Assembly (NCBI GenBank): GCA_019636695.1
Contig: JAHBXD010000004.1
Span: 186,001-250,000, forward strand
DNA: 64,000 nucleotides
Direction: 5' to 3'
Origin: Phycisphaeraceae bacterium
GTDB lineage: Bacteria > Planctomycetota > Phycisphaerae > Phycisphaerales > UBA1924
Below, in pieces: positions 1 to 64,000 of this stretch. The translations under genes were made by a program, and so were the position numbers. Position 1 is the first letter of the stretch, and each line of letters opens with the position of its first letter. Under the pieces are notes generated by a model that saw only the letters and a program-made list of their open reading frames with translations, was not told the DNA's origin and searched no databases.

Positions 1-1424
1 GGAGGCAGGAACTTCAATTCCGCGATGCCATCGTGACCGGCAATGCCCCAGGGGGGCTTTCGTTTCGGGGCGACACGGCCTATCGCTCAAGTCGCGAGTT
101 CGCGGGCGAGCTCGGGTCGAACGATCTCTTTTCGTTCCGGCGTGATTCGCTGTATTCGGGGCTTTCCGGGCACGGCCTGCGGGCGACCGATGCTCTGCAA
201 TACCAGATGGCGCTGACAACCGGCAGCAGGGCCCCGGCGGGGATTATCGGTTCGCCTCTGGTTTATCAGGGGCAGGTGGCCTCTGGAGCGGATGTCCGCA
301 GGCGCAACGAGCTTTTCGTGCCCGGGGGGGATATGCCGCGGCGTGATCCGGATTTTCCGGTGAACGATCCATATGCCGGGGGGGGGTCGCTGCTGGGGGC
401 GCTGCGTTCACCGTCGGCGTATGTCACCTCGCGGTCGTCGCAACCGATGATCATGTCCACGCAGCGCGACCTTGCGGACAACCCGCTCGGCATGACGGCT
501 TCGGCGCTCGGCGGAATCAAGCTCGTTCCACTGGTTGTTCCGGAACGTCTGGCGATGACGGACATCGGTTCTTCGCTCGCGTCGCCGGATGTGCGTTCTG
601 CCCAGCGGTCGGCCTATGACATCGTGCGAGAGCGTCTGGCTGAAGCCGCGGCAAGCCCGGAGGGTGCGACGGAACTGCCGGAGTGGGAACGTCGACTGGC
701 GGAACTGCGTGCAGAGCTGGATGCAATCCAGATGCCGGTGACCACGCTGCCGCTGGATCGTGAGGGGGCGATGGAACCTGTGCCGGCCGAACCGGGCGAG
801 GAATCTCCGGCGGGGTATGAAGGGCTTGAGCCGGCGACGATCGAGTTCATTCGCCGCGGGCGCATCGAGATCGAATCGTTCGTCGGGCCGCTTCCGGAGG
901 GGGTGTCGTATGACGCCTACGGCGAGCACATGCGCATCGGCGAGCACCTGATGCAGAACGAGCGGTATTTTGACGCGGAGGAGCGGTTTATTCGAGCGCT
1001 CGCCGCACGTTCCGGCGATCCGACGGCGATGGTGGCTCGGGTGCACGCCCAGTTGGGCGCGGGGCTGTACCGCTCGGCGGCGACGAATCTGCGCGAGGCG
1101 ATGATGCGCCATCCTGAACTTGCGCCCGTTCGTTATCGTGGGGGCACGATGCCTTCGGCCGCGCGGACGGCGACCCTGATGCACGAACTCAAGGCCAACA
1201 TCGGGTTCGGTGACGGGGAAAGCATGCGGCAACTGGAGCGTGAATCGGCGCTGCTGCTGGCCTACCTCGCGTTTCAGACGGGTGACACCGCACTGTGCGC
1301 CAGGTCGCTCGATGTACTGAGCGATTCGCGTGTGGCGGCCGATGCCGCTTTGATTGCGCTGCTTCGCGGTGTCTGGCTTGAAGCGCCCGCTCGATCGGGC
1401 GAAGGCGGGGGCTCCGGTGGTTGA
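1..1424 (+). CDS. C-terminal part of a large hypothetical protein with TPR-like repeats (truncated by window edge)
   Basis: The frame is open to the left edge with no stop before the first possible start (GTG at 33), and the residues encoded before it read as normal protein, so the true N-terminus lies outside the window. The first 200 residues are rich in Gly, Ser, Arg and Pro with no domain I recognise. A charged helical segment follows. Around residues 290-370 (counted from the GTG) there is TPR-like sequence (HMRIGEHLMQNERYFDAEER, then a second helix pair starting near VARVHAQLG). This suggests a protein-protein scaffold. The 3' end overlaps the proposed start of the next gene by 8 bp (GTGGTTGATGA), so the two are probably co-transcribed. 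The role is unknown. Confidence 0.75.
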   Translation, partial: RQELQFRDAIVTGNAPGGLSFRGDTAYRSSREFAGELGSNDLFSFRRDSLYSGLSGHGLRATDALQYQMALTTGSRAPAGIIGSPLVYQGQVASGADVRRRNELFVPGGDMPRRDPDFPVNDPYAGGGSLLGALRSPSAYVTSRSSQPMIMSTQRDLADNPLGMTASALGGIKLVPLVVPERLAMTDIGSSLASPDVRSAQRSAYDIVRERLAEAAASPEGATELPEWERRLAELRAELDAIQMPVTTLPLDREGAMEPVPAEPGEESPAGYEGLEPATIEFIRRGRIEIESFVGPLPEGVSYDAYGEHMRIGEHLMQNERYFDAEERFIRALAARSGDPTAMVARVHAQLGAGLYRSAATNLREAMMRHPELAPVRYRGGTMPSAARTATLMHELKANIGFGDGESMRQLERESALLLAYLAFQTGDTALCARSLDVLSDSRVAADAALIALLRGVWLEAPARSGEGGGSGG

Positions 1425-3123
1425 TGATCGAACCCCGCCCCCCGCACCAGGGCTGTTTGCTTCGGGTCGTCCTGAGGCGCATCGGGCGGGGGGTTCCATC
1501 AAGGATTTTCTGACTGACGGCTCACTTCCGGCGCTCTGCCGGGAGGTATCGCGCATGCTGGGGGTGCGCGTGGAGCTGCGGGAAGAAAAGAACGCGCTGG
1601 TTGTTTTTAACGAGGAAGATTTCAGCCACCCATGGCGGATAGAGAGTGCGGCACCTCCCCCGGAAGGATCGACCCGGATTCCGCTGGTCATCGCTGGTGA
1701 CCCGATCGGCTGGATCGTGGTGCATCCGGGTGAACCGGGGGGGCCGGGGTCGGCGTTGACGCGCGAGCACATGGAGCAAGCGCTTCGGTATCTCGCTCGG
1801 GCAGCGAGCGAGTTGTGTGCCCAGGAGCTGACGCTCTGGCATCGGGTGCAGGAAGTCGAGATGATGTACCGCCTGAGCGCGCTGCTCGTTCGCGTAGGCG
1901 GGGCCGAGCGCGTGTTGAACGAAGCGCTCGCCAGCGCGCTGCAGGTGCTTGAACTTGATGCCGGGAGCCTTGTTCTTCTGCCCGAAGATGCTCAAGGGCA
2001 GGTGGTTTCTGGAGATGAGAAGGACCTGGTGATCAAGGCATCACGAGGGCTGAGTCGCGAATGGCTCGAATCGCCGCTGCCGCTCTCTCGCGATCGGCTT
2101 TTTGACCGCCTGGCGCTCGGGGGCGAGATTGTGACGAGTTTCGATCTGGCCAGCGATCCGCGCGTGCTGCACCCGCAGCGCACGGTTGCCGAGGGCCTTC
2201 GGAGCTTCATCGGGGCCGGGTTGGTGTTCCAGGGGCGGCCCATCGGTGTGATGCGGCTGTATTCGCGCTCGCCGCGGCAGTTCAGTGACGCCGATAAACG
2301 GCTGCTCCGTTCTGTGGCCGAACAGTCCGCCGTTGCCGTCGAGCAGTCAAGGCTTCTCAGGGTTCTTGAACACGAGAGGCAGATGCAGCGCCAGTTGCAG
2401 CTTGCTGCCGATGTGCAGCGGCGCATGTTGCCCGCGACGAACCTGCGTTTCGAAGGGTTTGATGCCGCGGCGAGGTATATCCCCAGCCATCGCGTCGGCG
2501 GCGATTTCTACGACGCCTTTACGCAGGGCGAATCGGTCGCCATCGTCGTGGGTGATGTCGTGGGCAACGGCATCGCGGCGGCGCTGTTGATGGCGAGCGT
2601 CAGGGCGACGCTTCGGGCCCATGCCGGTCAGGGGCTTGCGGTGCACGAGGTCGTTGAGCGTGTCAATCGTGCGCTCTGCAAGGACACGCTCGAGAGCGAG
2701 TTCGCCACGTTGTGGTTCGGCATGATCGACCGGGTGTCGCGAAGCCTGAGTTATTGCTCGGCCGGGCACGAGCCGCCGTTTGTGGTGCGGCAGGCCGGTG
2801 ATGATCTTGAGATCATCCGGCTGGCGCACGGCGGGCTGGTTGTCGGCATCAGCCCGGAAGAAACGTACGAGTTCGGCAGCATCGATCTGCGGGCGGGCGA
2901 TGTGTTGGTGGCATATACCGATGGGCTGCCGGAAACATCGAGTTTTTCGGGTGAGCGATTCGGTGTATCGAGGATTCAGCGGGCAGCACTCGACGCGTTG
3001 CGCGAGAATCGGGAGGCCAACGCGCAGGCGATCATCGAGCGCGTTTTCTGGGAGTTGCGCCAGTTTGCCGGCATCAATGCCAAGCATGATGACCAGACCA
3101 TCATGGTCATCCGGGTGATGTGA
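1417..3123 (+). CDS. RsbU-like PP2C serine phosphatase with GAF domain
   Basis: This is a soluble phosphatase of the SpoIIE/RsbU type, which dephosphorylates STAS-domain anti-anti-sigma proteins. From the proposed start the protein is 568 residues. A GAF-like sensor spans about 145-310 (EVEMMYRLSALLV; IGVMRLYSRSPRQFSD). A helical linker (QLQLAADVQRRMLPA) leads into the PP2C domain at about 326-568. Metal-binding motifs are present: GGDFYDAF near 363, GDVVGNGIAAALLMAS, SAGHEPP, DVLVAYTDGLPE and terminal HDDQTIMVI. A longer frame opens at 1354, but GTG 1417 follows a GGCGGGGG purine stretch and gives the usual short overlap with the upstream gene. The likely substrate in this window is the STAS protein at 9238, which is an inference. 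Confidence 0.88.
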   Translation: MVDDRTPPPAPGLFASGRPEAHRAGGSIKDFLTDGSLPALCREVSRMLGVRVELREEKNALVVFNEEDFSHPWRIESAAPPPEGSTRIPLVIAGDPIGWIVVHPGEPGGPGSALTREHMEQALRYLARAASELCAQELTLWHRVQEVEMMYRLSALLVRVGGAERVLNEALASALQVLELDAGSLVLLPEDAQGQVVSGDEKDLVIKASRGLSREWLESPLPLSRDRLFDRLALGGEIVTSFDLASDPRVLHPQRTVAEGLRSFIGAGLVFQGRPIGVMRLYSRSPRQFSDADKRLLRSVAEQSAVAVEQSRLLRVLEHERQMQRQLQLAADVQRRMLPATNLRFEGFDAAARYIPSHRVGGDFYDAFTQGESVAIVVGDVVGNGIAAALLMASVRATLRAHAGQGLAVHEVVERVNRALCKDTLESEFATLWFGMIDRVSRSLSYCSAGHEPPFVVRQAGDDLEIIRLAHGGLVVGISPEETYEFGSIDLRAGDVLVAYTDGLPETSSFSGERFGVSRIQRAALDALRENREANAQAIIERVFWELRQFAGINAKHDDQTIMVIRVM

Positions 3124-3141
3124 TCGGCGCTGTTTCGGCCG

Positions 3142-4455
3142 TCAGGGGCGGTCGTTTCTTCCCTGCGCAGGGCGCCGTGGGGTTGGTCGATTCACACGCC
3201 AGTTCGGGCGCGATTCCGCCGGTGCGGCCTCTGGCGCGGGCTTGGTTTCAGGCGCTGGGTTGGCCTTGGGCGCAGGAGGCGGCGATTCGGTGGTCGTCTG
3301 CGGCGTGCCTTTCGGATCAGCATCGTCGCCGAGGCCCTCGTTCGGCGGCGGGGGGCACCCTTGCACCATGCGATCGAGGAAATAGAAGAAGTCTTCCATG
3401 TCGATCCGTCCGTCGGGAGCACCGTATGCCGGATCGTTGACATCGCTCGAACCCGTCAGATCGGCGACAGCGCCATTCTGCGCCTCGAAGTGATGAAGGA
3501 AATAGATGAAGTCGTCGAAATCCGTCTTCCCGTCGGGGATGCCGTAGGCAGGGTGCAGCGGGTTGCTCGAACCGGTCAGGTCGCCCGGCACACCGACAGT
3601 CAGGCGAGCCGGATCGGCGAACATCGTGCCGCAAATGTTCGAGATCATGCACTCGTAAAGACCCTCGTCGGCATCGGAAGCGTTTTCGATGACCAACCTT
3701 GATGTAGCGACCCCTCTGACCCGCTCGGTGGCGACAAGGGGTTGTCCGTCTTTGTACCACTGGTAGGTCAGCGGGAACGGGCTGAAGGCTCGCGCGGTAA
3801 AGACCGCACGCTGGCCTGGGCAGAGGCGCTTGCTCGTGGGTTGAAGCAGCATGCGTGGACACGGAACCGAGTCGTACTCGACGACATAGGCGGTGTCACG
3901 ATTGTTGTCGTTGGCGGCCCGATCGTTCCATGTGCCGTCGAGCACCGGACCGAGGTTTGAAAAATGCAGGAAGCACTCTCCTAGATCGTCGTTGTCGGGT
4001 TGGCCCGGCGCCCAATTGGTGAATTCGAACGGCTCACCGGTGACCCATACCCAGCCTTCATCGGGGGCTTTGGAGCCGGGGGTCTGATATCCACCAAGCC
4101 AAGGACCGATGCTCCGGCGGTCGTCGAAGTAATACCACGAATTCGGGGTATTCATCACCAGCTGGAATACGAAATCATTTTCCTCTTGGCTGGTGATTGT
4201 GGCAAGGTATCCACCCCTGAGCACCGCGGCGTCTCGCGCGGTTCCCCAATTCACATCGGGAACGACGATTACCTCATACCAATGGCCGTTGCCCTGCCAT
4301 TGCACCGGCTCAGCGCCTGCCAGGCCGGCCATACCCATGGCTGAAACAAGGGCCGCCGCCCCCCTAAACAGGGGGTATTTTGGCCACGCGCTGCCGGTGA
4401 GCGGCTTCGAGATGCGATGCATTTGGCGGAATCTCAGGCGTATTTCTTGCAGCAC
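3142..4455 (-). CDS. Secreted C-type-lectin / Ig-like protein with paired dockerin-like repeats
   Basis: This is an exported modular protein of 437 residues. GTG at 4455 has AAGGAG about 8 nt upstream. An unusually long basic leader precedes a hydrophobic stretch (AAALVSAMGMAGLAGA) that looks like a signal peptide. Residues about 52-195 resemble a C-type lectin fold: GHWYEV, LRGGYLATITSQEENDFV, EGWVWVTGEPFEFTNWAPGQ, GTWND. An Ig-like domain follows (LTYQWYKDGQPL, DEGLYECMISNICG). Two dockerin-like repeats (PDGKTDFDDFIYFL and PDGRIDMEDFFYFL) end in GCP. Unlike its two neighbours it then continues with about 65 residues rich in Pro, Lys and Ala. It probably binds carbohydrate or protein at the cell surface. 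The domain calls rest on motif reading only. Confidence 0.82.
   Translation of the reverse strand: MLQEIRLRFRQMHRISKPLTGSAWPKYPLFRGAAALVSAMGMAGLAGAEPVQWQGNGHWYEVIVVPDVNWGTARDAAVLRGGYLATITSQEENDFVFQLVMNTPNSWYYFDDRRSIGPWLGGYQTPGSKAPDEGWVWVTGEPFEFTNWAPGQPDNDDLGECFLHFSNLGPVLDGTWNDRAANDNNRDTAYVVEYDSVPCPRMLLQPTSKRLCPGQRAVFTARAFSPFPLTYQWYKDGQPLVATERVRGVATSRLVIENASDADEGLYECMISNICGTMFADPARLTVGVPGDLTGSSNPLHPAYGIPDGKTDFDDFIYFLHHFEAQNGAVADLTGSSDVNDPAYGAPDGRIDMEDFFYFLDRMVQGCPPPPNEGLGDDADPKGTPQTTTESPPPAPKANPAPETKPAPEAAPAESRPNWRVNRPTPRRPAQGRNDRP
3353..3592 (-). repeat. Paired dockerin-like repeats of the lectin-like protein
   Basis: These are two tandem protein repeats, each with an Asp-Leu-Thr-Gly opening, an inserted Ser/Asn/Pro loop, a PDG turn and an Asp-rich helix ending FIYFL or FFYFL. 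The array ends in Gly-Cys-Pro. They are more diverged than the pairs in the next two genes (GSSNPLHP and GSSDVNDP loops). Confidence 0.75.
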
Positions 4456-4650
4456 TCCTCCGCTCCTTGTTACGGGATGCGTGCGCCGTTCTCACTCCGG
4501 CGGACAAACTAGCAAGTGCGCAAGATTAGACAAGAAATTTTCAAGTTGTGGGTAATCGTGCGTAGCCTTGCACGCGACCGAGCGCTGTCGGTTGTGTGCT
4601 CATGCCGGTGGCCCCAGGTGCTCGCCGCGGAACTCATCACACGCGGAGGT

Positions 4651-4893
4651 TCACGGGCACCCGGCGAGGAAGATGTCCAGAAAATAGAAGAAGTCGGCGG
4701 CGTCGAGCGAACCGTCGGGCACGCCGTAGTTCGGGTCGTTCGGATCGCTGGAACCCGAGAGATCGGCGATGGCGAGGTTGCCCGCGGTGAACTGGTCGAG
4801 GAAGTAGAAGAAGTCGGCGGCGTCGAGCGAGCCATCGGGCACGCCGTAGCTCGGATCATTCGGATCACTTGAGCCGGATAGATCGGCTCGGCA
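4651..4893 (-). repeat. Paired dockerin-like repeats (copy pair 2)
   Basis: Two nearly identical units encode ADLSGSSDPNDP, YGVPDGSLDAAD and FFYFLD. The first is preceded by Cys and the second followed by AGCP. At DNA level the two units, and the pair at 6249-6491, are similar enough to recombine. Confidence 0.85.
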
Positions 4894-6063
4894 GGCGATG
4901 TCCGGCGTCGCGACGAATATCCCGATCGTGCCGTTCTGCATAAACGCGGCGAAAGCGATTTGTCCGGCATCATTGATCGCGACCCGGCTGGAGAGCGCCT
5001 GCCGCCCGGTGGGGGGGCCGAAGTCAAAGCCCATGACGAGGTCGCCGAGGTCGGTGGCCAGGAGGTCACCGTCGCCCGCGATGCGGACCAGCGATTGTCC
5101 GTCGCCCACGAAGACGGCATGGCCGGTGGTGGTGCGTGCTCGAAAGGCGACCCAGCCCGAAGCGTTGATATCGGGTCCGAAATTTCCGAAATCGGTTGAC
5201 ACAATACCCAGGTCGCCCGGACGAGCAATGGTTACGGTCTCAATGCCGTCGGAGCGGATCAGGCGCCATTCGTTTGCGGCACGTGTGCGCACAAAACAGG
5301 AGACATCACCCGAGGAGCCGAGGGCGACGCCGTTCAGAATGCTGTTGTACGGGCCGGAGGTTCTTGCATCGGCGATCAAGGTGCGCGAGCCGTCCGGTTC
5401 GAATCGGTAGACCAGACTGTTGCTGGAGGCATCAAAGACTTTGGCGGCAAGTTGTCTGGAGTCGTTGATAGAGGAAGTGAACAAAAAGGCGTATTGACCC
5501 GTGCCGCTTTGGGCAATGAGCGTCTGGGTGCGCACTCCACCGATGAATTCATCGAAAACGTACTTCTGATTTGAGCCGAAGGCCCCGCGGAAACCAATAG
5601 CGCCGTCGCCGGTCAGGCGCACACCCCCGAAGTTGCTGACCCCTTGCGGGCCGCCCGCGGGAAAACTTTCCACGAGCGTACCAGCCGTGTTGATGACGAT
5701 CGCACCGGTGCCCGTGGTCAGGTAGCTGAGAGCGATCCGTCCGAGATGGAGGTCAAGGTCGCTGCTGAAAACCGGGTCCGCAGGATTGTTGATTGTGAAT
5801 ATGGATGACCCAATGCCGGCCCGCCCATAGAAGACCCCCTCGGTGGCGATGCCCGCCGTGACATAGCGCACAGCGACAGCGCCGTCTTCGTCGATGGCCA
5901 CGCCCTGACTTGACAGCGATGATGGGAAGGGCAGATTGAAGGTCGGGATGTTCGGGTCGAGCGACGAACGGCACTGCAGCTCGAACGACCACTGCGTCGG
6001 GATGTCTGCCGCAACCGATGCGGCAGACAGCGTGAGAATGGCGCAAGGCAGGTGAAGATTCAT
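4651..6063 (-). CDS. Secreted repeat protein with C-terminal dockerin-like anchor
   Basis: This is an exported protein of 470 residues. The signal peptide is MNLHLPCAILTLSAASVAA. The body, about 20-385, carries recurring beta-rich units that pair a line such as GVAIDEDGAVAVRY, GVRLTGDGAIGFRG, NASGWVAFRART or INDAGQIAFAAF with a value-reporting line such as GIFVATP or VFVGDGQSLVRIAG. This spacing suggests a beta-propeller-like fold. The last 80 residues begin with a Cys (ACRADLSGSS), hold two dockerin-like repeats and end in AGCP, which matches the Cys-first, Gly-Cys-last anchor style seen on secreted proteins of this bacterial group. The ligand is unknown. The gene lies on the same strand as both flanking dockerin-like genes. 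Confidence 0.8.
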   Translation of the reverse strand: MNLHLPCAILTLSAASVAADIPTQWSFELQCRSSLDPNIPTFNLPFPSSLSSQGVAIDEDGAVAVRYVTAGIATEGVFYGRAGIGSSIFTINNPADPVFSSDLDLHLGRIALSYLTTGTGAIVINTAGTLVESFPAGGPQGVSNFGGVRLTGDGAIGFRGAFGSNQKYVFDEFIGGVRTQTLIAQSGTGQYAFLFTSSINDSRQLAAKVFDASSNSLVYRFEPDGSRTLIADARTSGPYNSILNGVALGSSGDVSCFVRTRAANEWRLIRSDGIETVTIARPGDLGIVSTDFGNFGPDINASGWVAFRARTTTGHAVFVGDGQSLVRIAGDGDLLATDLGDLVMGFDFGPPTGRQALSSRVAINDAGQIAFAAFMQNGTIGIFVATPDIACRADLSGSSDPNDPSYGVPDGSLDAADFFYFLDQFTAGNLAIADLSGSSDPNDPNYGVPDGSLDAADFFYFLDIFLAGCP

Positions 6064-6248
6064 GAGAGCTGTCTCCCGGCGGAAGTGACGTGCCTAGGCG
6101 GGGCGTGTTGATTGCGGCGGGCATCGTCGTCACGAGGCATTGCCTCGACCATAGCGAAATTGTTTCGATGGGTCGAGCGCGAAGCGGAAAATGAGCGCGG
6201 CCCCGGTCGAATGACAACCAAGGCCGCGAGGAGCGTTGAGAGATGGTG

Positions 6249-6491
6249 TTACGGGCAGCCGGCGACGAAAATATCGAGGAAGTAGAAGAAGTCTGCGGCG
6301 TCGATCTGGCCGTCGGGCACGCCGTAGTTCGGGTCATTGGGATCGCTGGAGCCGGAGATGTCGGCGACGCCGACGTTTCCGGCGACGAACTGGTCGAGGA
6401 AGTAGAAGAAGTCGGCAGCGTCGACGCTTCCGTCGGGGACACCGTAGAGGGGGTCGTTGGGATCGCTGGAGCCGGAAAGATCGGCGGCACA
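6249..6491 (-). repeat. Paired dockerin-like repeats (copy pair 3)
   Basis: Two units encode SGSSDPNDP, YGVPDG and DAADFFYFLD, opened by Cys and closed by AGCP. They differ from the pair at 4651-4893 at only a few positions. Confidence 0.85.
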
Positions 6492-7040
6492 CGACGAGCC
6501 GGCGACCATGTACGTCTCAAATCCGATGCGCCAGTTGCCGTCGCCCTGCGGAGTGCCGTTCAGATACAGCGGCTCGGGATACATCGGCGTTCCCGGGGGC
6601 TGCACGTAGGTGCCGCGCATCCACAGCCCGTTGCCGTGACCCTGAAGTTCGATAAGAAACGTATCGCCCGTGTTCAAGAAGATGCCCGCCGACATGAGGT
6701 CGACAAAGACCAGTTCAAGGGCCGGGATCGAGTGCACGACGGTATCGGTACTCAGCACCGGCCCGGGTGAAAACACGTCGCCGGAGCGGATCCGCACGGT
6801 CGCAGACCCCCCGACAGCCTGCTCGAGGCCGAGCAAGACGCCCTCGAGCTGGCCGTCCATTCCCGCTCGAACCTGGGCGTGCCAGATCAGAAAAGTTGCA
6901 TCAACGTTGAAAATCGATGTCTGGCTTCCTGGTGGTGCAAAAAACGGACTGACCTGGTCAAGCACCCCGACTTGTGCCCCGGCGTGCCCCGCCGCGACGA
7001 GCAAGCATCCTACACCCACGCACATGGATTTCATCATCAT
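6249..7040 (-). CDS. Secreted beta-rich protein with C-terminal dockerin-like anchor
   Basis: This is an exported protein of 263 residues. AAGGAG lies just upstream of a run of three ATG codons at the start, so either of the first two could be used. The signal peptide is KSMCVGVGCLLVAAGHAGAQ. Residues about 24-180 look like a compact jelly-roll or carbohydrate-binding beta-sandwich (VDATFLIWHAQVRAGMDGQL, TVRIRSGDVFSPGPVLST, FLIELQGHG, WRIGFETYMV), but I cannot name the family. The final 80 residues begin CAADLSGSS and carry two dockerin-like repeats ending AGCP. It lies upstream of the two other dockerin-like genes on the same strand and probably arose with them by duplication of the anchor module. 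Confidence 0.8.
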   Translation of the reverse strand: MMMKSMCVGVGCLLVAAGHAGAQVGVLDQVSPFFAPPGSQTSIFNVDATFLIWHAQVRAGMDGQLEGVLLGLEQAVGGSATVRIRSGDVFSPGPVLSTDTVVHSIPALELVFVDLMSAGIFLNTGDTFLIELQGHGNGLWMRGTYVQPPGTPMYPEPLYLNGTPQGDGNWRIGFETYMVAGSSCAADLSGSSDPNDPLYGVPDGSVDAADFFYFLDQFVAGNVGVADISGSSDPNDPNYGVPDGQIDAADFFYFLDIFVAGCP

Positions 7041-7402
7041 CTTCTCCTTGTTGTGTCGAGATGCCCCCTTGGCATTTCACTCAATGCGCGTAAGTAGGCT
7101 ACCAGAGAGCGCGCGTAGCCGGAAGGCTTCCAGGCATGTTTTCGTTGCCGAACGCTACTCCATCGAGTGTGCGCGTACGGACCAACGAGCGAAACCCGCG
7201 TTCCTGCAAGCTCTTGTGATGCACACAATGAGCGAAGGAGGACGTGTGTACTTATAGGACGTGACTCTGCGGCTGCGTGGTTGACCCCATGCTGTCTGTG
7301 GCTGCGTGTTGAGCGTTCGGAAGTTCCCGGGGTGCGGGTGGATCGACCCTTCGCATGTGCCGATATCCATCGCAGTCGGTTTTCATCCACCTGTGTTTAC
7401 GC
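7041..7402. other. Divergent intergenic region between secreted protein and sensor-kinase operon
   Basis: These 362 bases separate two divergent genes, so promoters for both should lie here. I found no convincing -35/-10 pair. Visible features are an AAGGAGG at 7235-7241 followed within 3 nt by GTG codons that stop after a few codons, and two copies of GGCTGCGTG (near 7271 and 7301), each followed by a TTGA. No tRNA-like or terminator-like fold was seen. Confidence 0.4.
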
Positions 7403-9220
7403 ATGACCAAGAGCCAGACATCGCGCCATCGGAGACGCTTCCTGTTGCGTGGCGAGTCCGCCATCGCGGGGATTGGCTTGGTGATCTGCGTGGTTCTGGT
7501 GGCAGCGATGGCAGGGGCCTCGTGGTGGGCGACCACAATGCACACGCGAGAACTTTCGGCTGAGCGTCAACGTCAGGCCGTGAAGACGGCAGATGTGCTG
7601 GCGACAGCCACGCGCTCGGCGATGATCGCGGGTGACCTTGAACCGCTGAAGCGCACGATCGGGGTGCTTTCGGTTGGAAGGGGCGCGCCGGTGGTCCGTG
7701 TCTCTCTCGGGGATGGAAAGCCGCTGATTGCCGGCGACGGGGCGGCGACGGCAAGCGAGGTGCCCCATGTGTTTCCCCGCGTGGTGGAGGGAGCGCCTGA
7801 AGGGGCCGTCCAGCGGATTGTGGACATACCCGGCCGCGGACAACTGGTATTGAGCGTCATGCCCTCGACCGAGGCGGTCGGGAATGCGGCGTGGAGTCTT
7901 CAGTTGGGACTCGGTGCCGCTGGGGTGGCGGGGTTGGCTGCACTGTTGCTCGTCTATCGCCGCCTGCGGGCGAGGGTGGGCGCCATGGGAGCGATTCAGG
8001 AAGCGTTGCTTGAGGCTGCCGCGGGCGAAGACCATCCTGAGAATCTGCGCGTGAACGAGCGGCTCGGAGACGCAGCACGGGCATGGAACAGCCTTGTCAG
8101 CGATCGGGAGCAGCTTCGGGAGAGAATTCTCGGTGAGCGTGCTTCCGAAGCGCTGGGTTCTCGGACCGGCCGTCGCGGCGGGCTTCAGGATGCCTGCGAC
8201 GCTATGTGGCAGGGTTTCGTGGTGATCGATGAACAAATGCGCGTCAAGTATGCCAACGGCGCAGCCGCGGTTTTTCTTCAGACACCTCGGGACAAACTGC
8301 ACGGCGCCGATTTCGGAGCACTGGTGCGGAACGACCAGTTGTCGGAAGTGCTGGCGGGCGTGGCCGATGGCAGCGTCAAGCAGCGTCGCACCGTTGAAGT
8401 CGAGCGCGAGGGCGACGGCGTGCTCAGGATCAGCGTTCGGCCGGTGCGTCGCGATGATGCGGGCGTCGCGCTGGTCATGATCGAAGACGTGACCCAGCAG
8501 CGCGTGGCTGAACAGGCGCGCCATGCATTCGTCGCCCAGGCGACGCATGAGCTGCGCACCCCGTTGACGAATATCCGCCTCTACGTCGAACAGGCGCAGG
8601 ATCTGACCGAAGAACAGGCAGCCGAGCGTGCAAAATGTCTGAATGTCATCAACCAGGAGGCGCGTCGGCTCGAGCGAGTCGTGAGCGATATGCTGAGCGT
8701 CTCTGAAATCGAAGCCGGCTCACTCAAACTCCAGATCGGCGAAGTCAGGCTTGATGCGCTCTTCCCGGAATTGGAGGATGATTATCGCGCCCAGGCCCAA
8801 GCAAAGGACGTGACGCTGAGATTTGAGCTGCCTCCGAAACTTCCTGTGATTCGCGGCGATCGCGACAAGCTTGCGGTCGTGCTGCACAACCTCATCGGCA
8901 ATGCGCTCAAATACACCCCCGCAGGCGGAGAGGTAACGGTGCGCGTTGAAGCCGATGAGCGCCGGCTGTGCGTTCACGTGCAGGATAACGGGATCGGCAT
9001 CTCCGATGGCGATGCCGAACGGATTTTCGATCGCTTCTACAGGGCGCGCGACAAACGGATCAGTCACATCACAGGCTCTGGCCTTGGGCTGGCGATCGCC
9101 AAGGAGATCGCCGTGCTGCACGGCGGCGACATCAGCGTGCAGAGCGTACTCAACCAGGGGAGCACGTTTACCGTCACGGTGCCCAGCGTCGCCGATGGCG
9201 CCGTGCGTCTTGCAGCCTAG
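7403..9220 (+). CDS. Membrane sensor histidine kinase with PAS domain
   Basis: This is an inner-membrane two-component sensor of 605 residues. A start at ATG 7403 gives a short basic N-terminus before TM1 (about 22-42). An upstream in-frame ATG at 7355 adds 16 residues but has no better ribosome site. A periplasmic loop follows, then TM2 (LGLGAAGVAGLAALLLVY, about 166-185), a helical linker, a PAS domain (CDAMWQGFVVIDEQM to VIEDVTQQRV), the HisKA phospho-acceptor His382 (QATHELRTPLTN), and HATPase with N-box HNLIGNALKYTP, G1 DNGIGIS and G2 GSGLGLAIAKE. No response regulator lies nearby. The gene is 17 bp upstream of a STAS gene and heads the pilus-assembly operon, so it may sense an envelope signal for that machine. 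Confidence 0.9.
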   Translation: MTKSQTSRHRRRFLLRGESAIAGIGLVICVVLVAAMAGASWWATTMHTRELSAERQRQAVKTADVLATATRSAMIAGDLEPLKRTIGVLSVGRGAPVVRVSLGDGKPLIAGDGAATASEVPHVFPRVVEGAPEGAVQRIVDIPGRGQLVLSVMPSTEAVGNAAWSLQLGLGAAGVAGLAALLLVYRRLRARVGAMGAIQEALLEAAAGEDHPENLRVNERLGDAARAWNSLVSDREQLRERILGERASEALGSRTGRRGGLQDACDAMWQGFVVIDEQMRVKYANGAAAVFLQTPRDKLHGADFGALVRNDQLSEVLAGVADGSVKQRRTVEVEREGDGVLRISVRPVRRDDAGVALVMIEDVTQQRVAEQARHAFVAQATHELRTPLTNIRLYVEQAQDLTEEQAAERAKCLNVINQEARRLERVVSDMLSVSEIEAGSLKLQIGEVRLDALFPELEDDYRAQAQAKDVTLRFELPPKLPVIRGDRDKLAVVLHNLIGNALKYTPAGGEVTVRVEADERRLCVHVQDNGIGISDGDAERIFDRFYRARDKRISHITGSGLGLAIAKEIAVLHGGDISVQSVLNQGSTFTVTVPSVADGAVRLAA

Positions 9221-9237
9221 AGCGCGGAGATGGCGGC

Positions 9238-9573
9238 ATGCAGATCGACCAGACCAGACACGGCGCTGTTACGGTCATCAGGCCGCAGGGGCCGCTGATC
9301 GACCAGGACGCCCGCGTCCTGATGACGCGCCTTCGTGAAGTGCTGGCCGAGAGCCTCGGGCGGTTCGTGCTCGATCTTTCCGCGGTGCCGTTTCTCGATT
9401 CAGTCGGGCTTGAGACATTGGTCGATGCCGGTGACGAACTGGCACACAGCGGCCTGGCATTCAAGCTGTGCGCCGTGAACGAAACGATCTCTCAGGTGTT
9501 CAATCTTACCGGGTGCTTCGGACAGTTTGAGCAGTACGAAGATGTCAACAGTGCTGTACGGAGCTTCCTGTGA
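9238..9573 (+). CDS. STAS-domain protein (anti-sigma factor antagonist type)
   Basis: This is a small cytoplasmic STAS protein of 111 residues, the usual length for SpoIIAA/RsbV-like antagonists. The family switches partners according to phosphorylation of a Ser/Thr in the conserved loop. Here the loop reads VPFLDSVGLETL, so Ser55 is the candidate site. An N-terminal strand (GAVTVIRPQGPL) and C-terminal helix (NETISQVFNLTG) fit the fold. It follows the histidine kinase by 17 bp and its stop overlaps the GspE/PilB start (GTGA). No anti-sigma kinase is adjacent. The RsbU-like phosphatase at 1417 is the nearest plausible phosphatase partner, which is an inference. Confidence 0.88.
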   Translation: MQIDQTRHGAVTVIRPQGPLIDQDARVLMTRLREVLAESLGRFVLDLSAVPFLDSVGLETLVDAGDELAHSGLAFKLCAVNETISQVFNLTGCFGQFEQYEDVNSAVRSFL

Positions 9574-11354
9574 CCGATGCCGCCCGGAAACCAGGCGACG
9601 ACGCATCGCCGCGTTCACGCGTTCGCGTGGGCGACATACTGCTGCGCGAAGGTGTGGTCAACAAAGAGCAGCTCGATGCGGCCCTTGCCGCACAGCGTGA
9701 CAGCGGCATTCGTCTCGGTGAGGCGCTGATCGGCCAGGGGAGCATTTCGCGCATCGCGCTCGTGCAGGCGCTGGGCAAGTGGCTCAATGTGCCGGCGTGC
9801 GAACTGCGGCACGGGTTGATCGACCCTGCGCTCCTCAAGCTTGTCGGCGCGGAAGAAGCCGAGCGATTGAAGGTCATTCCGATGTTCCGCGTGCGCAACA
9901 CGCTGACCGTCGCCATGGCCGAGCCGCAGAGCCTGCCCGCCATAGACCGCCTGGCGCAGCTCACAGGATGCCAGATCAGGCCCGTGCTGGCGCTCGAAGC
10001 CAACATCATCGAGTTTATCCGCAAATATGCCAGCGGCGAGGTGGATGTCGATGCGTTTCTCACCAGCCTCGGATCGAGCGACATCGAAGTCGTCGAGAAG
10101 GAAAACATCGACGAGGGGCCGACCACCGACCTTGACCGCATGGTCGCGGGCAGCCCGATCATCAACCTTGTCAACGTGGCGCTTCTGACAGCTGTCAAGG
10201 CACACGCCAGCGACATTCACATAGAACCGGACAAAAAAGGCACGCGCATCCGTTACCGGGTTGACGGGGTTCTTCGTGATCTCATGCGCCCGCCGCCGGG
10301 CATGCACGCGGCGATCGTGTCGCGCATCAAGGTCATCGGCAAGATGGACATCGCCGAAAAGCGGCTCCCGCAAGAGGGCCGTGTCCGCATCGTGGCCGAG
10401 GGGCGCGACATCGACCTGCGCGTCAGCTCCATGCCCACCCTCCTGGGTGAAAAGCTCGTCGTACGCATTCTCGATAAACAGAATCTCAAGGTGCGTCTTG
10501 AAGATCTCGGCTTTCGTCCGCAGGCGATGGATATCTTCAAGACCATTCTCAAGCAACCCCACGGTCTCGTGCTCGTCACCGGGCCGACGGGCAGCGGCAA
10601 AACCACGACGCTCTACTCCGCGCTCGACCTGCTTCGCTCGCCGGAGGTCAACATCCTCACCGTCGAAGATCCCGTCGAGTACCAGCTTGACCTGATCAAC
10701 CAGATCCAGGTCAACGAAAGCATCGGCTTCAGTTTCGCGCGCGCGCTTCGGTCGATACTCCGGCAGGATCCGGACATCATCATGGTCGGCGAGATCCGCG
10801 ACGAACCGACCGCCCGCGTCGCCGTGCAGGCCGCGCTTACCGGGCACCTTGTGCTTGCCACGCTGCACACCAACGATGCCCCGGGCGCCGTCGCCCGCCT
10901 GCGCGACATGGGGCTGGAGAGTTACCTGCTCAGCAGCGCCCTCAACGGCGTCGTCGCCCAGAGGCTTGCTCGCACCATCTGCTCGGCATGCGCGACCAAG
11001 TACTACCCGACAGAAGAAGTTCTGGCTGATGCGGGGCTATCCGACATGGTCGGCAAGGCCTTCCGAAAGGGCTTGGGCTGCCAGCAGTGCCACGACAGCG
11101 GTTTTGCCGGTCGCCTCGGCGTCTATGAAGTGCTGTCGGTGTCGCCGCAGTTGCGAAGAATGATCCACGCCGGTGCTCCCACGCATGAAATCCGCGAGCA
11201 GTTCCGACGCGAAGGCGGCCTCAGCCTTCGCGACGAGGGCGTGGTGCTCGCCGTCGATGGCCGCACCAGCCTCGAAGAAATACTGCGCGTGACGCATTGC
11301 GACGATCCTGATGAACCCGTGCAGCCGTCCAGAGAGGCAAGGAAGGCCGCATGA
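9570..11354 (+). CDS. GspE/PilB-type secretion or pilus assembly ATPase
   Basis: This is a cytoplasmic hexameric ATPase that powers pilus or pseudopilus assembly, 594 residues. The N-terminal MshEN-like domain (VGDILLREGVVNKEQLDAAL) is a region that binds c-di-GMP in some relatives. The catalytic core has Walker A TGPTGSGKTTTLYSAL (about 336), Asp box VEDPVEYQL, Walker B DPDIIMVGEIRD (about 399) and His box ALTGHLVLATLHTND. A zinc site is formed by CSAC (about 471) and CQQC. The start is GTG 9570, overlapping the STAS stop by 4 bp, and its own stop overlaps the GspF start. It is the only such ATPase in the window and may also serve the pseudopilin operon at 34841-42715. Confidence 0.95.
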   Translation: MTDAARKPGDDASPRSRVRVGDILLREGVVNKEQLDAALAAQRDSGIRLGEALIGQGSISRIALVQALGKWLNVPACELRHGLIDPALLKLVGAEEAERLKVIPMFRVRNTLTVAMAEPQSLPAIDRLAQLTGCQIRPVLALEANIIEFIRKYASGEVDVDAFLTSLGSSDIEVVEKENIDEGPTTDLDRMVAGSPIINLVNVALLTAVKAHASDIHIEPDKKGTRIRYRVDGVLRDLMRPPPGMHAAIVSRIKVIGKMDIAEKRLPQEGRVRIVAEGRDIDLRVSSMPTLLGEKLVVRILDKQNLKVRLEDLGFRPQAMDIFKTILKQPHGLVLVTGPTGSGKTTTLYSALDLLRSPEVNILTVEDPVEYQLDLINQIQVNESIGFSFARALRSILRQDPDIIMVGEIRDEPTARVAVQAALTGHLVLATLHTNDAPGAVARLRDMGLESYLLSSALNGVVAQRLARTICSACATKYYPTEEVLADAGLSDMVGKAFRKGLGCQQCHDSGFAGRLGVYEVLSVSPQLRRMIHAGAPTHEIREQFRREGGLSLRDEGVVLAVDGRTSLEEILRVTHCDDPDEPVQPSREARKAA

Positions 11355-12574
11355 AATACAAATATCGCGCATTTGATGCTCGCGGCACGGCCTCCGTGGG
11401 CACGATCGAAGCAGCCGATGAGCGCGAGGCGAGCGATCGCCTTCGCGAGAAGGGGCTGTTTGTCTCCGAATTACACGTCGCCGAAGTCGCCAAGGCCGCC
11501 GCGGCGGCATCCCGCGGCCTTCATCCGGGCAAGGGCAGGCTGAAGAACCTCGCCATTTTCACACGCCAACTCTCCGTACTCGTCGGGGCGGGCACTCCGG
11601 TCATTGATGCGTTGTCGGCTCTCGAAAAGCAGGCGCCCGAGGGGGCCTGGCGAAAGGTGATCGCCGATGTGCGCCGTCGCGTTGAAGAAGGCGAAAGTTT
11701 CGCCGAGGCTGCCTCGGCCCATCCCCGCGCTTTTGATGCCGTGGCACAGAGCCTGATCGCCGCGGGGGAAGCCTCGGGCGCTATGGATGTCATGCTCAAG
11801 CGATTGGCGGCACTGGCGCGGCGACGCCAGCACGTGCGCAGCTCGGTCATCGGCGCGCTGGTCTATCCCGTGCTGCTCATCACGGTCTCATTGTGCGTGA
11901 TCATTGTGCTGCTGACCAGCGTGCTGCCCCGCTTCAGCGAGATGTTCGATTCGCTCGATGCTCCGCTGCCCGCATCGACCGAAGTGCTGATGACACTTGG
12001 AGAATGGCTGCGTGCACACTGGTATGTGCCGCTCGGGTTCGCAGCAGGCGGTGTGGCTCTGGGCGTGGCGGTTGTGCGAACACCCTCGGGGCGGCGAAAG
12101 CTCGATGCAGTGCTGCTGCATGTGCCGCTGATCGGGCCGATTGCACGCTCGTTTTCCACCGCGCAGATCGCGCGCATGCTCGGAACACTGCTCGAGAGCA
12201 AGGTGCCTCTGCTCGAAGCACTCGCCCTGACGCGCCAGGCCGCCGGCAACAGCCTCTATCGTGATCTGCTCGAGCACACCGAAGACCGCGTGACCCAGGG
12301 CGATGCTGTCAGCCGAACACTGGCGACATCATCATTGATCACGCCCAGTGTCTGTGAAGCAATCCGTTCCGGCGAGGCTTCGGGCAACATCGGCCCGGTG
12401 CTTACCCATGTCGCCGAGTTCATTGACGAAGACAACGACGTCGTGATCCGGTCGCTTTCCAGTCTTGTCGAGCCGGTGATCCTCATCGGCCTCGGGGCGG
12501 TGGTCGCCGTGGTGGCCATCAGCATGTTTCTGCCGATGTTTGACCTGGCCGCCAGCGCCCCTGGAGCACACTGA
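11351..12574 (+). CDS. GspF/PilC-type inner-membrane platform protein
   Basis: This is an inner-membrane platform for pilus or pseudopilus assembly, 407 residues, the normal length. Two repeated T2SSF domains are visible: FTRQLSVLVGAGTPVIDAL (about 58) and SFSTAQIARMLGTLLESKVP (about 260). Hydrophobic segments lie near 170-195, 222-245 and 375-400. The N-terminal YKYRAFDARG strand motif is typical of the family. ATGA overlaps the GspE stop. It pairs with the upstream ATPase and with the PilM-N-O-P-like genes downstream. A second GspF-like protein is encoded at 41513-42715, so this window has two platforms but one ATPase. Confidence 0.94.
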   Translation: MKYKYRAFDARGTASVGTIEAADEREASDRLREKGLFVSELHVAEVAKAAAAASRGLHPGKGRLKNLAIFTRQLSVLVGAGTPVIDALSALEKQAPEGAWRKVIADVRRRVEEGESFAEAASAHPRAFDAVAQSLIAAGEASGAMDVMLKRLAALARRRQHVRSSVIGALVYPVLLITVSLCVIIVLLTSVLPRFSEMFDSLDAPLPASTEVLMTLGEWLRAHWYVPLGFAAGGVALGVAVVRTPSGRRKLDAVLLHVPLIGPIARSFSTAQIARMLGTLLESKVPLLEALALTRQAAGNSLYRDLLEHTEDRVTQGDAVSRTLATSSLITPSVCEAIRSGEASGNIGPVLTHVAEFIDEDNDVVIRSLSSLVEPVILIGLGAVVAVVAISMFLPMFDLAASAPGAH

Positions 12575-12575
12575 C

Positions 12576-13631
12576 ATGCGCCTCCTTCGCCACCTTAGCC
12601 CGATCGGCTTGCACATCGGCGGAAGGTTCGTCGGCGCCGTGCAGCTTGCCCGCAGAAACGGCCGTTGCGAGATCGCCAACGCCGCGTTTACGCCGCGGCA
12701 GCACCCCGGCGAACCGATCGACGCCGAAGAAGTGCATCGCATATCGACAATTCTCACGCGCCGCGGGTTTACCGGGCACAGCATCGCACTTGCCGCGCCC
12801 GATGACATGCTCATCGGCGCGGTGCTCGATCTGCCACCCAGAACCAGCGGCGCCCCGATCGATCGCATCGCAGCCGCCGAACTCGGGCGGGTGCATAAAA
12901 CCGACGCCTCATCGCTGACCGTCGGTCTGTGGGAGCTTCCCGCCCCAGCGCGCCGCCGCGACGGTCTCCCGACCTATGCCGTGGCCTGCCCGGCACGCCA
13001 GGCGACCTCCTTGGCGGAACTGTTCGAGGCCGAGGGCCTCGATCTCGTCGCCCTCGATGCCCGCGCCTGCGCGCTCGTGCGAGCTTGTGCTCCTCTGGTT
13101 GCGCCCGCACCACGGGTCAGTTCAATCGTTGATCTTTCGTTCGATGCCGCTCGCGTCGCCATTGCCGTCGGTCCGACGGTCGCCTACGAGCGCGTGATCT
13201 CGGCGTCGTCCATCGCAAGGCTCATCGAGCAGATCGCAGCCTCGCTCGATGTCGAAGTCGATTTGGCGCAATACATCGCTTTCGAACTTGGGTTGACCCC
13301 CCGCTTCGACGACGAGCGCGATTCCTGGGAGTTGCTCGCCGATGCGCGAAAACCCCTGCGATCATGGTTCGATGCCCTTGCCCGCGAACTGACTCTTGCA
13401 ACTGCCTATGTGCTCGAGCGATACGGGCAGGAAGCCCCCGCATCCGTCCTGCTGACCGGCATCGGGGCGGCGATTCCCGCGATTGATACCGAACTTGCAC
13501 GAAGGTTGTCCGCGCCCTGTCGCACGGTTCGCGCCGCCGATCTTGCGGCATGTCCTGACCACAAGGCTGATGTCGCCGCGCATACCGCGCTGACGACGGC
13601 TATCGGGCTTGCAATGCGATTTGACCGGTGA
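12576..13631 (+). CDS. pilM: PilM-like actin-fold pilus assembly protein
   Basis: This is a cytoplasmic actin-like ATPase-fold protein of the PilM family, 351 residues, which links PilN at the membrane to the assembly ATPase. Evidence is the N-terminal phosphate-1-like strand (IGLHIGGRFVGAVQLARR), the ALAAPDDMLIGAVLDLP segment, the phosphate-2-like strands SSIVDLSFDAARVAIAVG, and the late LLTGIGAAIPAIDTELARRL. Both the order (before PilN- and PilO-like genes) and the length fit. ATG 12576 sits just after the GspF stop; a longer frame from 12540 would start inside GspF and is less likely. The nucleotide-binding glycines are less canonical than in Thermus PilM. Confidence 0.82.
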   Translation: MRLLRHLSPIGLHIGGRFVGAVQLARRNGRCEIANAAFTPRQHPGEPIDAEEVHRISTILTRRGFTGHSIALAAPDDMLIGAVLDLPPRTSGAPIDRIAAAELGRVHKTDASSLTVGLWELPAPARRRDGLPTYAVACPARQATSLAELFEAEGLDLVALDARACALVRACAPLVAPAPRVSSIVDLSFDAARVAIAVGPTVAYERVISASSIARLIEQIAASLDVEVDLAQYIAFELGLTPRFDDERDSWELLADARKPLRSWFDALARELTLATAYVLERYGQEAPASVLLTGIGAAIPAIDTELARRLSAPCRTVRAADLAACPDHKADVAAHTALTTAIGLAMRFDR

Positions 13632-14197
13632 ACATCATGCATTCGATCAACCTGCTCCCACAACCCGTGCTCGTGCGACGCCGCGTCCGACGCAGCCTTC
13701 GCGCCTGGATGACCTTCCACGGCGTCTATGCAAGTGCGGCGATCTCTCTGGCATTCTTCCTCATCAATCCCTTTGCCGCCGCCGACCGCCGGTATGCACT
13801 CCCGGCCGCTGCTGCCGGTCGACTCGACGGTGTGCTCTCGCAGATTGACGCGATCCAGATTCGTCTCGGGGAGGCGCTGAAGCAACTTCGCATGGTGCAT
13901 GCAGTGGTCGATCCTCGTGATTGGAGCCTTTTGCTCGAAGCCTTCACCAGTGCTGTCGCCGAGGACGTCATCATCGAAAGACTGCTGATCACTCCTGCCG
14001 GTCCGGGCAACACCCGCCTCGTGCTTGATCTCGACGCCGTCAGCCCCGACCAGGCCGGCGTCTCGCGCCTGGCTCTGCAACTCGAGGATCTCGGCATCTT
14101 CGAGCGCGTGGAACTCCTCGAATCTCGTCGACGCAAGGTCGGCGCCCTCGATGCCGTGGGGTGCCGCCTCCGCTGCCCCTTCAAGGAGGGTCTCTGA
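13628..14197 (+). CDS. pilN: PilN-like inner-membrane assembly protein
   Basis: This is a bitopic membrane protein of 189 residues. The start NIMHSINLLPQPVLVRRR carries the INLLP motif by which PilN docks on PilM. One transmembrane helix (about 27-47) is followed by a periplasmic coiled region and a ferredoxin-like domain (DVIIERLLITPAGPGNTRLV, LEDLGIFERVELLES). GTG 13628 overlaps the PilM stop (GTGA). It is placed between PilM- and PilO-like genes as in pilus operons. Confidence 0.85.
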   Translation: MNIMHSINLLPQPVLVRRRVRRSLRAWMTFHGVYASAAISLAFFLINPFAAADRRYALPAAAAGRLDGVLSQIDAIQIRLGEALKQLRMVHAVVDPRDWSLLLEAFTSAVAEDVIIERLLITPAGPGNTRLVLDLDAVSPDQAGVSRLALQLEDLGIFERVELLESRRRKVGALDAVGCRLRCPFKEGL

Positions 14198-14775
14198 TGC
14201 TGCTTGCAAAGCCACGCATCATCAATGCGGCGGGGTTCACCCTCGCCGCGCTCATCGCAGCGGGTGTCGCGCTCCTCGTCTGGCGCGAACAAGTCCAGGA
14301 AAACCGGCATCGCGAGAGCCGCCTCAATGCGGCGATGTCCTTTGAAAGCGATCTGGCCAAGGCTGAAGACAGGCTTCAGCGACACTCCGCCCTCCTTCAA
14401 CTTGCCGAGTCGAAACTCAGCATCGAACAAAGTGTTCTTCGCCCGCTCACAATCAGGAACGAGATTATCGGACAGATCACGCGCCTCGCCGGCGACTGTG
14501 GTCTGGCTGTCGATGCGCTTACCCCGCGCCCACCCCGTACCCAACCCCCCATCCAGGTCGTCGATATGAGCCTGACCGGCCGCGGCGAGTTTCCGGACCT
14601 CGTCCGCTTCATCCGGCGCTCTCGCCAGCTCATGCCCGATGTGCGCGTCCAAGCTCTTTTAGTCAATGGCGACGCCTCACGCGCAACACCCGACCTCGCG
14701 TTCAAAATCGACCTTGCGTGGCATGCGGCTGATGCCGGTTCCAACGGCACTGCAACGCCAAAATCGCAGCCATAG
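14197..14775 (+). CDS. pilO: PilO-like inner-membrane assembly protein
   Basis: This is a bitopic protein of 192 residues, presumed partner of the PilN-like protein in the periplasmic alignment complex. TM helix at about 10-30 (NAAGFTLAALIAAGVALLVW), then an amphipathic coiled coil to about 75, then a ferredoxin-like domain (IQVVDMSLTGRGEFPDLVRF, FIRRSRQLMPDVRVQALLV). AAGGAGGG lies 6-13 nt before ATG 14197, and the start overlaps the PilN-like stop (TGATG), which settles the start against the longer frame from 14161. Confidence 0.82.
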   Translation: MLLAKPRIINAAGFTLAALIAAGVALLVWREQVQENRHRESRLNAAMSFESDLAKAEDRLQRHSALLQLAESKLSIEQSVLRPLTIRNEIIGQITRLAGDCGLAVDALTPRPPRTQPPIQVVDMSLTGRGEFPDLVRFIRRSRQLMPDVRVQALLVNGDASRATPDLAFKIDLAWHAADAGSNGTATPKSQP

Positions 14776-14785
14776 CACCAGGTCA

Positions 14786-15346
14786 GTGGCCCCGATTCCT
14801 CCTGATTCGCCTATTCGGGTCATGAGGCAGCGTCGCAGAACGTATCTCTCCATCCTGGGGCTGGGGGTTGTCGGACTGATCGTGGATAAGACAATCCTCG
14901 GGTCAGCAGGGCCTACCGCGGCCTTGGCCGCGACCGTGCAGAGTGTCCGGGCGGCCAACGATACGTCCTATAACGAACTGCGCGCACTCCTGGCAACCCC
15001 GGAAGGGCGTAACGCGCTGACCGTGCTCGACAGGCATTCCGGCGGCCTCGCCCGCGATGTCTTTACTCCCGGCACGCAGTGGATGGCGACCCAGGTTCCC
15101 ACCGATGAGGCACAGGTCGTTGAGAACCCGACCGGTGGAGCCGATTTCCGCGTGACCAGTGTTGTGCTCGGGAGAACCCCGGTGGCCATGATCAATGGCC
15201 GAACCTGCCGCGTCGGCGATGTGCTCGAAAAAGGCGTTTCGGTCGTCGCGATCGATGCCGGCGGCGTGCTGATTGCCAGAGACGACATCAGGGTGCGATT
15301 ACCCCTGAGTGCGGTCGAAGGCACGCAGTCACCCTCATCGCGCTAA
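14786..15346 (+). CDS. PilP/GspC-like periplasmic connector protein
   Basis: This is a membrane-anchored protein of about 186 residues with one TM helix (LSILGLGVVGLIVDKTIL) and a periplasmic part. The C-terminal block (FRVTSVVLGRTPVAMINGRT, CRVGDVLEKG, VAIDAGGVLIARDD) matches the small beta-barrel of PilP and the GspC HR domain, which contact the secretin. The order after PilM-N-O supports PilP. The start is uncertain: GTG 14786 (used here) or ATG 14822; both keep the TM helix. The partner secretin is not in the window. It is the last gene of the operon and is followed by a hairpin at 15437. Confidence 0.72.
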   Translation: MAPIPPDSPIRVMRQRRRTYLSILGLGVVGLIVDKTILGSAGPTAALAATVQSVRAANDTSYNELRALLATPEGRNALTVLDRHSGGLARDVFTPGTQWMATQVPTDEAQVVENPTGGADFRVTSVVLGRTPVAMINGRTCRVGDVLEKGVSVVAIDAGGVLIARDDIRVRLPLSAVEGTQSPSSR

Positions 15347-15436
15347 GGGACGATATACGGACACATTGGTCCAGATTGTCCCAACACAGGTTGCTGGCCA
15401 AGGGTTATCCACGCAGAAAAATGGCGCGTGAGCACA

Positions 15437-15475
15437 GGTTCCGGAGTACGTTCAATACGAGCGTACTTCGGAACC
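15437..15475 (+). promoter_or_regulatory. 14-bp inverted repeat just upstream of the Ser/Thr kinase start
   Basis: The arms are 15437-15450 (GGTTCCGGAGTACG) and 15462-15475 (CGTACTTCGGAACC), which pair over 14 positions with one G-T, leaving an 11-nt loop. The repeat ends 7 nt before the GTG start at 15483, so as RNA it would cover or flank the ribosome site; as DNA it could be an operator. No T-tract follows, so a simple terminator is less likely. Confidence 0.6.
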
Positions 15476-15482
15476 AGGCGCC

Positions 15483-18098
15483 GTGACCCAGACACCCCCT
15501 CCAGATCAGCCGGGATCGAATGAACGCGACCTGATCGCGGCGGCGTTTGACCAATTCGACGCTACGCCCGATCCGCAGACGTTCCCGGGCGAAACGTTGC
15601 CGCCACCTGGCACCTTCCCCGGGTATGACTTGATCAAAGAAATCCACCGAGGCGGCCAGGGCACGGTCTTCATGGCGGTGCAGCGGGCGACAAAGCGCCG
15701 GGTGGCCCTCAAGGTGATGCACGGCGGCGCGCTGCTCGGCTCGGCCGGCAAGGCGCGATTCGAGCGTGAAGTGCAGGTGCTCGGTCAGTTGAACCATCCG
15801 AATATTGTCAAGATCCATGATTCGGGCATCACCGCGTCGGGTGATTGCTACTACATCATGGATTACATCAGCGGGCGATCACTCGACGAGATCATCCGGG
15901 GCGACGAACAGCCGATCGACGAAACGCTTCGGCTGTTTCTCAAGATCTGCGACGGCGTCAACGCAGCACACCTCAAAGGTGTCATTCATCGCGATCTCAA
16001 GCCGTCGAATATTCGCATTGACCTCTCGGGCGAGCCGATCATCGTCGACTTCGGGTTGGCGAAGATCGCCGCACCCGATGTCGTCGACGAAGGCTCGACC
16101 GCCGGGCCGATGACGATCACGGGCCAGTTCGTCGGCTCATTACCGTGGGCAAGCCCCGAGCAGGCGCGCGGCTCGCCCGAGGGCATTGATATCCGCTCGG
16201 ATGTCTACTCCCTCGGGGTCATTCTTTATCAGTTGCTCACGCGGCGATTTCCCTACAACGTCCTGGGAAATATGCGTGACGTGCTCGACAACATTCTTCG
16301 TGCCGAGCCGCAGCGCCCGAGCACGGTTCGCCGGCGCATCAATGACGAAGTCGAAACCATCGTTCTTCGATGCCTTCAGAAAGAGCAAAATCGGCGTTAT
16401 CAGTCGGCAGGCGATCTCGCCCGCGACGTAGAGCGTTATCTCAACGGCGAGCCGATCGAAGCCAAGCGCGACAGCGCAATCTACATCCTTCGCAAGACGC
16501 TCGTTCGGCATCGGGTTGCCGCCGCCGTCGCAGGAGTGGGGCTGCTGTTGATCTTCGGGTGGGGCGTCACGGCCGCGGGGCTTCTCTCCCGTGAGCGCGC
16601 AGCGCGGCGTGAGGCCGATGCACAGCGAGACGCCGCGATTGCTTCCGATGCGCGAGCGAGGGAAAACTTCGACATCGTGCGTCACCTCTCTCGCGCGGTG
16701 CTCTACGACCTTGACGCCCAGATCGCACACCTGCGCGGCGGGACGCGCATCCGCGAGGAAATCCTTGCCCAGACCCAACGCTATATCGAACGCCTCCGCC
16801 CGCAGGCCGACGACGACCCCGATTGCGCGCGTGAACTCGCCGATGCGCATGATCTCTACGCCGCGATTCTCGGAGGGTTGGAATATCGCCCTTCGCTCGG
16901 ACGAACCGACGAAGCCGCCCGGCACATCGCCGAGGCACGGTCCATCCGCGAGGCGCTCATGGCCAGATTTCCCGACGACCCGCGGGCGCACGCCGAACTC
17001 GCCCGCAGCCAGTCGTTCGCCGCGGCTCTCGACCACATCGCCGCACGATTTGAGGATGCCATCTCAGGCTATGCCTCTGCGCTGGCTTCGATCGACCGGG
17101 CCATCGCTCTCGAACGCGACGAAGCACGCAAAGTACGGTGGCTCGACGACCGCGCGCGTGCCCAGCGCCGAATCGGCGAGACCTGCCAAGCCGCTGAGCA
17201 ACACCGTTCGACGCCCGAAGCACGCCTCGAAATGCTCGATCGCGCCGATGCCGCCTTCGCCGTTGCACGTGCGCACTGGCAGCAGCGAGCCGATGCCAAT
17301 CCGCGCGATGATATGGCCGTCCGCGCGTTGGGTGAGATGCTCGACCTGTCGGCTTCAGCGCGCCTGCGCCGAGCCTCTGTTCTACTCTCCCAGGCTTCCA
17401 GTGTCGATGACAGCGATGCAAGCGAGTTGGTCGTCGGCGCAGCCGCAATCGTCCGCGAAGCACGCGAGACACTGCGTCTCTCCGCAGAACATTTCACCGG
17501 GCTGGTTGATCGCTTTCCGGCCAGCCGAGCTTATCGCCGCAATCTCCACATTTCGCGATTTTTCTCCGGGCAGGCAGCGCTTCAGGCCGAGGCGATCATC
17601 AGCGCGGGCAAGGGCCGGCTTCCTCCTGAACCCGAGCTGCTTTCTGAAGCACTCGCCGCCTATACGTTTGCCCTGGGGATCGCCGAAGACCTTGCCGCCG
17701 ACACGGCCGATGTGCAGGCCCAGCGCGACGTCGCATTGACATGCATCAAGGTCGGGCAGTGTCTCGGCGAACTCGGTCGCTTCGACGAAGCCCTCCCGCA
17801 TTTCCAACGATCGGTCCAGGTGCGCGAGTTGCTCGCCTCCGAAGACCCGACCACCCGCGCCCGCCGCGATGCCGCACGCGGGCACGGCATGCTCGGCGAG
17901 TTCTACGAAAAATGGGCCTCGGCCGAGCCGACCCGCCGCGACGAGTTGCTGCTCGAGGCCGATCGGGCCATCCGGCGATACCAGTCACGAATCACCGCCC
18001 TGGTCAACGAAGGGTTGATGCCCCACGACGCCGTCGACGTCCGAGAAGGCGCGGCCGCCCTCGAACGCATCCGCCGGAAGCGGGAGGGATCACCCTGA
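15483..18098 (+). CDS. Membrane Ser/Thr protein kinase with degenerate repeat C-terminus
   Basis: This is a Hanks-type kinase of 871 residues, of the PknB-like kind common in Planctomycetota. The kinase domain spans about 40-320: Gly loop IHRGGQGTVFMAV, VAIK equivalent VALKVM, catalytic loop VIHRDLKPSN (about 168), DFG in IIVDFGLAKI, APE equivalent WASPEQARG, and DIRSDVYSLGVILY. One TM helix lies near 344-362 (VAAAVAGVGLLLIFGWGV). The remaining 500 residues are helical, Ala/Arg/Glu-rich and weakly TPR-like (ALPHFQRSVQVRELLA), probably outside the membrane. The start is GTG 15483, directly after a hairpin. No sigma factor gene is adjacent. Its substrates are unknown. Confidence 0.92.
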   Translation: MTQTPPPDQPGSNERDLIAAAFDQFDATPDPQTFPGETLPPPGTFPGYDLIKEIHRGGQGTVFMAVQRATKRRVALKVMHGGALLGSAGKARFEREVQVLGQLNHPNIVKIHDSGITASGDCYYIMDYISGRSLDEIIRGDEQPIDETLRLFLKICDGVNAAHLKGVIHRDLKPSNIRIDLSGEPIIVDFGLAKIAAPDVVDEGSTAGPMTITGQFVGSLPWASPEQARGSPEGIDIRSDVYSLGVILYQLLTRRFPYNVLGNMRDVLDNILRAEPQRPSTVRRRINDEVETIVLRCLQKEQNRRYQSAGDLARDVERYLNGEPIEAKRDSAIYILRKTLVRHRVAAAVAGVGLLLIFGWGVTAAGLLSRERAARREADAQRDAAIASDARARENFDIVRHLSRAVLYDLDAQIAHLRGGTRIREEILAQTQRYIERLRPQADDDPDCARELADAHDLYAAILGGLEYRPSLGRTDEAARHIAEARSIREALMARFPDDPRAHAELARSQSFAAALDHIAARFEDAISGYASALASIDRAIALERDEARKVRWLDDRARAQRRIGETCQAAEQHRSTPEARLEMLDRADAAFAVARAHWQQRADANPRDDMAVRALGEMLDLSASARLRRASVLLSQASSVDDSDASELVVGAAAIVREARETLRLSAEHFTGLVDRFPASRAYRRNLHISRFFSGQAALQAEAIISAGKGRLPPEPELLSEALAAYTFALGIAEDLAADTADVQAQRDVALTCIKVGQCLGELGRFDEALPHFQRSVQVRELLASEDPTTRARRDAARGHGMLGEFYEKWASAEPTRRDELLLEADRAIRRYQSRITALVNEGLMPHDAVDVREGAAALERIRRKREGSP

Positions 18099-18233
18099 AC
18101 TGCCCAGTGCAAGAAAAGAAGTGGTCAATCGGGGATGGGGTGGTACCCTGAATCCGGGGAAGAGCGCGCCGGAATGGTCTGACCTCCCAGCGGGGGTATG
18201 TTCGCGCTGCGACTGGGGAGTGAGGTAATCTTT

Positions 18234-20486
18234 ATGCGTTCGGTAACCAATACTGCATCATGCTGCGCCATCGTCGCCCTTGCGCTAGTTGCCGGAAAGG
18301 CCGCCGCACAGGTCGATGCCTTCTGGACCAACCCCTTAGGAGGCATCTGGGGTGACGGCGCCAACTGGTCAACCAATCCCGATTTTCCCAACAACAACGG
18401 CACGACCTACAACGCCTTTCTGCAATCGGTAGGACCATCACCATACACCGTGACGCTCGATCAACCGATCACGGTGCGCGACCTCACGCTCACCAGCCAG
18501 CGCCCGACGCTCGACCTTCATGCCGAGACGCTGCGCGTCCGCAATTGGACGCAGAACACCGGTGCGACACTCGAAGGCACGATAGGGTCGATGGTGCTGG
18601 CCTCCGGCACCACACGACTGAGCAGCGGCGCAGTGATGCGCGGCGTCGATCATTTCGGTGCTGAGGGACTTTTTGCCCTGCAAGGTCCGGGCATCGTCGC
18701 CATCATTGATGACACATGCATCGGCCACTCGGGCGCCAACGCAACCTGGAGCGGCAACGGCACCATCGAGTTCAGCAACAACGGCATGTTCAGCTTCAGC
18801 GCCAACTCGACCTTCCGCATGACCGGAAACGGCACGGCTGTGTGGGATGGCCTGGGCACGCAGGCTTTCATCGTCAACAACGGCGTCATGCTCAAGGCCG
18901 CCGGCGCCGGAGTAACCGACTTTGACGGCATTCGCCTCTTCGGCTCAGGAACCGTGCGATCGGAAAGCGGCACCATGCGCTTCAACGCACTCAACTATGC
19001 CGGGGTGCTCCCCAACACGTGGGAGGCCGTCAACTCCAGCGTCATCGACCTCTTCAATCAGGACATCAACACGATCACCGGACGAGTCTTGCTCGACGGG
19101 GCAGGCGCCGACCTCGCCCGTTCCAGCACATCCCAAAGCGCCTTGGCCGATCTGCACACAATCGCCCCCGCCGCAACACTCGAACTTCGCGGCGGCAAGG
19201 CCCTGACCACCAGCCCCTTGACCGATCTCACCATGGACGGCGAACTCGTCATCGCCGACGCCTCAAGCCTCACCCTTCCCGCCGGACGAACCCTTACGAA
19301 CCTCGTCGGCGGCACACTCTCCGGCGGGCGTTACGCCATCGCGGGCACACTCAACCTCAACGACGACATCACCACCCTCGATGCCGATCTGCGATTGGAT
19401 GGTTCGGGCGCCGATGTCGTCAATCAGGTTTCGACGTCCAGCGCGGTCGCAGGGTTACACACCATCACGACCGACGGGGTATTCACGCTCGCGGGCGGCC
19501 GGTCGTTCACCGTCGAAACCGGTGTGAACTTCGATGTCCAGGGCGACGGTCGCGTCACCATCGAGTCCGGCAGTGAGTTCTTCGTTCCGGGCGGCGCAAC
19601 CCTCGCCAATCTCGTCGGCGGCGTCATCACCCAAGGCGTCTTTGATGTTCGCAACGGCGGCACGCTCCGCGTCTTTGACGGCGCCGTCGGCACGATCGAT
19701 GCCGACGTCTCGCTCACTGGCGCGGGGTCGAACATCATCGACCAGAACGACCTCGATCTCTTTGCAGGCCTCAGCCTCATCGATTCCGCCGGAACCCTCT
19801 CTCTCCGCGACGGCCGCGACCTCACGACCGCCGGCGATCTCGAGTCTCGCGGCAACATCAATCTCGGCTCGGTATCGCAGGGGCAGGCCGGGGCCACCCT
19901 TACCGTCAACGGCAACTTCACGCAGACCTCCGGTGTCCTCACGCTCGACGGAGGCACCCTGGCCGCCACCGGCGAGATCATCCTGGGCGGAGAACTCCGC
20001 GGAAACGGCGCTATCAACGGCGACACGGTGGTCAACGGCATCATCGATCCGGGGCAGTCGCCCGGCATGCTCTCCATCTTCGGTGATCTTGTCCTTACGC
20101 TCAGCAACCCGGATGATCAGGTCGGTCTCGTGCTTGAAATTGCCTCGCGCCGCCCCGGCGGGTACGACCAGATCCACATCTCCGGCGATCTGCGCTTCGT
20201 CGATCACACCAATCCCGACGGCGAACCGGATTTTGTCGGCGATCTCGACATCCGCGTCCTCCCGGGGTTTACCCCCCGCGTCGGAGAAACCTTCACCTTG
20301 CTGACCTTCGGCGGCATTGGCGGCGATGGTTTTGCCCAGACCCTCGTTTCATCCCTGCCCAACGACCTGGTCGCCCATGTCGTCTGGCACGGCGATCGGC
20401 TCGAAGTCATCGTAACCCCTGCTCCGGGGGTCTTCGGGCTGTTCGGAGCGGCCTGGCTCCTCGCCGGGCGCACGCGTAGACGCTGA
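18234..20486 (+). CDS. Secreted beta-strand-repeat surface protein with PEP-CTERM-like tail
   Basis: This is an exported protein of 750 residues. ATG 18234 follows GAGGT and gives a clean signal peptide (ASCCAIVALALVAGKAAA). The body is right-handed-beta-helix-like, with Gly/Thr/Leu/Asp-rich strands. Three or so longer repeats can be seen, each opening DGAGAD or DGSGAD or TGAGSN, then HTIAPAATLELRGGK or its equivalents HTITTDGVFTLAGGR and LSLIDSAGTLSLRDGR, then LTNLVGGTLSGG or LANLVGGVITQG. The C-terminus reads TPAPGVFGLFGAAWLLAGR followed by TRRR, a short motif, one hydrophobic helix and basic end. This matches the PEP-CTERM class of sorting signals with APG in place of PEP. The ligand is unknown. 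Confidence 0.85.
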   Translation: MRSVTNTASCCAIVALALVAGKAAAQVDAFWTNPLGGIWGDGANWSTNPDFPNNNGTTYNAFLQSVGPSPYTVTLDQPITVRDLTLTSQRPTLDLHAETLRVRNWTQNTGATLEGTIGSMVLASGTTRLSSGAVMRGVDHFGAEGLFALQGPGIVAIIDDTCIGHSGANATWSGNGTIEFSNNGMFSFSANSTFRMTGNGTAVWDGLGTQAFIVNNGVMLKAAGAGVTDFDGIRLFGSGTVRSESGTMRFNALNYAGVLPNTWEAVNSSVIDLFNQDINTITGRVLLDGAGADLARSSTSQSALADLHTIAPAATLELRGGKALTTSPLTDLTMDGELVIADASSLTLPAGRTLTNLVGGTLSGGRYAIAGTLNLNDDITTLDADLRLDGSGADVVNQVSTSSAVAGLHTITTDGVFTLAGGRSFTVETGVNFDVQGDGRVTIESGSEFFVPGGATLANLVGGVITQGVFDVRNGGTLRVFDGAVGTIDADVSLTGAGSNIIDQNDLDLFAGLSLIDSAGTLSLRDGRDLTTAGDLESRGNINLGSVSQGQAGATLTVNGNFTQTSGVLTLDGGTLAATGEIILGGELRGNGAINGDTVVNGIIDPGQSPGMLSIFGDLVLTLSNPDDQVGLVLEIASRRPGGYDQIHISGDLRFVDHTNPDGEPDFVGDLDIRVLPGFTPRVGETFTLLTFGGIGGDGFAQTLVSSLPNDLVAHVVWHGDRLEVIVTPAPGVFGLFGAAWLLAGRTRRR

Positions 20487-20487
20487 T

Positions 20488-20509
20488 CCCGCACACCTGG
20501 TCATGCGGG
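20488..20509 (+). terminator. Weak hairpin after the beta-repeat gene
   Basis: CCCGCA (20488-20493) pairs with TGCGGG (20504-20509) across a 10-nt loop, 2 nt after the stop codon, followed by GGGGGTTT. The stem is short and the T-run minimal, so this is only a possible terminator. Confidence 0.35.
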
Positions 20510-20577
20510 CGGGGGTTTCATGATCACAGGCTCGTGTCGGCCGCCCTCGACCGACGCGGGCGATATGCTCTCTTCCC

Positions 20578-21039
20578 GTGAAACGCTTCTCGTCTGCGGC
20601 CATCCTCGTCTGGGCGATCTTCCTCGCCTCATGCACCGTCACCAAGCCACCCCAGGTGAGCGTGCTCCGCGCTGAGTTCGCCGACCGCACCGACGATGGC
20701 GAAATCATTCGCTTCGACCTTGTCGCGACCAACGCCTCGGCCGATGCCATCCCCCTGCGCGCCATCAGATACGAACTCATTCTCGACGGCAAACGTGTCT
20801 TCGGCGGCACACGCGAGGCCGAAGCCACCGTCCGGCGCTTCGGCGCACAGATCGTCACCATCCCCGTGGCCATCTCATACCGCGATGGTCAACCCCCCCG
20901 CGGCGATGTGCCCTACGAACTCCGGGGCACTGTCCGTTATCTCCCCCACAGCCCGCTCCTTCGCGTGTTCTACGACGCCGGCCTGCCGATGCCGACCACG
21001 TCGTTCCGCGATCAAGGAGTGATCGAGTTCGAGCCTTGA
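20578..21039 (+). CDS. Small lipoprotein with beta-sandwich (LEA-14-like) domain
   Basis: This is a lipoprotein of 153 residues. The N-terminus MKRFSSAAILVWAIFLASC ends in a lipobox with Cys19. The mature part (VSVLRAEFADRTDDGEIIRF, VATNASADAIPLRAIRYELI, LDGKRVFGGTR, ELRGTVRYLP) resembles the LEA-14/WHy fold, in which one strand carries an Asn-rich turn before an AIPLRxIxYxL line. The assignment is by pattern only. GTG 20578 is the only reasonable start. The stop overlaps the earliest possible start (TTG 21036) of the Nudix gene, so the two may be co-transcribed. Confidence 0.72.
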   Translation: MKRFSSAAILVWAIFLASCTVTKPPQVSVLRAEFADRTDDGEIIRFDLVATNASADAIPLRAIRYELILDGKRVFGGTREAEATVRRFGAQIVTIPVAISYRDGQPPRGDVPYELRGTVRYLPHSPLLRVFYDAGLPMPTTSFRDQGVIEFEP

Positions 21040-21053
21040 CCGCAACGCCCACA

Positions 21054-21581
21054 ATGGCCGACACTGCACTGCCTTACCGCCTTGCCTGCCTCTGCGACCT
21101 TCGCGATGCGCAGGGCCGCGTGCTTTTGCTGCACCGACGCAAAGAACCCAACAAGGGCCTTTGCTCACCCATCGGGGGCAAGCTCGACATGCACACCGGC
21201 GAGTCGCCCGCCCTCTGCGCACAACGCGAAATTTTCGAGGAAGCCGGTCTCGACATCCCCCTCGAACGGCTCCACCTAGGCGGCCTGATCGCCGAAACAG
21301 CCTTCGAGGGCAAAGGCCACTGGCTGATGTTCTACTTCCGGGTGCTCGGCCCGGTCAGCGTCGATCCGCACGACATGCCCGAAGGCCGCCTCGACTGGTT
21401 CCGGCACGACGAGATCGACTCCCTCCCCCTCCCCGATACCGATCGGTCGATCATTTGGCCACTCATCCGCCGACACGAACCACGCTCGCCCAACGGCCGA
21501 CCGGGGTTCTTCAGCATTCATATCGACTGCCGCGGCGGGGGCATCTCATGGACCATCGACCAGGAAATCTCCCCATCCTGA
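21054..21581 (+). CDS. Nudix hydrolase (MutT-like)
   Basis: This is a hydrolase of nucleoside-diphosphate-linked substrates, 175 residues. The Nudix box is clear from its Glu onward: GESPALCAQREIFEEAGL has E-x7-REIxEEAGL with all metal-binding Glu. The part before it (GGKLDMHTGE) has two extra residues between the second Gly and the Glu compared with the classical G-x5-E spacing. Flanking strands (YRLACLCDLRDAQGRVLLLH, GHWLMFYFRVLG) fit the fold. ATG 21054 is preferred over TTG 21036, which overlaps the upstream stop. The exact substrate cannot be told from sequence. Confidence 0.88.
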   Translation: MADTALPYRLACLCDLRDAQGRVLLLHRRKEPNKGLCSPIGGKLDMHTGESPALCAQREIFEEAGLDIPLERLHLGGLIAETAFEGKGHWLMFYFRVLGPVSVDPHDMPEGRLDWFRHDEIDSLPLPDTDRSIIWPLIRRHEPRSPNGRPGFFSIHIDCRGGGISWTIDQEISPS

Positions 21582-21716
21582 ACTCGTAAGCGCTCTCTGC
21601 CGTCCCGAACGGCTCCAAGTGCGTCGGAACGGTGATCTACGGCCATGCCCCCCGTTTCTAGGGAAATCACCGGGATGGGATTGCAAGCCGGACCCCATGA
21701 ATCCCTATCATTCCAC

Positions 21717-23519
21717 GTGACGCTTGTTCGCATTTTTCGATGGTTCGCGATCGCTTGGTGCCTGTCGGTTTCCACCGCGTGGGCACAACCTGCGTCTGTG
21801 CCGGCCGCCAGACAGGCCAACAACGTGGCGGTCATCACAATCAGAACCGGCGATGGCCCGATTGACGGCGTGACCGCGAAGAGTTTTGTCCGACGTCTCA
21901 AACTCGCAGAGCAGGCCGGTGCGGACGCCATCGTCGTCGAAATTGATACCCCCGGCGGCGAAATCGGCGCGGTGCTCGACATCTGCGCGGCGATCAAAGG
22001 CTCATCCATCCAGAACTCGGTCGCCTGGATCAACACCAAGGCGATTTCCGGTGGCGCAATCATCGCGCTGGCATGCCGCGAAATCGTCGTCACCGACTCG
22101 GCGACCATGGGCGATGCACTCCCGATCGCCGCTTCACCCCTTGGCTTGGCCGAGATGCCCGAGCAGGAGCGAGCCAAGTTCCTGGTCATGCTCCTGACCG
22201 AGGTCGTCGATTCCGCTCGACGCAAGAACCAGGGTGGATATGTCTATGACGAACTGCTTGTGCAGGCGATTCTGACTACAGGGGTCGAACTCTGGCGTAT
22301 TCGGCATCGGACCACCGGTCAGGAAATCTGCATCACTCGCGCCGAATACAAGATGCTCTTCGGGGCCGAGCCTTCCCATGCCGTTCCTAGGGTCGCCTCG
22401 CTACGCCCCGGTGCTGGTCCGCCCCAGTTGCCCATTTACCCCGTGACGGGTGGAGGCGGCGACACCTCGGGCCTCTCGGCCGATCAGCAACAGGCCCTGG
22501 CCATCCCCCCCGCGGGGCCGGCCCTCAGCAATGTCGCTGCCGAGGCCACCGGGGGCCAAAGCCTGCCGCGCACGCGGCCGGTGCTTACCCCCGACGATCG
22601 CGGGCAGTGGGATCTTGTCGAATACGTTACCGATGGCACGGTGCCCGCGGCATTTACCGCCGCTGATATGCGCGCCCTGGGTTTTGCCGCCAACATGCAG
22701 GGCGTGAACACCGACGAAGACCTCAAGGCTTGGTTCGGCGCAACCCATCTCAAGCGGCTCGATCCGCTCTGGTCTGAAGGCCTCGTCCAGTTCATGACGC
22801 GCATGTGGGTGCGCGGTCTTCTGATTGTCTTGCTCCTCATGGCCATCTTCAGCGAAATGGTCGCGCCCAACGGCATCGGGGGCATCATCGCGGCTGTCGC
22901 AATCGCCCTCCTGCTCATCCCGCCGTTCCTGATGGGCATGGCCAATTGGTGGGAAATCCTTGCGATTGTGGGCGGGCTTGCGCTCATCGGATTGGAGGCG
23001 TTTGTTTTTCCAGGGTTCGGATTCGCGGGAATTTCAGGCATCATCTTGCTGTTTCTGGGGTTACTCGGGACGTTTGTCCCGAATCAGGGGGGTGGGCTTT
23101 TCCCCAACAGTCCCGACCACCAGAAAGACCTGCTCTACGGCTTGCTCACCATCGTTCTGGCCGTGGCCACCAGCGGCGTGGGCTGGTGGTTCATGGTGCG
23201 GCATTTCGGGACCATTCCTCTGCTCAACCGCATGATCCTCAAGGATGCCGGGCCAGGCGAGGGCGAAAGCATGCTCGCGGCCATGGCGTCGCCGAGGGGG
23301 CCGACAGTGCGTGTTGGCCAGACAGGGCGATCGGCAACGACACTCCGACCGAGCGGGCAAGCCGAGTTCGACGGGCAGGTGATCGACGTCGTTGCGGAAA
23401 ATGGCTACATTGATCGCGACCAACCCGTCAAAGTGGTCGAAGTCGGCAGGTTCCGTATTGTCGTCGCCCCCTTCGATACACCCGGTTCCGGGGATGCCAC
23501 CGGGGGCTTTGTCGCCTGA
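21717..23519 (+). CDS. NfeD-family membrane serine protease (ClpP-class, long NfeD)
   Basis: This is a membrane-bound protease of the SppA/NfeD1b type, about 600 residues. GTG 21717 gives a normal signal peptide (LVRIFRWFAIAWCLSVSTAWA); an upstream ATG at 21645 would add 24 residues. The ClpP-like domain, about 35-180, has VVEIDTPGGEIGAVLDI, the nucleophile Ser in AWINTKAISGGAIIALACRE, and DSATMGDALPI; a Lys-containing helix follows (SARRKNQGG). After a Pro/Ala-rich linker come several TM helices (about 390-530) and the C-terminal NfeD OB-fold (FDGQVIDVVAENGYIDRDQP). Relatives often partner with stomatin/flotillin proteins, but here the neighbour is a second, short NfeD protein. Confidence 0.88.
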   Translation: MTLVRIFRWFAIAWCLSVSTAWAQPASVPAARQANNVAVITIRTGDGPIDGVTAKSFVRRLKLAEQAGADAIVVEIDTPGGEIGAVLDICAAIKGSSIQNSVAWINTKAISGGAIIALACREIVVTDSATMGDALPIAASPLGLAEMPEQERAKFLVMLLTEVVDSARRKNQGGYVYDELLVQAILTTGVELWRIRHRTTGQEICITRAEYKMLFGAEPSHAVPRVASLRPGAGPPQLPIYPVTGGGGDTSGLSADQQQALAIPPAGPALSNVAAEATGGQSLPRTRPVLTPDDRGQWDLVEYVTDGTVPAAFTAADMRALGFAANMQGVNTDEDLKAWFGATHLKRLDPLWSEGLVQFMTRMWVRGLLIVLLLMAIFSEMVAPNGIGGIIAAVAIALLLIPPFLMGMANWWEILAIVGGLALIGLEAFVFPGFGFAGISGIILLFLGLLGTFVPNQGGGLFPNSPDHQKDLLYGLLTIVLAVATSGVGWWFMVRHFGTIPLLNRMILKDAGPGEGESMLAAMASPRGPTVRVGQTGRSATTLRPSGQAEFDGQVIDVVAENGYIDRDQPVKVVEVGRFRIVVAPFDTPGSGDATGGFVA

Positions 23520-23553
23520 CAACGCTACACGCAAGGCCAGGAGCAATCGACGC

Positions 23554-24042
23554 ATGCTGCTCTGGGGATTGGGTCTGCTCGGCATCGCGGTTTTGCTGAT
23601 CGTGATCGAGATCTTCGTGCCCTCGGGGGGCGTGATCGCGGTCACCGCAGGCGCTGTGACGATCGCCGGAGTGATCTGCCTTTTCATCGCCGACCCCGTC
23701 TGGGGCGTGGCGGGTCTCTTGGCGGTGCTGATCGCCGGCCCGATCATCATCATGGGCGCGCTCAATGTCTGGAAAAGCACCCCGCTCGGGAAGCGCATGA
23801 TGGGTGTGCCTTCAGACGAGGAAGTCCAGCAACGCGAAGAGGCCGAACGCCGCCGGCGCGAAGAACTCGCCTCGATGGTCGGTAATGATGGAGAAGCGCT
23901 GACGGCCCTCCGCCCGGTGGGGGCCGTCCGCATCGACGGAAAACGCTTCGACGCCGTCGCCGAGCTTGATTTCATTGAGCCGGGCGAGCGCGTCCGTGTC
24001 ACTCACGCCGACGGCCTGCAAATCAAGGTCCGAAGGGTCTGA
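23554..24042 (+). CDS. Short NfeD-like membrane protein
   Basis: This is a membrane protein of 162 residues. N-terminal helices (LLWGLGLLGIAVLLIVIEIF, GGVIAVTAGAVTIAGVICLF, VWGVAGLLAVLIAGPIIIMG) resemble the NfeD membrane core. A charged helix (EEVQQREEAERRRREELASM) leads to an OB-fold (LRPVGAVRIDGKRFDAVAEL, IEPGERVRVTHADGLQIKVR). ATG 23554 follows CAGGAG at suitable spacing; an earlier in-frame start lies inside the upstream gene and is rejected. It lies 34 bp after the long NfeD protein, so they probably act together in membrane quality control. Confidence 0.85.
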   Translation: MLLWGLGLLGIAVLLIVIEIFVPSGGVIAVTAGAVTIAGVICLFIADPVWGVAGLLAVLIAGPIIIMGALNVWKSTPLGKRMMGVPSDEEVQQREEAERRRREELASMVGNDGEALTALRPVGAVRIDGKRFDAVAELDFIEPGERVRVTHADGLQIKVRRV

Positions 24043-24069
24043 TTGGAGGCCGGGGCAACCTGCCTCCAA
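24043..24069 (+). terminator. Hairpin immediately after the NfeD pair
   Basis: TTGGAGGC (24043-24050) and GCCTCCAA (24062-24069) form a perfect 8-bp stem with an 11-nt loop starting right after the stop codon. There is no T-run, so it is a possible 3'-end stabiliser or weak terminator. Confidence 0.45.
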
Positions 24070-24302
24070 GACCACCCGATTCGGGGGGTGCGGGGCGAAA
24101 CTCGCTTGCAGGTAGCGCGAATCGGTCCGTGCCGCGAATGCCCCGAAGCGTGTTAGCGTTTTGTTTACACCCAATTTTGGTGTCTTTGCCTCCTTTGCCT
24201 GATTCGTACCGGCGTTGACATCGAAGAAGATCGGTCGGTTCCTCTGGTACGCCGGGGAAGCTCATCTCGGGATGAGCCGATATCCACACCGGAGGTGCCC
24301 GT

Positions 24303-25577
24303 ATGCTCCGTCTGCCGATCAGCCAGGCCCGACCAGGGATGCATCTGGCTGTGCCGGTGCGCCATCCGGCCAGGCCAGAGCTGATCTTGCTTCGGACCGG
24401 ATTCCGGCTCGGCTCGGTCGAGATCGCCAAACTCTCCGAGATGGGGTGCCACGAGATCTGGATTCGTTTTCCCGGGCTTGAGTTCCTCGCCCAGTTCATC
24501 AGCCCCGAAGTGCAGCAGGCGCACGCTCAAGCAGTAGGGCTTGTCGCCGAAGTCTTTGATCGCGCTGTCGAGAGGCTGGACCCCGAACTCCACTACGTGC
24601 ATTACAAGTCGGCCGTGGCGGCCCTGCTCGAGGAAATCGCTCGCGATTCGACCTCGCAGGCGTTCATGCACGAACTGATCGCGTCGTCCGCCGGGATGCT
24701 CAGCACGAGCGCAAATGTCTGCATGCACGCGCTCTTGATGGGCCTGAAACTTGATTTTTATCTTGAGCGCGAGAGGGCGAGGCTGGCGGCCTCACACGCA
24801 CGCGACACAACGCCCCTCGGCGTGGGGGCCCTTTTCCACGATATCGGGATGCTCAGGCTTCCGCCTGATGTCATCGAGAGGCACATGAATCGCGGGAATG
24901 GATGCGAAAACGACATCAACTGGCGAAAGCATGTCCTGCTCGGATACGGGTTGGTGCAGGGCGAGTTCGATCCTGGTGCCGCGGCAATCGTGCTCCATCA
25001 CCACCAGCGATTCGACGGCAGTGGTTTTCCCGGGCGCGTCTATGGTGACCTTGAAGGACCGGGCCTGAGCGGGTCAGAGATCCACATCTTCGCCCGTATC
25101 GTATTTGCGGCCACGCTGTTTGACGCCCTCCGTTTCGGAGGAAACGGGCCGCCGCGGCCGGTGGTGCGGGTTTTGGGGGCGTTGCGCCAGCCGCCGTACG
25201 TGTCGTGGATTGATCCGGTGGTGTTGAAGGGGCTATTTGCCGTCACGCCAGCGTTTTCCCCAGGGAGCATCGTTCGATTGACGGATGGCCGAGACGCGGT
25301 GGTTGTCCGGTGGTTTCCCTTGGACCCATGCCGCCCGGAAGTACAAATTTTGGAACGAATGGAAGAAGATCCCCTCCGGGCGGATTTACGTACTGAGCGA
25401 ATCGATCTTCGCTCGGCGCCCGAACTGCGCATTGGCTGGGCAGACGGGGTCTCGGTCGCGAACGATGTCTTTGAGCCGTCTGGGAGCCTGGAGTTTGATA
25501 TCGCGGCCCTGAGCCGGTCGATGAGCAACCGGGCTGACGAGTTGGAAGCCCGTTCCGAGGCAAGGAAAGCCGGTTAG
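24303..25577 (+). CDS. HD-GYP-like domain protein with altered motifs
   Basis: This is a cytoplasmic protein of 424 residues resembling HD-GYP c-di-GMP phosphodiesterases. GGAGGT lies 6-11 nt before ATG 24303. An N-terminal region (about 1-75) precedes the helical HD-GYP core at about 125-290. The core has MHALLMGLKLDF (first His), GVGALFHDIGMLRLP (HD pair at about 180), HVLLGYGL, and LHHHQRFDGSGFPG in place of HHExxDGxGYP. Thus the conserved Lys of HDIGK is Met, the Glu after the HH pair is Gln, and GYP is GFP. The metal-binding His and Asp are kept. It may be a receptor or a weak phosphodiesterase. The C-terminal 130 residues include a small beta domain (AFSPGSIVRLTDGRDAVVVR). Confidence 0.85.
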   Translation: MLRLPISQARPGMHLAVPVRHPARPELILLRTGFRLGSVEIAKLSEMGCHEIWIRFPGLEFLAQFISPEVQQAHAQAVGLVAEVFDRAVERLDPELHYVHYKSAVAALLEEIARDSTSQAFMHELIASSAGMLSTSANVCMHALLMGLKLDFYLERERARLAASHARDTTPLGVGALFHDIGMLRLPPDVIERHMNRGNGCENDINWRKHVLLGYGLVQGEFDPGAAAIVLHHHQRFDGSGFPGRVYGDLEGPGLSGSEIHIFARIVFAATLFDALRFGGNGPPRPVVRVLGALRQPPYVSWIDPVVLKGLFAVTPAFSPGSIVRLTDGRDAVVVRWFPLDPCRPEVQILERMEEDPLRADLRTERIDLRSAPELRIGWADGVSVANDVFEPSGSLEFDIAALSRSMSNRADELEARSEARKAG

Positions 25578-25657
25578 GATTTCCTGTATGAGGCAATTTG
25601 AGACTTTGATACGCGTTGAGCCGTTGCGGAGCGGCGGAAGCGCCAGGAGGCGGATGC

Positions 25658-26644
25658 ATGAATAAGGCCATTCTCGGTGGTGCGGTGATTCTCGGCGGCG
25701 TGGCGATGACCGTTGCCCTCGTCAATGCGGGCGGGTCGTCGTCAAAGGCCGAGACATCGGTCGAGCTGCCGACATCGGCGCCCGCCCCGGCGGCCGTGCC
25801 GGTCCCTACACCGATCGCGAGCCTGCCGATGAGCGAGCCTCAGGCGTGGAACCCTCGTGATGGGATGCCCGATCGTGAAGATCGAGGCCAGCGCACCCGG
25901 CGGGGTCCGGGTGGTCCCGGGGGGCAGATGGGCGAGGGCATACCCGCGGAATGGCGTGAGCGGTGGGAGAACATGAGCGAGGAGGATCGTGCCCGGATGC
26001 GTCAGCGGATGGAGCGCGGCCGGCGCGACATGGAAGATCGCATGCTTGCGCGGTTCGACAAAGACGGCGACGGGGTTCTGAGCGACGAGGAACGTGCCGA
26101 AATGCGCGAGACGCTTCGCCGGGAGCGTGCCGCGGAGATGCGCGGTCGATTTGAAGAGGCGTTCGGAGGTCCGATCGACCTGTCCGACGCCGAGATGGCG
26201 ATGGCGACACGCATGTATTTCGAGCAGTACAGCGACCAGTTCCGCGAGCTTCGCCGCCAGGGCGAAGAGATGCGTCGCCAGATGATGGCCAACGGCGAGC
26301 CGAACGAGGCGCAGATGCGCGAGATGCGCCAATCGATGGAGGCTGCGTTCGGCGAGATGCAGCGCCAGATGCAGCAGCAGATGATGAGTCAGTACGACCT
26401 CGACGGCGACGGCATGCTAACGGACATCGAGCGGTCGCAGGCTTCGCAGGCGATCCGCGACGAAGTCAACACCTGGGCGCTTATGCGCCGGGTGGATACG
26501 AATCGCGACGGAGTGATTGACGAGAACGAAGCGATGAACTTCATGTCGCAGTTCGATTCCGGCGGTCGCGGGGCCGACCTGAACCGTGACGGCAGCCTCG
26601 ATGCTGAGGATTTCCAGCGGTTCCTGCAACTGCTTGGTCGTTGA
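25658..26644 (+). CDS. Exported or anchored EF-hand protein
   Basis: This is a protein of 328 residues with an N-terminal hydrophobic helix (ILGGAVILGGVAMTVALVNA) acting as signal peptide or anchor. It is rich in Met, Arg, Glu and Gln. Four canonical EF-hand loops are visible: DKDGDGVLSDEE, DLDGDGMLTDIE, DTNRDGVIDENE and DLNRDGSLDAED, the first separated from the others by a long amphipathic Met-rich helix (REMRQSMEAAFGEMQRQMQQ). It probably binds calcium in the periplasm. CCAGGAGGCGG precedes overlapping ATGs at 25654 and 25658; only 25658 is in frame. It is followed by a strong terminator. Confidence 0.88.
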   Translation: MNKAILGGAVILGGVAMTVALVNAGGSSSKAETSVELPTSAPAPAAVPVPTPIASLPMSEPQAWNPRDGMPDREDRGQRTRRGPGGPGGQMGEGIPAEWRERWENMSEEDRARMRQRMERGRRDMEDRMLARFDKDGDGVLSDEERAEMRETLRRERAAEMRGRFEEAFGGPIDLSDAEMAMATRMYFEQYSDQFRELRRQGEEMRRQMMANGEPNEAQMREMRQSMEAAFGEMQRQMQQQMMSQYDLDGDGMLTDIERSQASQAIRDEVNTWALMRRVDTNRDGVIDENEAMNFMSQFDSGGRGADLNRDGSLDAEDFQRFLQLLGR

Positions 26645-26666
26645 GTAGGTGAATGCACGCGGCTTC

Positions 26667-26699
26667 AGCGCGGGCGCACGGTGTGCGCCCGCGTTCATT
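26667..26699 (+). terminator. Strong intrinsic terminator between convergent genes
   Basis: CGCGGGCGCAC (26669-26679) and GTGCGCCCGCG (26683-26693) form a perfect 11-bp GC-rich stem with a 3-nt loop, then TTCATTTTT. It terminates the EF-hand gene on the plus strand. It also abuts the stop of the minus-strand gene, but no T-run exists in that direction. Confidence 0.85.
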
Positions 26700-27213
26700 T
26701 TTCGTTGTCTGCGACATTGTCCTGAGCTTCCGGGCGTCGTGCATCGGTCGGTGGGAGCAGACCCACGACGATCGCGAGCATCCCGCCGGCGATGAACCAC
26801 GGGCGGAGCTTCTGGTCGGTTGCCAGGCGATGCAGGCGGCTGCGCTTCGGAGCGAAGGCCGGTGGGTCGGGCGGGGGAGGGTTGAGATCGTCAAAGACCG
26901 AAGCGGGGGGGAGCGAAGCGCCGGGGGCGAGCGGTCGCCGATCGGGCGGCGCAAGGTTGAGTTGCGACGATGCCAGCGATCGGGCCAGGGTCGGGTCACC
27001 TGCTTCGAGTGCCGCGAGATAGCGCCGATGGCGGTCGAGCCGTTCCTCGGCGTGCTGGGCGACAAGGTTCATTCGGTGCGCCTGCCAGCGGACTTCTTCG
27101 AGGCTGTCTTGGATGGGAAGGAGTGCCGCCGCGGCGAGGGCGACAACGCCGGGGATGAGGAAGAGCCATCCGGGGTCGAAGCCTGCGCGTGCTGTTCTGG
27201 GTTGGGTGGTCAC
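26695..27213 (-). CDS. Hypothetical two-helix membrane protein
   Basis: This is a protein of 172 residues that I do not recognise. Two hydrophobic helices are visible: PGWLFLIPGVVALAAAALLP near the N-terminus and WFIAGGMLAIVVGLL near the C-terminus. Between them are a charged helix that could form a coiled coil (LEEVRWQAHRMNLVAQHAEE, RLDRHRRYLAALEAGDP) and a Pro-rich stretch. The pattern is of a small bitopic or hairpin inner-membrane protein. GTG 27213 is the first start of the frame. It is convergent with the EF-hand gene. Confidence 0.6.
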   Translation of the reverse strand: MTTQPRTARAGFDPGWLFLIPGVVALAAAALLPIQDSLEEVRWQAHRMNLVAQHAEERLDRHRRYLAALEAGDPTLARSLASSQLNLAPPDRRPLAPGASLPPASVFDDLNPPPPDPPAFAPKRSRLHRLATDQKLRPWFIAGGMLAIVVGLLPPTDARRPEAQDNVADNEK

Positions 27214-27289
27214 GGTGGTTTGGTCGAGGCGCTGTCGGAAGTGCTGGGATCGTACCGGAGCGGGCCGGGGCTTGAAACGTGTCGGGGGT

Positions 27290-27424
27290 TCAATGGGTGA
27301 TCCCCAGGTCGCGGCGGACCTTGCGGACGAAGCGGAGATGGTGATGGCCGCGGGCCGATCGACGTATCGCGGCGTCTCTCATCAGCACGAAGCGGCGGGT
27401 CGAAGTGGGGCGCGTTCCTATCAT
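27290..27424 (-). CDS. Possible small basic protein (44 aa)
   Basis: ATG at 27424 opens a 44-codon frame ending 76 bp before the membrane-protein gene. The product is very basic, with many Arg, Lys and His (RSARGHHHLRFVRKVRRDLG). It could be a nucleic-acid-binding small protein or chance coding in GC-rich DNA. I know of no family, and support is only position, strand and composition. Confidence 0.25.
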   Translation of the reverse strand: MIGTRPTSTRRFVLMRDAAIRRSARGHHHLRFVRKVRRDLGITH

Positions 27425-27472
27425 GGTGCGCTCCCGCGGCGGGCAGTCGTGGCGAGCAGGAGCCTGAACCCG

Positions 27473-28465
27473 ATGCCCACCCCTCGCTTTCTTTCCGGCA
27501 TTCAACCTTCCGGCGAACTGCATCTGGGAAATTACTTCGGCGCGATTCGCGAGCATGTGCGGCTGCAGGATCAGGGCGAGTCGTATTATTTCATCGCAAA
27601 CTATCACGCGCTGACGACCGTGCGTGACGCGGCGACGCTTCGGAAAAATACGTTTGAGACGGCGGTCACGTATCTTGCCTGCGGGCTTGACCCGATCGGT
27701 CCGAAGAATCCGAGTTCAAAGGCCGTGCTGTTTCGTCAGAGCGATGTGCCTGAGGTCTGCGAGCTGACATGGCTGCTGATGACCGTGACGCCGATGGCGA
27801 TGCTCGAGAACGCGACTTCGTACAAAGACAAGATCGAGCGAGGACTTTCGCCGGATGCGGGCTTGTTTACCTATCCCGTGCTGATGGCGGCGGACATCCT
27901 GGCGCAGCAATCGACGATCGTGCCCGTGGGGCGCGACCAGCGGCAACACGTTGAGATGACGCGCGACATGGCGCAGAAATTCAATCACCAGTTCGGCGCG
28001 CCGGTCTTTACGATTCCGGAGTTGCGCCTCGGCGAGGCTCCGTATGTGCCCGGTGTTGACGGCGCGAAGATGAGCAAGAGTTACCGCAACACCATCGGCA
28101 TCTTCGATGAGGGCAACACGCTGAAAAAAACGGTGATGGGCATCAAGACCGACGCCAAGACGCTGGAAGAACCTAAGGACCCGGAGAACTGCACGATCTT
28201 CGCGCTGTATTCGTTGATGGCCACGGCCGCGGAGCAGGAGGAACTCGCGGCGAAGTATCGCGCGGGAGGGATGGGATACGGGCATGCCAAGCAGTTTCTG
28301 CTGGAGAAGATCGACGCCACCTTCGGCCCGATGCGCGAGAAGCGTAAGGACTGGGCCTCGCGGCCGAAGGATGTTGAGGAGATTCTTCAGGCCGGGGCGG
28401 TCAAGGCGCGTGCCAACGCACGGGCCGTGCTCGACGCAGCGCGAGCGGCATGCGGGATTGTGTAA
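27473..28465 (+). CDS. trpS: Tryptophanyl-tRNA synthetase
   Basis: This is a class I aminoacyl-tRNA synthetase charging tRNA-Trp, 330 residues, the normal bacterial length. The HIGH-type motif is GELHLGNYFGA near residue 15 and the KMSKS motif is GAKMSKS near 200. Trp-pocket sequence is TYPVLMAADILAQQSTIVPV and GRDQRQHVEMTRDMA. ATG 27473 follows GCAGGAG; longer upstream frames would add 120 residues unlike any TrpRS. The next gene is a tryptophan 2,3-dioxygenase family protein on the same strand, 223 bp away. Confidence 0.96.
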   Translation: MPTPRFLSGIQPSGELHLGNYFGAIREHVRLQDQGESYYFIANYHALTTVRDAATLRKNTFETAVTYLACGLDPIGPKNPSSKAVLFRQSDVPEVCELTWLLMTVTPMAMLENATSYKDKIERGLSPDAGLFTYPVLMAADILAQQSTIVPVGRDQRQHVEMTRDMAQKFNHQFGAPVFTIPELRLGEAPYVPGVDGAKMSKSYRNTIGIFDEGNTLKKTVMGIKTDAKTLEEPKDPENCTIFALYSLMATAAEQEELAAKYRAGGMGYGHAKQFLLEKIDATFGPMREKRKDWASRPKDVEEILQAGAVKARANARAVLDAARAACGIV

Positions 28466-28688
28466 AGAGAGTACACAGGAGGCTTTGAGGCATGGAGAAC
28501 GGAAGCGTTTTTCCACTCGAAGATCGAATGGACATCAAGGTGGATGCATACCCAGCCCGTGGTGGATGCAGCCACTTCAGAAATGTGTGGTTGTGTCAGC
28601 ATCCGTTCCGTGCTTGCTTTGAGTCTCATGTGCTGCACCCGTAGACAATTTACGCCTCGTTTCTCTTGTGAATACAACGGATCAAACC

Positions 28689-30065
28689 ATGACCCGCACG
28701 CACCTGACCTACAGCGAGTACATCAATGACCGGGCCGTGATCGAGGCGCTGCGCTTGCCGCGTCAGGGTGACGAGTGGCCCACACCACCCGCCGACTGGA
28801 AGCCCGGCGACGATTGGCCCACCGGCGGCGGGTGGGTGCATCACGAAGTGCTCTTTATCCGTACGCACCAGGCCTTCGAGGTCTGGTTTGCCCAGATCAT
28901 TCACGACATGCACGCCGTCATCAGCGAGGCCGGTGCATACTGGGCTTCGCGCGGCGGGCAGTTGGATCGCCTGGATTTTGAAGCCCCCACCGCAGCACGA
29001 GACGAGACCAAGCCGCTCGATCCGCGAGGGTTTCCGCTCGTCGCGGCGACGCTGCGCCAGGCGGGTGAGCAGTATCTCGGCGATGGGCGGGCACTGTTGG
29101 AGGGCGACGGCGGGTTCCAGGCGCCGGGCCGTCTGCATGGTCGGGGCGGGATCGCCGCGCCCAAGTCGGCTTCGGAACAGGCGGAGTTTGCGCGGCTTCT
29201 GACATCCTGGACTGCACGGCTGCACTGCGCCCGACTGGCCGTCCGCAGCACGCTCAGCTTCTTTGATGTCTTGGCGACGCTGACACCGGCGGAGTTTCTG
29301 CTCTTTCGTGACCGGCTTCAGCCCGCAAGCGGGTTCGGCTCGATCCAGTTTCGGGAGATCGAGATCATGCTGGGGCTGCGAGAGTTGCACCGGCCCAAGA
29401 TTCAGCCCGATGGGGGCACCGACGAAGCGGCGCCCGGGGAGCCGTCTTTGCCCGAGGGGATGCTTCGGCCGACGAAGGCAACGCCGCAGAACCAGTTTGC
29501 CCAGTCGTTCTATTTCGCGCAGCCACCCTGGGGGTGGGAACGCGTGGCCAAGCGCTATCGTGAACATTCGCTGCGCGATGTGGTGTACGGCTTGTTGAAC
29601 GCCGCGGCGGAGTGGGGCGATGGCGATCTGTCGGCGTCGCGGTTGGATGAGTTCGTGGACCTGAACCTTCAGGCGTCGATCCGAGATTATTTTCGAGGGT
29701 CGGGCACGCCGTTGCCGCTGCGCGGGGTAGATGCGGACGGATTCCGAAACGCAGTCTCGGAGGTTGACCGGGCGATGGCGCAGCGAGAGACGCTCGCGGC
29801 GGCGGTGCTGGAGATGGACATCCACCGCACGCCCCTGACGACTTTCCTGGATGCGTGTCTGAGGCTGGATGGCGCGATTGTGGAGTGGCGGGATCGACAT
29901 ATCCGGTTTGTGGAGGGGCAGATCGGGATGCGCCGGGGCACGGGCGGCGGCGGCATTCAGTACCTCCGCCAGACGGTGTCGCCGCGGAAGCTGCCGTATT
30001 ACACGCACGGATTTCCGGCATTGTGGCTCGCGCGGACGTTTGTGCAGAAGCGTTCCGGGGCGTGA
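28689..30065 (+). CDS. Tryptophan 2,3-dioxygenase family protein
   Basis: This is a haem dioxygenase-type protein, predicted to open the indole ring of tryptophan to N-formylkynurenine. It is about 458 residues, longer than typical bacterial enzymes (about 280). Matching motifs are LTYSEYINDR, HHEVLFIRTHQAFEVWFAQI (substrate His and helix), LFRDRLQPASGFGSIQFREI, WRDRHIRFVEGQIGMRRGTG (His at the haem-ligand position) and GGGGIQYLRQT in place of the usual GTGGSSG loop. The insertions lie in the middle (about 95-165 and 220-275). GTG 28668 is an alternative start 7 codons upstream. Activity should be confirmed because the substrate loop has Gly where Ser/Thr is usual. Confidence 0.82.
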   Translation: MTRTHLTYSEYINDRAVIEALRLPRQGDEWPTPPADWKPGDDWPTGGGWVHHEVLFIRTHQAFEVWFAQIIHDMHAVISEAGAYWASRGGQLDRLDFEAPTAARDETKPLDPRGFPLVAATLRQAGEQYLGDGRALLEGDGGFQAPGRLHGRGGIAAPKSASEQAEFARLLTSWTARLHCARLAVRSTLSFFDVLATLTPAEFLLFRDRLQPASGFGSIQFREIEIMLGLRELHRPKIQPDGGTDEAAPGEPSLPEGMLRPTKATPQNQFAQSFYFAQPPWGWERVAKRYREHSLRDVVYGLLNAAAEWGDGDLSASRLDEFVDLNLQASIRDYFRGSGTPLPLRGVDADGFRNAVSEVDRAMAQRETLAAAVLEMDIHRTPLTTFLDACLRLDGAIVEWRDRHIRFVEGQIGMRRGTGGGGIQYLRQTVSPRKLPYYTHGFPALWLARTFVQKRSGA

Positions 30066-30110
30066 AAAAAACTTGGCCTGGGTGGGTTCGCTTCGTAGAA
30101 TACAAGCGTC

Positions 30111-30434
30111 ATGGAACCGACAACCACCCCATCAACGAAGTCGTATTCGCAGGTGCGTTCGATTCCGCCGCGTAAATGGCACGTGGTGCTTCTGGATGAC
30201 GACGACCATACGTATGAGTACGTGATCCGGATGGCCCAGGAAATTTTCGGGTATTCGGTGGAGCGCGGGTTTCAGATCGCCAAGGCGGTGGATGGCGAGG
30301 GGCGGGCGATCTGCGTGACGACGCACAGGGAGTTGGCCGAACTGCGGGTGGAGCAGATTCGTGCGTTCGGGCGAGACCCTTTGATGCTGCGGAGCAAAGG
30401 CTCGATGACGGCCGTGCTGGAACCGGCGGATTGA
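30111..30434 (+). CDS. clpS: ClpS-like adaptor for ClpAP (variant pocket)
   Basis: This is a small adaptor of 107 residues that in characterised bacteria delivers proteins with N-terminal Leu, Phe, Tyr or Trp to ClpAP. A flexible N-terminal tail is followed by the core: RKWHVVLLDDDDHTYEYVIR, AQEIFGYSVERGFQIAKAVD, GEGRAICVTTHRELAELRVE. Compared from memory with E. coli ClpS, the acidic pair for the amino terminus is kept (DDDD), but positions equivalent to Thr38, Met40 and His66 appear as His, Tyr and Asp. This could change N-degron preference. No clpA is nearby. The gene lies 45 bp after the dioxygenase and may share its transcript. Confidence 0.88.
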   Translation: MEPTTTPSTKSYSQVRSIPPRKWHVVLLDDDDHTYEYVIRMAQEIFGYSVERGFQIAKAVDGEGRAICVTTHRELAELRVEQIRAFGRDPLMLRSKGSMTAVLEPAD

Positions 30435-30458
30435 GGGTTCTTGCGGCGTGTGGTTTCT

Positions 30459-30992
30459 CTATCGTGGCGCGGGTGGGGAGAGGATCGAGAGATAGTTCTG
30501 CCACGGGCCGACGGCATTTCGATATTGAAACGCCATGGCCTTGCAGATCTGCGCGAGATGATTCAGATCGTGCACGACCCATGTAGAGAGGAGCTGGGCG
30601 GCGGTGACTGAACCGAAGGCCGGGTGGATGCCGGTGCGGGCAAGGTCGGCCGAGGTCAGTGCGAGTTCACGCAGCGCAGTAAGAGAGTTGTCGCGTGCAT
30701 GGGCGAAGCGATCGAGCAACTCCGGCAGGGCGAGGGGCATCAGGTCAAGGTGGCCTGCGCGATCGAAGGGTGAAAATGCGCGTGGGCCGCCGGGATCAAG
30801 AATCGTGCGCAGCCGGGGAATCCAGTTGTCGCGTTCAGCGTGGATGAGATGGGCCACAATTTCGCGGGCGCTCCATGTGCCCGGGCCGTAATTGGGGGTG
30901 GTCCAGCCTTCGGGCATGTCGGCAAGCAGCATCCGCAGCACGTGCGGCGTGCGTTGAAGTATCGGCATGACTTGAGACAAGGAAAAGCGCAT
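30459..30992 (-). CDS. DinB-family protein
   Basis: This is a four-helix-bundle, metal-binding protein of the DinB/YfiT superfamily, 177 residues. The three expected metal-ligand His are visible in VAHLIHAERDNW and WVVHDLNHLAQI. The N-terminal helix (QRTPHVLRMLLADMPEGWTT) and the GTWSAREIVAHL motif fit the family. Members are often thiol-dependent transferases of unknown substrate. The start is ATG 30992, or GTG 30998 two codons earlier. It is convergent with clpS. Confidence 0.85.
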   Translation of the reverse strand: MRFSLSQVMPILQRTPHVLRMLLADMPEGWTTPNYGPGTWSAREIVAHLIHAERDNWIPRLRTILDPGGPRAFSPFDRAGHLDLMPLALPELLDRFAHARDNSLTALRELALTSADLARTGIHPAFGSVTAAQLLSTWVVHDLNHLAQICKAMAFQYRNAVGPWQNYLSILSPPAPR

Positions 30993-31063
30993 CTGCACAA
31001 AGGCTACACACGGTTTCCGGAGAAACAGTTTGATGATCAGATTATGCCGGGTACGGAAATCGC

Positions 31064-31378
31064 TCAGGCGACATGCGGCAACTGATCGCTTAAACGGATC
31101 CCACGAGCGTACCGATCGCGGCTCGCCTCGAACGCGGCAGCAACATGAGGCAAGGCATGCTCAATAATGCACTTGTTCGCACGGAAGGCGTCGGGTGAAG
31201 CCGCGAGCACGCGCATGACGAAGGCATTGGCGAATGACGGCGTCACACGGAGCACACCCGCAACATCGACGCGGACCTCGTTCAACTCGCCAAGTGCGCG
31301 CAGAACCTCACCCGCCAATGCGCTGCCGCTGGTCGCGGAGTTCAGAACCCCTTGAAGTTTGATCCTGTGCATACTCAT
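31064..31378 (-). CDS. STAS-like protein (DUF4325 type)
   Basis: This is a small protein of 104 residues. The core VRVDVAGVLRVTPSFANAFV resembles the STAS-like DUF4325 family, whose hallmark is VxxDFxGVxxVSxSFA. ATG 31378 follows TTGAGGTCGCAGC with GAGGT at good spacing; the longer frame from 31468 lacks this and overlaps the upstream gene. In other genomes DUF4325 proteins are often encoded next to a GHKL ATPase, as here, 56 bp upstream. The pair looks like an anti-sigma/antagonist-type switch, but its target is unknown. GC content is lower than most of the window. Confidence 0.72.
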   Translation of the reverse strand: MSMHRIKLQGVLNSATSGSALAGEVLRALGELNEVRVDVAGVLRVTPSFANAFVMRVLAASPDAFRANKCIIEHALPHVAAAFEASRDRYARGIRLSDQLPHVA

Positions 31379-31434
31379 TGCTGCGACCTCAATACCTACG
31401 AGCATTATCCGGGCCGCGGTCGAGTTGGCAATGA

Positions 31435-32277
31435 CTAGCGAGCAAAAAACTGAATATTTACCAAACAACCTGCGAAATGGCCATTGAAGCGGTGGGCAGA
31501 CGCAGAGTTTTCGGACCCAAAGGTTAGGTAATTGCCGCCGCTGAGGATGGCCATCTTGCCGCCGCCGGACTCGCAGTACTTGCGAAGTTCAAAGAGTCCA
31601 ATACCACTGTTGACCTCTCCCCAACGATTGTGGACCACGGTACCGGTAACACCTTCCTCCGTCGCTGAGAGGATGGCTTCCCGATCGGTAGTGATACCTT
31701 CATGCTTCGGGTTAGATGTCAGATGTCCGCGAATCGTTTGTCCGAAATCAAGTACGGTGATCTCGACGGTCTGCTTGGTCGGAAAGGCCTGTCCCACGAC
31801 GAAACAGCCGACTGGTGAATCCGAGTGCGTCAGGGCATTCAGAATCACTTCATCCAGATGCGTTGCCAAACCCTCCGCGACACCGACGGACAGATCCAAT
31901 TGCTGGCACAGCACCGCGATGGCTTCGTCGGAGAATGTCCCGGGCCGATCCGTCAATTGTTGGGCGACGAGATTCGTGTCTCGAACAGCGATCGAGGCAT
32001 CTGCACTCCCCCTATACCAGTTCGGCAACCCGAGTCTTTGCAGGTGGTCTCTGCAGGCCGCATTGCTCGGCAGGAACAGTTCGCAGGTCCCAGATGCCTT
32101 TGCTCCGAGCGCGGCAAGGCAAGCCACCGCATATGGCTTGAGCATGACGCAGCTTGAACAGTCGACGGCCGTGGGTACCCTAGATCGATGGGCACCGGTG
32201 TGATGCAGAACGTCCCAAGCGAGCTTCTCATTCTCGAAGTCTCCGGCATCCGCGGCGGAAACTCGAAACACGCTCAC
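31435..32277 (-). CDS. GHKL-fold ATP-binding protein coupled to GlyRS
   Basis: This is a cytoplasmic protein of 280 residues with a C-terminal histidine-kinase-like ATPase fold. N-box is LATHLDEVILNALTHSD (about 137-153), G1-like box VLDFGQTIRGHL (about 175-186) and G2-like box NSGIGLFELRKYCESGGG (about 223-240). No phospho-acceptor His domain is visible, so it resembles anti-sigma kinases more than sensor kinases. The N-terminal 130 residues are Cys-containing and unassigned. GTG 32277 overlaps the GlyRS stop (GTGA) and has GGGGGAG upstream, so translation is coupled to the synthetase. It is followed by the DUF4325-like gene. GC is about 57%, below the flanks. Confidence 0.8.
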   Translation of the reverse strand: MSVFRVSAADAGDFENEKLAWDVLHHTGAHRSRVPTAVDCSSCVMLKPYAVACLAALGAKASGTCELFLPSNAACRDHLQRLGLPNWYRGSADASIAVRDTNLVAQQLTDRPGTFSDEAIAVLCQQLDLSVGVAEGLATHLDEVILNALTHSDSPVGCFVVGQAFPTKQTVEITVLDFGQTIRGHLTSNPKHEGITTDREAILSATEEGVTGTVVHNRWGEVNSGIGLFELRKYCESGGGKMAILSGGNYLTFGSENSASAHRFNGHFAGCLVNIQFFAR

Positions 32278-34022
32278 AATAACTTCTCCCCCAAAAACCC
32301 CGCCACCTTGTCGATCGCCATCCGCTCCTGCGCCCCCGTGTCGCGATCGCGGACGGTGACCGTCTGGTCTTTCAGCGTGTCGCCGTCGATCGTGAAGCAA
32401 TAGGGGCATCCGGCTTCATCCATGCGGGCATAGCGCTTCCCGATGCTCTGCTTCTCATCGGTCTCGATGAACCCCATGTGTCCGAAGCGGCGGCTCAGTT
32501 CCTGGTGCAGGTGTTCGGCGACCTCGGGCATACCGTCTTTCTTCACGAGCGGAAAAACCGCCGCCTTGATCGGGGCGATCCGCGGATGCAGTTTCAGGAA
32601 TTCGGGGCTGGGGCGGCTCTCATCGCGCGTATAGGCCTCGCAGATCAGGGCCAGGGCGCCGCGGTCAAGGCCCGCGGCAGGCTCGATGACATGCGGGATA
32701 TACCGCTCACCCTTCTTGCTGCCGTTGGGGAGCAATTCGCCCCGGTCTGTGTCGAAATAGTCGAGCTTGACGCCGGAGTGCTGTTGGTGCTGCGACAGGT
32801 CATAGCAGCCGCGGTGGGCGATGCCTTCGAGTTCACCGAACCCGGGCGCGGTGAAGGGGAAGCGATACTCAACATCGCTGGTGCCGGTTGAATAGTGGCT
32901 GAGTTCGTCTTTGTCGTGCTCGCGAAGGATGAGGTTCTCACTCGCGAGGCCGATGGATTTCCACCACTCCATGCGGAAGTCGCGCCAGAACTTGTACCAC
33001 GCCTGGCTGTCGTCGGGGTGGCAGAAGAACTCGAGTTCGGCCTGCTCGAACTCACGGCTGCGGAAGGTGTAGTTTCTCGGTGTGACTTCGTTCCGGAACG
33101 AGATGCCCGTGTTTCCGATCCCGAAGGGCACGCGGATGCGCGTGGTGTCCACGACGTTCTTGAACTGGACGAAGATGCCTTGCGCGGTTTCGGGCCGGAG
33201 GTAGGCTTTATTCTGCTCCCAGTCGCCTGTGGCGCCGACCACAGTGGGGAACATGAGATTGAACTGCTTGGGTTCCGTGAGACAGTTTTCTGCACGACAA
33301 TGCGGACACGGGGCGTATCCGTCGTCTTGAATCGGGTCTCCAAGTCGGTAAAGCATCGCCAGTTGGAACCTTTCATCGCGAAGGTGCTTTCTGACCTTCG
33401 CTGGAAGTTCCGTCATCGCGAGTTGTTCCAGTGCTTCGTCCTGACCTCCGGCTAGTACGCTGAATTTCGGTCCTGCCGGAAGGTTGGGCCGCTCACTCCT
33501 CGTAATCGCGACGACTGCATTCAAGTCTGCACGTTCTTCCGGCGTGAGACTAGAGCCTCCGAACAGAAGCGTGAAGTACTCCGGGATTGCTAATCCGCCT
33601 CGCTGATTCCATGCCTGTGTGTTTTGAAGAAAACTCAGCCATTCACCTTCACGGGCGAGTCGCGCAACCCAGACGTGGTCAGCACGCATTAGCTTCTTGC
33701 ATTCCTTGCACATCGTCATCGGATCATTGAACCCCGCAACGTGCCCGCTCGCCTCCCACACTTTCGGGTGCTGGATGATGCGAGTCTCCACCGGTACGCA
33801 ACTCACGCGCTCCCCGTTCGGGCCCTTGCGCCCCCAGCACGGGTTCATGATCATGTCCTGCCACCACGCATCACGCAGGTTCTTTTTCAACTGCGCACCC
33901 AGCGGGCCGTAATCCCAGAAGCCGTTGATGCCTCCGTAGATCTCGCTGGCCTGATAGATAAACCCGCGCCGTTTGCACAGCGCCATGATCGCATCCATCG
34001 ACTTCGTGGTGGCTTCTGACAT
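32274..34022 (-). CDS. glyQS: Glycyl-tRNA synthetase (single-chain class II) with long zinc-ribbon insert
   Basis: This is a dimeric class II synthetase for tRNA-Gly, 582 residues against about 500 in many bacteria. The N-terminus has YGGINGFWDYGPLGAQLKKN. Motif 2 is IGNTGISFRNEVTPR, preceded by YLRPETAQGIFVQFKNV; the active-site FEQAELEFF and motif 3 region (YCFTIDGDTLKDQTVTVRDR in the anticodon domain) are present. The zinc ribbon is split: CKEC at 105-108 and CPHC at 239-242 with 130 residues between them. That segment is not recognisable as a standard GlyRS region and is lower in GC than the rest. ATG 34022 is chosen because the conserved N-terminus begins there. The 3' end overlaps the GHKL gene. 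Confidence 0.94.
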   Translation of the reverse strand: MSEATTKSMDAIMALCKRRGFIYQASEIYGGINGFWDYGPLGAQLKKNLRDAWWQDMIMNPCWGRKGPNGERVSCVPVETRIIQHPKVWEASGHVAGFNDPMTMCKECKKLMRADHVWVARLAREGEWLSFLQNTQAWNQRGGLAIPEYFTLLFGGSSLTPEERADLNAVVAITRSERPNLPAGPKFSVLAGGQDEALEQLAMTELPAKVRKHLRDERFQLAMLYRLGDPIQDDGYAPCPHCRAENCLTEPKQFNLMFPTVVGATGDWEQNKAYLRPETAQGIFVQFKNVVDTTRIRVPFGIGNTGISFRNEVTPRNYTFRSREFEQAELEFFCHPDDSQAWYKFWRDFRMEWWKSIGLASENLILREHDKDELSHYSTGTSDVEYRFPFTAPGFGELEGIAHRGCYDLSQHQQHSGVKLDYFDTDRGELLPNGSKKGERYIPHVIEPAAGLDRGALALICEAYTRDESRPSPEFLKLHPRIAPIKAAVFPLVKKDGMPEVAEHLHQELSRRFGHMGFIETDEKQSIGKRYARMDEAGCPYCFTIDGDTLKDQTVTVRDRDTGAQERMAIDKVAGFLGEKLL

Positions 34023-34090
34023 AGGCGGCAATGGTAGGATTGGCCGCCCCCCGACAGCCCCCGCCCCATGCACACCCCACCCGGATGCCG

Positions 34091-34783
34091 TCAGGGGGTT
34101 CGCGGCAGCAGCCAGTCGACCTGCCCGTCGTTGGTGATCACGCCGATATTGCGCACGTGCCCCTTCAGCCACTTCCCCGGTGTCAGCGTCGTGAAATGCA
34201 CGATTAGCAGCGCGTTGCCTCGCTCAAACTCGGCGGGCCAAGCCGTGGCGTCGGTCAGAAGCCCCAGGCGTTCGGCGTGTTTGTTGGCCTCGTTCAACGC
34301 GCCGAACCCACCGAAAAACTTCCAGAAGCCCTGCGGAAACCCGGTCCACCGCCCGAGCCGAGCGTCAATTGCCGCGGTAAAGGTCTTGCACGCTTCTTCG
34401 GTCAGCAGGGCATGAGAAGGTTCGTCCAGCACGGTTCGGGCGGCGTCCAGATCGACGGCATAGACCGAAGTCATCAGATGCTCGAGATCCTGCTCAATCA
34501 CTTTCTTGGCCTGCATCAATCCAAGCCCCATCCCTACCCAGACGATGCACGCCAAAAGGCTGAAGGCGATACCGGCGACAGCCAGGCCCGTGCCGCCGAG
34601 GCGCCCTCGCGAAGAGTTGATGCCCACGATCGCGCCTATGCCCAAAATCAGCCCGACCAACCCGAACCCCGGCACGCAAATGATGCCGAAGACCATCGAC
34701 AGAATGGCCATGACGCTGGTGCGCACGCGCACCGAGAGCGGCGCCCCGAAATCGGCGAATCGATCATCGGCCTGGGTAATCAT
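34091..34783 (-). CDS. Hypothetical membrane protein with DUF4190-like N-terminus
   Basis: This is a protein of 230 residues. The N-terminal part has two TM helices in the DUF4190-like pattern (VMAILSMVFGIICVPGFGLV, GLILGIGAIVGINSSRGRLG, GLAVAGIAFSLLACIVWVGM). The remaining 120 residues form a soluble domain starting QAKKVIEQDLEHLM, with no family I recognise (EFERGNALLIVHFTTLTPGK near the end). It lies 57 bp after the pseudopilin operon on the same strand and may be part of it, but no secretion motif is seen. Confidence 0.7.
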   Translation of the reverse strand: MITQADDRFADFGAPLSVRVRTSVMAILSMVFGIICVPGFGLVGLILGIGAIVGINSSRGRLGGTGLAVAGIAFSLLACIVWVGMGLGLMQAKKVIEQDLEHLMTSVYAVDLDAARTVLDEPSHALLTEEACKTFTAAIDARLGRWTGFPQGFWKFFGGFGALNEANKHAERLGLLTDATAWPAEFERGNALLIVHFTTLTPGKWLKGHVRNIGVITNDGQVDWLLPRTP

Positions 34784-34840
34784 GGCTGGGCGCTCCGCAC
34801 GGTGCGTCTGGGGTTCGGTCGAGCGTAGGACGAGCGCCGG

Positions 34841-35452
34841 TCAACGGCGCTCTATCTGCTGTTCGACGCGAAAACGCTGCCGCGTGATGTAGGCCGCCCA
34901 CGCGGGGTCGCGCTCCATCATGGTGGCCCGCTCGATGTATTCGAGCGTCCGGTCGTCGGCGAGGAACAGGAGATCCGCCGAGCGGATCGCCCCGCGAAGC
35001 GCTGGGAGATAGTTGGGGTCGCGATCGAGCGCCTGATGGAAATATTCGGCCGCGCGTCGCGGCCAGCCCTTATCGAGGTAGACGCTGCCGAGGTTGTACG
35101 GCGGGCGGGCGTCGGTCGGGTCCTGCTCCGAAGCGATGCTGAAGGCCTCCGCCGCGGATTGGTCGTCGCCCTTGAGCCGAAGCAGAATGCCGAGGTTGTT
35201 GTATGCCGAGGGAAGTTTGCTCCAGGTGTTGAGCGCCTGGCGGTAAAGATCAATCGCGGCATCGACGCGCCCTTCAGAGGCGGCGCGCTCGGCTTGGATG
35301 GCCAGTTCGCGGGCACGCGCCTGAAGTCGCGCAAAATCGGCCGACGCCGACTCCTGGCTTCGCAAGGCCTGCTGCGTGCGCGCCCTGCTCGTGTCGATGC
35401 AACCGGCCATTGCGCCGGCGAGAATGAGAATGGCCAACAGCGATCGCATCAT
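34841..35452 (-). CDS. TPR lipoprotein at the end of the type II secretion operon
   Basis: This is a lipoprotein of 203 residues. ATG 35452 overlaps the upstream stop (ATGA) and gives a signal ending in the lipobox LAGAMAGC. The mature part contains at least two clear TPR units (AAIDLYRQALNTWSKLPSAY and NNLGILLRLKGDDQSAAEAF; PPYNLGSVYLDKGWPRRAAE, YFHQALDRDPNY). TPR lipoproteins such as PilF/PilW act as pilotins that assemble the outer-membrane secretin. Its position after GspL/M-like genes suggests that role, but no secretin gene is in the window. Confidence 0.8.
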   Translation of the reverse strand: MMRSLLAILILAGAMAGCIDTSRARTQQALRSQESASADFARLQARARELAIQAERAASEGRVDAAIDLYRQALNTWSKLPSAYNNLGILLRLKGDDQSAAEAFSIASEQDPTDARPPYNLGSVYLDKGWPRRAAEYFHQALDRDPNYLPALRGAIRSADLLFLADDRTLEYIERATMMERDPAWAAYITRQRFRVEQQIERR

Positions 35453-36015
35453 GGGCCGGAACGCTCCCATCGTGAGAAGGTCACTTCGAATGACCAAGTG
35501 GATGCCTCCGGCTGCACGCGGAGGCTGTACAACTCCAGGCCCTCGATTTCTGACATGCCTTTGGCAAGCCAGTTGAAAAGCGGCCCAGGTTCATCATGCC
35601 GGATGCGGTATGTCAGCCGAAGCGATTGCGCCCCGGCCTGCGCACGATCTCGCCGCTCCTGCGGCAGGGGCGGTCGCGGCAGGCCGACGCCGGTTGCCAG
35701 GCCTTCCAGGCGTGTCTGGAGATTGGGCACCGGCGCATACGGAGGACCGGCGACCGGATCGGCCTTCGTCCGCGTCAGCGCATCGTGCATCGCGGCGAGC
35801 TGCTTGAGCCGGAAGACATTGTTGCGCTCGCGGTCTGCCTCGGTGCGCGCCCCGCGATAACTGCTCAGACCCCAGATCAGCGCCAGCCCCGAAACCACCA
35901 GCAGCAGCAACCCCAGCATCACGAGGTGGCGAGGGCGGTTGCGGCGCTCGGCAAAGACGGCCGCTTCGGCCAGATCCTGGCGCTGGTCATGCGTGAGCGC
36001 GGGAAGATCGCTCAT
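35449..36015 (-). CDS. GspM/PilO-like inner-membrane secretion protein
   Basis: This is a bitopic protein of 188 residues: cytoplasmic N-terminus, TM helix HLVMLGLLLLVVSGLALIWG (about 30-50), coiled coil (RTEADRERNNVFRLKQLAAM) and a periplasmic ferredoxin-like domain (SLRLTYRIRHDEPGPLFNWL, LELYSLRVQPEASTWSFEVT). Order after the GspL-like gene and the ATGA overlaps at both ends identify it as the GspM/PilO equivalent. The start at 36015 is set by the overlap with the upstream stop. Confidence 0.8.
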   Translation of the reverse strand: MSDLPALTHDQRQDLAEAAVFAERRNRPRHLVMLGLLLLVVSGLALIWGLSSYRGARTEADRERNNVFRLKQLAAMHDALTRTKADPVAGPPYAPVPNLQTRLEGLATGVGLPRPPLPQERRDRAQAGAQSLRLTYRIRHDEPGPLFNWLAKGMSEIEGLELYSLRVQPEASTWSFEVTFSRWERSGP

Positions 36016-37646
36016 CGTGATCCTCCTGCGGCGGGCGCCCACGAGCCGCGGAACGTGGCCCGAATGCGTTTATCGGGGGTTTCGCTGGTGATCGGCAGGC
36101 TCCAGGTGATGCGAGAGCCGGCGATATTGTCGAGCGCAGCGCGGAACTGCTCGTACATCGACAAGTCGTTCACGATCGCCACGAGTTCAGCCCGGATGTC
36201 ATCGATCACCAGCGATTGCAGTTCAAGCCCCATCTGCCCGAAAGTGGGCACAAGGAACATGATCGTGTCAAGCTCCTCCAGCACGGGCTTGGCCGATTCA
36301 AACAAAATCGGAGGCGGAGCCGCCTCGCGCAGCTTTGTGACAACCGATTCGAGCTTCATCACCGCCAACGACCCCTGGGCAGGATCAGCCGGAACGTACT
36401 TGCGATAAATCTCCATCGACTGTCGGCGAAGGTCGGCCGCACTCTCGCGAGACTGCTTCGCGGTCGTGTTCAGCTTCAAGGCCACGGCCCCGCACACCAT
36501 CGCGGCGGCAAGCAACCCCGCCGCAGCCCAGCGATACATCGATCGGTGCGACCGTCCGGGACGATGCGCAAGATCAACCAGCGCTCGTCGTGCATCCTGC
36601 GGCGGGCTGACCACCGCAGGCGACAGCCCGCGCAGGCGCGTGAGAAGATCGGCGATGGGGTCGGGCGTGACGACCATGTCCAGCGGCAGGTCGCGCAGCC
36701 CCGAGGCCAGCGCCGCACCGAAGGCCGATGGAGAAAGTCCATCGGGATCGAGTTCGGGACAGAAGCAAGTCACGCGCGCCGGGGTGATGCCCGTCTGCGC
36801 GGCCCAGGCGAACCAGTCGGCTACCAGCCTCGAAACGTCGGACGACGTGACGCGAAGACCCGGGCTGCCTTCCGCAAGACGAATGGCGCCCCCCGCAACC
36901 ACCTCGGCCTTGTGCGACCAGACCCATGCCAGTCGCCCCGCGGGGTCGAGCACGACCGCTCCGTAGGCCTGCTCGCTCTGCGCCACCACGTCGCCCGTGG
37001 ATGTCGATGCGCCACCAAGCCCAGGACCGGCAGGATCGGTCGCCGCGGCCAGCGCATGCCAGATCGACGTGACCGACCCGACACCAACGCCGACGGCGTC
37101 AAGCTCGTCAATGAGCACGCGGGCGACCGCATCGCGCGTGCAGAAGACCGGTGCGCGGGCGTGCGAGGCTTGCTCGGCGCCATTGGGTGCACGTCGTTGC
37201 TTCAGTCGGCGCATCAGCCGCGCTGAGAGAAGGCTCGGCACCGGGGGGGCAAGCACCTGAACGCCGACAGCGCCGGGAACGTCAACCTCTGGCCCAAGCC
37301 CGCTGGCAGAGGTCTCGCCGCCGACGGAAACACCATCAAGCCCCAGCACGAGCGCGTCGCCCCCGGCCTGACGCAGCATCGCCTCGACCAGCCGCCCATC
37401 TTCGTGGGGCGGGGTTATCCAGGTCCAAAGCCCGGCCTCCGCATCAAGGCAGACCAGCGCCAACGACCGTCCCGAGTCGTCAGCAAGGGCCGAACGAATC
37501 CACGCGGCAGCCTCGGCGCATGCCTGAAGGGGCGCAAGGTCAGGCCCCGGCGTCCACTCGACGTCGATCCGACCGCCGATCAGGCGAATGCGGCGCAACC
37601 GATCACCCTGATCGGTGCGTTCGATGTACGCGATCCGCTCGCTCAA
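36012..37646 (-). CDS. GspL-like (PilM-PilN fusion type) secretion protein
   Basis: This is a protein of 544 residues. Residues 1-360 look like the actin-like cytoplasmic domain of GspL (SLALVCLDAEAGLWTWITPP, AYGAVVLDPAGRLAWVWSHK). A TM helix at about 373-390 (AAAGLLAAAMVCGAVALKLN) is followed by a coiled coil and periplasmic ferredoxin-like domain (FLVPTFGQMGLELQSLVIDD). GspL normally recruits the GspE ATPase to the membrane, yet no gspE is in this operon. ATGA overlaps link it to both neighbours. Confidence 0.8.
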   Translation of the reverse strand: MSERIAYIERTDQGDRLRRIRLIGGRIDVEWTPGPDLAPLQACAEAAAWIRSALADDSGRSLALVCLDAEAGLWTWITPPHEDGRLVEAMLRQAGGDALVLGLDGVSVGGETSASGLGPEVDVPGAVGVQVLAPPVPSLLSARLMRRLKQRRAPNGAEQASHARAPVFCTRDAVARVLIDELDAVGVGVGSVTSIWHALAAATDPAGPGLGGASTSTGDVVAQSEQAYGAVVLDPAGRLAWVWSHKAEVVAGGAIRLAEGSPGLRVTSSDVSRLVADWFAWAAQTGITPARVTCFCPELDPDGLSPSAFGAALASGLRDLPLDMVVTPDPIADLLTRLRGLSPAVVSPPQDARRALVDLAHRPGRSHRSMYRWAAAGLLAAAMVCGAVALKLNTTAKQSRESAADLRRQSMEIYRKYVPADPAQGSLAVMKLESVVTKLREAAPPPILFESAKPVLEELDTIMFLVPTFGQMGLELQSLVIDDIRAELVAIVNDLSMYEQFRAALDNIAGSRITWSLPITSETPDKRIRATFRGSWAPAAGGSR

Positions 37647-38464
37647 TTGTTTCCCCCGCGCCGGAGAGCACGCTCACGCGCGCGCTCGGCCGCTTCACGC
37701 ATCCGTTGTTGCCGGGCCTCAGGCGTGTCGACAAAAGTGCCGTCCTCCGAAATCACCATGCTTTCGGCCGCGGCTTTTTCGAGGTCGGCCTGCGATTCGC
37801 CCGCCAGAATCCCAATCTGTCCTGATGGCGAGCGCGGCTGGCCCGGCTGACCGCCGGCAACCGGGGGAATCCCGCTTCGGGGGTTCGGCTGGCGAGATGG
37901 CGGTGCCGCAAGACGAGTCAGCGTGCCGCGTGAAGGCGGCGCTTTGTCCAGTTCGGTGCGAACACCCCGGCGGGTGATGACCGCGTGATCTTCCCATACT
38001 TCTTCGACACGCACGCCGTCACGTTCGCCCCCTTCAGGAATCCAGCGCTGGGTGCCGTCAATCCGCAGCACGGCGATACGCTGATCGGCGCTGAAGACGG
38101 CCCCGACAAACGCAAGCTGACTCGTATCGACCGCGGGAGCGGCTGGGCCGTCGGTTTCGCCGTTATCCTCGCGGGTCGGCGGAGGGGGGAGCGCGCGCTT
38201 GGGGACGTTCGCGATGCTCAAAAGCCCTTCGGCAATGTCGGTATACACGCTGGGGGCCACACCCCGGGTAGTGGGTTGCGCGGGGGTGTTTGGGTCAACT
38301 TGCGCGGTCGGCGTGAAGTCTGGCGCGACGGGCGACGCCGGTTCGACCATCGGCAGGCCGATGGTAAAAACCGCCGCGGCGACACCGGCCATGGCCAGCA
38401 CGCCGAGCTGGGCGATGCGCGTTCCACGAACGGCGGATGATCGATGCGTAAGCGGGGCTGGCAT
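37643..38464 (-). CDS. GspC-like periplasmic connector of the secretion operon
   Basis: This is a bitopic protein of 273 residues. TM helix IAQLGVLAMAGVAAAVFTIG (about 17-36) is followed by a Pro/Thr-rich linker and an HR-like beta-barrel segment (DTSQLAFVGAVFSADQRIAV, LRIDGTQRWIPEGGERDG, VEEVWEDHAVITRRGVRTEL). The C-terminal third is Gly/Pro/Arg-rich with a terminal charged helix (ARQQRMREAAERARERALRR). In the operon it takes the place of GspC/PilP, which contacts the secretin. Identity is inferred from fold pattern and order. Confidence 0.7.
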   Translation of the reverse strand: MPAPLTHRSSAVRGTRIAQLGVLAMAGVAAAVFTIGLPMVEPASPVAPDFTPTAQVDPNTPAQPTTRGVAPSVYTDIAEGLLSIANVPKRALPPPPTREDNGETDGPAAPAVDTSQLAFVGAVFSADQRIAVLRIDGTQRWIPEGGERDGVRVEEVWEDHAVITRRGVRTELDKAPPSRGTLTRLAAPPSRQPNPRSGIPPVAGGQPGQPRSPSGQIGILAGESQADLEKAAAESMVISEDGTFVDTPEARQQRMREAAERARERALRRGGNN

Positions 38465-38482
38465 GGAACCTCCCGGTGCAGA

Positions 38483-39304
38483 CTACTCTAGCGGCAATGG
38501 CCGCAGGGACAGGATGCGGGTGGTATTTCCTCCCGCGCTGGTTCTTGACGCGATCTGGGCAATGCCCTCAAAGCGTGCGACGAGTTCGCCGGGGCGTCCT
38601 GCAAACTCCGGAGCAAAGTATCGGACGTCCAGCTTCCAGATCGTTGGCCGATCGACGACAAGCTGATTGAGCCTCGAACGCTGGATTGGCGCGAGGTTGG
38701 TGCTGCTGCCGACCGTGTTGATCTTGGCCGAAGTGACTTCGCCCGCATCACGCAGGGCGATGAGTTCACGGGAAAGCCCGTCCGATCGTTCGCCCTGCAT
38801 GATGTACGCCGCGATCGCGCGGATGACTTCATCCGAGGCCGAAGGAAGGCTGACCGAAAGCGGCCCGGCGTCTCGTACGAATCGGCCGAGATCGGTCGGG
38901 GCAACTTCCATCGCCAGGGCGTCCAGCAGGCCTTGCCCGACGTTGGGCTCGTCGCCTGTCAGGCTTGTGAAGGTCTGGAGGAGCGTGCCCTGACCATCCG
39001 CCAGGGAGACCGCCAGAACGCTCCGATCTCCCAGGAGCAGGTCGAACAAGTGGGGGTCTTCCCGGACCAGATCGACAACGCTCAGGCTCGCGAAGGTCGC
39101 CAGGCGGACCTCCAGAGTTTCCCACAGGCCGCGGAGGCTGTGGTGCGTGGTGTAACGGTCGATGTGCCGCCTCACAGCGCGCGAGTGGGCGCTCTGGCGT
39201 TCGAGCATCGTGACAACGGCGAGTGAACTGGTGGCGATCAGCAGGAGCACCAGCACCATGGCAAAGCCGGGCCGGGCATGTGCCGAACGGGCGGATGTGC
39301 TCAT
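38483..39304 (-). CDS. GspK-like minor pseudopilin
   Basis: This is a type II secretion minor pseudopilin of 273 residues. The leader SAHARPGFAMVLVLLLIATS has the prepilin peptidase Gly and hydrophobic helix but lacks Glu5, as is usual for GspK. A helical GspK-like domain follows, with the Asn-rich motif KINTVGSSTNLAPIQRSRLN resembling the KIN(V/I)NTA hallmark. It is shorter than typical GspK (about 320). It is linked by a 4-bp overlap to the GspJ-like gene upstream and sits at the expected position I-J-K. Confidence 0.82.
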   Translation of the reverse strand: MSTSARSAHARPGFAMVLVLLLIATSSLAVVTMLERQSAHSRAVRRHIDRYTTHHSLRGLWETLEVRLATFASLSVVDLVREDPHLFDLLLGDRSVLAVSLADGQGTLLQTFTSLTGDEPNVGQGLLDALAMEVAPTDLGRFVRDAGPLSVSLPSASDEVIRAIAAYIMQGERSDGLSRELIALRDAGEVTSAKINTVGSSTNLAPIQRSRLNQLVVDRPTIWKLDVRYFAPEFAGRPGELVARFEGIAQIASRTSAGGNTTRILSLRPLPLE

Positions 39305-40326
39305 GGGCCACCCCCCGGGCCTTCGCGCGGTTGGGTGGTCGGGCCTGGCTGCTGCCTGGGCTGGTTGGGGGTTTGGGTTGTCGGGCCTTGGGGGCGTTGG
39401 CCGGGCTGGCGCTGGCCCGGCTGGTTGGTCGTTCCTGGGCCGGCCGGTCCACCGGGGCCTCGGCCGGGGGTGCCGGTATTGCGGGTTTCTTCGCCACCCG
39501 TGCCGGTCGTGGTGTTGGTCTGCGAGTTCGGGTCGATGATGGTCTGCTCGACCCCGGCTCGCTTGTTGACCTCAAACATCCAGTTAAAATAGAGGTTGTC
39601 CACAGTTCGAAGTTCGATTTCGACGTAGGCCGGGATGTCGCGTTCGGTAGTCGCCGTGAACTCGACATGCCGCTCGTCACCCCTGAAGAACTGGATGCGC
39701 ATAAACGCGATGTTCGATGCGAGTCTGACGGCGGTGTCAGTCGGGCGAACAGTGCCTTCGACCCAGGCTGTGCCCTCAGGGCGCACAGGCCGCCACCAAA
39801 GGGCGAATGCTCCGTCGCGATCCGAATCCGGAAGCAACTCAAAAACCCCGCGCGGGGCGCCACCCGACAACACCTGGCCACCAAGATCAATCTGGTTGAA
39901 TATCGGGGGAAGGACGTAGCCCGCGGGCACATCGTCGCAGACGACTTCAAGCACCTGGATGGGTTGGTCACCCCATTCAGGGCTGGGGGGTGCGATCCCG
40001 AGATAGCGCGGGTCCGCGGTCAGGATGATACGTGGACGGATTTGAGCATCCGCCGCGGCGGCGAGCGCTGCGCCGAACGCGGTCAGCGGCTGGGTGTCTT
40101 GTGCGGCAGGGACTGCACCACTCGAGGGTGCAAACACCAGCGTCTGGAACGCTCGGTTGAATAGCCCGTGCAGTGTGGCCATTTCGGTCATCGAGCGATA
40201 GCGGCCTGCGAGGCGTGCATCAGATCGCTGGAGCATGTTCATAACGCCCAGCGCGCTGAAAATGACCACCGAGGCCATCGCGGTGGCCAGGAGAACTTCG
40301 AGCAGAGTGAAGCCGCGACGGGGCAT
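39301..40326 (-). CDS. GspJ-like minor pseudopilin with low-complexity tail
   Basis: This is a minor pseudopilin of 341 residues from ATG 40326, which overlaps the GspI-like stop (TAATG). The class III leader MPRRG is cleaved before FTLLEVLLATAMASVVIFSA, with Glu5 present. The body (FRGDERHVEFTATTERDIPA, YVEIELRTVDNLYFNWMFEV) fits GspJ-like beta domains. The last 70 or so residues are Thr, Gly, Pro, Gln and Arg only, with repeats of PGQR, TTQ and GPGG. That tail is unusual for a pseudopilin. A longer frame from 40410 would displace the prepilin leader and is rejected. Confidence 0.82.
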   Translation of the reverse strand: MPRRGFTLLEVLLATAMASVVIFSALGVMNMLQRSDARLAGRYRSMTEMATLHGLFNRAFQTLVFAPSSGAVPAAQDTQPLTAFGAALAAAADAQIRPRIILTADPRYLGIAPPSPEWGDQPIQVLEVVCDDVPAGYVLPPIFNQIDLGGQVLSGGAPRGVFELLPDSDRDGAFALWWRPVRPEGTAWVEGTVRPTDTAVRLASNIAFMRIQFFRGDERHVEFTATTERDIPAYVEIELRTVDNLYFNWMFEVNKRAGVEQTIIDPNSQTNTTTGTGGEETRNTGTPGRGPGGPAGPGTTNQPGQRQPGQRPQGPTTQTPNQPRQQPGPTTQPREGPGGGP

Positions 40327-40952
40327 TACTGCGTTCCCTGGTTTAGCGAAGCCTGGGTGCCGGCTCGGCTGCGTGTCGTGCGGTTCGTACCGATGATTTC
40401 CCTGGTCCACTCGGACATTTGGCCGCGATTGAGCTGCCTTTGCACCGTGTCGAAGTTGCGTTGCGAACTGATTGGGTCGTAGAGCCGTGTCAGGGCGTGC
40501 GAGGGTGTGGCCGGCGTCGGGAACTGGGTTCCGCCGGACTCTTCACTGAGCCAGACGGTGATGGTGTAGACAAGCAGACGTTTGGAAAGCTCGTTTCGTG
40601 ATTGCCGAGATCGTGCAGCCGAGACAGTCGAGTTTTCGCGGACTTCGACCACGCTTTCATCAAGGCTCCACCGCATAAGCAAGCCGTCGTAGGCGACAAG
40701 TTGCGGAAGCGCAAGAGTTGCGCTTGGGTCATCGAGGTACATCAGCGCGAGCCGGTTGCCGAGTTCGGCACAGGCAAGTTGCACGCGCTCGCGGTGTTGC
40801 CTCGCGTAGACGAATCCGAGCGTCGAGGCGACGACGACCGTCGCAAGCCCCAGGGCCGCGGCGGCAAAGAGCGTTTCAAGCAACGAAACCCCCCGACGCG
40901 CCGCGGCGACGCCGGTGCGCCGTTGTGGCCGGGCTGGAGGGTTGGTGGGCAT
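40326..40952 (-). CDS. GspI-like minor pseudopilin
   Basis: This is a pseudopilin of 208 residues. A 20-residue basic leader ends AAARRG, followed by the N-methylated helix VSLLETLFAAAALGLATVVV with Glu5. The rest (QLACAELGNRLALMYLDDPS, LVYTITVWLSEESGG) is a soluble domain longer than classical GspI. The order G-I-J-K and the overlap with the J-like gene support the call. Alternatives among minor pilins (PilV type) cannot be excluded. Confidence 0.78.
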   Translation of the reverse strand: MPTNPPARPQRRTGVAAARRGVSLLETLFAAAALGLATVVVASTLGFVYARQHRERVQLACAELGNRLALMYLDDPSATLALPQLVAYDGLLMRWSLDESVVEVRENSTVSAARSRQSRNELSKRLLVYTITVWLSEESGGTQFPTPATPSHALTRLYDPISSQRNFDTVQRQLNRGQMSEWTREIIGTNRTTRSRAGTQASLNQGTQ

Positions 40953-40958
40953 GACGCG

Positions 40959-41363
40959 TCAGGGTCGGTTCAGACGCCAATAGACGAGGTCGTCTTCGGT
41001 GCCGTGGTTGCGGTCTTTGCCTGCCGATTGCAGGGTAAAGGGATTGCCGGTGGTGTCGGGAATGGGCTGGTACCAGAGTTCCTGCTTCCAGGCGTCGAAC
41101 ATCGAGCCTTCGTCTTTGAGGAACTGGGCAACGACCAGAGTTCGGAGCGAATCGGGGTAGACCTTGTGCTCTAAGTAATACGACTCGATCTGCGAGCCGA
41201 CGGTGCGGAGCGTCGCCTCGGTTGCTCGGACATTGGCACGCTCACCGGTTCCGAGAATGTTGACCGCCGCGACCGCCATGAGCACGCCGATGATGGCGAG
41301 CACAAGGGTGAGTTCGAGCAGCGAAAAGCCGCGGGCGAAGCGGCGGGTACGGCGGGTATTCAT
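40959..41363 (-). CDS. gspG: GspG-like major pseudopilin
   Basis: This is the major pseudopilin, 134 residues, the expected length. The leader MNTRRTRRFARG precedes FSLLELTLVLAIIGVLMAVA with Glu5. The hallmark C-terminal region is present: SQIESYYLEHKVYPDSLRTL, DAWKQELWYQPIP, and a calcium-loop-like SAGKDRNHGTEDDLVYW. GGGAG precedes the ATG. A 149-bp gap to the upstream GspF-like gene may hold its own promoter, which would fit high expression of a major subunit. Confidence 0.92.
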   Translation of the reverse strand: MNTRRTRRFARGFSLLELTLVLAIIGVLMAVAAVNILGTGERANVRATEATLRTVGSQIESYYLEHKVYPDSLRTLVVAQFLKDEGSMFDAWKQELWYQPIPDTTGNPFTLQSAGKDRNHGTEDDLVYWRLNRP

Positions 41364-41512
41364 CAGACAGCTCCCGAATCTACAAGGAGGCGAAACTCCG
41401 TACGGCAGATAATTATTCTACGCGGCCCGCTCTTGGTTCCCGCATCGACCGACCATCTCAACGTGCCGTCGGGCCAGGGATTGCGTCACGGGAGTGTCAC
41501 GATTCAGGCACA
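41364..41512 (-). promoter_or_regulatory. Gap before gspG with AT-rich -10-like element
   Basis: In this 149-bp gap the minus strand carries TAGAATAATTATCT (41420-41407), a rare AT-rich patch in GC-rich DNA. TAGAAT is close to a -10 hexamer. No good -35 was found at the right distance, so promoter status is tentative. Confidence 0.3.
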
Positions 41513-42715
41513 TCAGAAGGCCTGGCTGCTGGCGTTCATGATCGGAATCATGATCGAGAGCAGCAGCGAGCCGATCATGGCGAACAGGAGAACCAGCAGC
41601 AGCGGTTCAAAGGCCGCCAGCATCCGCGCTGATTTGCGATCGACCTCGGCCGACATGTCGTCAGCCAGCCCTTCAAACGCGGATTCCAGGTCTCCGGCAC
41701 GCTCGGCGGCGATGAGGAGACGCCGAGTAGCCAGATTCCAGGTGGTCACTTCGTCGATCAGGCGGCGGAGAAGCCCACCCTCAACCAGCCGTGTACGCAG
41801 CGTGGTGAGCTGCTTCCGGAGGTCGGGGTGGTGGACGGCATGCACCGCGACCCCAAGGGCATCGGCCAAGGGCACCGCCGTGCGCGTCATGGCAGCCATG
41901 ACCGAGAAAAACCGGCTCGATTCCTGGGCAAGCAGGACGTCTTTGAGCAAGGGAACATGTCGCGCACCGTGTAGGGCGATCACCCCCAGGGTTTTCCTCC
42001 AGACAACGCCGGCAAATGCGGCGCACATCGCCGCGAGCAGCAGCAGGAGGGCGTTGGCGCGAATCCACATGCCGACGGCGACCATAACTTTGGTGTAGGC
42101 CGGGAGGGGCACGCCGGTTTGGGCGAGGGCGTTGCCGATCTTGGGGACGATCCACGCGACCATGACCAGTGCCACTGCGACGCCGATGGTCAGCACGATC
42201 GACGGGTAAATCATCAGTGTGGCGGCTTTGCCCTTCACAGCGAGCGTTCGCCGGGCGTTGAGGGCCAGTTGTTTGCAAGCACCGGCGAGGTCGCCGGTCC
42301 GCTCGGCGCCTTTGTAGACCGCGATGGTGACGGTATCGAACACCCCGGTCGAGTTGCAGGCTTCTGCGAACCCCATACCCGCCCCGACGCGCTCGCGAAT
42401 CTGGGCGACGATCGGCTGGGCCGCAGGGCGGACGGTTTGTTCGGTCACTTCCAGCGCCTCGACCAGGGGAACCCCTCGGGCCACGAGCTGGGCGAGTTGG
42501 TCGTTGAGTTGGGCGTGGTCTTTGAGCGTCAGTTTGCGCTCACTGGCCAAAAACGCGGGCAACTGCCACGAACGGAGGAGGATCAGTCGATCGCGCCGAA
42601 GCTGTTCGGCTAAGGCCCGCGCGCTGCGCGCCTGCCGCACACCCAGAGAACGTCCGCCGGTCGCCTTGGCGGCGATGTAGACGAACGGCGGGCTGGAGCG
42701 TGCGAGGCGGCTCAC
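41513..42715 (-). CDS. GspF-like inner-membrane platform protein (second copy)
   Basis: This is a protein of 400 residues with two T2SSF-like domains: LNDQLAQLVARGVPLVEALE (about 69) and AQESSRFFSVMAAMTRTAVP (about 262). TM helices include MIYPSIVLTIGVAVALVMVA, ALLLLLAAMCAAFAGVVW and LLLVLLFAMIGSLLLSIMIP. It opens the pseudopilin operon. It is clearly distinct from the copy at 11351, which belongs to the PilM-N-O operon. No ATPase gene accompanies it. Confidence 0.92.
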   Translation of the reverse strand: MSRLARSSPPFVYIAAKATGGRSLGVRQARSARALAEQLRRDRLILLRSWQLPAFLASERKLTLKDHAQLNDQLAQLVARGVPLVEALEVTEQTVRPAAQPIVAQIRERVGAGMGFAEACNSTGVFDTVTIAVYKGAERTGDLAGACKQLALNARRTLAVKGKAATLMIYPSIVLTIGVAVALVMVAWIVPKIGNALAQTGVPLPAYTKVMVAVGMWIRANALLLLLAAMCAAFAGVVWRKTLGVIALHGARHVPLLKDVLLAQESSRFFSVMAAMTRTAVPLADALGVAVHAVHHPDLRKQLTTLRTRLVEGGLLRRLIDEVTTWNLATRRLLIAAERAGDLESAFEGLADDMSAEVDRKSARMLAAFEPLLLVLLFAMIGSLLLSIMIPIMNASSQAF

Positions 42716-42929
42716 GAGTCTTGAGTGTACGTGGGTGTTCTGCGGGCGGGTTCGAGAAGCCTAACGCCCATGGTTGATGCGGCTTGCGTCACGGGCCGGT
42801 CACATGGGGTGGGGGGTGCCGGAGTGTGGGAAGAAACACGTCCGAGAAGGCAAAGATTTCCGAAAGCCTTCGCATCGGGCGAAGCTGGTGGTAGGCTTCG
42901 ACAGACGCTGGATTTGCGTATTTCAACCC

Positions 42930-43961
42930 ATGGTCCGTTCATCGAACATCCGCATGAGCCGCCGGCCGAGCGATCTTGCCGCGAGATTGCTGGCGATGCA
43001 CCAAGCATCGGGGTTTGATGCGCTTCTGGCTTTGACGATCGAGACGCTCGAAGCGCATATCGAGTGCGACTGGGCGTCGGTGAGTTATGCACCGGCGCGT
43101 CCGGGTGCGCCCCGACGATTCTGGTCGGCGATGCAGCGCGAGCAGGAGCGGGTGTGCAGCCCGGCCGTCGAGTTCGCACGCGAGCATCCGATGTGGCTTG
43201 CGTGGTGGTCCAGCCTTGCGGATGAGCCGACGGACATGACGCGCGTCGTTGACGAGGGGGAGCTGCACAGCACGGATATTTACAACACCGTGCTTCGGCC
43301 GCTGCACATTCGGCGCATGATCGGCCAGTGCATGCCGGGCGGGATTGATTTTGCGGTCGGTGTGATTCGGGATCGTCCCGTCGAGTTCAGCGACGAGGAT
43401 CTTCGAATCGTTCACCTTGTCTCGAAGCATCTGACCTTGTCGCTCGAGCGGCTTGTCGAACGCCGCGGAGGTCGATTCGACGTTCGCGGCGAGGTCGAAC
43501 GTCTTCACCGGCACGCGTATATCCGTCTGACGCCTGAGGGGCGGATTCTTGCGGCGACACCGGAGGCGGGTGCGCTGCTGGGCTGCGACCTTCGGCTCGG
43601 GCTGCCGCAAGACGTTCTCGCTTGGTTGATGCAAGGCGCGGGGCAACCGCTGGTCCGTGCGCGGTCGTCTCGAGCCGAAGTCCTGATTTCGGCCATCGCG
43701 CCGCGTTTGCCCGGCGACGGCAAGGGACTTCACCTGATGGTGGTTCCCTGCGGCGACGGCAGGCCGAGAAGCGTGCCCGCGCTGACCCAGCGCGAGCGCG
43801 AGGTTTCTCGCTGGCTTGCGGCGGGGAAGTCGAACGCGGAGATCGGGATGATTCTGGGGATCAGTGCTGCGACGGCGAAGAAGCACGTCGAGCGCATTCT
43901 GCGGAAGGCGGGTGTGGAGAACCGGACGGCCTTTGCGGCGCTGGTGCTCGACGGTCGCTGA
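42930..43961 (+). CDS. LuxR/FixJ-type transcription regulator with GAF-like sensor
   Basis: This is a regulator of about 343 residues. A C-terminal LuxR HTH is clear: ALTQREREVSRWLAAGKSNA, EIGMILGISAATAKKHVERI, LRKAGVENRTAFAALVLD. The N-terminal half resembles a GAF-type domain (LALTIETLEAHIECDWASVS, RPVEFSDEDLRIVHLVSKHL); a short PAS-like part follows (AYIRLTPEGRILAATPEAGA). There is no receiver domain, so it probably responds to a ligand. The start is ambiguous between ATG 42930 and 42954; the longer frame from 42774 looks non-coding. It precedes the dehydrogenase by 83 bp. Confidence 0.86.
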   Translation: MVRSSNIRMSRRPSDLAARLLAMHQASGFDALLALTIETLEAHIECDWASVSYAPARPGAPRRFWSAMQREQERVCSPAVEFAREHPMWLAWWSSLADEPTDMTRVVDEGELHSTDIYNTVLRPLHIRRMIGQCMPGGIDFAVGVIRDRPVEFSDEDLRIVHLVSKHLTLSLERLVERRGGRFDVRGEVERLHRHAYIRLTPEGRILAATPEAGALLGCDLRLGLPQDVLAWLMQGAGQPLVRARSSRAEVLISAIAPRLPGDGKGLHLMVVPCGDGRPRSVPALTQREREVSRWLAAGKSNAEIGMILGISAATAKKHVERILRKAGVENRTAFAALVLDGR

Positions 43962-44044
43962 AGGGGGCGGTCATACCATCCGTCCGCCCTGATCGGGGCC
44001 GTGGCGGGCTGGTCCGCCGCGACGCACGCCATCCGGAAGCATCT

Positions 44045-45079
44045 ATGCGCGCCCTTGTGAAACACCACTCCGGTCCGGGTCTGAAGTTCGATGCCGACCG
44101 CCCCAAGCCGATTCCCGGGGCGCGGGACGTACTGATCCGCGTGACGAAAGTCGGCATCTGCGGCACGGATAGGCATATCTGGGAATGGGATGAGTGGGCC
44201 GCGGGGCGCATCCCGGTCGGCATCGTGACCGGGCACGAGTTTGTCGGTGTGATCGAGGCGGTGGGAAGCGCCGTCACCAACTATGCCCCGGGGGTGCGCG
44301 TGAGTGCCGAGGGGCATGTGACGGCAGGGAAGGATTTCAACAGCCGCACGGGCAACGCCCACATCGCCAGTGATACGCGGATTATCGGGATCGATCGCGA
44401 CGGGTGCTTCGCCGAGTATGTCGTCGTGCCGGAAGAAAACGTCTGGCCGGTGCATCCGAGCATTCCGGATAGGGTGGCCGCGGTGCTCGACCCGCTGGGC
44501 AACGCGGTGCACACGGTGATGGCGGCCGGGGTGAGCGCCAAGAGCGTGCTGGTAACGGGTACGGGGATCATCGGGCTGATGAGTATTACCGTGGCCAAGG
44601 CGGCGGGGGCCTCTCGGATTTTCGCCACAGATCTTGACCCCAGGCGTCGGGCATTGGCGAAGAAACTCGGTGCGACCGAGGTGTTTGATCCGCGTGAATC
44701 GGCATGGATTGACGAGGTGCGCAGGGCCTGCCGCGGCGAAGGTGTTGACGTGCTGTTGGAGATGAGCGGAGCGTCCGCGGCGATGGAGCAGGGATTCGGG
44801 GCGTTGCGCAACGGCGGGGTGGCGGCGCTCCTTGGGTTATTCGGGCGACCGCTGACGTTCGATTTCAACAGGCACGTCATCTTCAAGGGGTGCACGGTGC
44901 TGGGGATCAACGGAAGGAAGATGTTTGAGACGTGGTATCAGATGGAGGAGTTGCTGCTGAGCGGGCGGCTGGAGCTGGAAGAGATCGTGACGCACGAGTT
45001 CCCCTTGGAGGAGTTCGAGCGGGCGCACGAGACGATGATCTCCGGGGAGGGGATCAAGGTGGTGATGGCTGTGGGGTGA
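44045..45079 (+). CDS. L-threonine 3-dehydrogenase-like MDR enzyme lacking structural zinc
   Basis: This is a medium-chain zinc dehydrogenase of 344 residues, closest in pattern to Tdh, which oxidises L-threonine to 2-amino-3-ketobutyrate with NAD. Matching elements are GICGTDRHIWEWDEWAAGRI with catalytic Cys39, TGHEFVGVIEAVG with His64 and Glu65, FDPxGNAVHT equivalent LDPLGNAVHTVM, NAD-binding VLVTGTGIIGLMSITVAK, and FKGCTVLGINGRKMFETWYQ. The lobe that normally carries four structural-zinc Cys (residues about 91-112, GHVTAGKDFNSRTGNAHIAS) has none. The catalytic site seems intact. Substrate could still be another secondary alcohol. ATG 44045 is set by homology. Confidence 0.86.
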   Translation: MRALVKHHSGPGLKFDADRPKPIPGARDVLIRVTKVGICGTDRHIWEWDEWAAGRIPVGIVTGHEFVGVIEAVGSAVTNYAPGVRVSAEGHVTAGKDFNSRTGNAHIASDTRIIGIDRDGCFAEYVVVPEENVWPVHPSIPDRVAAVLDPLGNAVHTVMAAGVSAKSVLVTGTGIIGLMSITVAKAAGASRIFATDLDPRRRALAKKLGATEVFDPRESAWIDEVRRACRGEGVDVLLEMSGASAAMEQGFGALRNGGVAALLGLFGRPLTFDFNRHVIFKGCTVLGINGRKMFETWYQMEELLLSGRLELEEIVTHEFPLEEFERAHETMISGEGIKVVMAVG

Positions 45080-45086
45080 AGCGGCA

Positions 45087-45113
45087 AAATGTCAATCTTA
45101 CAGTTTGACATTT
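45087..45113. promoter_or_regulatory. Palindromic operator candidate upstream of fic
   Basis: AAATGTCAA (45087-45095) and TTGACATTT (45105-45113) are a perfect 9-bp inverted repeat with 9-nt spacer, giving an 18-bp centre-to-centre distance suited to a dimeric repressor. The right arm contains the -35 hexamer of the promoter below. The start of the repeat is only 7 bp after the dehydrogenase stop. Confidence 0.7.
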
Positions 45114-45132
45114 GATTAACACTTGGCACAAT
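45105..45132 (+). promoter_or_regulatory. Sigma70-type promoter of the fic gene
   Basis: TTGACA (45105-45110), 16-nt spacer, CACAAT (45127-45132). Transcription would begin at or within a few bases of ATG 45139, so the mRNA would be leaderless or nearly so. No Shine-Dalgarno is seen before the ATG, which agrees. Confidence 0.6.
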
Positions 45133-45138
45133 CTTTCC

Positions 45139-46500
45139 ATGCGTGTCGAGCCCCCACCGTTCAGCTTTGAGCAACTACCCCATGTTTCGCCTATCCCGGA
45201 ACATGCCCGCCGTCGCTTCATTGCTGAATATCGGCCGTGGAGAAAGTTGCGGTACTTGGCGGAAGAGGAAGGCGTTAAGCCAGAAGACGCCTGGGTGTAT
45301 GTGAAGGCTTGGCGAAGGGACCAATGGATTCCCTTGCCTGTGAGCCGTTGCGAGGGCGGAAAATTCGGATTCGTGCCATCGCCCAGTTTGTACCGGTTGC
45401 TGCACCTGATTGACCGTGCCGCTGGCGACGGTCTGATCGGCCACTCCGTTGCGGCGCAGTCGTCATTACCGATGCGCAAAAGATTGGATGCACTGCTTAA
45501 GCGCGGCGAATTGTTTCCAGCCAGAATGCTTGCAAGTACATCTCATGGGGAAAGTGCAGAATCCTCCATCATGGAGGGCGCGAGTGCGACGCGGAAGGAG
45601 GCGATGGAGATGCTCCGCTTCGGGCGTTCGCCCCGGACACTTGGCGAGCGGATGATTCTCAACAATTTTCATGCGATGCGGATGATCAAAGAACACTTGC
45701 GTGAGCCGCTTTCGCTTGAGTTGCTCTTGGAAGTTCAGTCAGTTATCACCGCGGGAACCCTTGAACCTGTTGATGGTGTAGGAAGGCTTCGCTCTCAAGC
45801 CGACGACGTTCGTGTTGTCGATACTAGAGACCAAAGTACACTCTTCGTACCGCCGAATGCGGGAAGCCTTCGAGTTCTATTAAGCGAAATATGTGCATTT
45901 GCGAATGAGTCTCACGACGGGACGTTTCTGCATCCGATTGTTCGAGCGGCAGCACTTCATTTTCTCATTGGTTACGCGCATCCTTTCGTAGATGGCAATG
46001 GTCGAACTGCTCGGGCTTTTTTCTACTGGAGCATGTTGCGCAGCGGCTACAGTTTGTTCGAGTACCTGTCGATTTCGGAGATCATCCGCATAGGCTATTC
46101 GAGATACCCGCAAGCCTTCGTCGATGTTGAAGACGACGACGGCGACCTCACTTATTTCGTGCAGTACACCTTGGAAGTCCTTGAGCAGGCTCTCGGGCGG
46201 TTCTCTGAGCACCTTGCTGCGGAGGAACTGCGCTTACAACGAAGCGAGCGATTTCTGGCGATTGCCAAAGATCTCAACCTCCGCCAGCGACTGCTGCTTG
46301 AACACGCGCTTCGCCACCCCGGCACGGCATATACCGTCAAGTCCCACTCCAACTCCAACGGCATCACCCTCGTGACCGCGCGGACGGACTTGGACGACCT
46401 TGTCCGCCGCCGTCTGATGACTACGTCCAAACGAGGCAAAGAAGTGCTCTACCACGTAACGGCGACACTTCGTGAGCGCCTCGCGAAAAAGGGGATGTGA
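45139..46500 (+). CDS. Fic-domain protein (class II, N-terminal inhibitory motif) with winged helix
   Basis: This is a predicted AMP-transferase of 453 residues. The Fic active site HPFVDGNGRTARAFFYW (His about 281) is intact. The inhibitory motif (S/T)xxxE(G/N) is seen as SSIMEG near 142, N-terminal to the core, so this is class II and self-inhibited. The C-terminal 90 residues (LLLEHALRHPGTAYTVKSHS, LDDLVRRRLMTTSKRGKEVL) look like a winged helix that could bind DNA. No separate antitoxin gene is adjacent. GC content is lower than in the neighbours, which suggests transfer. ATG 45139 matches the near-leaderless promoter; an upstream start at 45112 would lie inside the promoter. Confidence 0.92.
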   Translation: MRVEPPPFSFEQLPHVSPIPEHARRRFIAEYRPWRKLRYLAEEEGVKPEDAWVYVKAWRRDQWIPLPVSRCEGGKFGFVPSPSLYRLLHLIDRAAGDGLIGHSVAAQSSLPMRKRLDALLKRGELFPARMLASTSHGESAESSIMEGASATRKEAMEMLRFGRSPRTLGERMILNNFHAMRMIKEHLREPLSLELLLEVQSVITAGTLEPVDGVGRLRSQADDVRVVDTRDQSTLFVPPNAGSLRVLLSEICAFANESHDGTFLHPIVRAAALHFLIGYAHPFVDGNGRTARAFFYWSMLRSGYSLFEYLSISEIIRIGYSRYPQAFVDVEDDDGDLTYFVQYTLEVLEQALGRFSEHLAAEELRLQRSERFLAIAKDLNLRQRLLLEHALRHPGTAYTVKSHSNSNGITLVTARTDLDDLVRRRLMTTSKRGKEVLYHVTATLRERLAKKGM

Positions 46501-46811
46501 CCCTCTGGGCACCGCCGCGCGATGCCGGCACGTTCACGGCAGAGGTCCGGTCGGGCATGCATCGGGGCCGCGTCGGAGCGATCGCCGCCCGTTCGGGGGT
46601 ATCCAGCCGATTCGTGGCTGGCGGGCTGCACGGGCCTGATGGGGACTGGGGGCGCTCAATCTTGCCGGTTGGCCATGCTCGCAGGCAGGGGCGGGGCGCC
46701 ACGGGTCGCCTTCGAGCGCGTATGCTCGTGGGTACGCGCGAGCGGCCGTGCGGTGGGTGATTTGTCTCGACTTTGCGGTGACGGAGCGTCTCGTCCAAAA
46801 GGGTTCGTGGT
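46501..46811. other. Intergenic region between fic and the LptF/G-like gene
   Basis: In these 311 bases I see no gene, RNA fold or clear promoter. GC content returns to the high level of the window right after the fic stop. AAAAGGG before GTG 46812 is the likely ribosome site of the next gene. Confidence 0.4.
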
Positions 46812-47960
46812 GTGAGCATCCTCGACCGCTACATCGCCAGGCAGTTTCTGACCAATTTTGCACTGTTAATCGTCATTCTCTTCAGCTTCATCGTCGCGAT
46901 CGACGCGACGCTGAACATGTCCAAGTTCGTTCGAGCTGTTGACGCCATGCACGCCTCGGCCGAGAGCGTCGGCGGGTTGCGCAAGGCCGCAGTCACGCTG
47001 CTGGTTGTCACCGATTACTGGTGGCCCCGGCTGCTCGAACTCTTCAACTACATGCTCGGGCTGACGATGGTCGCCGCAATGGGGTTCACCTGCGCCCAGA
47101 TGGTGCGCGCTCGCGAGACGGTGGCCATTCTTGCCAGCGGTCACAGCCTGCGGCGCGTGGCCCGGCCGATTCTCATGGTGGCGACGGTCATGATCGGTCT
47201 GCAGATCGTCAACCAGGAACTGGTGCTTCCGCGAATCGCTCCGCTGCTGACACGAAGCCATAGTGATGTCGGGATGCGCAGTTTTTCGGCCAAGAGGGTG
47301 CTGCTCGTGCGCGATGGGCAGCGGCGATTCTGGTCGGCAGGGTCTTTCGATGCGCAGGATGCGATTCTTCACAACCTTTACCTGTTGGAGACGGACGAAC
47401 TGCAGCAGATTCGACGGCTCGTGCTTGCGCCAAAGGCCCATTGGGACGGTACGGCTTGGATTCTTGAGCGCGGTACCGTCACGACGGTGCCTCTTGACGG
47501 CTCGCCGCCCCCGCCGCCGTCGCCGATTCACCGCATCGAGACTGACGCCGACCCGACCGCCCTGCGCATCAGTCAGTACGCCGGATATAGCGGCAAGCTG
47601 AGTTTTCGCCAGCTCTCGGAGATGATCCGGGCCAAGCAGGAAGGGCTTGACGACGGGGTGGATGATGCCCTGCGCGGCCAGATCAACGAACTGAACAAGC
47701 ACCAGTGGGGGAGGTTCGGCGTCGCGGCGGCGAATTTTCTGGGCGTCGTGATCTGCCTCCCGTTTTTCCTGGTTCGCGTGCCTCGAAACATGGGGATGCA
47801 GTCGCTCAAGGCCGCTCCTGTGGCGTTGGCGACGATCATGGGCGGGATTCTGGCTTCAGTCCACGGGATTTCGGGGGTTCCGCCGGTGATCGGAGTTTTC
47901 GTGCCCGTCGCGGTGCTGTTGCCCATGGTGCTCTACGCCCTGGTCTCGATCCGAAGCTGA
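46812..47960 (+). CDS. LptF/LptG-family permease
   Basis: This is an inner-membrane protein of 382 residues of the family that, with LptB, extracts lipopolysaccharide for transport. The start SILDRYIARQFLTNFALLIV is typical (L-D-R-Y-I-x-R-x-F-L). Six TM helices can be placed: three in the first 130 residues, then a beta-jellyroll-like periplasmic part (RSFSAKRVLLVRDGQRRFWS, HNLYLLETDELQQIRRLVLA), then three near the C-terminus (FGVAAANFLGVVICLPFFLV, APVALATIMGGILASVHGIS). Only one copy is present here; whether the partner is elsewhere is unknown. GTG 46812 follows AAAAGGG. Confidence 0.88.
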   Translation: MSILDRYIARQFLTNFALLIVILFSFIVAIDATLNMSKFVRAVDAMHASAESVGGLRKAAVTLLVVTDYWWPRLLELFNYMLGLTMVAAMGFTCAQMVRARETVAILASGHSLRRVARPILMVATVMIGLQIVNQELVLPRIAPLLTRSHSDVGMRSFSAKRVLLVRDGQRRFWSAGSFDAQDAILHNLYLLETDELQQIRRLVLAPKAHWDGTAWILERGTVTTVPLDGSPPPPPSPIHRIETDADPTALRISQYAGYSGKLSFRQLSEMIRAKQEGLDDGVDDALRGQINELNKHQWGRFGVAAANFLGVVICLPFFLVRVPRNMGMQSLKAAPVALATIMGGILASVHGISGVPPVIGVFVPVAVLLPMVLYALVSIRS

Positions 47961-48047
47961 ACTCTGCCCGTCGGGCTTGCCCCGGCCCCGCCCGGGGGGA
48001 CAATCCCCTCGACCCCGCAGGGGGGGTACGGTTATCCAGGACGCACC

Positions 48048-49322
48048 ATGGCCTCAGTCGTGTTTTATTTTGAAGTGCATCAGCCGCACCGCCTCAAGCG
48101 GTACAGCGTCTTTGATTCGCACCCGTTTTACTTCGACGATCCGAAGAATGAAGCGATCTGCCTCAAGGTCGCGGAAAAGTGCTATCGCCCGGCGACGACC
48201 CTGCTGCTTGATCTTGTGCGCAGGCACAAGGGCAACTTTCGCATCAGTTACTCGATCACCGGCACCGTGCTCGATCAGATGGAGCGTTTCTGCCCTGACG
48301 TCATCGACATGTTCAAGGCGCTGGCCGAAACGGGCTGCTGTGAGTTCATCGGCGAGACGGATTATCATTCGCTCGCATTTCTTTACGACCGTGAAGAGTT
48401 CCGAGCGCAGGTCGATCTGCACACCCGGCGGATCGAGTCACTCTTCGGTCAGCGTCCGACCGTCTTCCGCAACACCGAACTGATCTACGCCAACGAACTG
48501 GCCCACTTTCTCAGCACCATGAAGGACGATGCCGGCGACTGCCGCTGGCACGGTTGCATCACCGAGGGGGTGGATCGCATCTTGGGGTATCGCTCGCCCA
48601 ACTACGTCTATGCGCCTCCCGGGCGACCGATGGGCCGAGGCCGGCGCCCGTTCGGTCTCCTGCTTAAGAACTACCGCCTGAGCGATGACATCGCGTTCCG
48701 GTTCAGTAACCGCGGATGGTCGGAGTGGCCGTTGAGCGCCGAAAAGTTCGCGCAATGGGTGCACCAGATCAACGGCGACGGCTACCTCTGCAACCTCTTC
48801 ATGGACTACGAGACCTTCGGTGAGCACCAGTGGGCTGACACCGGCATCTTCCATTTTCTTGAAGAGCTTCCGAACAAGGTCTTTGACGTCGCAAGGGGAG
48901 AGAATCACTTCATCACCCCGTCGGAGGCCCTGCAGCAATTCTCGCCGGTCGGGGAGTACGACGCGCCGAATTACATCTCATGGGCCGACACTGAGCGCGA
49001 TCTTTCCGCATGGCGAGAGAACGCCATGCAGCACAACGCGCTGGAAGAGTTCTACAAACTCGGCAAGGTCATACACTCGCGGCATCGCCAGGCAGTGGCG
49101 TCGGGCGATCATGCCGAGATCGAACAGGCCGCGCACCTCGTGACCGACTGGCGCAGGCTCAGCACGAGCGACCACTTCTATTACATGTGCACCAAGTACT
49201 GGTCCGACGGCGATGTCCACAAATACTTTTCGCCCTACGACTCACCGTACGATGCCTACATCAACTTCATGAATGTGCTCGATAATCTGCGCACCAGGGC
49301 CGGAGAGGCCGTCGCCGTCTGA
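48048..49322 (+). CDS. Glycoside hydrolase family 57 protein (alpha-amylase-like)
   Basis: This is a cytoplasmic enzyme of 424 residues, retaining alpha-glucan hydrolase or transferase family. GH57 regions in order: VVFYFEVHQPHRLKRY (region 1, His-Gln-Pro), CCEFIGETDYHSLAFL (region 2), TVFRNTELIYANELAHF with the nucleophile Glu (region 3), NLFMDYETFGEHQW with the acid/base Asp (region 4). The C-terminal helical part ends STSDHFYYMCTKYWSDGDVH, common in this subgroup. It has no signal peptide and probably acts on storage glycogen. It is followed 2 bp later by the symporter gene. Confidence 0.93.
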   Translation: MASVVFYFEVHQPHRLKRYSVFDSHPFYFDDPKNEAICLKVAEKCYRPATTLLLDLVRRHKGNFRISYSITGTVLDQMERFCPDVIDMFKALAETGCCEFIGETDYHSLAFLYDREEFRAQVDLHTRRIESLFGQRPTVFRNTELIYANELAHFLSTMKDDAGDCRWHGCITEGVDRILGYRSPNYVYAPPGRPMGRGRRPFGLLLKNYRLSDDIAFRFSNRGWSEWPLSAEKFAQWVHQINGDGYLCNLFMDYETFGEHQWADTGIFHFLEELPNKVFDVARGENHFITPSEALQQFSPVGEYDAPNYISWADTERDLSAWRENAMQHNALEEFYKLGKVIHSRHRQAVASGDHAEIEQAAHLVTDWRRLSTSDHFYYMCTKYWSDGDVHKYFSPYDSPYDAYINFMNVLDNLRTRAGEAVAV

Positions 49323-49324
49323 GT

Positions 49325-50935
49325 ATGGCTCATCCTTCCTTCGTCTTGCCCGAGCCTATTCCAGCCGCACCGAGTGCTCGCGTGATAAACGACACACCTG
49401 AGAGTCCGTGGATGTCGGTCATGCGCTGGGCCGCCCTGGCAATCGGGCCGTTGCTCGCGGTGTTCACCTACATGCTGCTCCCCTCGGCCGTGTATGACGA
49501 TAGCGGCGAGCTGGTCAGCGGCCTGCCCCACGCGGGTCGTGCCTGTGCAGCCGTCGGCGTGCTGATGGCCACATGGTGGCTGGTCGAGGCAATTCCGCTC
49601 GCGGCGACAGCCATGCTGCCCGTTGTCCTCTTCCCGCTTCTGAATGTCCGCCCCATCGCGGCGGTCACGTCGAATTACGGCGATGAAATGATCGCGCTCT
49701 TTCTCGGCGGCTTTATCCTCGGGCTGGCGATGGAGCGATGGGGGCTGCACCGGCGCATCGCACTGACAGTAGTCCTTATCGTGGGTTCACGCCCCAGGCG
49801 CCTCGTCGGGGGCGTCATGCTCGCGACGGCCGTGCTCAGTATGTTTGTCTCCAATACTGCGACATGCATCATGATGCTGCCGATCGCCGTCAGCCTGATC
49901 AACCTCGTCAAGACGCAGCTCGGGGCTGAGCCGGGCGACCCCCGGGTACGCAACTTCGCGCTTTGCCTCCTCCTCGGCGTGGCGTACGGCGCCTCGATCG
50001 GGGGAATCGGCACACTCATCGGCACCCCGCCCAACACGGTCTTCGCCGGGCATGTAGAGAAGGTTCACAACATCACCATCGGGTTTGCACAGTGGATGGC
50101 CGTCGGTGTGCCTACCACGCTGGTCTTTCTCCCGATCGCGTGGCTCATCCTCACCCGAATCATCTTTCCCATCCGGTTCGATGAACTCCCCGGCGGCCGT
50201 GAACTCATCCGCGCCGAACGCCGCGCACTCGGCCCGGTCTCTCGCGGCGAACGTCTTGTGCTCGTCGTTTTTATCTGCACCGCCGCAGCGTGGATCTTTC
50301 GACCGCTGCTCGTGCAACTCGGGCACGCCACAGGCTTGACCGGCCTGACCATGCTCCGCGATGCCGGCATTGCCGTTGGTGCTGCCGTCACGGTTTTTCT
50401 GCTCCCGGTTGATCCGCGCCGGCGCATCTTCGTCATGGACTGGCCCACGGCATCGCGGCTGCCCTGGGGGGTCATCCTGCTCTTCGGGGGGGGGCTAGCC
50501 CTTGCCGACGCCCTCAAGAACACCGGCGTCGATCTCTTCGTCGGATCGGCCTTCGCCGCCCTCGACAATGTTCCCTTCTGGCTCGTCATCGCCGGGACCG
50601 CGCTCATCGTCGTGCTGATGAGCGAGATCAGCAGCAACACCGCGCTTGCGGCAACGCTGCTGCCCGTCCTGAGCGGTGCGGCAATTCAGCTTGGGCATGG
50701 TCCGGGAACATTGCTGGTTACGGCGGCAGTTGGCGCGAGTCTCGCTTTTATGCTTCCGGTTGGTACCCCACCAAACGCCATGGTCTACGCCACCGGGTTT
50801 ATACGCATTGCAGACATGGTTAAAGCCGGTATTCTCCTGAACATCGTCGGCGTCGTGCTGGCGTGTGTAGCCGGTATGGTGCTGGCCCCCATGGTTCTCC
50901 CGGGAGAACTTTTCTTGCCCCCAGCGGCGCCCTGA
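49325..50935 (+). CDS. DASS-family (SLC13) sodium:anion symporter
   Basis: This is an inner-membrane transporter of 536 residues with about 12 TM helices, taking up dicarboxylates, phosphate or sulfate with sodium. Two SNT signature motifs are present: FVSNTATCIMMLPIA (about 175) and EISSNTALAATLLPVL (about 435). The TPPN elements GTLIGTPPNTVFAG and PVGTPPNAMVYATGFI follow each. The Thr rather than Pro pattern does not settle the substrate. ATG 49325 lies 2 bp after the GH57 stop, so the two are co-transcribed, perhaps linking glycan use with anion uptake. Confidence 0.92.
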   Translation: MAHPSFVLPEPIPAAPSARVINDTPESPWMSVMRWAALAIGPLLAVFTYMLLPSAVYDDSGELVSGLPHAGRACAAVGVLMATWWLVEAIPLAATAMLPVVLFPLLNVRPIAAVTSNYGDEMIALFLGGFILGLAMERWGLHRRIALTVVLIVGSRPRRLVGGVMLATAVLSMFVSNTATCIMMLPIAVSLINLVKTQLGAEPGDPRVRNFALCLLLGVAYGASIGGIGTLIGTPPNTVFAGHVEKVHNITIGFAQWMAVGVPTTLVFLPIAWLILTRIIFPIRFDELPGGRELIRAERRALGPVSRGERLVLVVFICTAAAWIFRPLLVQLGHATGLTGLTMLRDAGIAVGAAVTVFLLPVDPRRRIFVMDWPTASRLPWGVILLFGGGLALADALKNTGVDLFVGSAFAALDNVPFWLVIAGTALIVVLMSEISSNTALAATLLPVLSGAAIQLGHGPGTLLVTAAVGASLAFMLPVGTPPNAMVYATGFIRIADMVKAGILLNIVGVVLACVAGMVLAPMVLPGELFLPPAAP

Positions 50936-51266
50936 GGTAGGCTCGGTAGGGCAATTCTCCGGGTAGAAAACGCATCCCGTTTCGTCAAAGATGGTGCGAA
51001 GACAACACGGGTTCCTGCTTATTTGAGGAACTCGTTCAAAGGTTGGCTGCCCCGGCCCTGCCGCCTCCCCCTCGTCCCGGGCGCGGGTCGGGGCAGTCTC
51101 TTTTATGCCCCATTGCATTTCTGAGAAACAGCAGCCCTGATTTCAGGACCGTCCTCTCTGCGCCAATCGGTCCAGCAGGTGCAGATCGCGCTTCTACAGC
51201 GGGCTGAGGCCACCTCTTCTCGTGTGTCCAAGATCGCGTGCCGATCGTCCCCGCCGGAGGAGCCTT
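50936..51266. other. Intergenic region after the symporter gene
   Basis: In these 331 bases there is a likely terminator (51047-51104) and, near the end, GGAGGAG as the ribosome site for the next small gene. No tRNA or known riboswitch is recognised. Several G/C-rich complementary stretches could fold, so a structured RNA here cannot be excluded. Confidence 0.4.
51047..51104 (+). terminator. Probable terminator of the GH57-symporter unit
   Basis: CTGCCCCG (51047-51054) pairs with CGGGGCAG (51089-51096). The enclosed 34 nt can fold further through GCCC/GGGC. TCTCTTTTAT follows directly. The long loop makes it less certain than a compact hairpin. Confidence 0.5.
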
Positions 51267-51575
51267 ATGTCAGATCTCTCGCCACGGGGCGATCGATTCC
51301 CGTTTGCCGAGGCCATCGCGAGGTTGAGCGCCGGCCTTGCGCTCTCGCGGGCGCACGGCCTCTCGCGGCTGGTTCCGATCCCAGGTCTTCCCGAATCCGT
51401 TCCACCTCGTCGAACGCTCCGCCACACCCCCGTCTACCGAACGCCGTGCTCCGACGAACTGCTCGATGCGATGGAACGGTCGATACTCGCCCGGGCGGGT
51501 CTGCTCAGGACGGCCGATCCGGCGCTCCTGCTCAGCCTCGATGCGGACACCGCCTGCCGGCTGCTCGCCGCGTGA
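51267..51575 (+). CDS. Small hypothetical protein (102 aa)
   Basis: ATG 51267 follows GGAGGAG at ideal spacing. The product is rich in Leu, Arg, Ala and Pro, with short helices (FAEAIARLSAGLALSRAHGL, DELLDAMERSILARAGLLRT, DPALLLSLDADTACRLLAA) and no membrane segment. I do not recognise the family. It lies 15 bp before ispD and is probably co-transcribed with it. Confidence 0.65.
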   Translation: MSDLSPRGDRFPFAEAIARLSAGLALSRAHGLSRLVPIPGLPESVPPRRTLRHTPVYRTPCSDELLDAMERSILARAGLLRTADPALLLSLDADTACRLLAA

Positions 51576-51590
51576 CGGCTATCCTCGAGC

Positions 51591-52388
51591 ATGACAATCG
51601 GTGTCATCATCGCGGCGGCGGGGCATGCCAGGCGGTATCTCGATTCTCCGGGGGCCGTGCGTCACAAACTCGACGAAGATCTCGGCGGTCGGCCGCTGCT
51701 TCAGCGAACGGTCGAGCTTTTCAATAAGCACGACAGCGTGCACACGATCATCGTGGCCGGGCCTGCTGAAGATCAGGCCTGGAACGAGTTTCGGATGCGA
51801 TACGCAGACAAACTGGCGATCATCGGCGCCGCACTCTGCCGCGGCGGCACGCACCATCGTTGGGAGACAATCAAGGCCGCCATCGAACACGTGCCGGCCG
51901 AATGCACGCACATCGCGGTCCACGATGCCGCACGCCCGTGCGCTTCGCCCGAACTGATCGACCGCGTCTTCGCCGCCGCCGAGCGCTGGTCAGCCGTGGT
52001 GCCGTGCATGCCGATCGCCGACACGCTCAAGCGCCTGAGCGAGCCGGAGCAGGCTCCGAGTATTGCCGATCCGTTGGCGGACATTCTCGGTCTCCCCGCC
52101 AAACCAGCCGGCGTACAGTTCGTCCGCGAAACCATCGATCGCGCGGGTGTCGTGGCTGTGCAGACGCCCCAGGTATTCGAGGCTTCACTTCTTCGCAGGG
52201 CGTACGCGCAGGACGATCTTGCAAGCACCGATGATGCAACGCTCATCGAACGCCTGGGTGAGCGCGTGCTTGCGGTTGAGGGCGATCCGCGGAACATCAA
52301 GATCACTGTTCCGGCTGATCTTGTGCTTGCTCGGGCGATACTCGGTTTCAAGCCCCCGGCCGAGCGCGAAGTCCACAAGCGTTTCTGA
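51591..52388 (+). CDS. ispD: 2-C-methyl-D-erythritol 4-phosphate cytidylyltransferase
   Basis: This is an enzyme of the MEP isoprenoid pathway that joins CTP and MEP, 265 residues (family about 230). The CTP-binding loop is IIAAAGHARRY, with Arg and a downstream Lys (RHKLDEDLGG). Further motifs are HIAVHDAARPCASPELIDRV, VAVQTPQVFEASLLRRAY, STDDATLIE and VEGDPRNIKITVPADL. The Gly-rich loop is less canonical (GHARR for GxGxR), and there is an insertion in the middle (about 155-185). The family also includes ribitol-phosphate cytidylyltransferases, but the end motif favours IspD. Confidence 0.9.
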   Translation: MTIGVIIAAAGHARRYLDSPGAVRHKLDEDLGGRPLLQRTVELFNKHDSVHTIIVAGPAEDQAWNEFRMRYADKLAIIGAALCRGGTHHRWETIKAAIEHVPAECTHIAVHDAARPCASPELIDRVFAAAERWSAVVPCMPIADTLKRLSEPEQAPSIADPLADILGLPAKPAGVQFVRETIDRAGVVAVQTPQVFEASLLRRAYAQDDLASTDDATLIERLGERVLAVEGDPRNIKITVPADLVLARAILGFKPPAEREVHKRF

Positions 52389-52576
52389 TTCTGATCACAG
52401 CCGAAGCGTGTACATTCGGCCGAACGGGCGATCATCTGCGCGCTGCGCGGGCTCCCGTGCCAGCATGCATATTGCAATCGCAGTCCGCGCAAACGCCCCG
52501 GGAGAATTGCTCACCGAACTTCGACGCTCGCGAGCCATGCCGGGGGATCATGCACCATGCCCGGCGCGATCAAGGC

Positions 52577-53329
52577 TCACTCTGCGCTCGGCTTGTCGCC
52601 AGGTCGTCCGCCGCGGCGGAGCAGCGCGGGTTCATGCGGATTGCCGACAAAAAGACCGTCATACTGCCTTTCAAATGCGATGGCAGGCCCTTTCTCCCGG
52701 ATCTTGCGCACGATCGTGACGCCCGGCTTGCGTCCGCGGAGGTCGCCATGTGTTCTCGGTGAAGGCAACGTCACCACTTCAAACTTCGGATTGTTCTGTA
52801 ACTGCTTCACCGCAGCGCCGACACCGTCAAAGAACAGCGTATCGTGCAGCAGAATGCACCCGCCTTTGCGCAACATCGGCTCATACAGTCGCAACTCGTC
52901 GATGATCGTGTTGTAATGGTGGTCGCTGTCGAGCACAAGCAGATCGAACTTCGATCCGGCGAGCTCTTCCGCGGCATCCTGCGACCGCGCCTTGATCCAT
53001 CGCACATAGGGCGCAAGCCGTGTCCCCATCCAGAGATGGTCCCGCTCCTCAGGATCGATCGTTGTCACGAGGCGATCGTCACCTAAATCGCGCAGCCCCG
53101 CCGCGATCATGCACGTCGAATAGCCGAAATACGTTCCCGTTTCGAGCACGAACTTCGGACGCAGCAGCAGCACCATCGCATACCACAACCGCCCAACTTC
53201 GACCTCCACGCTTCCATAATCCTCCTGCGCGCGCAGCCGCGGGCGATATCCTCCCGTCTCGGGGTTATATCGCGATTCAAATCGCATGATTTTCGCGGGC
53301 ATACGCCCGTATGGCGCTCCTCGCAGCAT
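52577..53329 (-). CDS. Class I SAM-dependent methyltransferase (Methyltransf_24 type)
   Basis: This is a cytoplasmic protein of 250 residues. SAM motif I is FVLETGTYFGYSTCMIAAGL (about 62), followed by acidic strand VTTIDPEERDH. The later strand FDLLVLDSDHHYNTIIDELR has the metal-type DxDHxY pattern of this family, then MLRKGGCILLHDTLFFDGVG. Related enzymes methylate or hydroxylate sugars or small molecules; the substrate is unknown. It lies 46 bp after the nitroreductase gene on the same strand. An ATG 9 codons inside is a possible alternative start. Confidence 0.85.
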   Translation of the reverse strand: MLRGAPYGRMPAKIMRFESRYNPETGGYRPRLRAQEDYGSVEVEVGRLWYAMVLLLRPKFVLETGTYFGYSTCMIAAGLRDLGDDRLVTTIDPEERDHLWMGTRLAPYVRWIKARSQDAAEELAGSKFDLLVLDSDHHYNTIIDELRLYEPMLRKGGCILLHDTLFFDGVGAAVKQLQNNPKFEVVTLPSPRTHGDLRGRKPGVTIVRKIREKGPAIAFERQYDGLFVGNPHEPALLRRGGRPGDKPSAE

Positions 53330-53375
53330 CCCGCATCGTAGCGGCGCTCAAACGACCATCCCTGCGTAACCGCGA

Positions 53376-54038
53376 TCAGCCCTCGACCCACGCCGAGATC
53401 GAGGCCAGAGGCCGACGCTCAAGATCAGGCACCACGCACCCATCTTCCGGATAGCCCACCGGAATCAGGAGATAGGGTCGTTCGTTCGCCGGCCTCTTAA
53501 GCACCTCAGACAGAAATCCCATCGGGCTGGGTGTGTGTGTCAGCGTCGCAAGCCCGGCGTGATGAAGCGCCGTGAGCAGCATCCCAACCGCAATTCCCAC
53601 GCTCTCGTTGACATAATACACCTGCCCGCCGTCGTCTCCCTTCATCAACTTGAATACGACAATCAACCAGGGCGCTTGCTCCAGAAACGGTTTCGAGTCG
53701 TCGGTCCCCAGCGGCGCAAGGTCCGCAAGCCATTCCGGCGTGGCTCGCCGCGCATAAAACGCCCGTTCCTCGGCTTCCGCCGCCTCACGAATCCGCCGTT
53801 TCGTCTCGCCGTCCTGAACGCACACAAACCGCCAGGGCTGCTTGTGTGCGCCCGAAGGCGCTGTTCCCGCCGACAGCACGCACCACTCGATCGTCTCCCG
53901 ATCAACCGGACGCGAACTGAATTGCCGCACACTTCGGCGCAATCGCTGCACGTCATAAAACCTCCGTGCGGCATCGCGCGAGGGCACATCGGGCACATAC
54001 CGGGCAAGGGGCACAACCCGTCGACAGGCCGTCATCAC
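53376..54038 (-). CDS. Nitroreductase-family flavoprotein
   Basis: This is an FMN-dependent oxidoreductase of 220 residues, of the nitroreductase/iodotyrosine-deiodinase-like branch. The FMN phosphate motif [20 protein letters not shown] and the loop [20 protein letters not shown] are typical, as is the C-terminal [14 protein letters not shown]. The middle contains the cap helix [20 protein letters not shown]. The physiological substrate is unknown. The start is either of two adjacent ATGs (54038 or 54035). It shares a unit with the downstream methyltransferase. Confidence 0.9.
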
Positions 54039-54249
54039 CGCCGTCCTTTCCGCCTGCGGGCATCTCCTCGCGGCCAGGCGCCGTCACGAGGTCTGCCCGA
54101 GATTTTTCCGTCGCCGCAGCGCACACAAACCAATTCCGCCGGCGTCTCCCTGCAACGGAACAGGTTTGGCCGGGTACGCCCAATGAAACCCCTGGCAACC
54201 TGAAACCTTTCCCGCACCCGAGCGCAAAGAACCTCAGGAGCCTCGACGT

Positions 54250-55314
54250 ATGAAACTCGCCAAAACCTTCCTCGCCCTCGCGTTCACACTCGCCCCGTGC
54301 TCGTTGGCGGGGCAGGCCGCCGGTCCTAACGACCTCGCCCGGTTCAGCGGCCTGACGCAGTCCAACGCCGCCCTGGTCTATTACCGCGCCTGGATGGTGC
54401 ACCATGCAGCCTTCGAAGAGTACCGCAGATTGATGTCGGATATCGAGGATCCCTTTGATCCCAAGATCACCGCGTTCCTCGTCGCCAACCAGAGCATGCT
54501 CCAGGCATTTCTCCGCGCGGCTTCCATCCGAGAGTGCGATTGGGGAATCGAATACGACCAGGGGTTCGGGGCCTTGCTTCCGCATCTCGGCAATATGCGC
54601 ATCATCTGCCGCATGCTCCAGCACGATGCCCTTCGCCTTGCCTCACAAGACCGCATGGATGAAGCGGCCGAGCGTGCGGCAGCCATCTTCGCAATCTCGA
54701 CTCACATGGCCAACGACCGCGTCATGATCTCGGCCCTTGTGAGCGCGGCGATCATCAGCCTGGGCAACTCAACGGTCGAGAGCATCCTCGCCGCCGGTGT
54801 GCTCACCCCGGCCGCCAAGGATCATTTGCTCCAGGGTTTTGCTCGGCTCAATTTGGCCGATCCGGCCGCCTTCCTCCCCGCAGTCAGGGGCGAAGCCGAG
54901 TTCCTTGCCGGATGGTTCAAGCCCAAATATGCAAGTCTCGGTGGCGGCATTCGCTTCCTCCGCGAGATTATGCCCCTTGCTTCACCCGCGGAGATCACCC
55001 GCTCTGAGTACATGCAGTTCGCCCTCTCCGGGCCGGATGCCCTCGCCGATGAGATCGATCGCGCCGCTCGCCTCGTTGCGCAGATGGCCGAAGCGTGGCG
55101 CACACCCGACGGCCTGACCGTCATCAGGCATTACACGTCTGAAGTCGAGCAGGGCAAGCACGGCCTGGTCGCCAAAGTGCTCGTTCCCGCGCTCGATCGC
55201 GCCTTTGAAACCGAGTCTGTTCTGAGAGCCGAACTCGATCGCGTCATCAACATCGTCGAACGCACTCCCGTCCAGCACTCCACCGAGAAAGACCAGCAGG
55301 CATCCGATCGCTGA
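54250..55314 (+). CDS. Hypothetical exported helical protein
   Basis: This is a protein of 354 residues with signal peptide KTFLALAFTLAPCSLAGQAA and an all-helical mature part (NAALVYYRAWMVHHAAFEEY, MISALVSAAIISLGNSTVES, DHLLQGFARLNLADPAAFLP). I do not recognise the family. CAGGAG precedes ATG 54250. Its stop is only 6 bp before the ECF sigma factor gene, so it may be the target or sensor of that sigma unit. Confidence 0.7.
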   Translation: MKLAKTFLALAFTLAPCSLAGQAAGPNDLARFSGLTQSNAALVYYRAWMVHHAAFEEYRRLMSDIEDPFDPKITAFLVANQSMLQAFLRAASIRECDWGIEYDQGFGALLPHLGNMRIICRMLQHDALRLASQDRMDEAAERAAAIFAISTHMANDRVMISALVSAAIISLGNSTVESILAAGVLTPAAKDHLLQGFARLNLADPAAFLPAVRGEAEFLAGWFKPKYASLGGGIRFLREIMPLASPAEITRSEYMQFALSGPDALADEIDRAARLVAQMAEAWRTPDGLTVIRHYTSEVEQGKHGLVAKVLVPALDRAFETESVLRAELDRVINIVERTPVQHSTEKDQQASDR

Positions 55315-55320
55315 TTTCCC

Positions 55321-55875
55321 ATGCCTTCCGCCGAACTCCAACTCCTTCTCGCCACGCACCGCGGCAGTGATGCCGCGGCGCGCACTTTATGGAACACCTT
55401 TTCCCCGGGACTGCTCGCCTTTGCCGAAGGCATGCTCCGAGATCGTGCGGCAGCCGAAGATGTCGTCCAAGAAGTCTTCTGCCGAATCCTTGAATGCCGC
55501 CGCTCGCGTCTGGCCGCCGTGAAAGACGTGCAGGCTTGGCTTGTCCGCCTGACGCGAAACGCAGCGCTCAGTTACGGAAGGGCCATGTCACGCCGCCGTC
55601 GACGTGAGCAGGCCCGTCCTCCTCTCGTTGGGGGCCGATCCGGAACCGACGTCGCGCTCGATCAGGCAATCGACCGGCTCCATCCCGAGCAACGCGAAGT
55701 CGTCCTGATGCGACACCTAGCCGGGTTGACCTTTGACGGCATTGCGGCCGCTCTTGAGGAGAATCGGCATACCGTTGCAGGTCGATACCGCCGCGCCGTC
55801 GAACGCCTTCGGGCTCTCCTCACGGATTCTTCCGAGATTCCCGCCGAACTGCTTGCCGAGGTGCGCCATGTCTGA
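55321..55875 (+). CDS. ECF-type RNA polymerase sigma factor
   Basis: This is a sigma factor of 184 residues. Region 2 is AARTLWNTFSPGLLAFAEGM and RDRAAAEDVVQEVFCRILEC, ending VKDVQAWLVRLTRNAALSY. Region 4 is AIDRLHPEQREVVLMRHLAG, LTFDGIAAALEENRHTVAGR. The linker is short and Arg-rich. It overlaps the next gene by 8 bp, typical for a sigma and its regulator. The two-gene unit is preceded by an exported protein gene. Confidence 0.93.
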   Translation: MPSAELQLLLATHRGSDAAARTLWNTFSPGLLAFAEGMLRDRAAAEDVVQEVFCRILECRRSRLAAVKDVQAWLVRLTRNAALSYGRAMSRRRRREQARPPLVGGRSGTDVALDQAIDRLHPEQREVVLMRHLAGLTFDGIAAALEENRHTVAGRYRRAVERLRALLTDSSEIPAELLAEVRHV

Positions 55876-56284
55876 TCCCATCATCCGGCGTCTCGAAGTC
55901 GCGCAAGCGACCCAGCCCTCCCCCGTCACCGATCCCGCGCCCGAGTTCCTCCGTGCTGTCTGCCGACGCCGTTGGGCGCTTCGGGCGTCGCCGGTAGCCG
56001 CCGTTGCGCTCGTGGGGGTCTGTGGATGGGTGCTTACCCTGGGTATTCAGAGTCCTGTGATGGCTCCTGCGCCAATAGAGAATTCCCCGCATTTCGTACA
56101 GTTGGAAGACGATTTCGACTTTGATCTCATCGCACCTTACGAACTGCATCCCGACAGTTGGGCTGCATTGCGCTCGACACTCGCCGCCACGCCCACCCCG
56201 GGCCGGCCTTCGACAACCCCCCCTGCGCGCGCCCTGACACCCGCCGACGCCCGCAACCCCCTTCGACTTGCCGAACTCCGCTAA
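55868..56284 (+). CDS. Bitopic membrane protein, candidate anti-sigma partner
   Basis: This is a protein of 138 residues from ATG 55868, overlapping the sigma gene. A 40-residue N-terminal segment (DPIIRRLEVAQATQPSPVTD) is followed by TM helix VAAVALVGVCGWVLTLGI and an acidic, Pro-rich periplasmic tail (HFVQLEDDFDFDLIAPYELH). The usual zinc anti-sigma motif HxxxCxxC is missing. Position and topology suggest it holds the ECF sigma, but this is an inference. Confidence 0.6.
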   Translation: MSDPIIRRLEVAQATQPSPVTDPAPEFLRAVCRRRWALRASPVAAVALVGVCGWVLTLGIQSPVMAPAPIENSPHFVQLEDDFDFDLIAPYELHPDSWAALRSTLAATPTPGRPSTTPPARALTPADARNPLRLAELR

Positions 56285-56326
56285 GGCGGCTTCATTCCGC
56301 ACTCGGCACTGACCGATAACACCCAC

Positions 56327-59119
56327 ATGGTTCGGTTTTGCCTGCCCGGGGCGTCCTCGATCCCGTGCCTGTCGGCCTGCGCGATCATCGCGGCCTCGGG
56401 CGCGCTCGCCATCGCCGCGCAGCCGAGCGCCGAGCCGGTCATCCGGCGTCCGACCGCGGCCCAGCGCATTCTTCGCGTCTTCGATTTTGAAGAAATGGGC
56501 ATCAACGACTTCGGCGTGCCGCTCTGGTGGCATGTTGCCCAGCACGATCCACCCCATCGTGAACGACCGGGGTATCCGATCTGGAATATGCCGACGCTCG
56601 ACTTCACCGTCGCCGCGGCGGGGCACGGCTCAGTACGGCTGCCGGTGCGGGGGGGCAGCGTGGCACTTCGTCTCGACCACGGGGTTGCGCCGATTTTTCC
56701 CGGGGCCGATTACGGCGTGTCGGCCCGTGTGCAGACGACCGGCTTACGAGAAGCCCGCGCCCGACTGACCGCGCGGATGCTCGATCAGCACGGCCAGGTG
56801 ATCGCACCGAGCGAAGTTTCCTCAGCGCTCGTGCGCTCCGAAGGGCAGTGGACGACCATCGGCGTTACCGTGATGGGGCTGCACGACGAGGCGGCCTTCC
56901 TGCAGGTCGAACTCGAAGTCCTCCAGCCCGAGCACTTTCGCGTCGAGCCTGATGGCGACCTCGCCATCCGCAGGCAGGATTTTGACGGTGCGGCGTGGTT
57001 TGATGATGTCACCATCGCCCAAGTCGCCCGTGTCGAACTGGAAGCCGTCGAACCATCACATGTGTTCATCGCTCCAGGTCGTCCCGAGCTATCCCTGAGC
57101 ATCCGCGATCTTTCAGGTGAGCGGCTCTTCGCCGATCTGCGCGTGCTCGACGTCTTCGGAGACGAGGTCGATCACATCCGGTATGAACTTGCCGGGGGTC
57201 AGTCGCGGCGAGTCTGGACGCCCCGCATCTCGAAACTGGGGTGGTATCGTGCGGAGACAGTCATCCGCACCGATGAGGGCGTCTTGGCGAAGGCGGCGAC
57301 GACCTTCAGTTGGGCCAACCCCCCTCCGCCGGCGCGAAGCCCCGATGGCGGGCCTCAGTTTGCGCTCTGGATTGATCGGCCCGATCCCGCTCTCGACGCG
57401 GCCCTTCCCGACCTTGCCGAGCGCCTCGGCGCGGATGAAGTCATCCTGCCGTTGCCCGCGGATGCTCCGCGCGATACACCGCGCGATATTGAGCGCATGC
57501 GCGCGATGCTCGCCGGGCTGTTCGACCGCTGGAAAACCGTTACGTTCGCCATCCCTTCGGTGCCGATCGACCTCGCGCGGCAGGAGCATCTCGATCCATC
57601 CGACGTTACGGCCTACCTCGTACGCTCGCCGCGATCGTGGGGGCAGGTCTATCAACCGATGCTCGATCGCTTCGGCCAGCGCGTGCTGCGTTGGCAGATC
57701 GGCGCCCCGGGCGACGATCTGATTGCACGCGATGCCGCGGCACGTTCGCACCTTGCCGGCGCCCATGCACTCGTCAGAGAACTCGCCCCCGGCGCGCGCG
57801 TGATCGCCCCGTGGAGCATCTTTGACGAGCCGCCGCGAAACACCCTCCCCGATCTCGAGTGGATCGCCGTGGCCCCCGCAACACTGACGCCCGAGGGCGT
57901 CGGTCATGCCGTCGGCGCATGGCGATCGCAGGCTCAGCGCCCGCTAACGCTCATCGTCGAATCCCTTGATCCGGCGATCTTCGGCAACGAAGCCGTCGCG
58001 GCCGACATCATCCAGCGCGTTGCCGCCGTCTGGAGGCATCACGAGGTCGATCGCTCCGATGCGCCGCAACTCACGATCGCCGTCCCCGCGCCGTGGGATC
58101 CGCGAGGTGTGCGCCGCGCGCGGCCGGAACCCCACGTTGCCGCGCCGATCTGGCGCACCGTGATCGGCCAGTTCCGCGGCCGGATCTACGTCGGGGAGTG
58201 GGCGATTGCCCCGGGCCTCCGGTGCCTCATGCTCGCGCCGCGCCAAGGAACGGGCGCCGGCGCGGCCCTGGTGCTCTGGCGCGAAGCCGCGCCGACGGAA
58301 GAAGTGACGCTCTCGGTCTTGCTCGCGACCGAGCCGGTAAGAATTACAGACGCCTTCGGTAACGCCCGTGGACTTGCGCCGTCGGTGGTGGGAAGCTCGA
58401 CCCTGCACACGCTGACCGTCGGCGCCGATCCGATATTTATCGAAGACATCGACCTTGATCTCGTGCAGTTCCAGGCAAGCGTGCAGATGGCGCCAGGGCC
58501 GCTGCGGTCGCTCAACCGCCCGCAGGATCGACGCATCATCCTTCGCAATCCATGGCAGAGCCAGGTTTCCGGTCGTTTCTTCATCGTCAGTCCGGGTGGC
58601 CTTACCGAATCGAGTGTGCGCGATCGAACGTGGGACATCGCGCCCCGGTCAGGCGCCTTTTCCATTCCTGCCGGCGGGGTCTACGAGATCCCCCTCGCGA
58701 TCTCTTTCAGCCCGATGGAGCAGACCGGGCCGATCGACATCATCCTCGATGTCGAACTCAGCGGCGTGCAGGAATACGGGCTGCTGGCGCTCCGTGTGCC
58801 GACGGCGATCACCGTCGATGAGTTCTCGGTTGACCTGCTCGTACGCCCCTCACCTCGGCCGGGAGGCCCTGATCTGGTCATCGAGGCCGCCGTGGCCAAC
58901 CTCAGCGACACGACTCTCGATCTCGAAATTGCCCTCTTTGCCGGGGCCGAGTTTGGTCGACTGGGCAGCGTCATCTCCAACCTCGAACCCGATCAGACGG
59001 CGCTCCGCCGCTTTCCCCTTCGAGGCGCGGGGCGCAACCCCCAAGGCCGAGAGGTCTTCGTCAGCGTGCTCGATCGCGCAACCGGCGTGCGTCTCAACCG
59101 CTCAGTCCGGCTCGAATAA
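56327..59119 (+). CDS. Large exported hypothetical protein (930 aa)
   Basis: This is a protein of 930 residues. The signal peptide is LSACAIIAASGALAIAA. Residues about 45-255 resemble a carbohydrate-binding beta-sandwich (LRVFDFEEMGINDFGVPLWW, WNMPTLDFTVAAAGHGSVRL, FRVEPDGDLAIRRQDFDGAA). A beta domain at about 255-330 follows (SIRDLSGERLFADLRVLDVF). Residues about 340-620 could be a TIM-barrel-like region (PQFALWIDRPDPALDAALPD, EHLDPSDVTAYLVRSPRSWG). Beta-rich domains end the protein (RSLNRPQDRRIILRNPWQSQ). It has no sorting tail. It lies 43 bp after the candidate anti-sigma gene and may be under the ECF sigma. No family is claimed. Confidence 0.78.
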   Translation: MVRFCLPGASSIPCLSACAIIAASGALAIAAQPSAEPVIRRPTAAQRILRVFDFEEMGINDFGVPLWWHVAQHDPPHRERPGYPIWNMPTLDFTVAAAGHGSVRLPVRGGSVALRLDHGVAPIFPGADYGVSARVQTTGLREARARLTARMLDQHGQVIAPSEVSSALVRSEGQWTTIGVTVMGLHDEAAFLQVELEVLQPEHFRVEPDGDLAIRRQDFDGAAWFDDVTIAQVARVELEAVEPSHVFIAPGRPELSLSIRDLSGERLFADLRVLDVFGDEVDHIRYELAGGQSRRVWTPRISKLGWYRAETVIRTDEGVLAKAATTFSWANPPPPARSPDGGPQFALWIDRPDPALDAALPDLAERLGADEVILPLPADAPRDTPRDIERMRAMLAGLFDRWKTVTFAIPSVPIDLARQEHLDPSDVTAYLVRSPRSWGQVYQPMLDRFGQRVLRWQIGAPGDDLIARDAAARSHLAGAHALVRELAPGARVIAPWSIFDEPPRNTLPDLEWIAVAPATLTPEGVGHAVGAWRSQAQRPLTLIVESLDPAIFGNEAVAADIIQRVAAVWRHHEVDRSDAPQLTIAVPAPWDPRGVRRARPEPHVAAPIWRTVIGQFRGRIYVGEWAIAPGLRCLMLAPRQGTGAGAALVLWREAAPTEEVTLSVLLATEPVRITDAFGNARGLAPSVVGSSTLHTLTVGADPIFIEDIDLDLVQFQASVQMAPGPLRSLNRPQDRRIILRNPWQSQVSGRFFIVSPGGLTESSVRDRTWDIAPRSGAFSIPAGGVYEIPLAISFSPMEQTGPIDIILDVELSGVQEYGLLALRVPTAITVDEFSVDLLVRPSPRPGGPDLVIEAAVANLSDTTLDLEIALFAGAEFGRLGSVISNLEPDQTALRRFPLRGAGRNPQGREVFVSVLDRATGVRLNRSVRLE

Positions 59120-59205
59120 TCCTGCCCGTGACAATGTCATCCGTGTTCCGACACGCGCCTTCGCACAGCGTTGCACCCGCGACGTGCCGCCTGTTGCCCG
59201 CCGCT

Positions 59206-60135
59206 TCAGGGCACCGCAACAAGCATGCTCGGTTGCAGGCGATCCGCCCGTCCGCCCGACCGCGTCGCAACGCTCTCTTTCAGCCCCGTGCCGTTATGCA
59301 GGTTGTACGGATGTCGGTCCCGCATCCGGCGCAACTCGAAACTGTCTCCCTTCGCCAGACCCGGGTCGTGGTCGCGCTGCGTGAATAGCCCGACCGTGAC
59401 CATGCTCCTCGTCGGGGCGTGATAGTAAAACGCCGGTTCACCTTGGCGGCGAAGGTCGACCGCCGCCTTCTCCGCCGCACGCCGATACTCGGCCAGCTCG
59501 CTCGGGCTGGGGTCCGACCTGTCGAGCCGACCGTAAATACCGATCTGAAGCGTGTACAAGGCGTCCGGCCGATGCCGCTCCTTCGCATGACGAAGGTCAT
59601 ACTCGGGCATTGTGCCGAATACTTCCGGAACCGGAGGCGGAGTCAGTAACGCCCGCGCATACGGCCGCTCAATCCCCACGACCATCCCCTGAATGCGTTC
59701 AAGCGCTGCCCGCGCGGCGGGGTCGTCAATCCTTTCGTACCGACCGATCGCCAGCACAATGCGATCTCCCCGACGCTCGAGGTACACATCAGGCAACTGA
59801 CCGGTCGAACGAGCCTGCTCCAGAGCGTTGGTAGCCGCGAGCCTACCCGACGGGGTGTCGGCAAAGTTGTTCAGTACGATCGACCACAACCCCCTTGTCG
59901 GCGCATCCGGAATCGCCGACCCTTCAACCACCCGCACCGGCGCTGCGCCGGCCTCGGGAATCGGATCGAATATCCGCCGGCTCTCCGCCGCGAAGTTCTG
60001 CGGCCGGGGTGAGCCTTGTGAAGGCGTCGGGGAAGACCCGCACGCACAAAGCACTAGGCCAAAAGTCCCCCAAACCAGGGGTGCCCACAAGATTCTGTTC
60101 CGCGTCCGGTTCCTGGTTATCATGTGTAAGGCCAT
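59206..60135 (-). CDS. Lipoprotein with SPOR-like repeats
   Basis: This is a lipoprotein of about 309 residues. The signal ILWAPLVWGTFGLVLCAC contains a lipobox-like LVLCAC. Two SPOR-like units can be seen: LWSIVLNNFADTPSGRLAAT with LPDVYLERRGDRIVLAIGRY, and DALYTLQIGIYGRLDRSD with EPAFYYHAPTRSMVTVGLFT. SPOR domains bind denuded peptidoglycan in other bacteria. The start is ATG 60135 or 60123; no clear ribosome site exists for either. TTGACA just upstream on this strand is a possible -35. It is divergent from flgM. Confidence 0.72.
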   Translation of the reverse strand: MALHMITRNRTRNRILWAPLVWGTFGLVLCACGSSPTPSQGSPRPQNFAAESRRIFDPIPEAGAAPVRVVEGSAIPDAPTRGLWSIVLNNFADTPSGRLAATNALEQARSTGQLPDVYLERRGDRIVLAIGRYERIDDPAARAALERIQGMVVGIERPYARALLTPPPVPEVFGTMPEYDLRHAKERHRPDALYTLQIGIYGRLDRSDPSPSELAEYRRAAEKAAVDLRRQGEPAFYYHAPTRSMVTVGLFTQRDHDPGLAKGDSFELRRMRDRHPYNLHNGTGLKESVATRSGGRADRLQPSMLVAVP

Positions 60136-60327
60136 GCTGTCAAAAGACTTACGGGTATTTTTCGTTTCTCAAACCTTTTGAAGCATCAGACGCAAGTCCG
60201 ACGATAGTTCAGGCACGAGGAGGGATGTACAACCGCTGGGCGGGAATGGAAGCGACGCCCAACACGTGGTGGTTCAACCAACGCAGGACGCGCTGGGTTG
60301 GGCCCGAAATCCAAAGGGAAGGTCGCC

Positions 60328-60621
60328 ATGTCCGATATTGCCCCCCTGAGTTCCACGGCGGTGAGCCGCCTAGGGCCGACAGGACGGATCACTGATCGCG
60401 AACCCGCCGATACGCCTCAACGCATCGCACGCGGCGAAGACCGTGTCGATCTCTCCGATGTCGCCCGATACCTGCAACGCACCAGCGAGGTTCCACCAAT
60501 GCGTGAGGAACTGGTCAACCGAATCCGCCAAGACATCGCCGCAGGAACCTATGACACTGCTGACAGGCTTGATCAGGCCCTCGACGCCATGATCGATCAC
60601 CTGAATTCCCTACCCGAATGA
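60328..60621 (+). CDS. flgM: FlgM-like anti-sigma-28 factor
   Basis: This is a small protein of 97 residues. The C-terminal half (DRVDLSDVARYLQRTS, VPPMREELVNRIRQDIAAGT, YDTADRLDQALDAMIDHLNS) matches FlgM, in particular VxxIRxxIAAGTYxxDxxxxAxxL. FlgM binds sigma-28 (FliA) until the flagellar hook is complete. AGGGAAGG precedes ATG 60328 well. No other flagellar genes lie in the window, so it is a solitary copy. Confidence 0.85.
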   Translation: MSDIAPLSSTAVSRLGPTGRITDREPADTPQRIARGEDRVDLSDVARYLQRTSEVPPMREELVNRIRQDIAAGTYDTADRLDQALDAMIDHLNSLPE

Positions 60622-60656
60622 CCGCGACCAAGGGTTTCCCTTGGATTGATGCTGAT

Positions 60657-61742
60657 TTAATCGTCCTTCACGGCGGCATCCCCTGATTCGGGGGGTGCCG
60701 CTTCCGTTTCGATGCCCAGCGGTCCAGCGACAGTCCACACGCCATGCGCCAAGGCGCGAACGAAGCGCGTGTACATCACCATGTCGAGCGTTTCGGGGGT
60801 GTCGCTCGGCTGGTGATAGTGCCGGCTGCGGAAGTTCGAGGTGTCGGCGAACTGAATCGCGGGCACCGCGAGCGGAATGAAAGAGGCATGGTCGGAGCGC
60901 AGTTGGTCAGGCAGATGGAACGCCATAAGCTCGTCGGCGCGAAGAATCTTCAGGTCCGGCTCGGCTTCGAGCATCGCCGCCGCGAGAGGATCCGTGAAAA
61001 CCCGGTCGCTCTGGATGCCGTTGAGCGCGATGAAATCGGCCGTTGTCGGCAGCAGGTTGCCGAGTCCGAAGAGTTCAACCTGCGGCGGCCACTGCTGGCT
61101 GCCCGGCTCGGACGAGTAATAGCCGACCCCGTCGAGGCTGATCATGCCGATGATCGTCTCGCGACCTTCTCGAAGCGCCGGCCGGGCGATCTGCGAAACA
61201 TATTCTCGCGAGCCGACCAGCCCGACTTCCTCGAGGTTGAAAAAGAGCAGCCGCACAGTTCGCGCCATGGGGCGGCCTTCGAGTACGCGGGCAAGCTCGA
61301 GCAACGCCGCTGTTCCTGAAGCGTTGTCGTCGGCGCCCGGCGATTGGGGCACGGCATCGAAGTGCGCACCGACGATCAGTACTTCCGAGGGCTTGCTTCG
61401 GCCGGGGATCTCAACCCAGATGTTCTTCCAGGTGCTCGGCGGGTTCTCGGCTCGCCGAGGTCGTGGCGCCCAGTCGAATTCCTGCGTATGAACCTCATAC
61501 CCCATTTCGGCCAGCGCCTGTTCCAGCCAGGCTTCGGTCTTTCGCAGTCCCTCAAGGTGCTCGGGTGATCCGTTTGCGGCTCGCTTGGCAGGCAAAGAAC
61601 GAATCGTCTCCATCAGCAGTTCTTCACTGATGGCTTTCGCAGGAAGGTCGAGCACCGCCGCGCTCGGGTCGTGCAATGCCGGGCCATGCGCCAGGGCAAA
61701 CGACGCAAGTACACAGTGTGCCACAGAGAAAAGAGTGCTCAT
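60657..61742 (-). CDS. M28-family zinc aminopeptidase, exported
   Basis: This is a peptidase of 361 residues. ATG 61742 gives signal peptide TLFSVAHCVLASFALAHG; the longer frame from 61832 begins inside the DAHP synthase stop and is rejected. Zinc ligands are in order: GAHFDAVPQSPGADDNASGT (His, Asp), FFNLEEVGLVGSREY (catalytic and ligand Glu), MISLDGVGYY (Asp), RSRHYHQPSDTPETLD (His). It probably cleaves peptides in the periplasm. The C-terminus is short and acidic. Confidence 0.9.
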   Translation of the reverse strand: MSTLFSVAHCVLASFALAHGPALHDPSAAVLDLPAKAISEELLMETIRSLPAKRAANGSPEHLEGLRKTEAWLEQALAEMGYEVHTQEFDWAPRPRRAENPPSTWKNIWVEIPGRSKPSEVLIVGAHFDAVPQSPGADDNASGTAALLELARVLEGRPMARTVRLLFFNLEEVGLVGSREYVSQIARPALREGRETIIGMISLDGVGYYSSEPGSQQWPPQVELFGLGNLLPTTADFIALNGIQSDRVFTDPLAAAMLEAEPDLKILRADELMAFHLPDQLRSDHASFIPLAVPAIQFADTSNFRSRHYHQPSDTPETLDMVMYTRFVRALAHGVWTVAGPLGIETEAAPPESGDAAVKDD

Positions 61743-61831
61743 ACAGGCAAGTGTAGCGGTCGGGTATGCCCGCGCGGGTGATTGCGGCAGCGCACACGCG
61801 GGCCGTCGCCAGGGCGAGCGAGGGGAAGGCA

Positions 61832-63214
61832 TCAGTTCCCGAGTTTGCGCGAGAGAAGAAAGGCCATCTCAAGCGCCTGCTGATAATTCAGTCGCGGATC
61901 GCACAAGGTGGCATAGTTGTTGTTCAGGTCGGCTTCGGTCACGCCGCTTGCGCCTCCGATGCACTCGGTGACATCGTCGCCGGTGAGTTCAAAATGCACG
62001 CCTCCGAGCCATGAACCCAGGCGTCGATGAATATCGATCGTCCGATCAAGTTCCTCAAGAATCGCATTGAACGACCGAGTCTTGCGCCCGTCCGGGGCGG
62101 GGGCGGTGTTGCCGTGCATCGGGTCGCAGACCCAGAGCACGCGCTTGCCCGCCGAACGCACGATCTCGACCAACCCCGGCAGGGTGGCGTTGACGTTATC
62201 GGCGCCCATGCGCGTGATGACCACCAACTTGCCCGGGGCGTTTATGGGGTTCAGACGATCAACCAGCCTCAGCAGGTCGATCGGGTCGGTTCCAGCCCCG
62301 ATCTTGAGACCAACGGGGTTGGCGATCCCGCGGAAATACTCGACATGCGCACCGTCAAGCTGGCGTGTGCGTTCCCCGATCCAGGGGAGGTGTGTCGAGA
62401 GGTTGTACCACCCCTCGCGCCGCGGCACCTGCCTCGTCAGGGCCGTTTCATATTCGAGCACAAGCCCCTCGTGGCTGGTGTAGAACGTCGTCCGCGAAAG
62501 GTCGTCCACGCTTCGCTCACCCAGGGCCTCCATGAACCGCAGCGACGAGGCCAGTTCACGGCTCATCGCTTCATATTGCCGCCGGACTTCCTCGGAAAGG
62601 CTCGCGTGGGCGAAGAATGAGAGGTTCCAATATTCGGGGTGGTGCAGGTCCGCAAACCCGGCATCGCAGAGCGAGCGAACAAAATTCAGCGTCATCGCGG
62701 CATGCTGGTACGCCTCTACCAGTCGGCCGGGATCAGGCCGCCGCGCTTCAGGTGTGAAGGCGGGGCGATTGATCATGTCGCCGAAGTAGCTCGGCAACGA
62801 GCGGGGAGCGCCGTCGACCAGCCGGGTCTCGAAGGGGTGCGAGCGCGGCTTGGCATACTGGCCCGCGAACCGGCCCACGCGAATGACGGGCCTCCGGATG
62901 CCATAGGCCAACACCAGGGCCATCTGCAGCAGGATTTTCAGACGGCTTGTCACGCTCTCGGCGCTGCAGTCGTCAAGCCTTTCGGCACAGTCCCCCCCCT
63001 GAAGAAGGAAACGCCGGCCCTCCTGGGCCTCAGCGATCAGCGTCTTGAGGCGCTCAATTTCCCAACTGGTCACCAGCGGCGGAAACTGCGCGAGGCGGGC
63101 CGTGGCGCTCGCGACGGCTTCCGCCTGCGGATAGGGGATGGGCTGAGCATCCGGCCGCATCCGCCAGGAATCGGGGCTCCAGGCGGGGGCATGAACATGT
63201 GGAAGGGTCGTCAC
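61832..63214 (-). CDS. Class II 3-deoxy-D-arabino-heptulosonate 7-phosphate synthase
   Basis: This is the first enzyme of the shikimate pathway, joining PEP and erythrose 4-phosphate; 460 residues, the length of plant-type class II enzymes. Motifs: FLLQGGDCAERLDD (metal Cys), RPVIRVGRFAGQYAKPRSHP, INRPAFTPEARRPDPGRLVE, LNFVRSLCDAGFADLHHPEY, TSHEGLVLEYE, NPVGLKIGAGTDP, VITRMGADNV, VCDPMHGNTA (metal His), HFELTGDDVTECIGG. GTG 63214 starts it. It feeds aromatic amino acids, including tryptophan. Confidence 0.96.
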   Translation of the reverse strand: MTTLPHVHAPAWSPDSWRMRPDAQPIPYPQAEAVASATARLAQFPPLVTSWEIERLKTLIAEAQEGRRFLLQGGDCAERLDDCSAESVTSRLKILLQMALVLAYGIRRPVIRVGRFAGQYAKPRSHPFETRLVDGAPRSLPSYFGDMINRPAFTPEARRPDPGRLVEAYQHAAMTLNFVRSLCDAGFADLHHPEYWNLSFFAHASLSEEVRRQYEAMSRELASSLRFMEALGERSVDDLSRTTFYTSHEGLVLEYETALTRQVPRREGWYNLSTHLPWIGERTRQLDGAHVEYFRGIANPVGLKIGAGTDPIDLLRLVDRLNPINAPGKLVVITRMGADNVNATLPGLVEIVRSAGKRVLWVCDPMHGNTAPAPDGRKTRSFNAILEELDRTIDIHRRLGSWLGGVHFELTGDDVTECIGGASGVTEADLNNNYATLCDPRLNYQQALEMAFLLSRKLGN

Positions 63215-63349
63215 GCGATGGTCTCTCGTGGGGTGGCGATCAGGAAGAATCGACCTCCCGACACGCCGAACGTGCGCTTCTCAAGCAAACTTTCGTGAAA
63301 AACTGATCTTTGCTCGCGGATCGGACGATGGCCAGAGTCGTCGAGAGTT

Positions 63350-63368
63350 ATCCCACATGGGGTGGGAT
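63350..63368 (+). promoter_or_regulatory. Short hairpin upstream of histone-like gene
   Basis: ATCCCAC (63350-63356) and GTGGGAT (63362-63368) form a perfect 7-bp stem with 5-nt loop, about 110 bp before the start codon. It may be a 5'-leader structure or an operator. The rest of this 263-bp gap shows no clear promoter. Confidence 0.4.
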
Positions 63369-63477
63369 CCCGACCAGACTCGCCGAGGCGGTAGGAAACG
63401 CCCGGCAGCAGGGGACGGCGGGACACGCCATTCAAAGCACGAGCCGCCCTGCAAACCACCGACAAGGAGCGTTTTCA

Positions 63478-63897
63478 ATGCCGACCCGTTCGAACAACCG
63501 CCGCACGAGCGCCCGCCGCACGAGCAAAACCGCCCGGACGACGACCCGTCGCACTCCGCGCGCTTCCTCAAAACGCACCGGCGCCAAGGCAACTGCCACC
63601 CGCCGCACTACGGCCAAGCGCACAACCACCAAGCGGACGACGACCAAGACCGCGACCAAGCGCACCGCGACCAAGCGCACCGCCACCAAGCGGCCGACCG
63701 CGAAGCGCACCACGGCGAAGCGTACGACCGCCAAGCGGACCGCCACCAAGACCGCGACCAAGCGCACCACCGCTCGCAAGAACAACACCCGCAAGACCAA
63801 CGCGCGCAAGAACAACACCAACTCCACCTTCAAGTTCAACAACACCCTCGCGGCCAAGCCCACCTCGGCCCGCCGCACGGCTCGCAAGGCTGCCTGA
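63478..63897 (+). CDS. Histone-H1-like basic nucleoid protein
   Basis: This is a protein of 139 residues composed almost only of Lys, Arg, Thr, Ala, Ser and Asn. Five-residue repeats of the type TTAKR, TTTKR, TATKR run from about 40 to 95. They are followed by an Asn-rich part (KNNTRKTNARKNNTNSTFKF) and a basic end. This is the pattern of H1-like C-terminal-domain proteins that condense DNA. ACAAGGAGC precedes ATG 63478. The DNA repeats make it prone to length change. Confidence 0.88.
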   Translation: MPTRSNNRRTSARRTSKTARTTTRRTPRASSKRTGAKATATRRTTAKRTTTKRTTTKTATKRTATKRTATKRPTAKRTTAKRTTAKRTATKTATKRTTARKNNTRKTNARKNNTNSTFKFNNTLAAKPTSARRTARKAA

Positions 63898-63922
63898 GCC
63901 GACCCGATCACGGACGATCACG

Positions 63923-63966
63923 ACGGCGCTGCGGATGGAACAGTCCGCAGTGCCGTTTCGTCTTTT
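63923..63966 (+). terminator. Intrinsic terminator of histone-like gene
   Basis: ACGGCGCTGCGGA (63923-63935) pairs with TCCGCAGTGCCGT (63944-63956), 13 bp with one G-T, 8-nt loop, followed by TTCGTCTTTT. It lies 25 bp after the stop codon. Confidence 0.85.
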
Positions 63967-64000
63967 GCGCGGCGGCCGAACGTACCATCCCCCCGCTTGG

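Follow-up and report, generated by a model that had tools for sequence, protein, structure and literature searches.

A palindrome over the promoter of a planctomycete fic gene as the putative operator of its own winged-helix Fic protein

The window analysed here is a 64,000-nucleotide stretch of a Phycisphaeraceae bacterium contig. A fic gene (45139-46500, plus strand) encodes a protein of 453 amino acids (P0001), for which the Fic domain was the only Pfam domain matched (PF02661, 56.1 bits against a cut-off of 24). The Fic motif HPFx[D/E]GNGRxxR is present at residues 281-292 (HPFVDGNGRTAR), and nearly all of its positions are invariant among 23 aligned members. N-terminal to the Fic core there is a class II type inhibitory motif, [S/T]xxxE[G/N], in the form S142-S-I-M-E146-G147, of which S142, E146, and G147 are invariant in the 23 aligned members. 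On its sequence, P0001 is predicted to be a class II type Fic protein, an AMP-transferase. It was not assigned to the SoFic equivalog family (NF046030), which it matched with 36.2 bits against a cut-off of 550. Nor was it assigned to the Fic proteins of type II toxin-antitoxin systems (FicTA), since the inhibitory motif lies inside the same protein and the upstream neighbor is a gene that I take, from its sequence, to encode a dehydrogenase. No clear small antitoxin partner gene was seen beside fic when the list of open reading frames was inspected by eye. Elsewhere in the window, on the minus strand (40959-42715), there are ORFs which by eye resemble genes for the major pseudopilin of a type II secretion system and for an inner-membrane protein that partners it. 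Among the fic copies of other genomes, four (L076, L221, G813:C127, and G588:C315) have an internal stop codon in the reading frame and appear to be decaying.

It was found that a perfect 9-bp inverted repeat with a 9-nt spacer, AAATGTCAA-TCTTACAGT-TTGACATTT, occupies positions 45087-45113 and starts 8 nt after the stop codon of the upstream gene. The left arm of this putative operator (AAATGTCAA, 45087-45095, unstranded) contains the half-site core TGTCAA at 45090-45095. The right arm (TTGACATTT, 45105-45113, unstranded) contains the core TTGACA at 45105-45110; this core doubles as the -35 hexamer of a promoter. The -10 hexamer CACAAT (45127-45132, plus strand) is preceded by TG and is spaced 16 nt from TTGACA. 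This pair, with 10 of 12 consensus matches, is the sole sigma70-like promoter found in 44900-45400, where 0.2 would be expected. The -10 hexamer ends 6 nt upstream of the fic ATG at 45139, and thus a start 6-8 nt downstream of it would coincide with or adjoin the ATG. The perfect repeat over TTGACA and the closeness of the -10 hexamer to the ATG, both reported in a preliminary description of this DNA, were therefore confirmed. No Shine-Dalgarno-like run was seen between the -10 hexamer and the ATG, and the choice of this ATG is backed by the orthologues, which have an M..(D/E)RPPP-like start at the same point. I infer that the fic transcript starts approximately at the ATG, from a near-leaderless promoter. 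A literature search on leaderless starts in Planctomycetes returned nothing useful.

How unusual is such a palindrome? In the 64-kb window, 16 perfect repeats of at least 9 bp (spacer 2-30) were counted. When the 240 nt upstream of fic were put through dinucleotide shuffling, 7 of 1000 sequences contained a perfect repeat of at least 9 bp; when the 59-nt intergenic stretch was shuffled, 12 of 2000 did. These numbers suggested that the palindrome is unusual for its place, being moderately rare, but alone is not extraordinary. The exact repeat word was found in none of 100 whole-window shuffles, and the window has no other match to the repeat at three or fewer mismatches. A genome-wide search for ATGTCAA-N9-TTGACAT, in which two mismatches were allowed, gave this site and one further place, which has two mismatches. 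A reversed control pattern gave the same genome count, and thus nothing in this genome points to a second target.

The AlphaFold2 model of P0001 (mean pLDDT 86) has a C-terminal winged helix at residues about 381-440 (46279-46458, plus strand). It consists of helices 381-392, 400-407, and 411-423 and of wing strands 427-432 and 435-440. Judging from the model, the third helix (411-423) would be the recognition helix. Its first two residues, L411 and V412, are encoded at 46369-46374 (plus strand); as described below, they correspond to the best predictors of half-site spelling. The nearest solved structures to the model are SoFic, CbFic2, Dde_2494, and 7xux, all at about 20% identity or less.

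Is the palindrome conserved with the gene? The sister orthologues of the window protein (L003) are L059 (58% identical) and L030 (51%), and the three form a supported clade (SH-aLRT 97*). A dyad of the TGTCAA type, its arms 9 nt apart, is present at all three loci, with one mismatch in each sister dyad. The left half-site core is exactly TGTCAA in L059 and TGTAAA in L030, positioned within 1 nt of that of the window. The half-sites lie at -49/-34 relative to the start codon in the window, at -48/-33 in L059, and at -50/-35 in L030, while the -10 hexamers lie at -12, -11 (CAACAT), and -12 (CATACT), respectively. Among the nine fic-bearing genomes searched with the dehydrogenase, fic follows its gene at a distance of 78-717 nt in seven; G536 does not have this arrangement and G711 cannot be told. 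An empty site was found in a genome of the same genus (G551, contig C14, L222), whose dehydrogenase is 89% identical and is followed by neither fic nor the palindrome. Thus, the putative operator and the gene are present or absent together.

I performed an analysis of inverted repeats over planctomycete Fic loci. A tblastn match was available for 102 loci, from which ten were dropped because the match started after residue 35 or because less than 200 nt of upstream DNA was available. The remaining 92 oriented loci still include four same-gene duplicates that come from two collections (L025/L030, L026/L032, L028/L059, and L029/L066). In each locus, the top-scoring inverted repeat was sought within the 240 nt that precede the conserved part. 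The mean best score was 11.4 upstream of fic versus 6.4 in dinucleotide shuffles, and in the control stretches it was 7.1 at the end of the gene and 6.7 further upstream. Scores of at least 12 were reached upstream of fic in 36 of the 92 loci, but in only three of the downstream controls and in none of the upstream controls. The spacer of the dyad is 11 nt in 64 of 83 family dyads, while the 9-nt spacer of the window is common only to the sister clade. Four loci (L039, L054, L058, and L084) have nested double operators around the promoter upstream of fic, in the form of near-perfect palindromes, 89-94 nt in all, whose two dyads also mirror each other.

The spelling of the half-sites differs among these loci. 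Half-sites were called without regard to the protein residues, as an NNNNAA word with an inverted partner 5-15 nt away, in 82 loci (the 92 minus the four duplicates and six loci without the C-terminal columns). A half-site was called in 55 of them; an exact dyad was absent in the other 27, including L059 and L030 with their one-mismatch dyads. The words fall into the groups TACTAA, TGCTAA, TATCAA, TGTCAA, AGTCAA, AAGCAA, and a few more. I compared them with the two residues directly before the conserved T413, namely X1 (411, leucine in the window protein) and X2 (412, valine). In the 55 called loci, bases 3-4 are CT in 37 of 39 loci with Q or E at 412 versus 0 of 16 otherwise, and TC in all 12 loci with A, G, V, or N versus 0 of 43 otherwise. 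An aromatic residue at 411 goes with the bases TA (35 of 38 versus 1 of 17). L054 (NQ) has TACTAA, contrary to the X1 rule. The preliminary description had proposed a search for the same palindrome upstream of fic homologues. The outcome was subtler than plain conservation or loss: a dyad overlapping the promoter is retained at this place, but its spelling is not and changes together with the recognition helix.

The pair 411/412 was first noticed by eye on the same data. A scan was then made over all 433 usable protein columns in the 55 called loci, and its ranking is independent of the choice made by eye. For base 2, the best column is residue 411 with a corrected information of 0.68, and the runner-up, D419 (0.37), lies in the same helix. 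Residue 412 ranks first for bases 3 and 4 (0.74 and 0.78), where the next best columns reach 0.46 and 0.53. The ranking was unchanged when the scan was repeated on 41 non-redundant loci (less than 65% identity). Switches between relatives were also found: L042 (YE) has TACTAA inside a YG/TATCAA group, L005 (YA) has TATCAA beside YQ relatives, and L056 (HQ) has TGCTAA beside L087 (YQ) with TACTAA. A tree-based test for independent switches gave three starred pairs for X2 (2.4 concordant and 0 discordant) and two for X1 (1.9 concordant and 0 discordant), which are too few for significance.

The X1/X2 rule was fixed in writing and then run on 48 further loci (41 and 7). Among the held-out close relatives that were callable and in scope, both residues were right in five of five (L112, L203, L204, L233, and L235). 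Four other close relatives in scope gave no half-site call (L113, L114 with only 108 nt upstream, L221, and L234), and proline at 412 (L219, L238, and L239) falls outside the rule. L238 and L239 have Tyr-Pro before TAR and both have CTATAA half-sites, a possible further class of the residue-base code. Among the distant phage and plasmid relatives, eight called loci had X2 in scope; three of them (L105, L122, and L138) obeyed the strict X2 rule, and L115, L118, L124, L136, and L137 did not. Thus, the rule is not claimed for this distant branch. CTCAA-type half-sites recur in the phage and plasmid loci L118, L122, L124, and L137, and no dyad was found in several Vibrio-type loci. On a Klebsiella pneumoniae plasmid, pKp_SB617_1, a gene of the Fic family is preceded by a 13-bp perfect palindrome (TTAACTCAA...TTGAGTTAA, L105:1466-1495), which lies 5 nt upstream of the ATG; in the gene product, the TAR of the recognition helix follows YN.

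A sigma70-like promoter recognizable at the threshold of the script was found in 26 of the 55 called loci. The half-sites overlap the -10 hexamer in 16 of the 26 and the -35 hexamer in five, and in 25 there is overlap between the half-site span and the promoter. The half-site of the TACTAA group includes the -10 hexamer TATACT, while in the window the -35 hexamer TTGACA is itself a half-site. A dimer bound at such a place would be in direct competition with the polymerase.

Very probably, an autoregulatory Fic protein has the palindrome as its operator and acts on it through its own winged helix. Two C-terminal winged helices of a Fic dimer would dock on the two TGTCAA half-sites, with one recognition helix on each, and residues 411-412 would read the variable bases. 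With the -35 hexamer as its right half-site, and with transcription presumably beginning at about the ATG, the occupied operator would exclude RNA polymerase; the Fic protein, a predicted AMP-transferase, would thus be kept at a low level. The winged-helix C-terminus had already been named as a candidate for autoregulation, and the modeled winged helix at 381-440, together with the rank of 411/412 as the best predictors of half-site spelling, supports that proposal. The dyad and its promoter overlap are computed, as are its place in the sister orthologues, the excess of dyads across the family, and the residue-base association; together they support autoregulation by inference, with binding, dimerization, repression rather than activation, and a leaderless start as its presumed elements.

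Could the palindrome have nothing to do with the Fic protein? It begins close behind the upstream stop codon and could fold into a 9-bp stem and a 9-nt loop, as for a transcription terminator or an RNA hairpin ending the dehydrogenase gene. This is very unlikely. No terminator-like site was found in 44900-45400, on which ground the terminator reading was rejected; the stem is A+T-rich with no T run after it, and the association between residues and bases across loci would be left unexplained. An accidental repeat is just as hard to credit, even though a TTGACA hexamer favors a TGTCAA dyad at a promoter by chance and the shuffles and the count of 16 in the window allow for it. Chance would hardly give the two sister orthologues a dyad at a matching place and with an equal spacer, nor account for the family-wide dyad excess and the residue association.

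Dyads of the TTGACA type are common operator shapes, and the site might belong to a MarR-, TetR-, or XRE-type regulator encoded elsewhere, with Fic merely as the target. This is improbable, because the recognition helix of Fic itself holds the best half-site predictor among the 433 Fic columns and because the site is single in the genome and missing where fic is missing. It is about equally doubtful that Fic binds as an activator, or that DNA binding steers its AMPylation, instead of repressing its own gene. For CbFic2, (de)AMPylation is stimulated and switched by DNA binding, according to the accessible part of that report (PMC10628234). On the other hand, the site in the window covers the -35 hexamer itself, so that a bound dimer would exclude the polymerase; half-sites overlap core promoter hexamers at the frequencies given above; and CccR is described as repressing from sites near -35 and -10 (PMC9755527, accessible part).

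An autorepressor of the same architecture backs the proposed autoregulation. As far as the accessible text of PMC9755527 goes, CccR of Yersinia pseudotuberculosis, a FIC domain with a C-terminal HTH, is an effector secreted by the T6SS; it represses its own promoter by using the C-terminal HTH to bind an inverted repeat near -35/-10 which consists of two 10-bp repeats 26 nt apart. Autorepression was shown there by reporter fusion, EMSA, footprint, and ITC. The window protein resembles CccR in its N-terminal Fic domain and C-terminal HTH (a winged helix in the model) and in the inverted repeat overlapping the promoter of its own gene. It differs from the CccR described there in the 9-bp arms (6-9-bp half-sites) and 9-nt spacer (11 in most relatives), in a promoter that seems near-leaderless, and in a -35 hexamer that is itself a half-site. 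The window Fic may work like CccR, by analogy, and is not claimed as its orthologue. The structure 7xux, which is among the nearest solved folds at 18% identity, is probably CccR, judging from its title and date.

CbFic2 of Coxiella burnetii (8cil) is a class II Fic protein whose C-terminal wHTH binds DNA with a change of activity; the accessible text of PMC10628234 describes binding to random DNA and reports neither a specific site nor autoregulation. Its structure aligns with residues 221-451 of P0001, including the winged helix. Of the solved folds, SoFic of Shewanella oneidensis (3eqx and 3zcn), a Fic domain with a C-terminal winged helix, comes nearest (E 3.8e-12, TMt 0.65); P0001 is 20% identical to it. 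According to the same part of PMC10628234, DNA binding by SoFic had not been shown. In the GntR and IclR families, residues of the DNA-binding domain correlate with operator bases across genomes (PMC4494728 and PMC8222616, as far as accessible). Those are dedicated transcription factors, while the reader here would be a predicted AMP-transferase regulating itself.

The principle is not new, since CccR, a Fic-HTH protein, is known to repress its own gene (PMC9755527, accessible part). In the open-access literature searched, CccR and CbFic2 were found, and no Fic operator code was found. Within that literature, the two-residue specificity pattern and the use of promoter hexamers as half-sites are new, and a family-wide, residue-coded operator is undescribed. 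It is likely that a whole branch of Fic AMP-transferases consists of single-gene autorepressors that read DNA by a two-residue code, located where the recognition helix begins. Bases 3-4 would be set by residue 412 (CT for Q/E and TC for A/G/V/N) and bases 1-2 by residue 411 (TA for Tyr and mostly TG for others). Protein and operator would have switched together repeatedly, and the operator of each group would have captured a core promoter hexamer, -35 TTGACA in the window group and -10 TATACT in the TACTAA group.

Many Fic proteins have a C-terminal winged helix, and the association offers a means of reading the operator from the protein sequence. It predicts that the usual role of this winged helix is self-regulation at one site. 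Variants of repressor and operator are naturally paired in these loci, which may serve to test how the specificity of a winged helix changes. In this way, the single experimental case of CccR may be extended to a testable general rule for the chromosomal Fic proteins of environmental bacteria.
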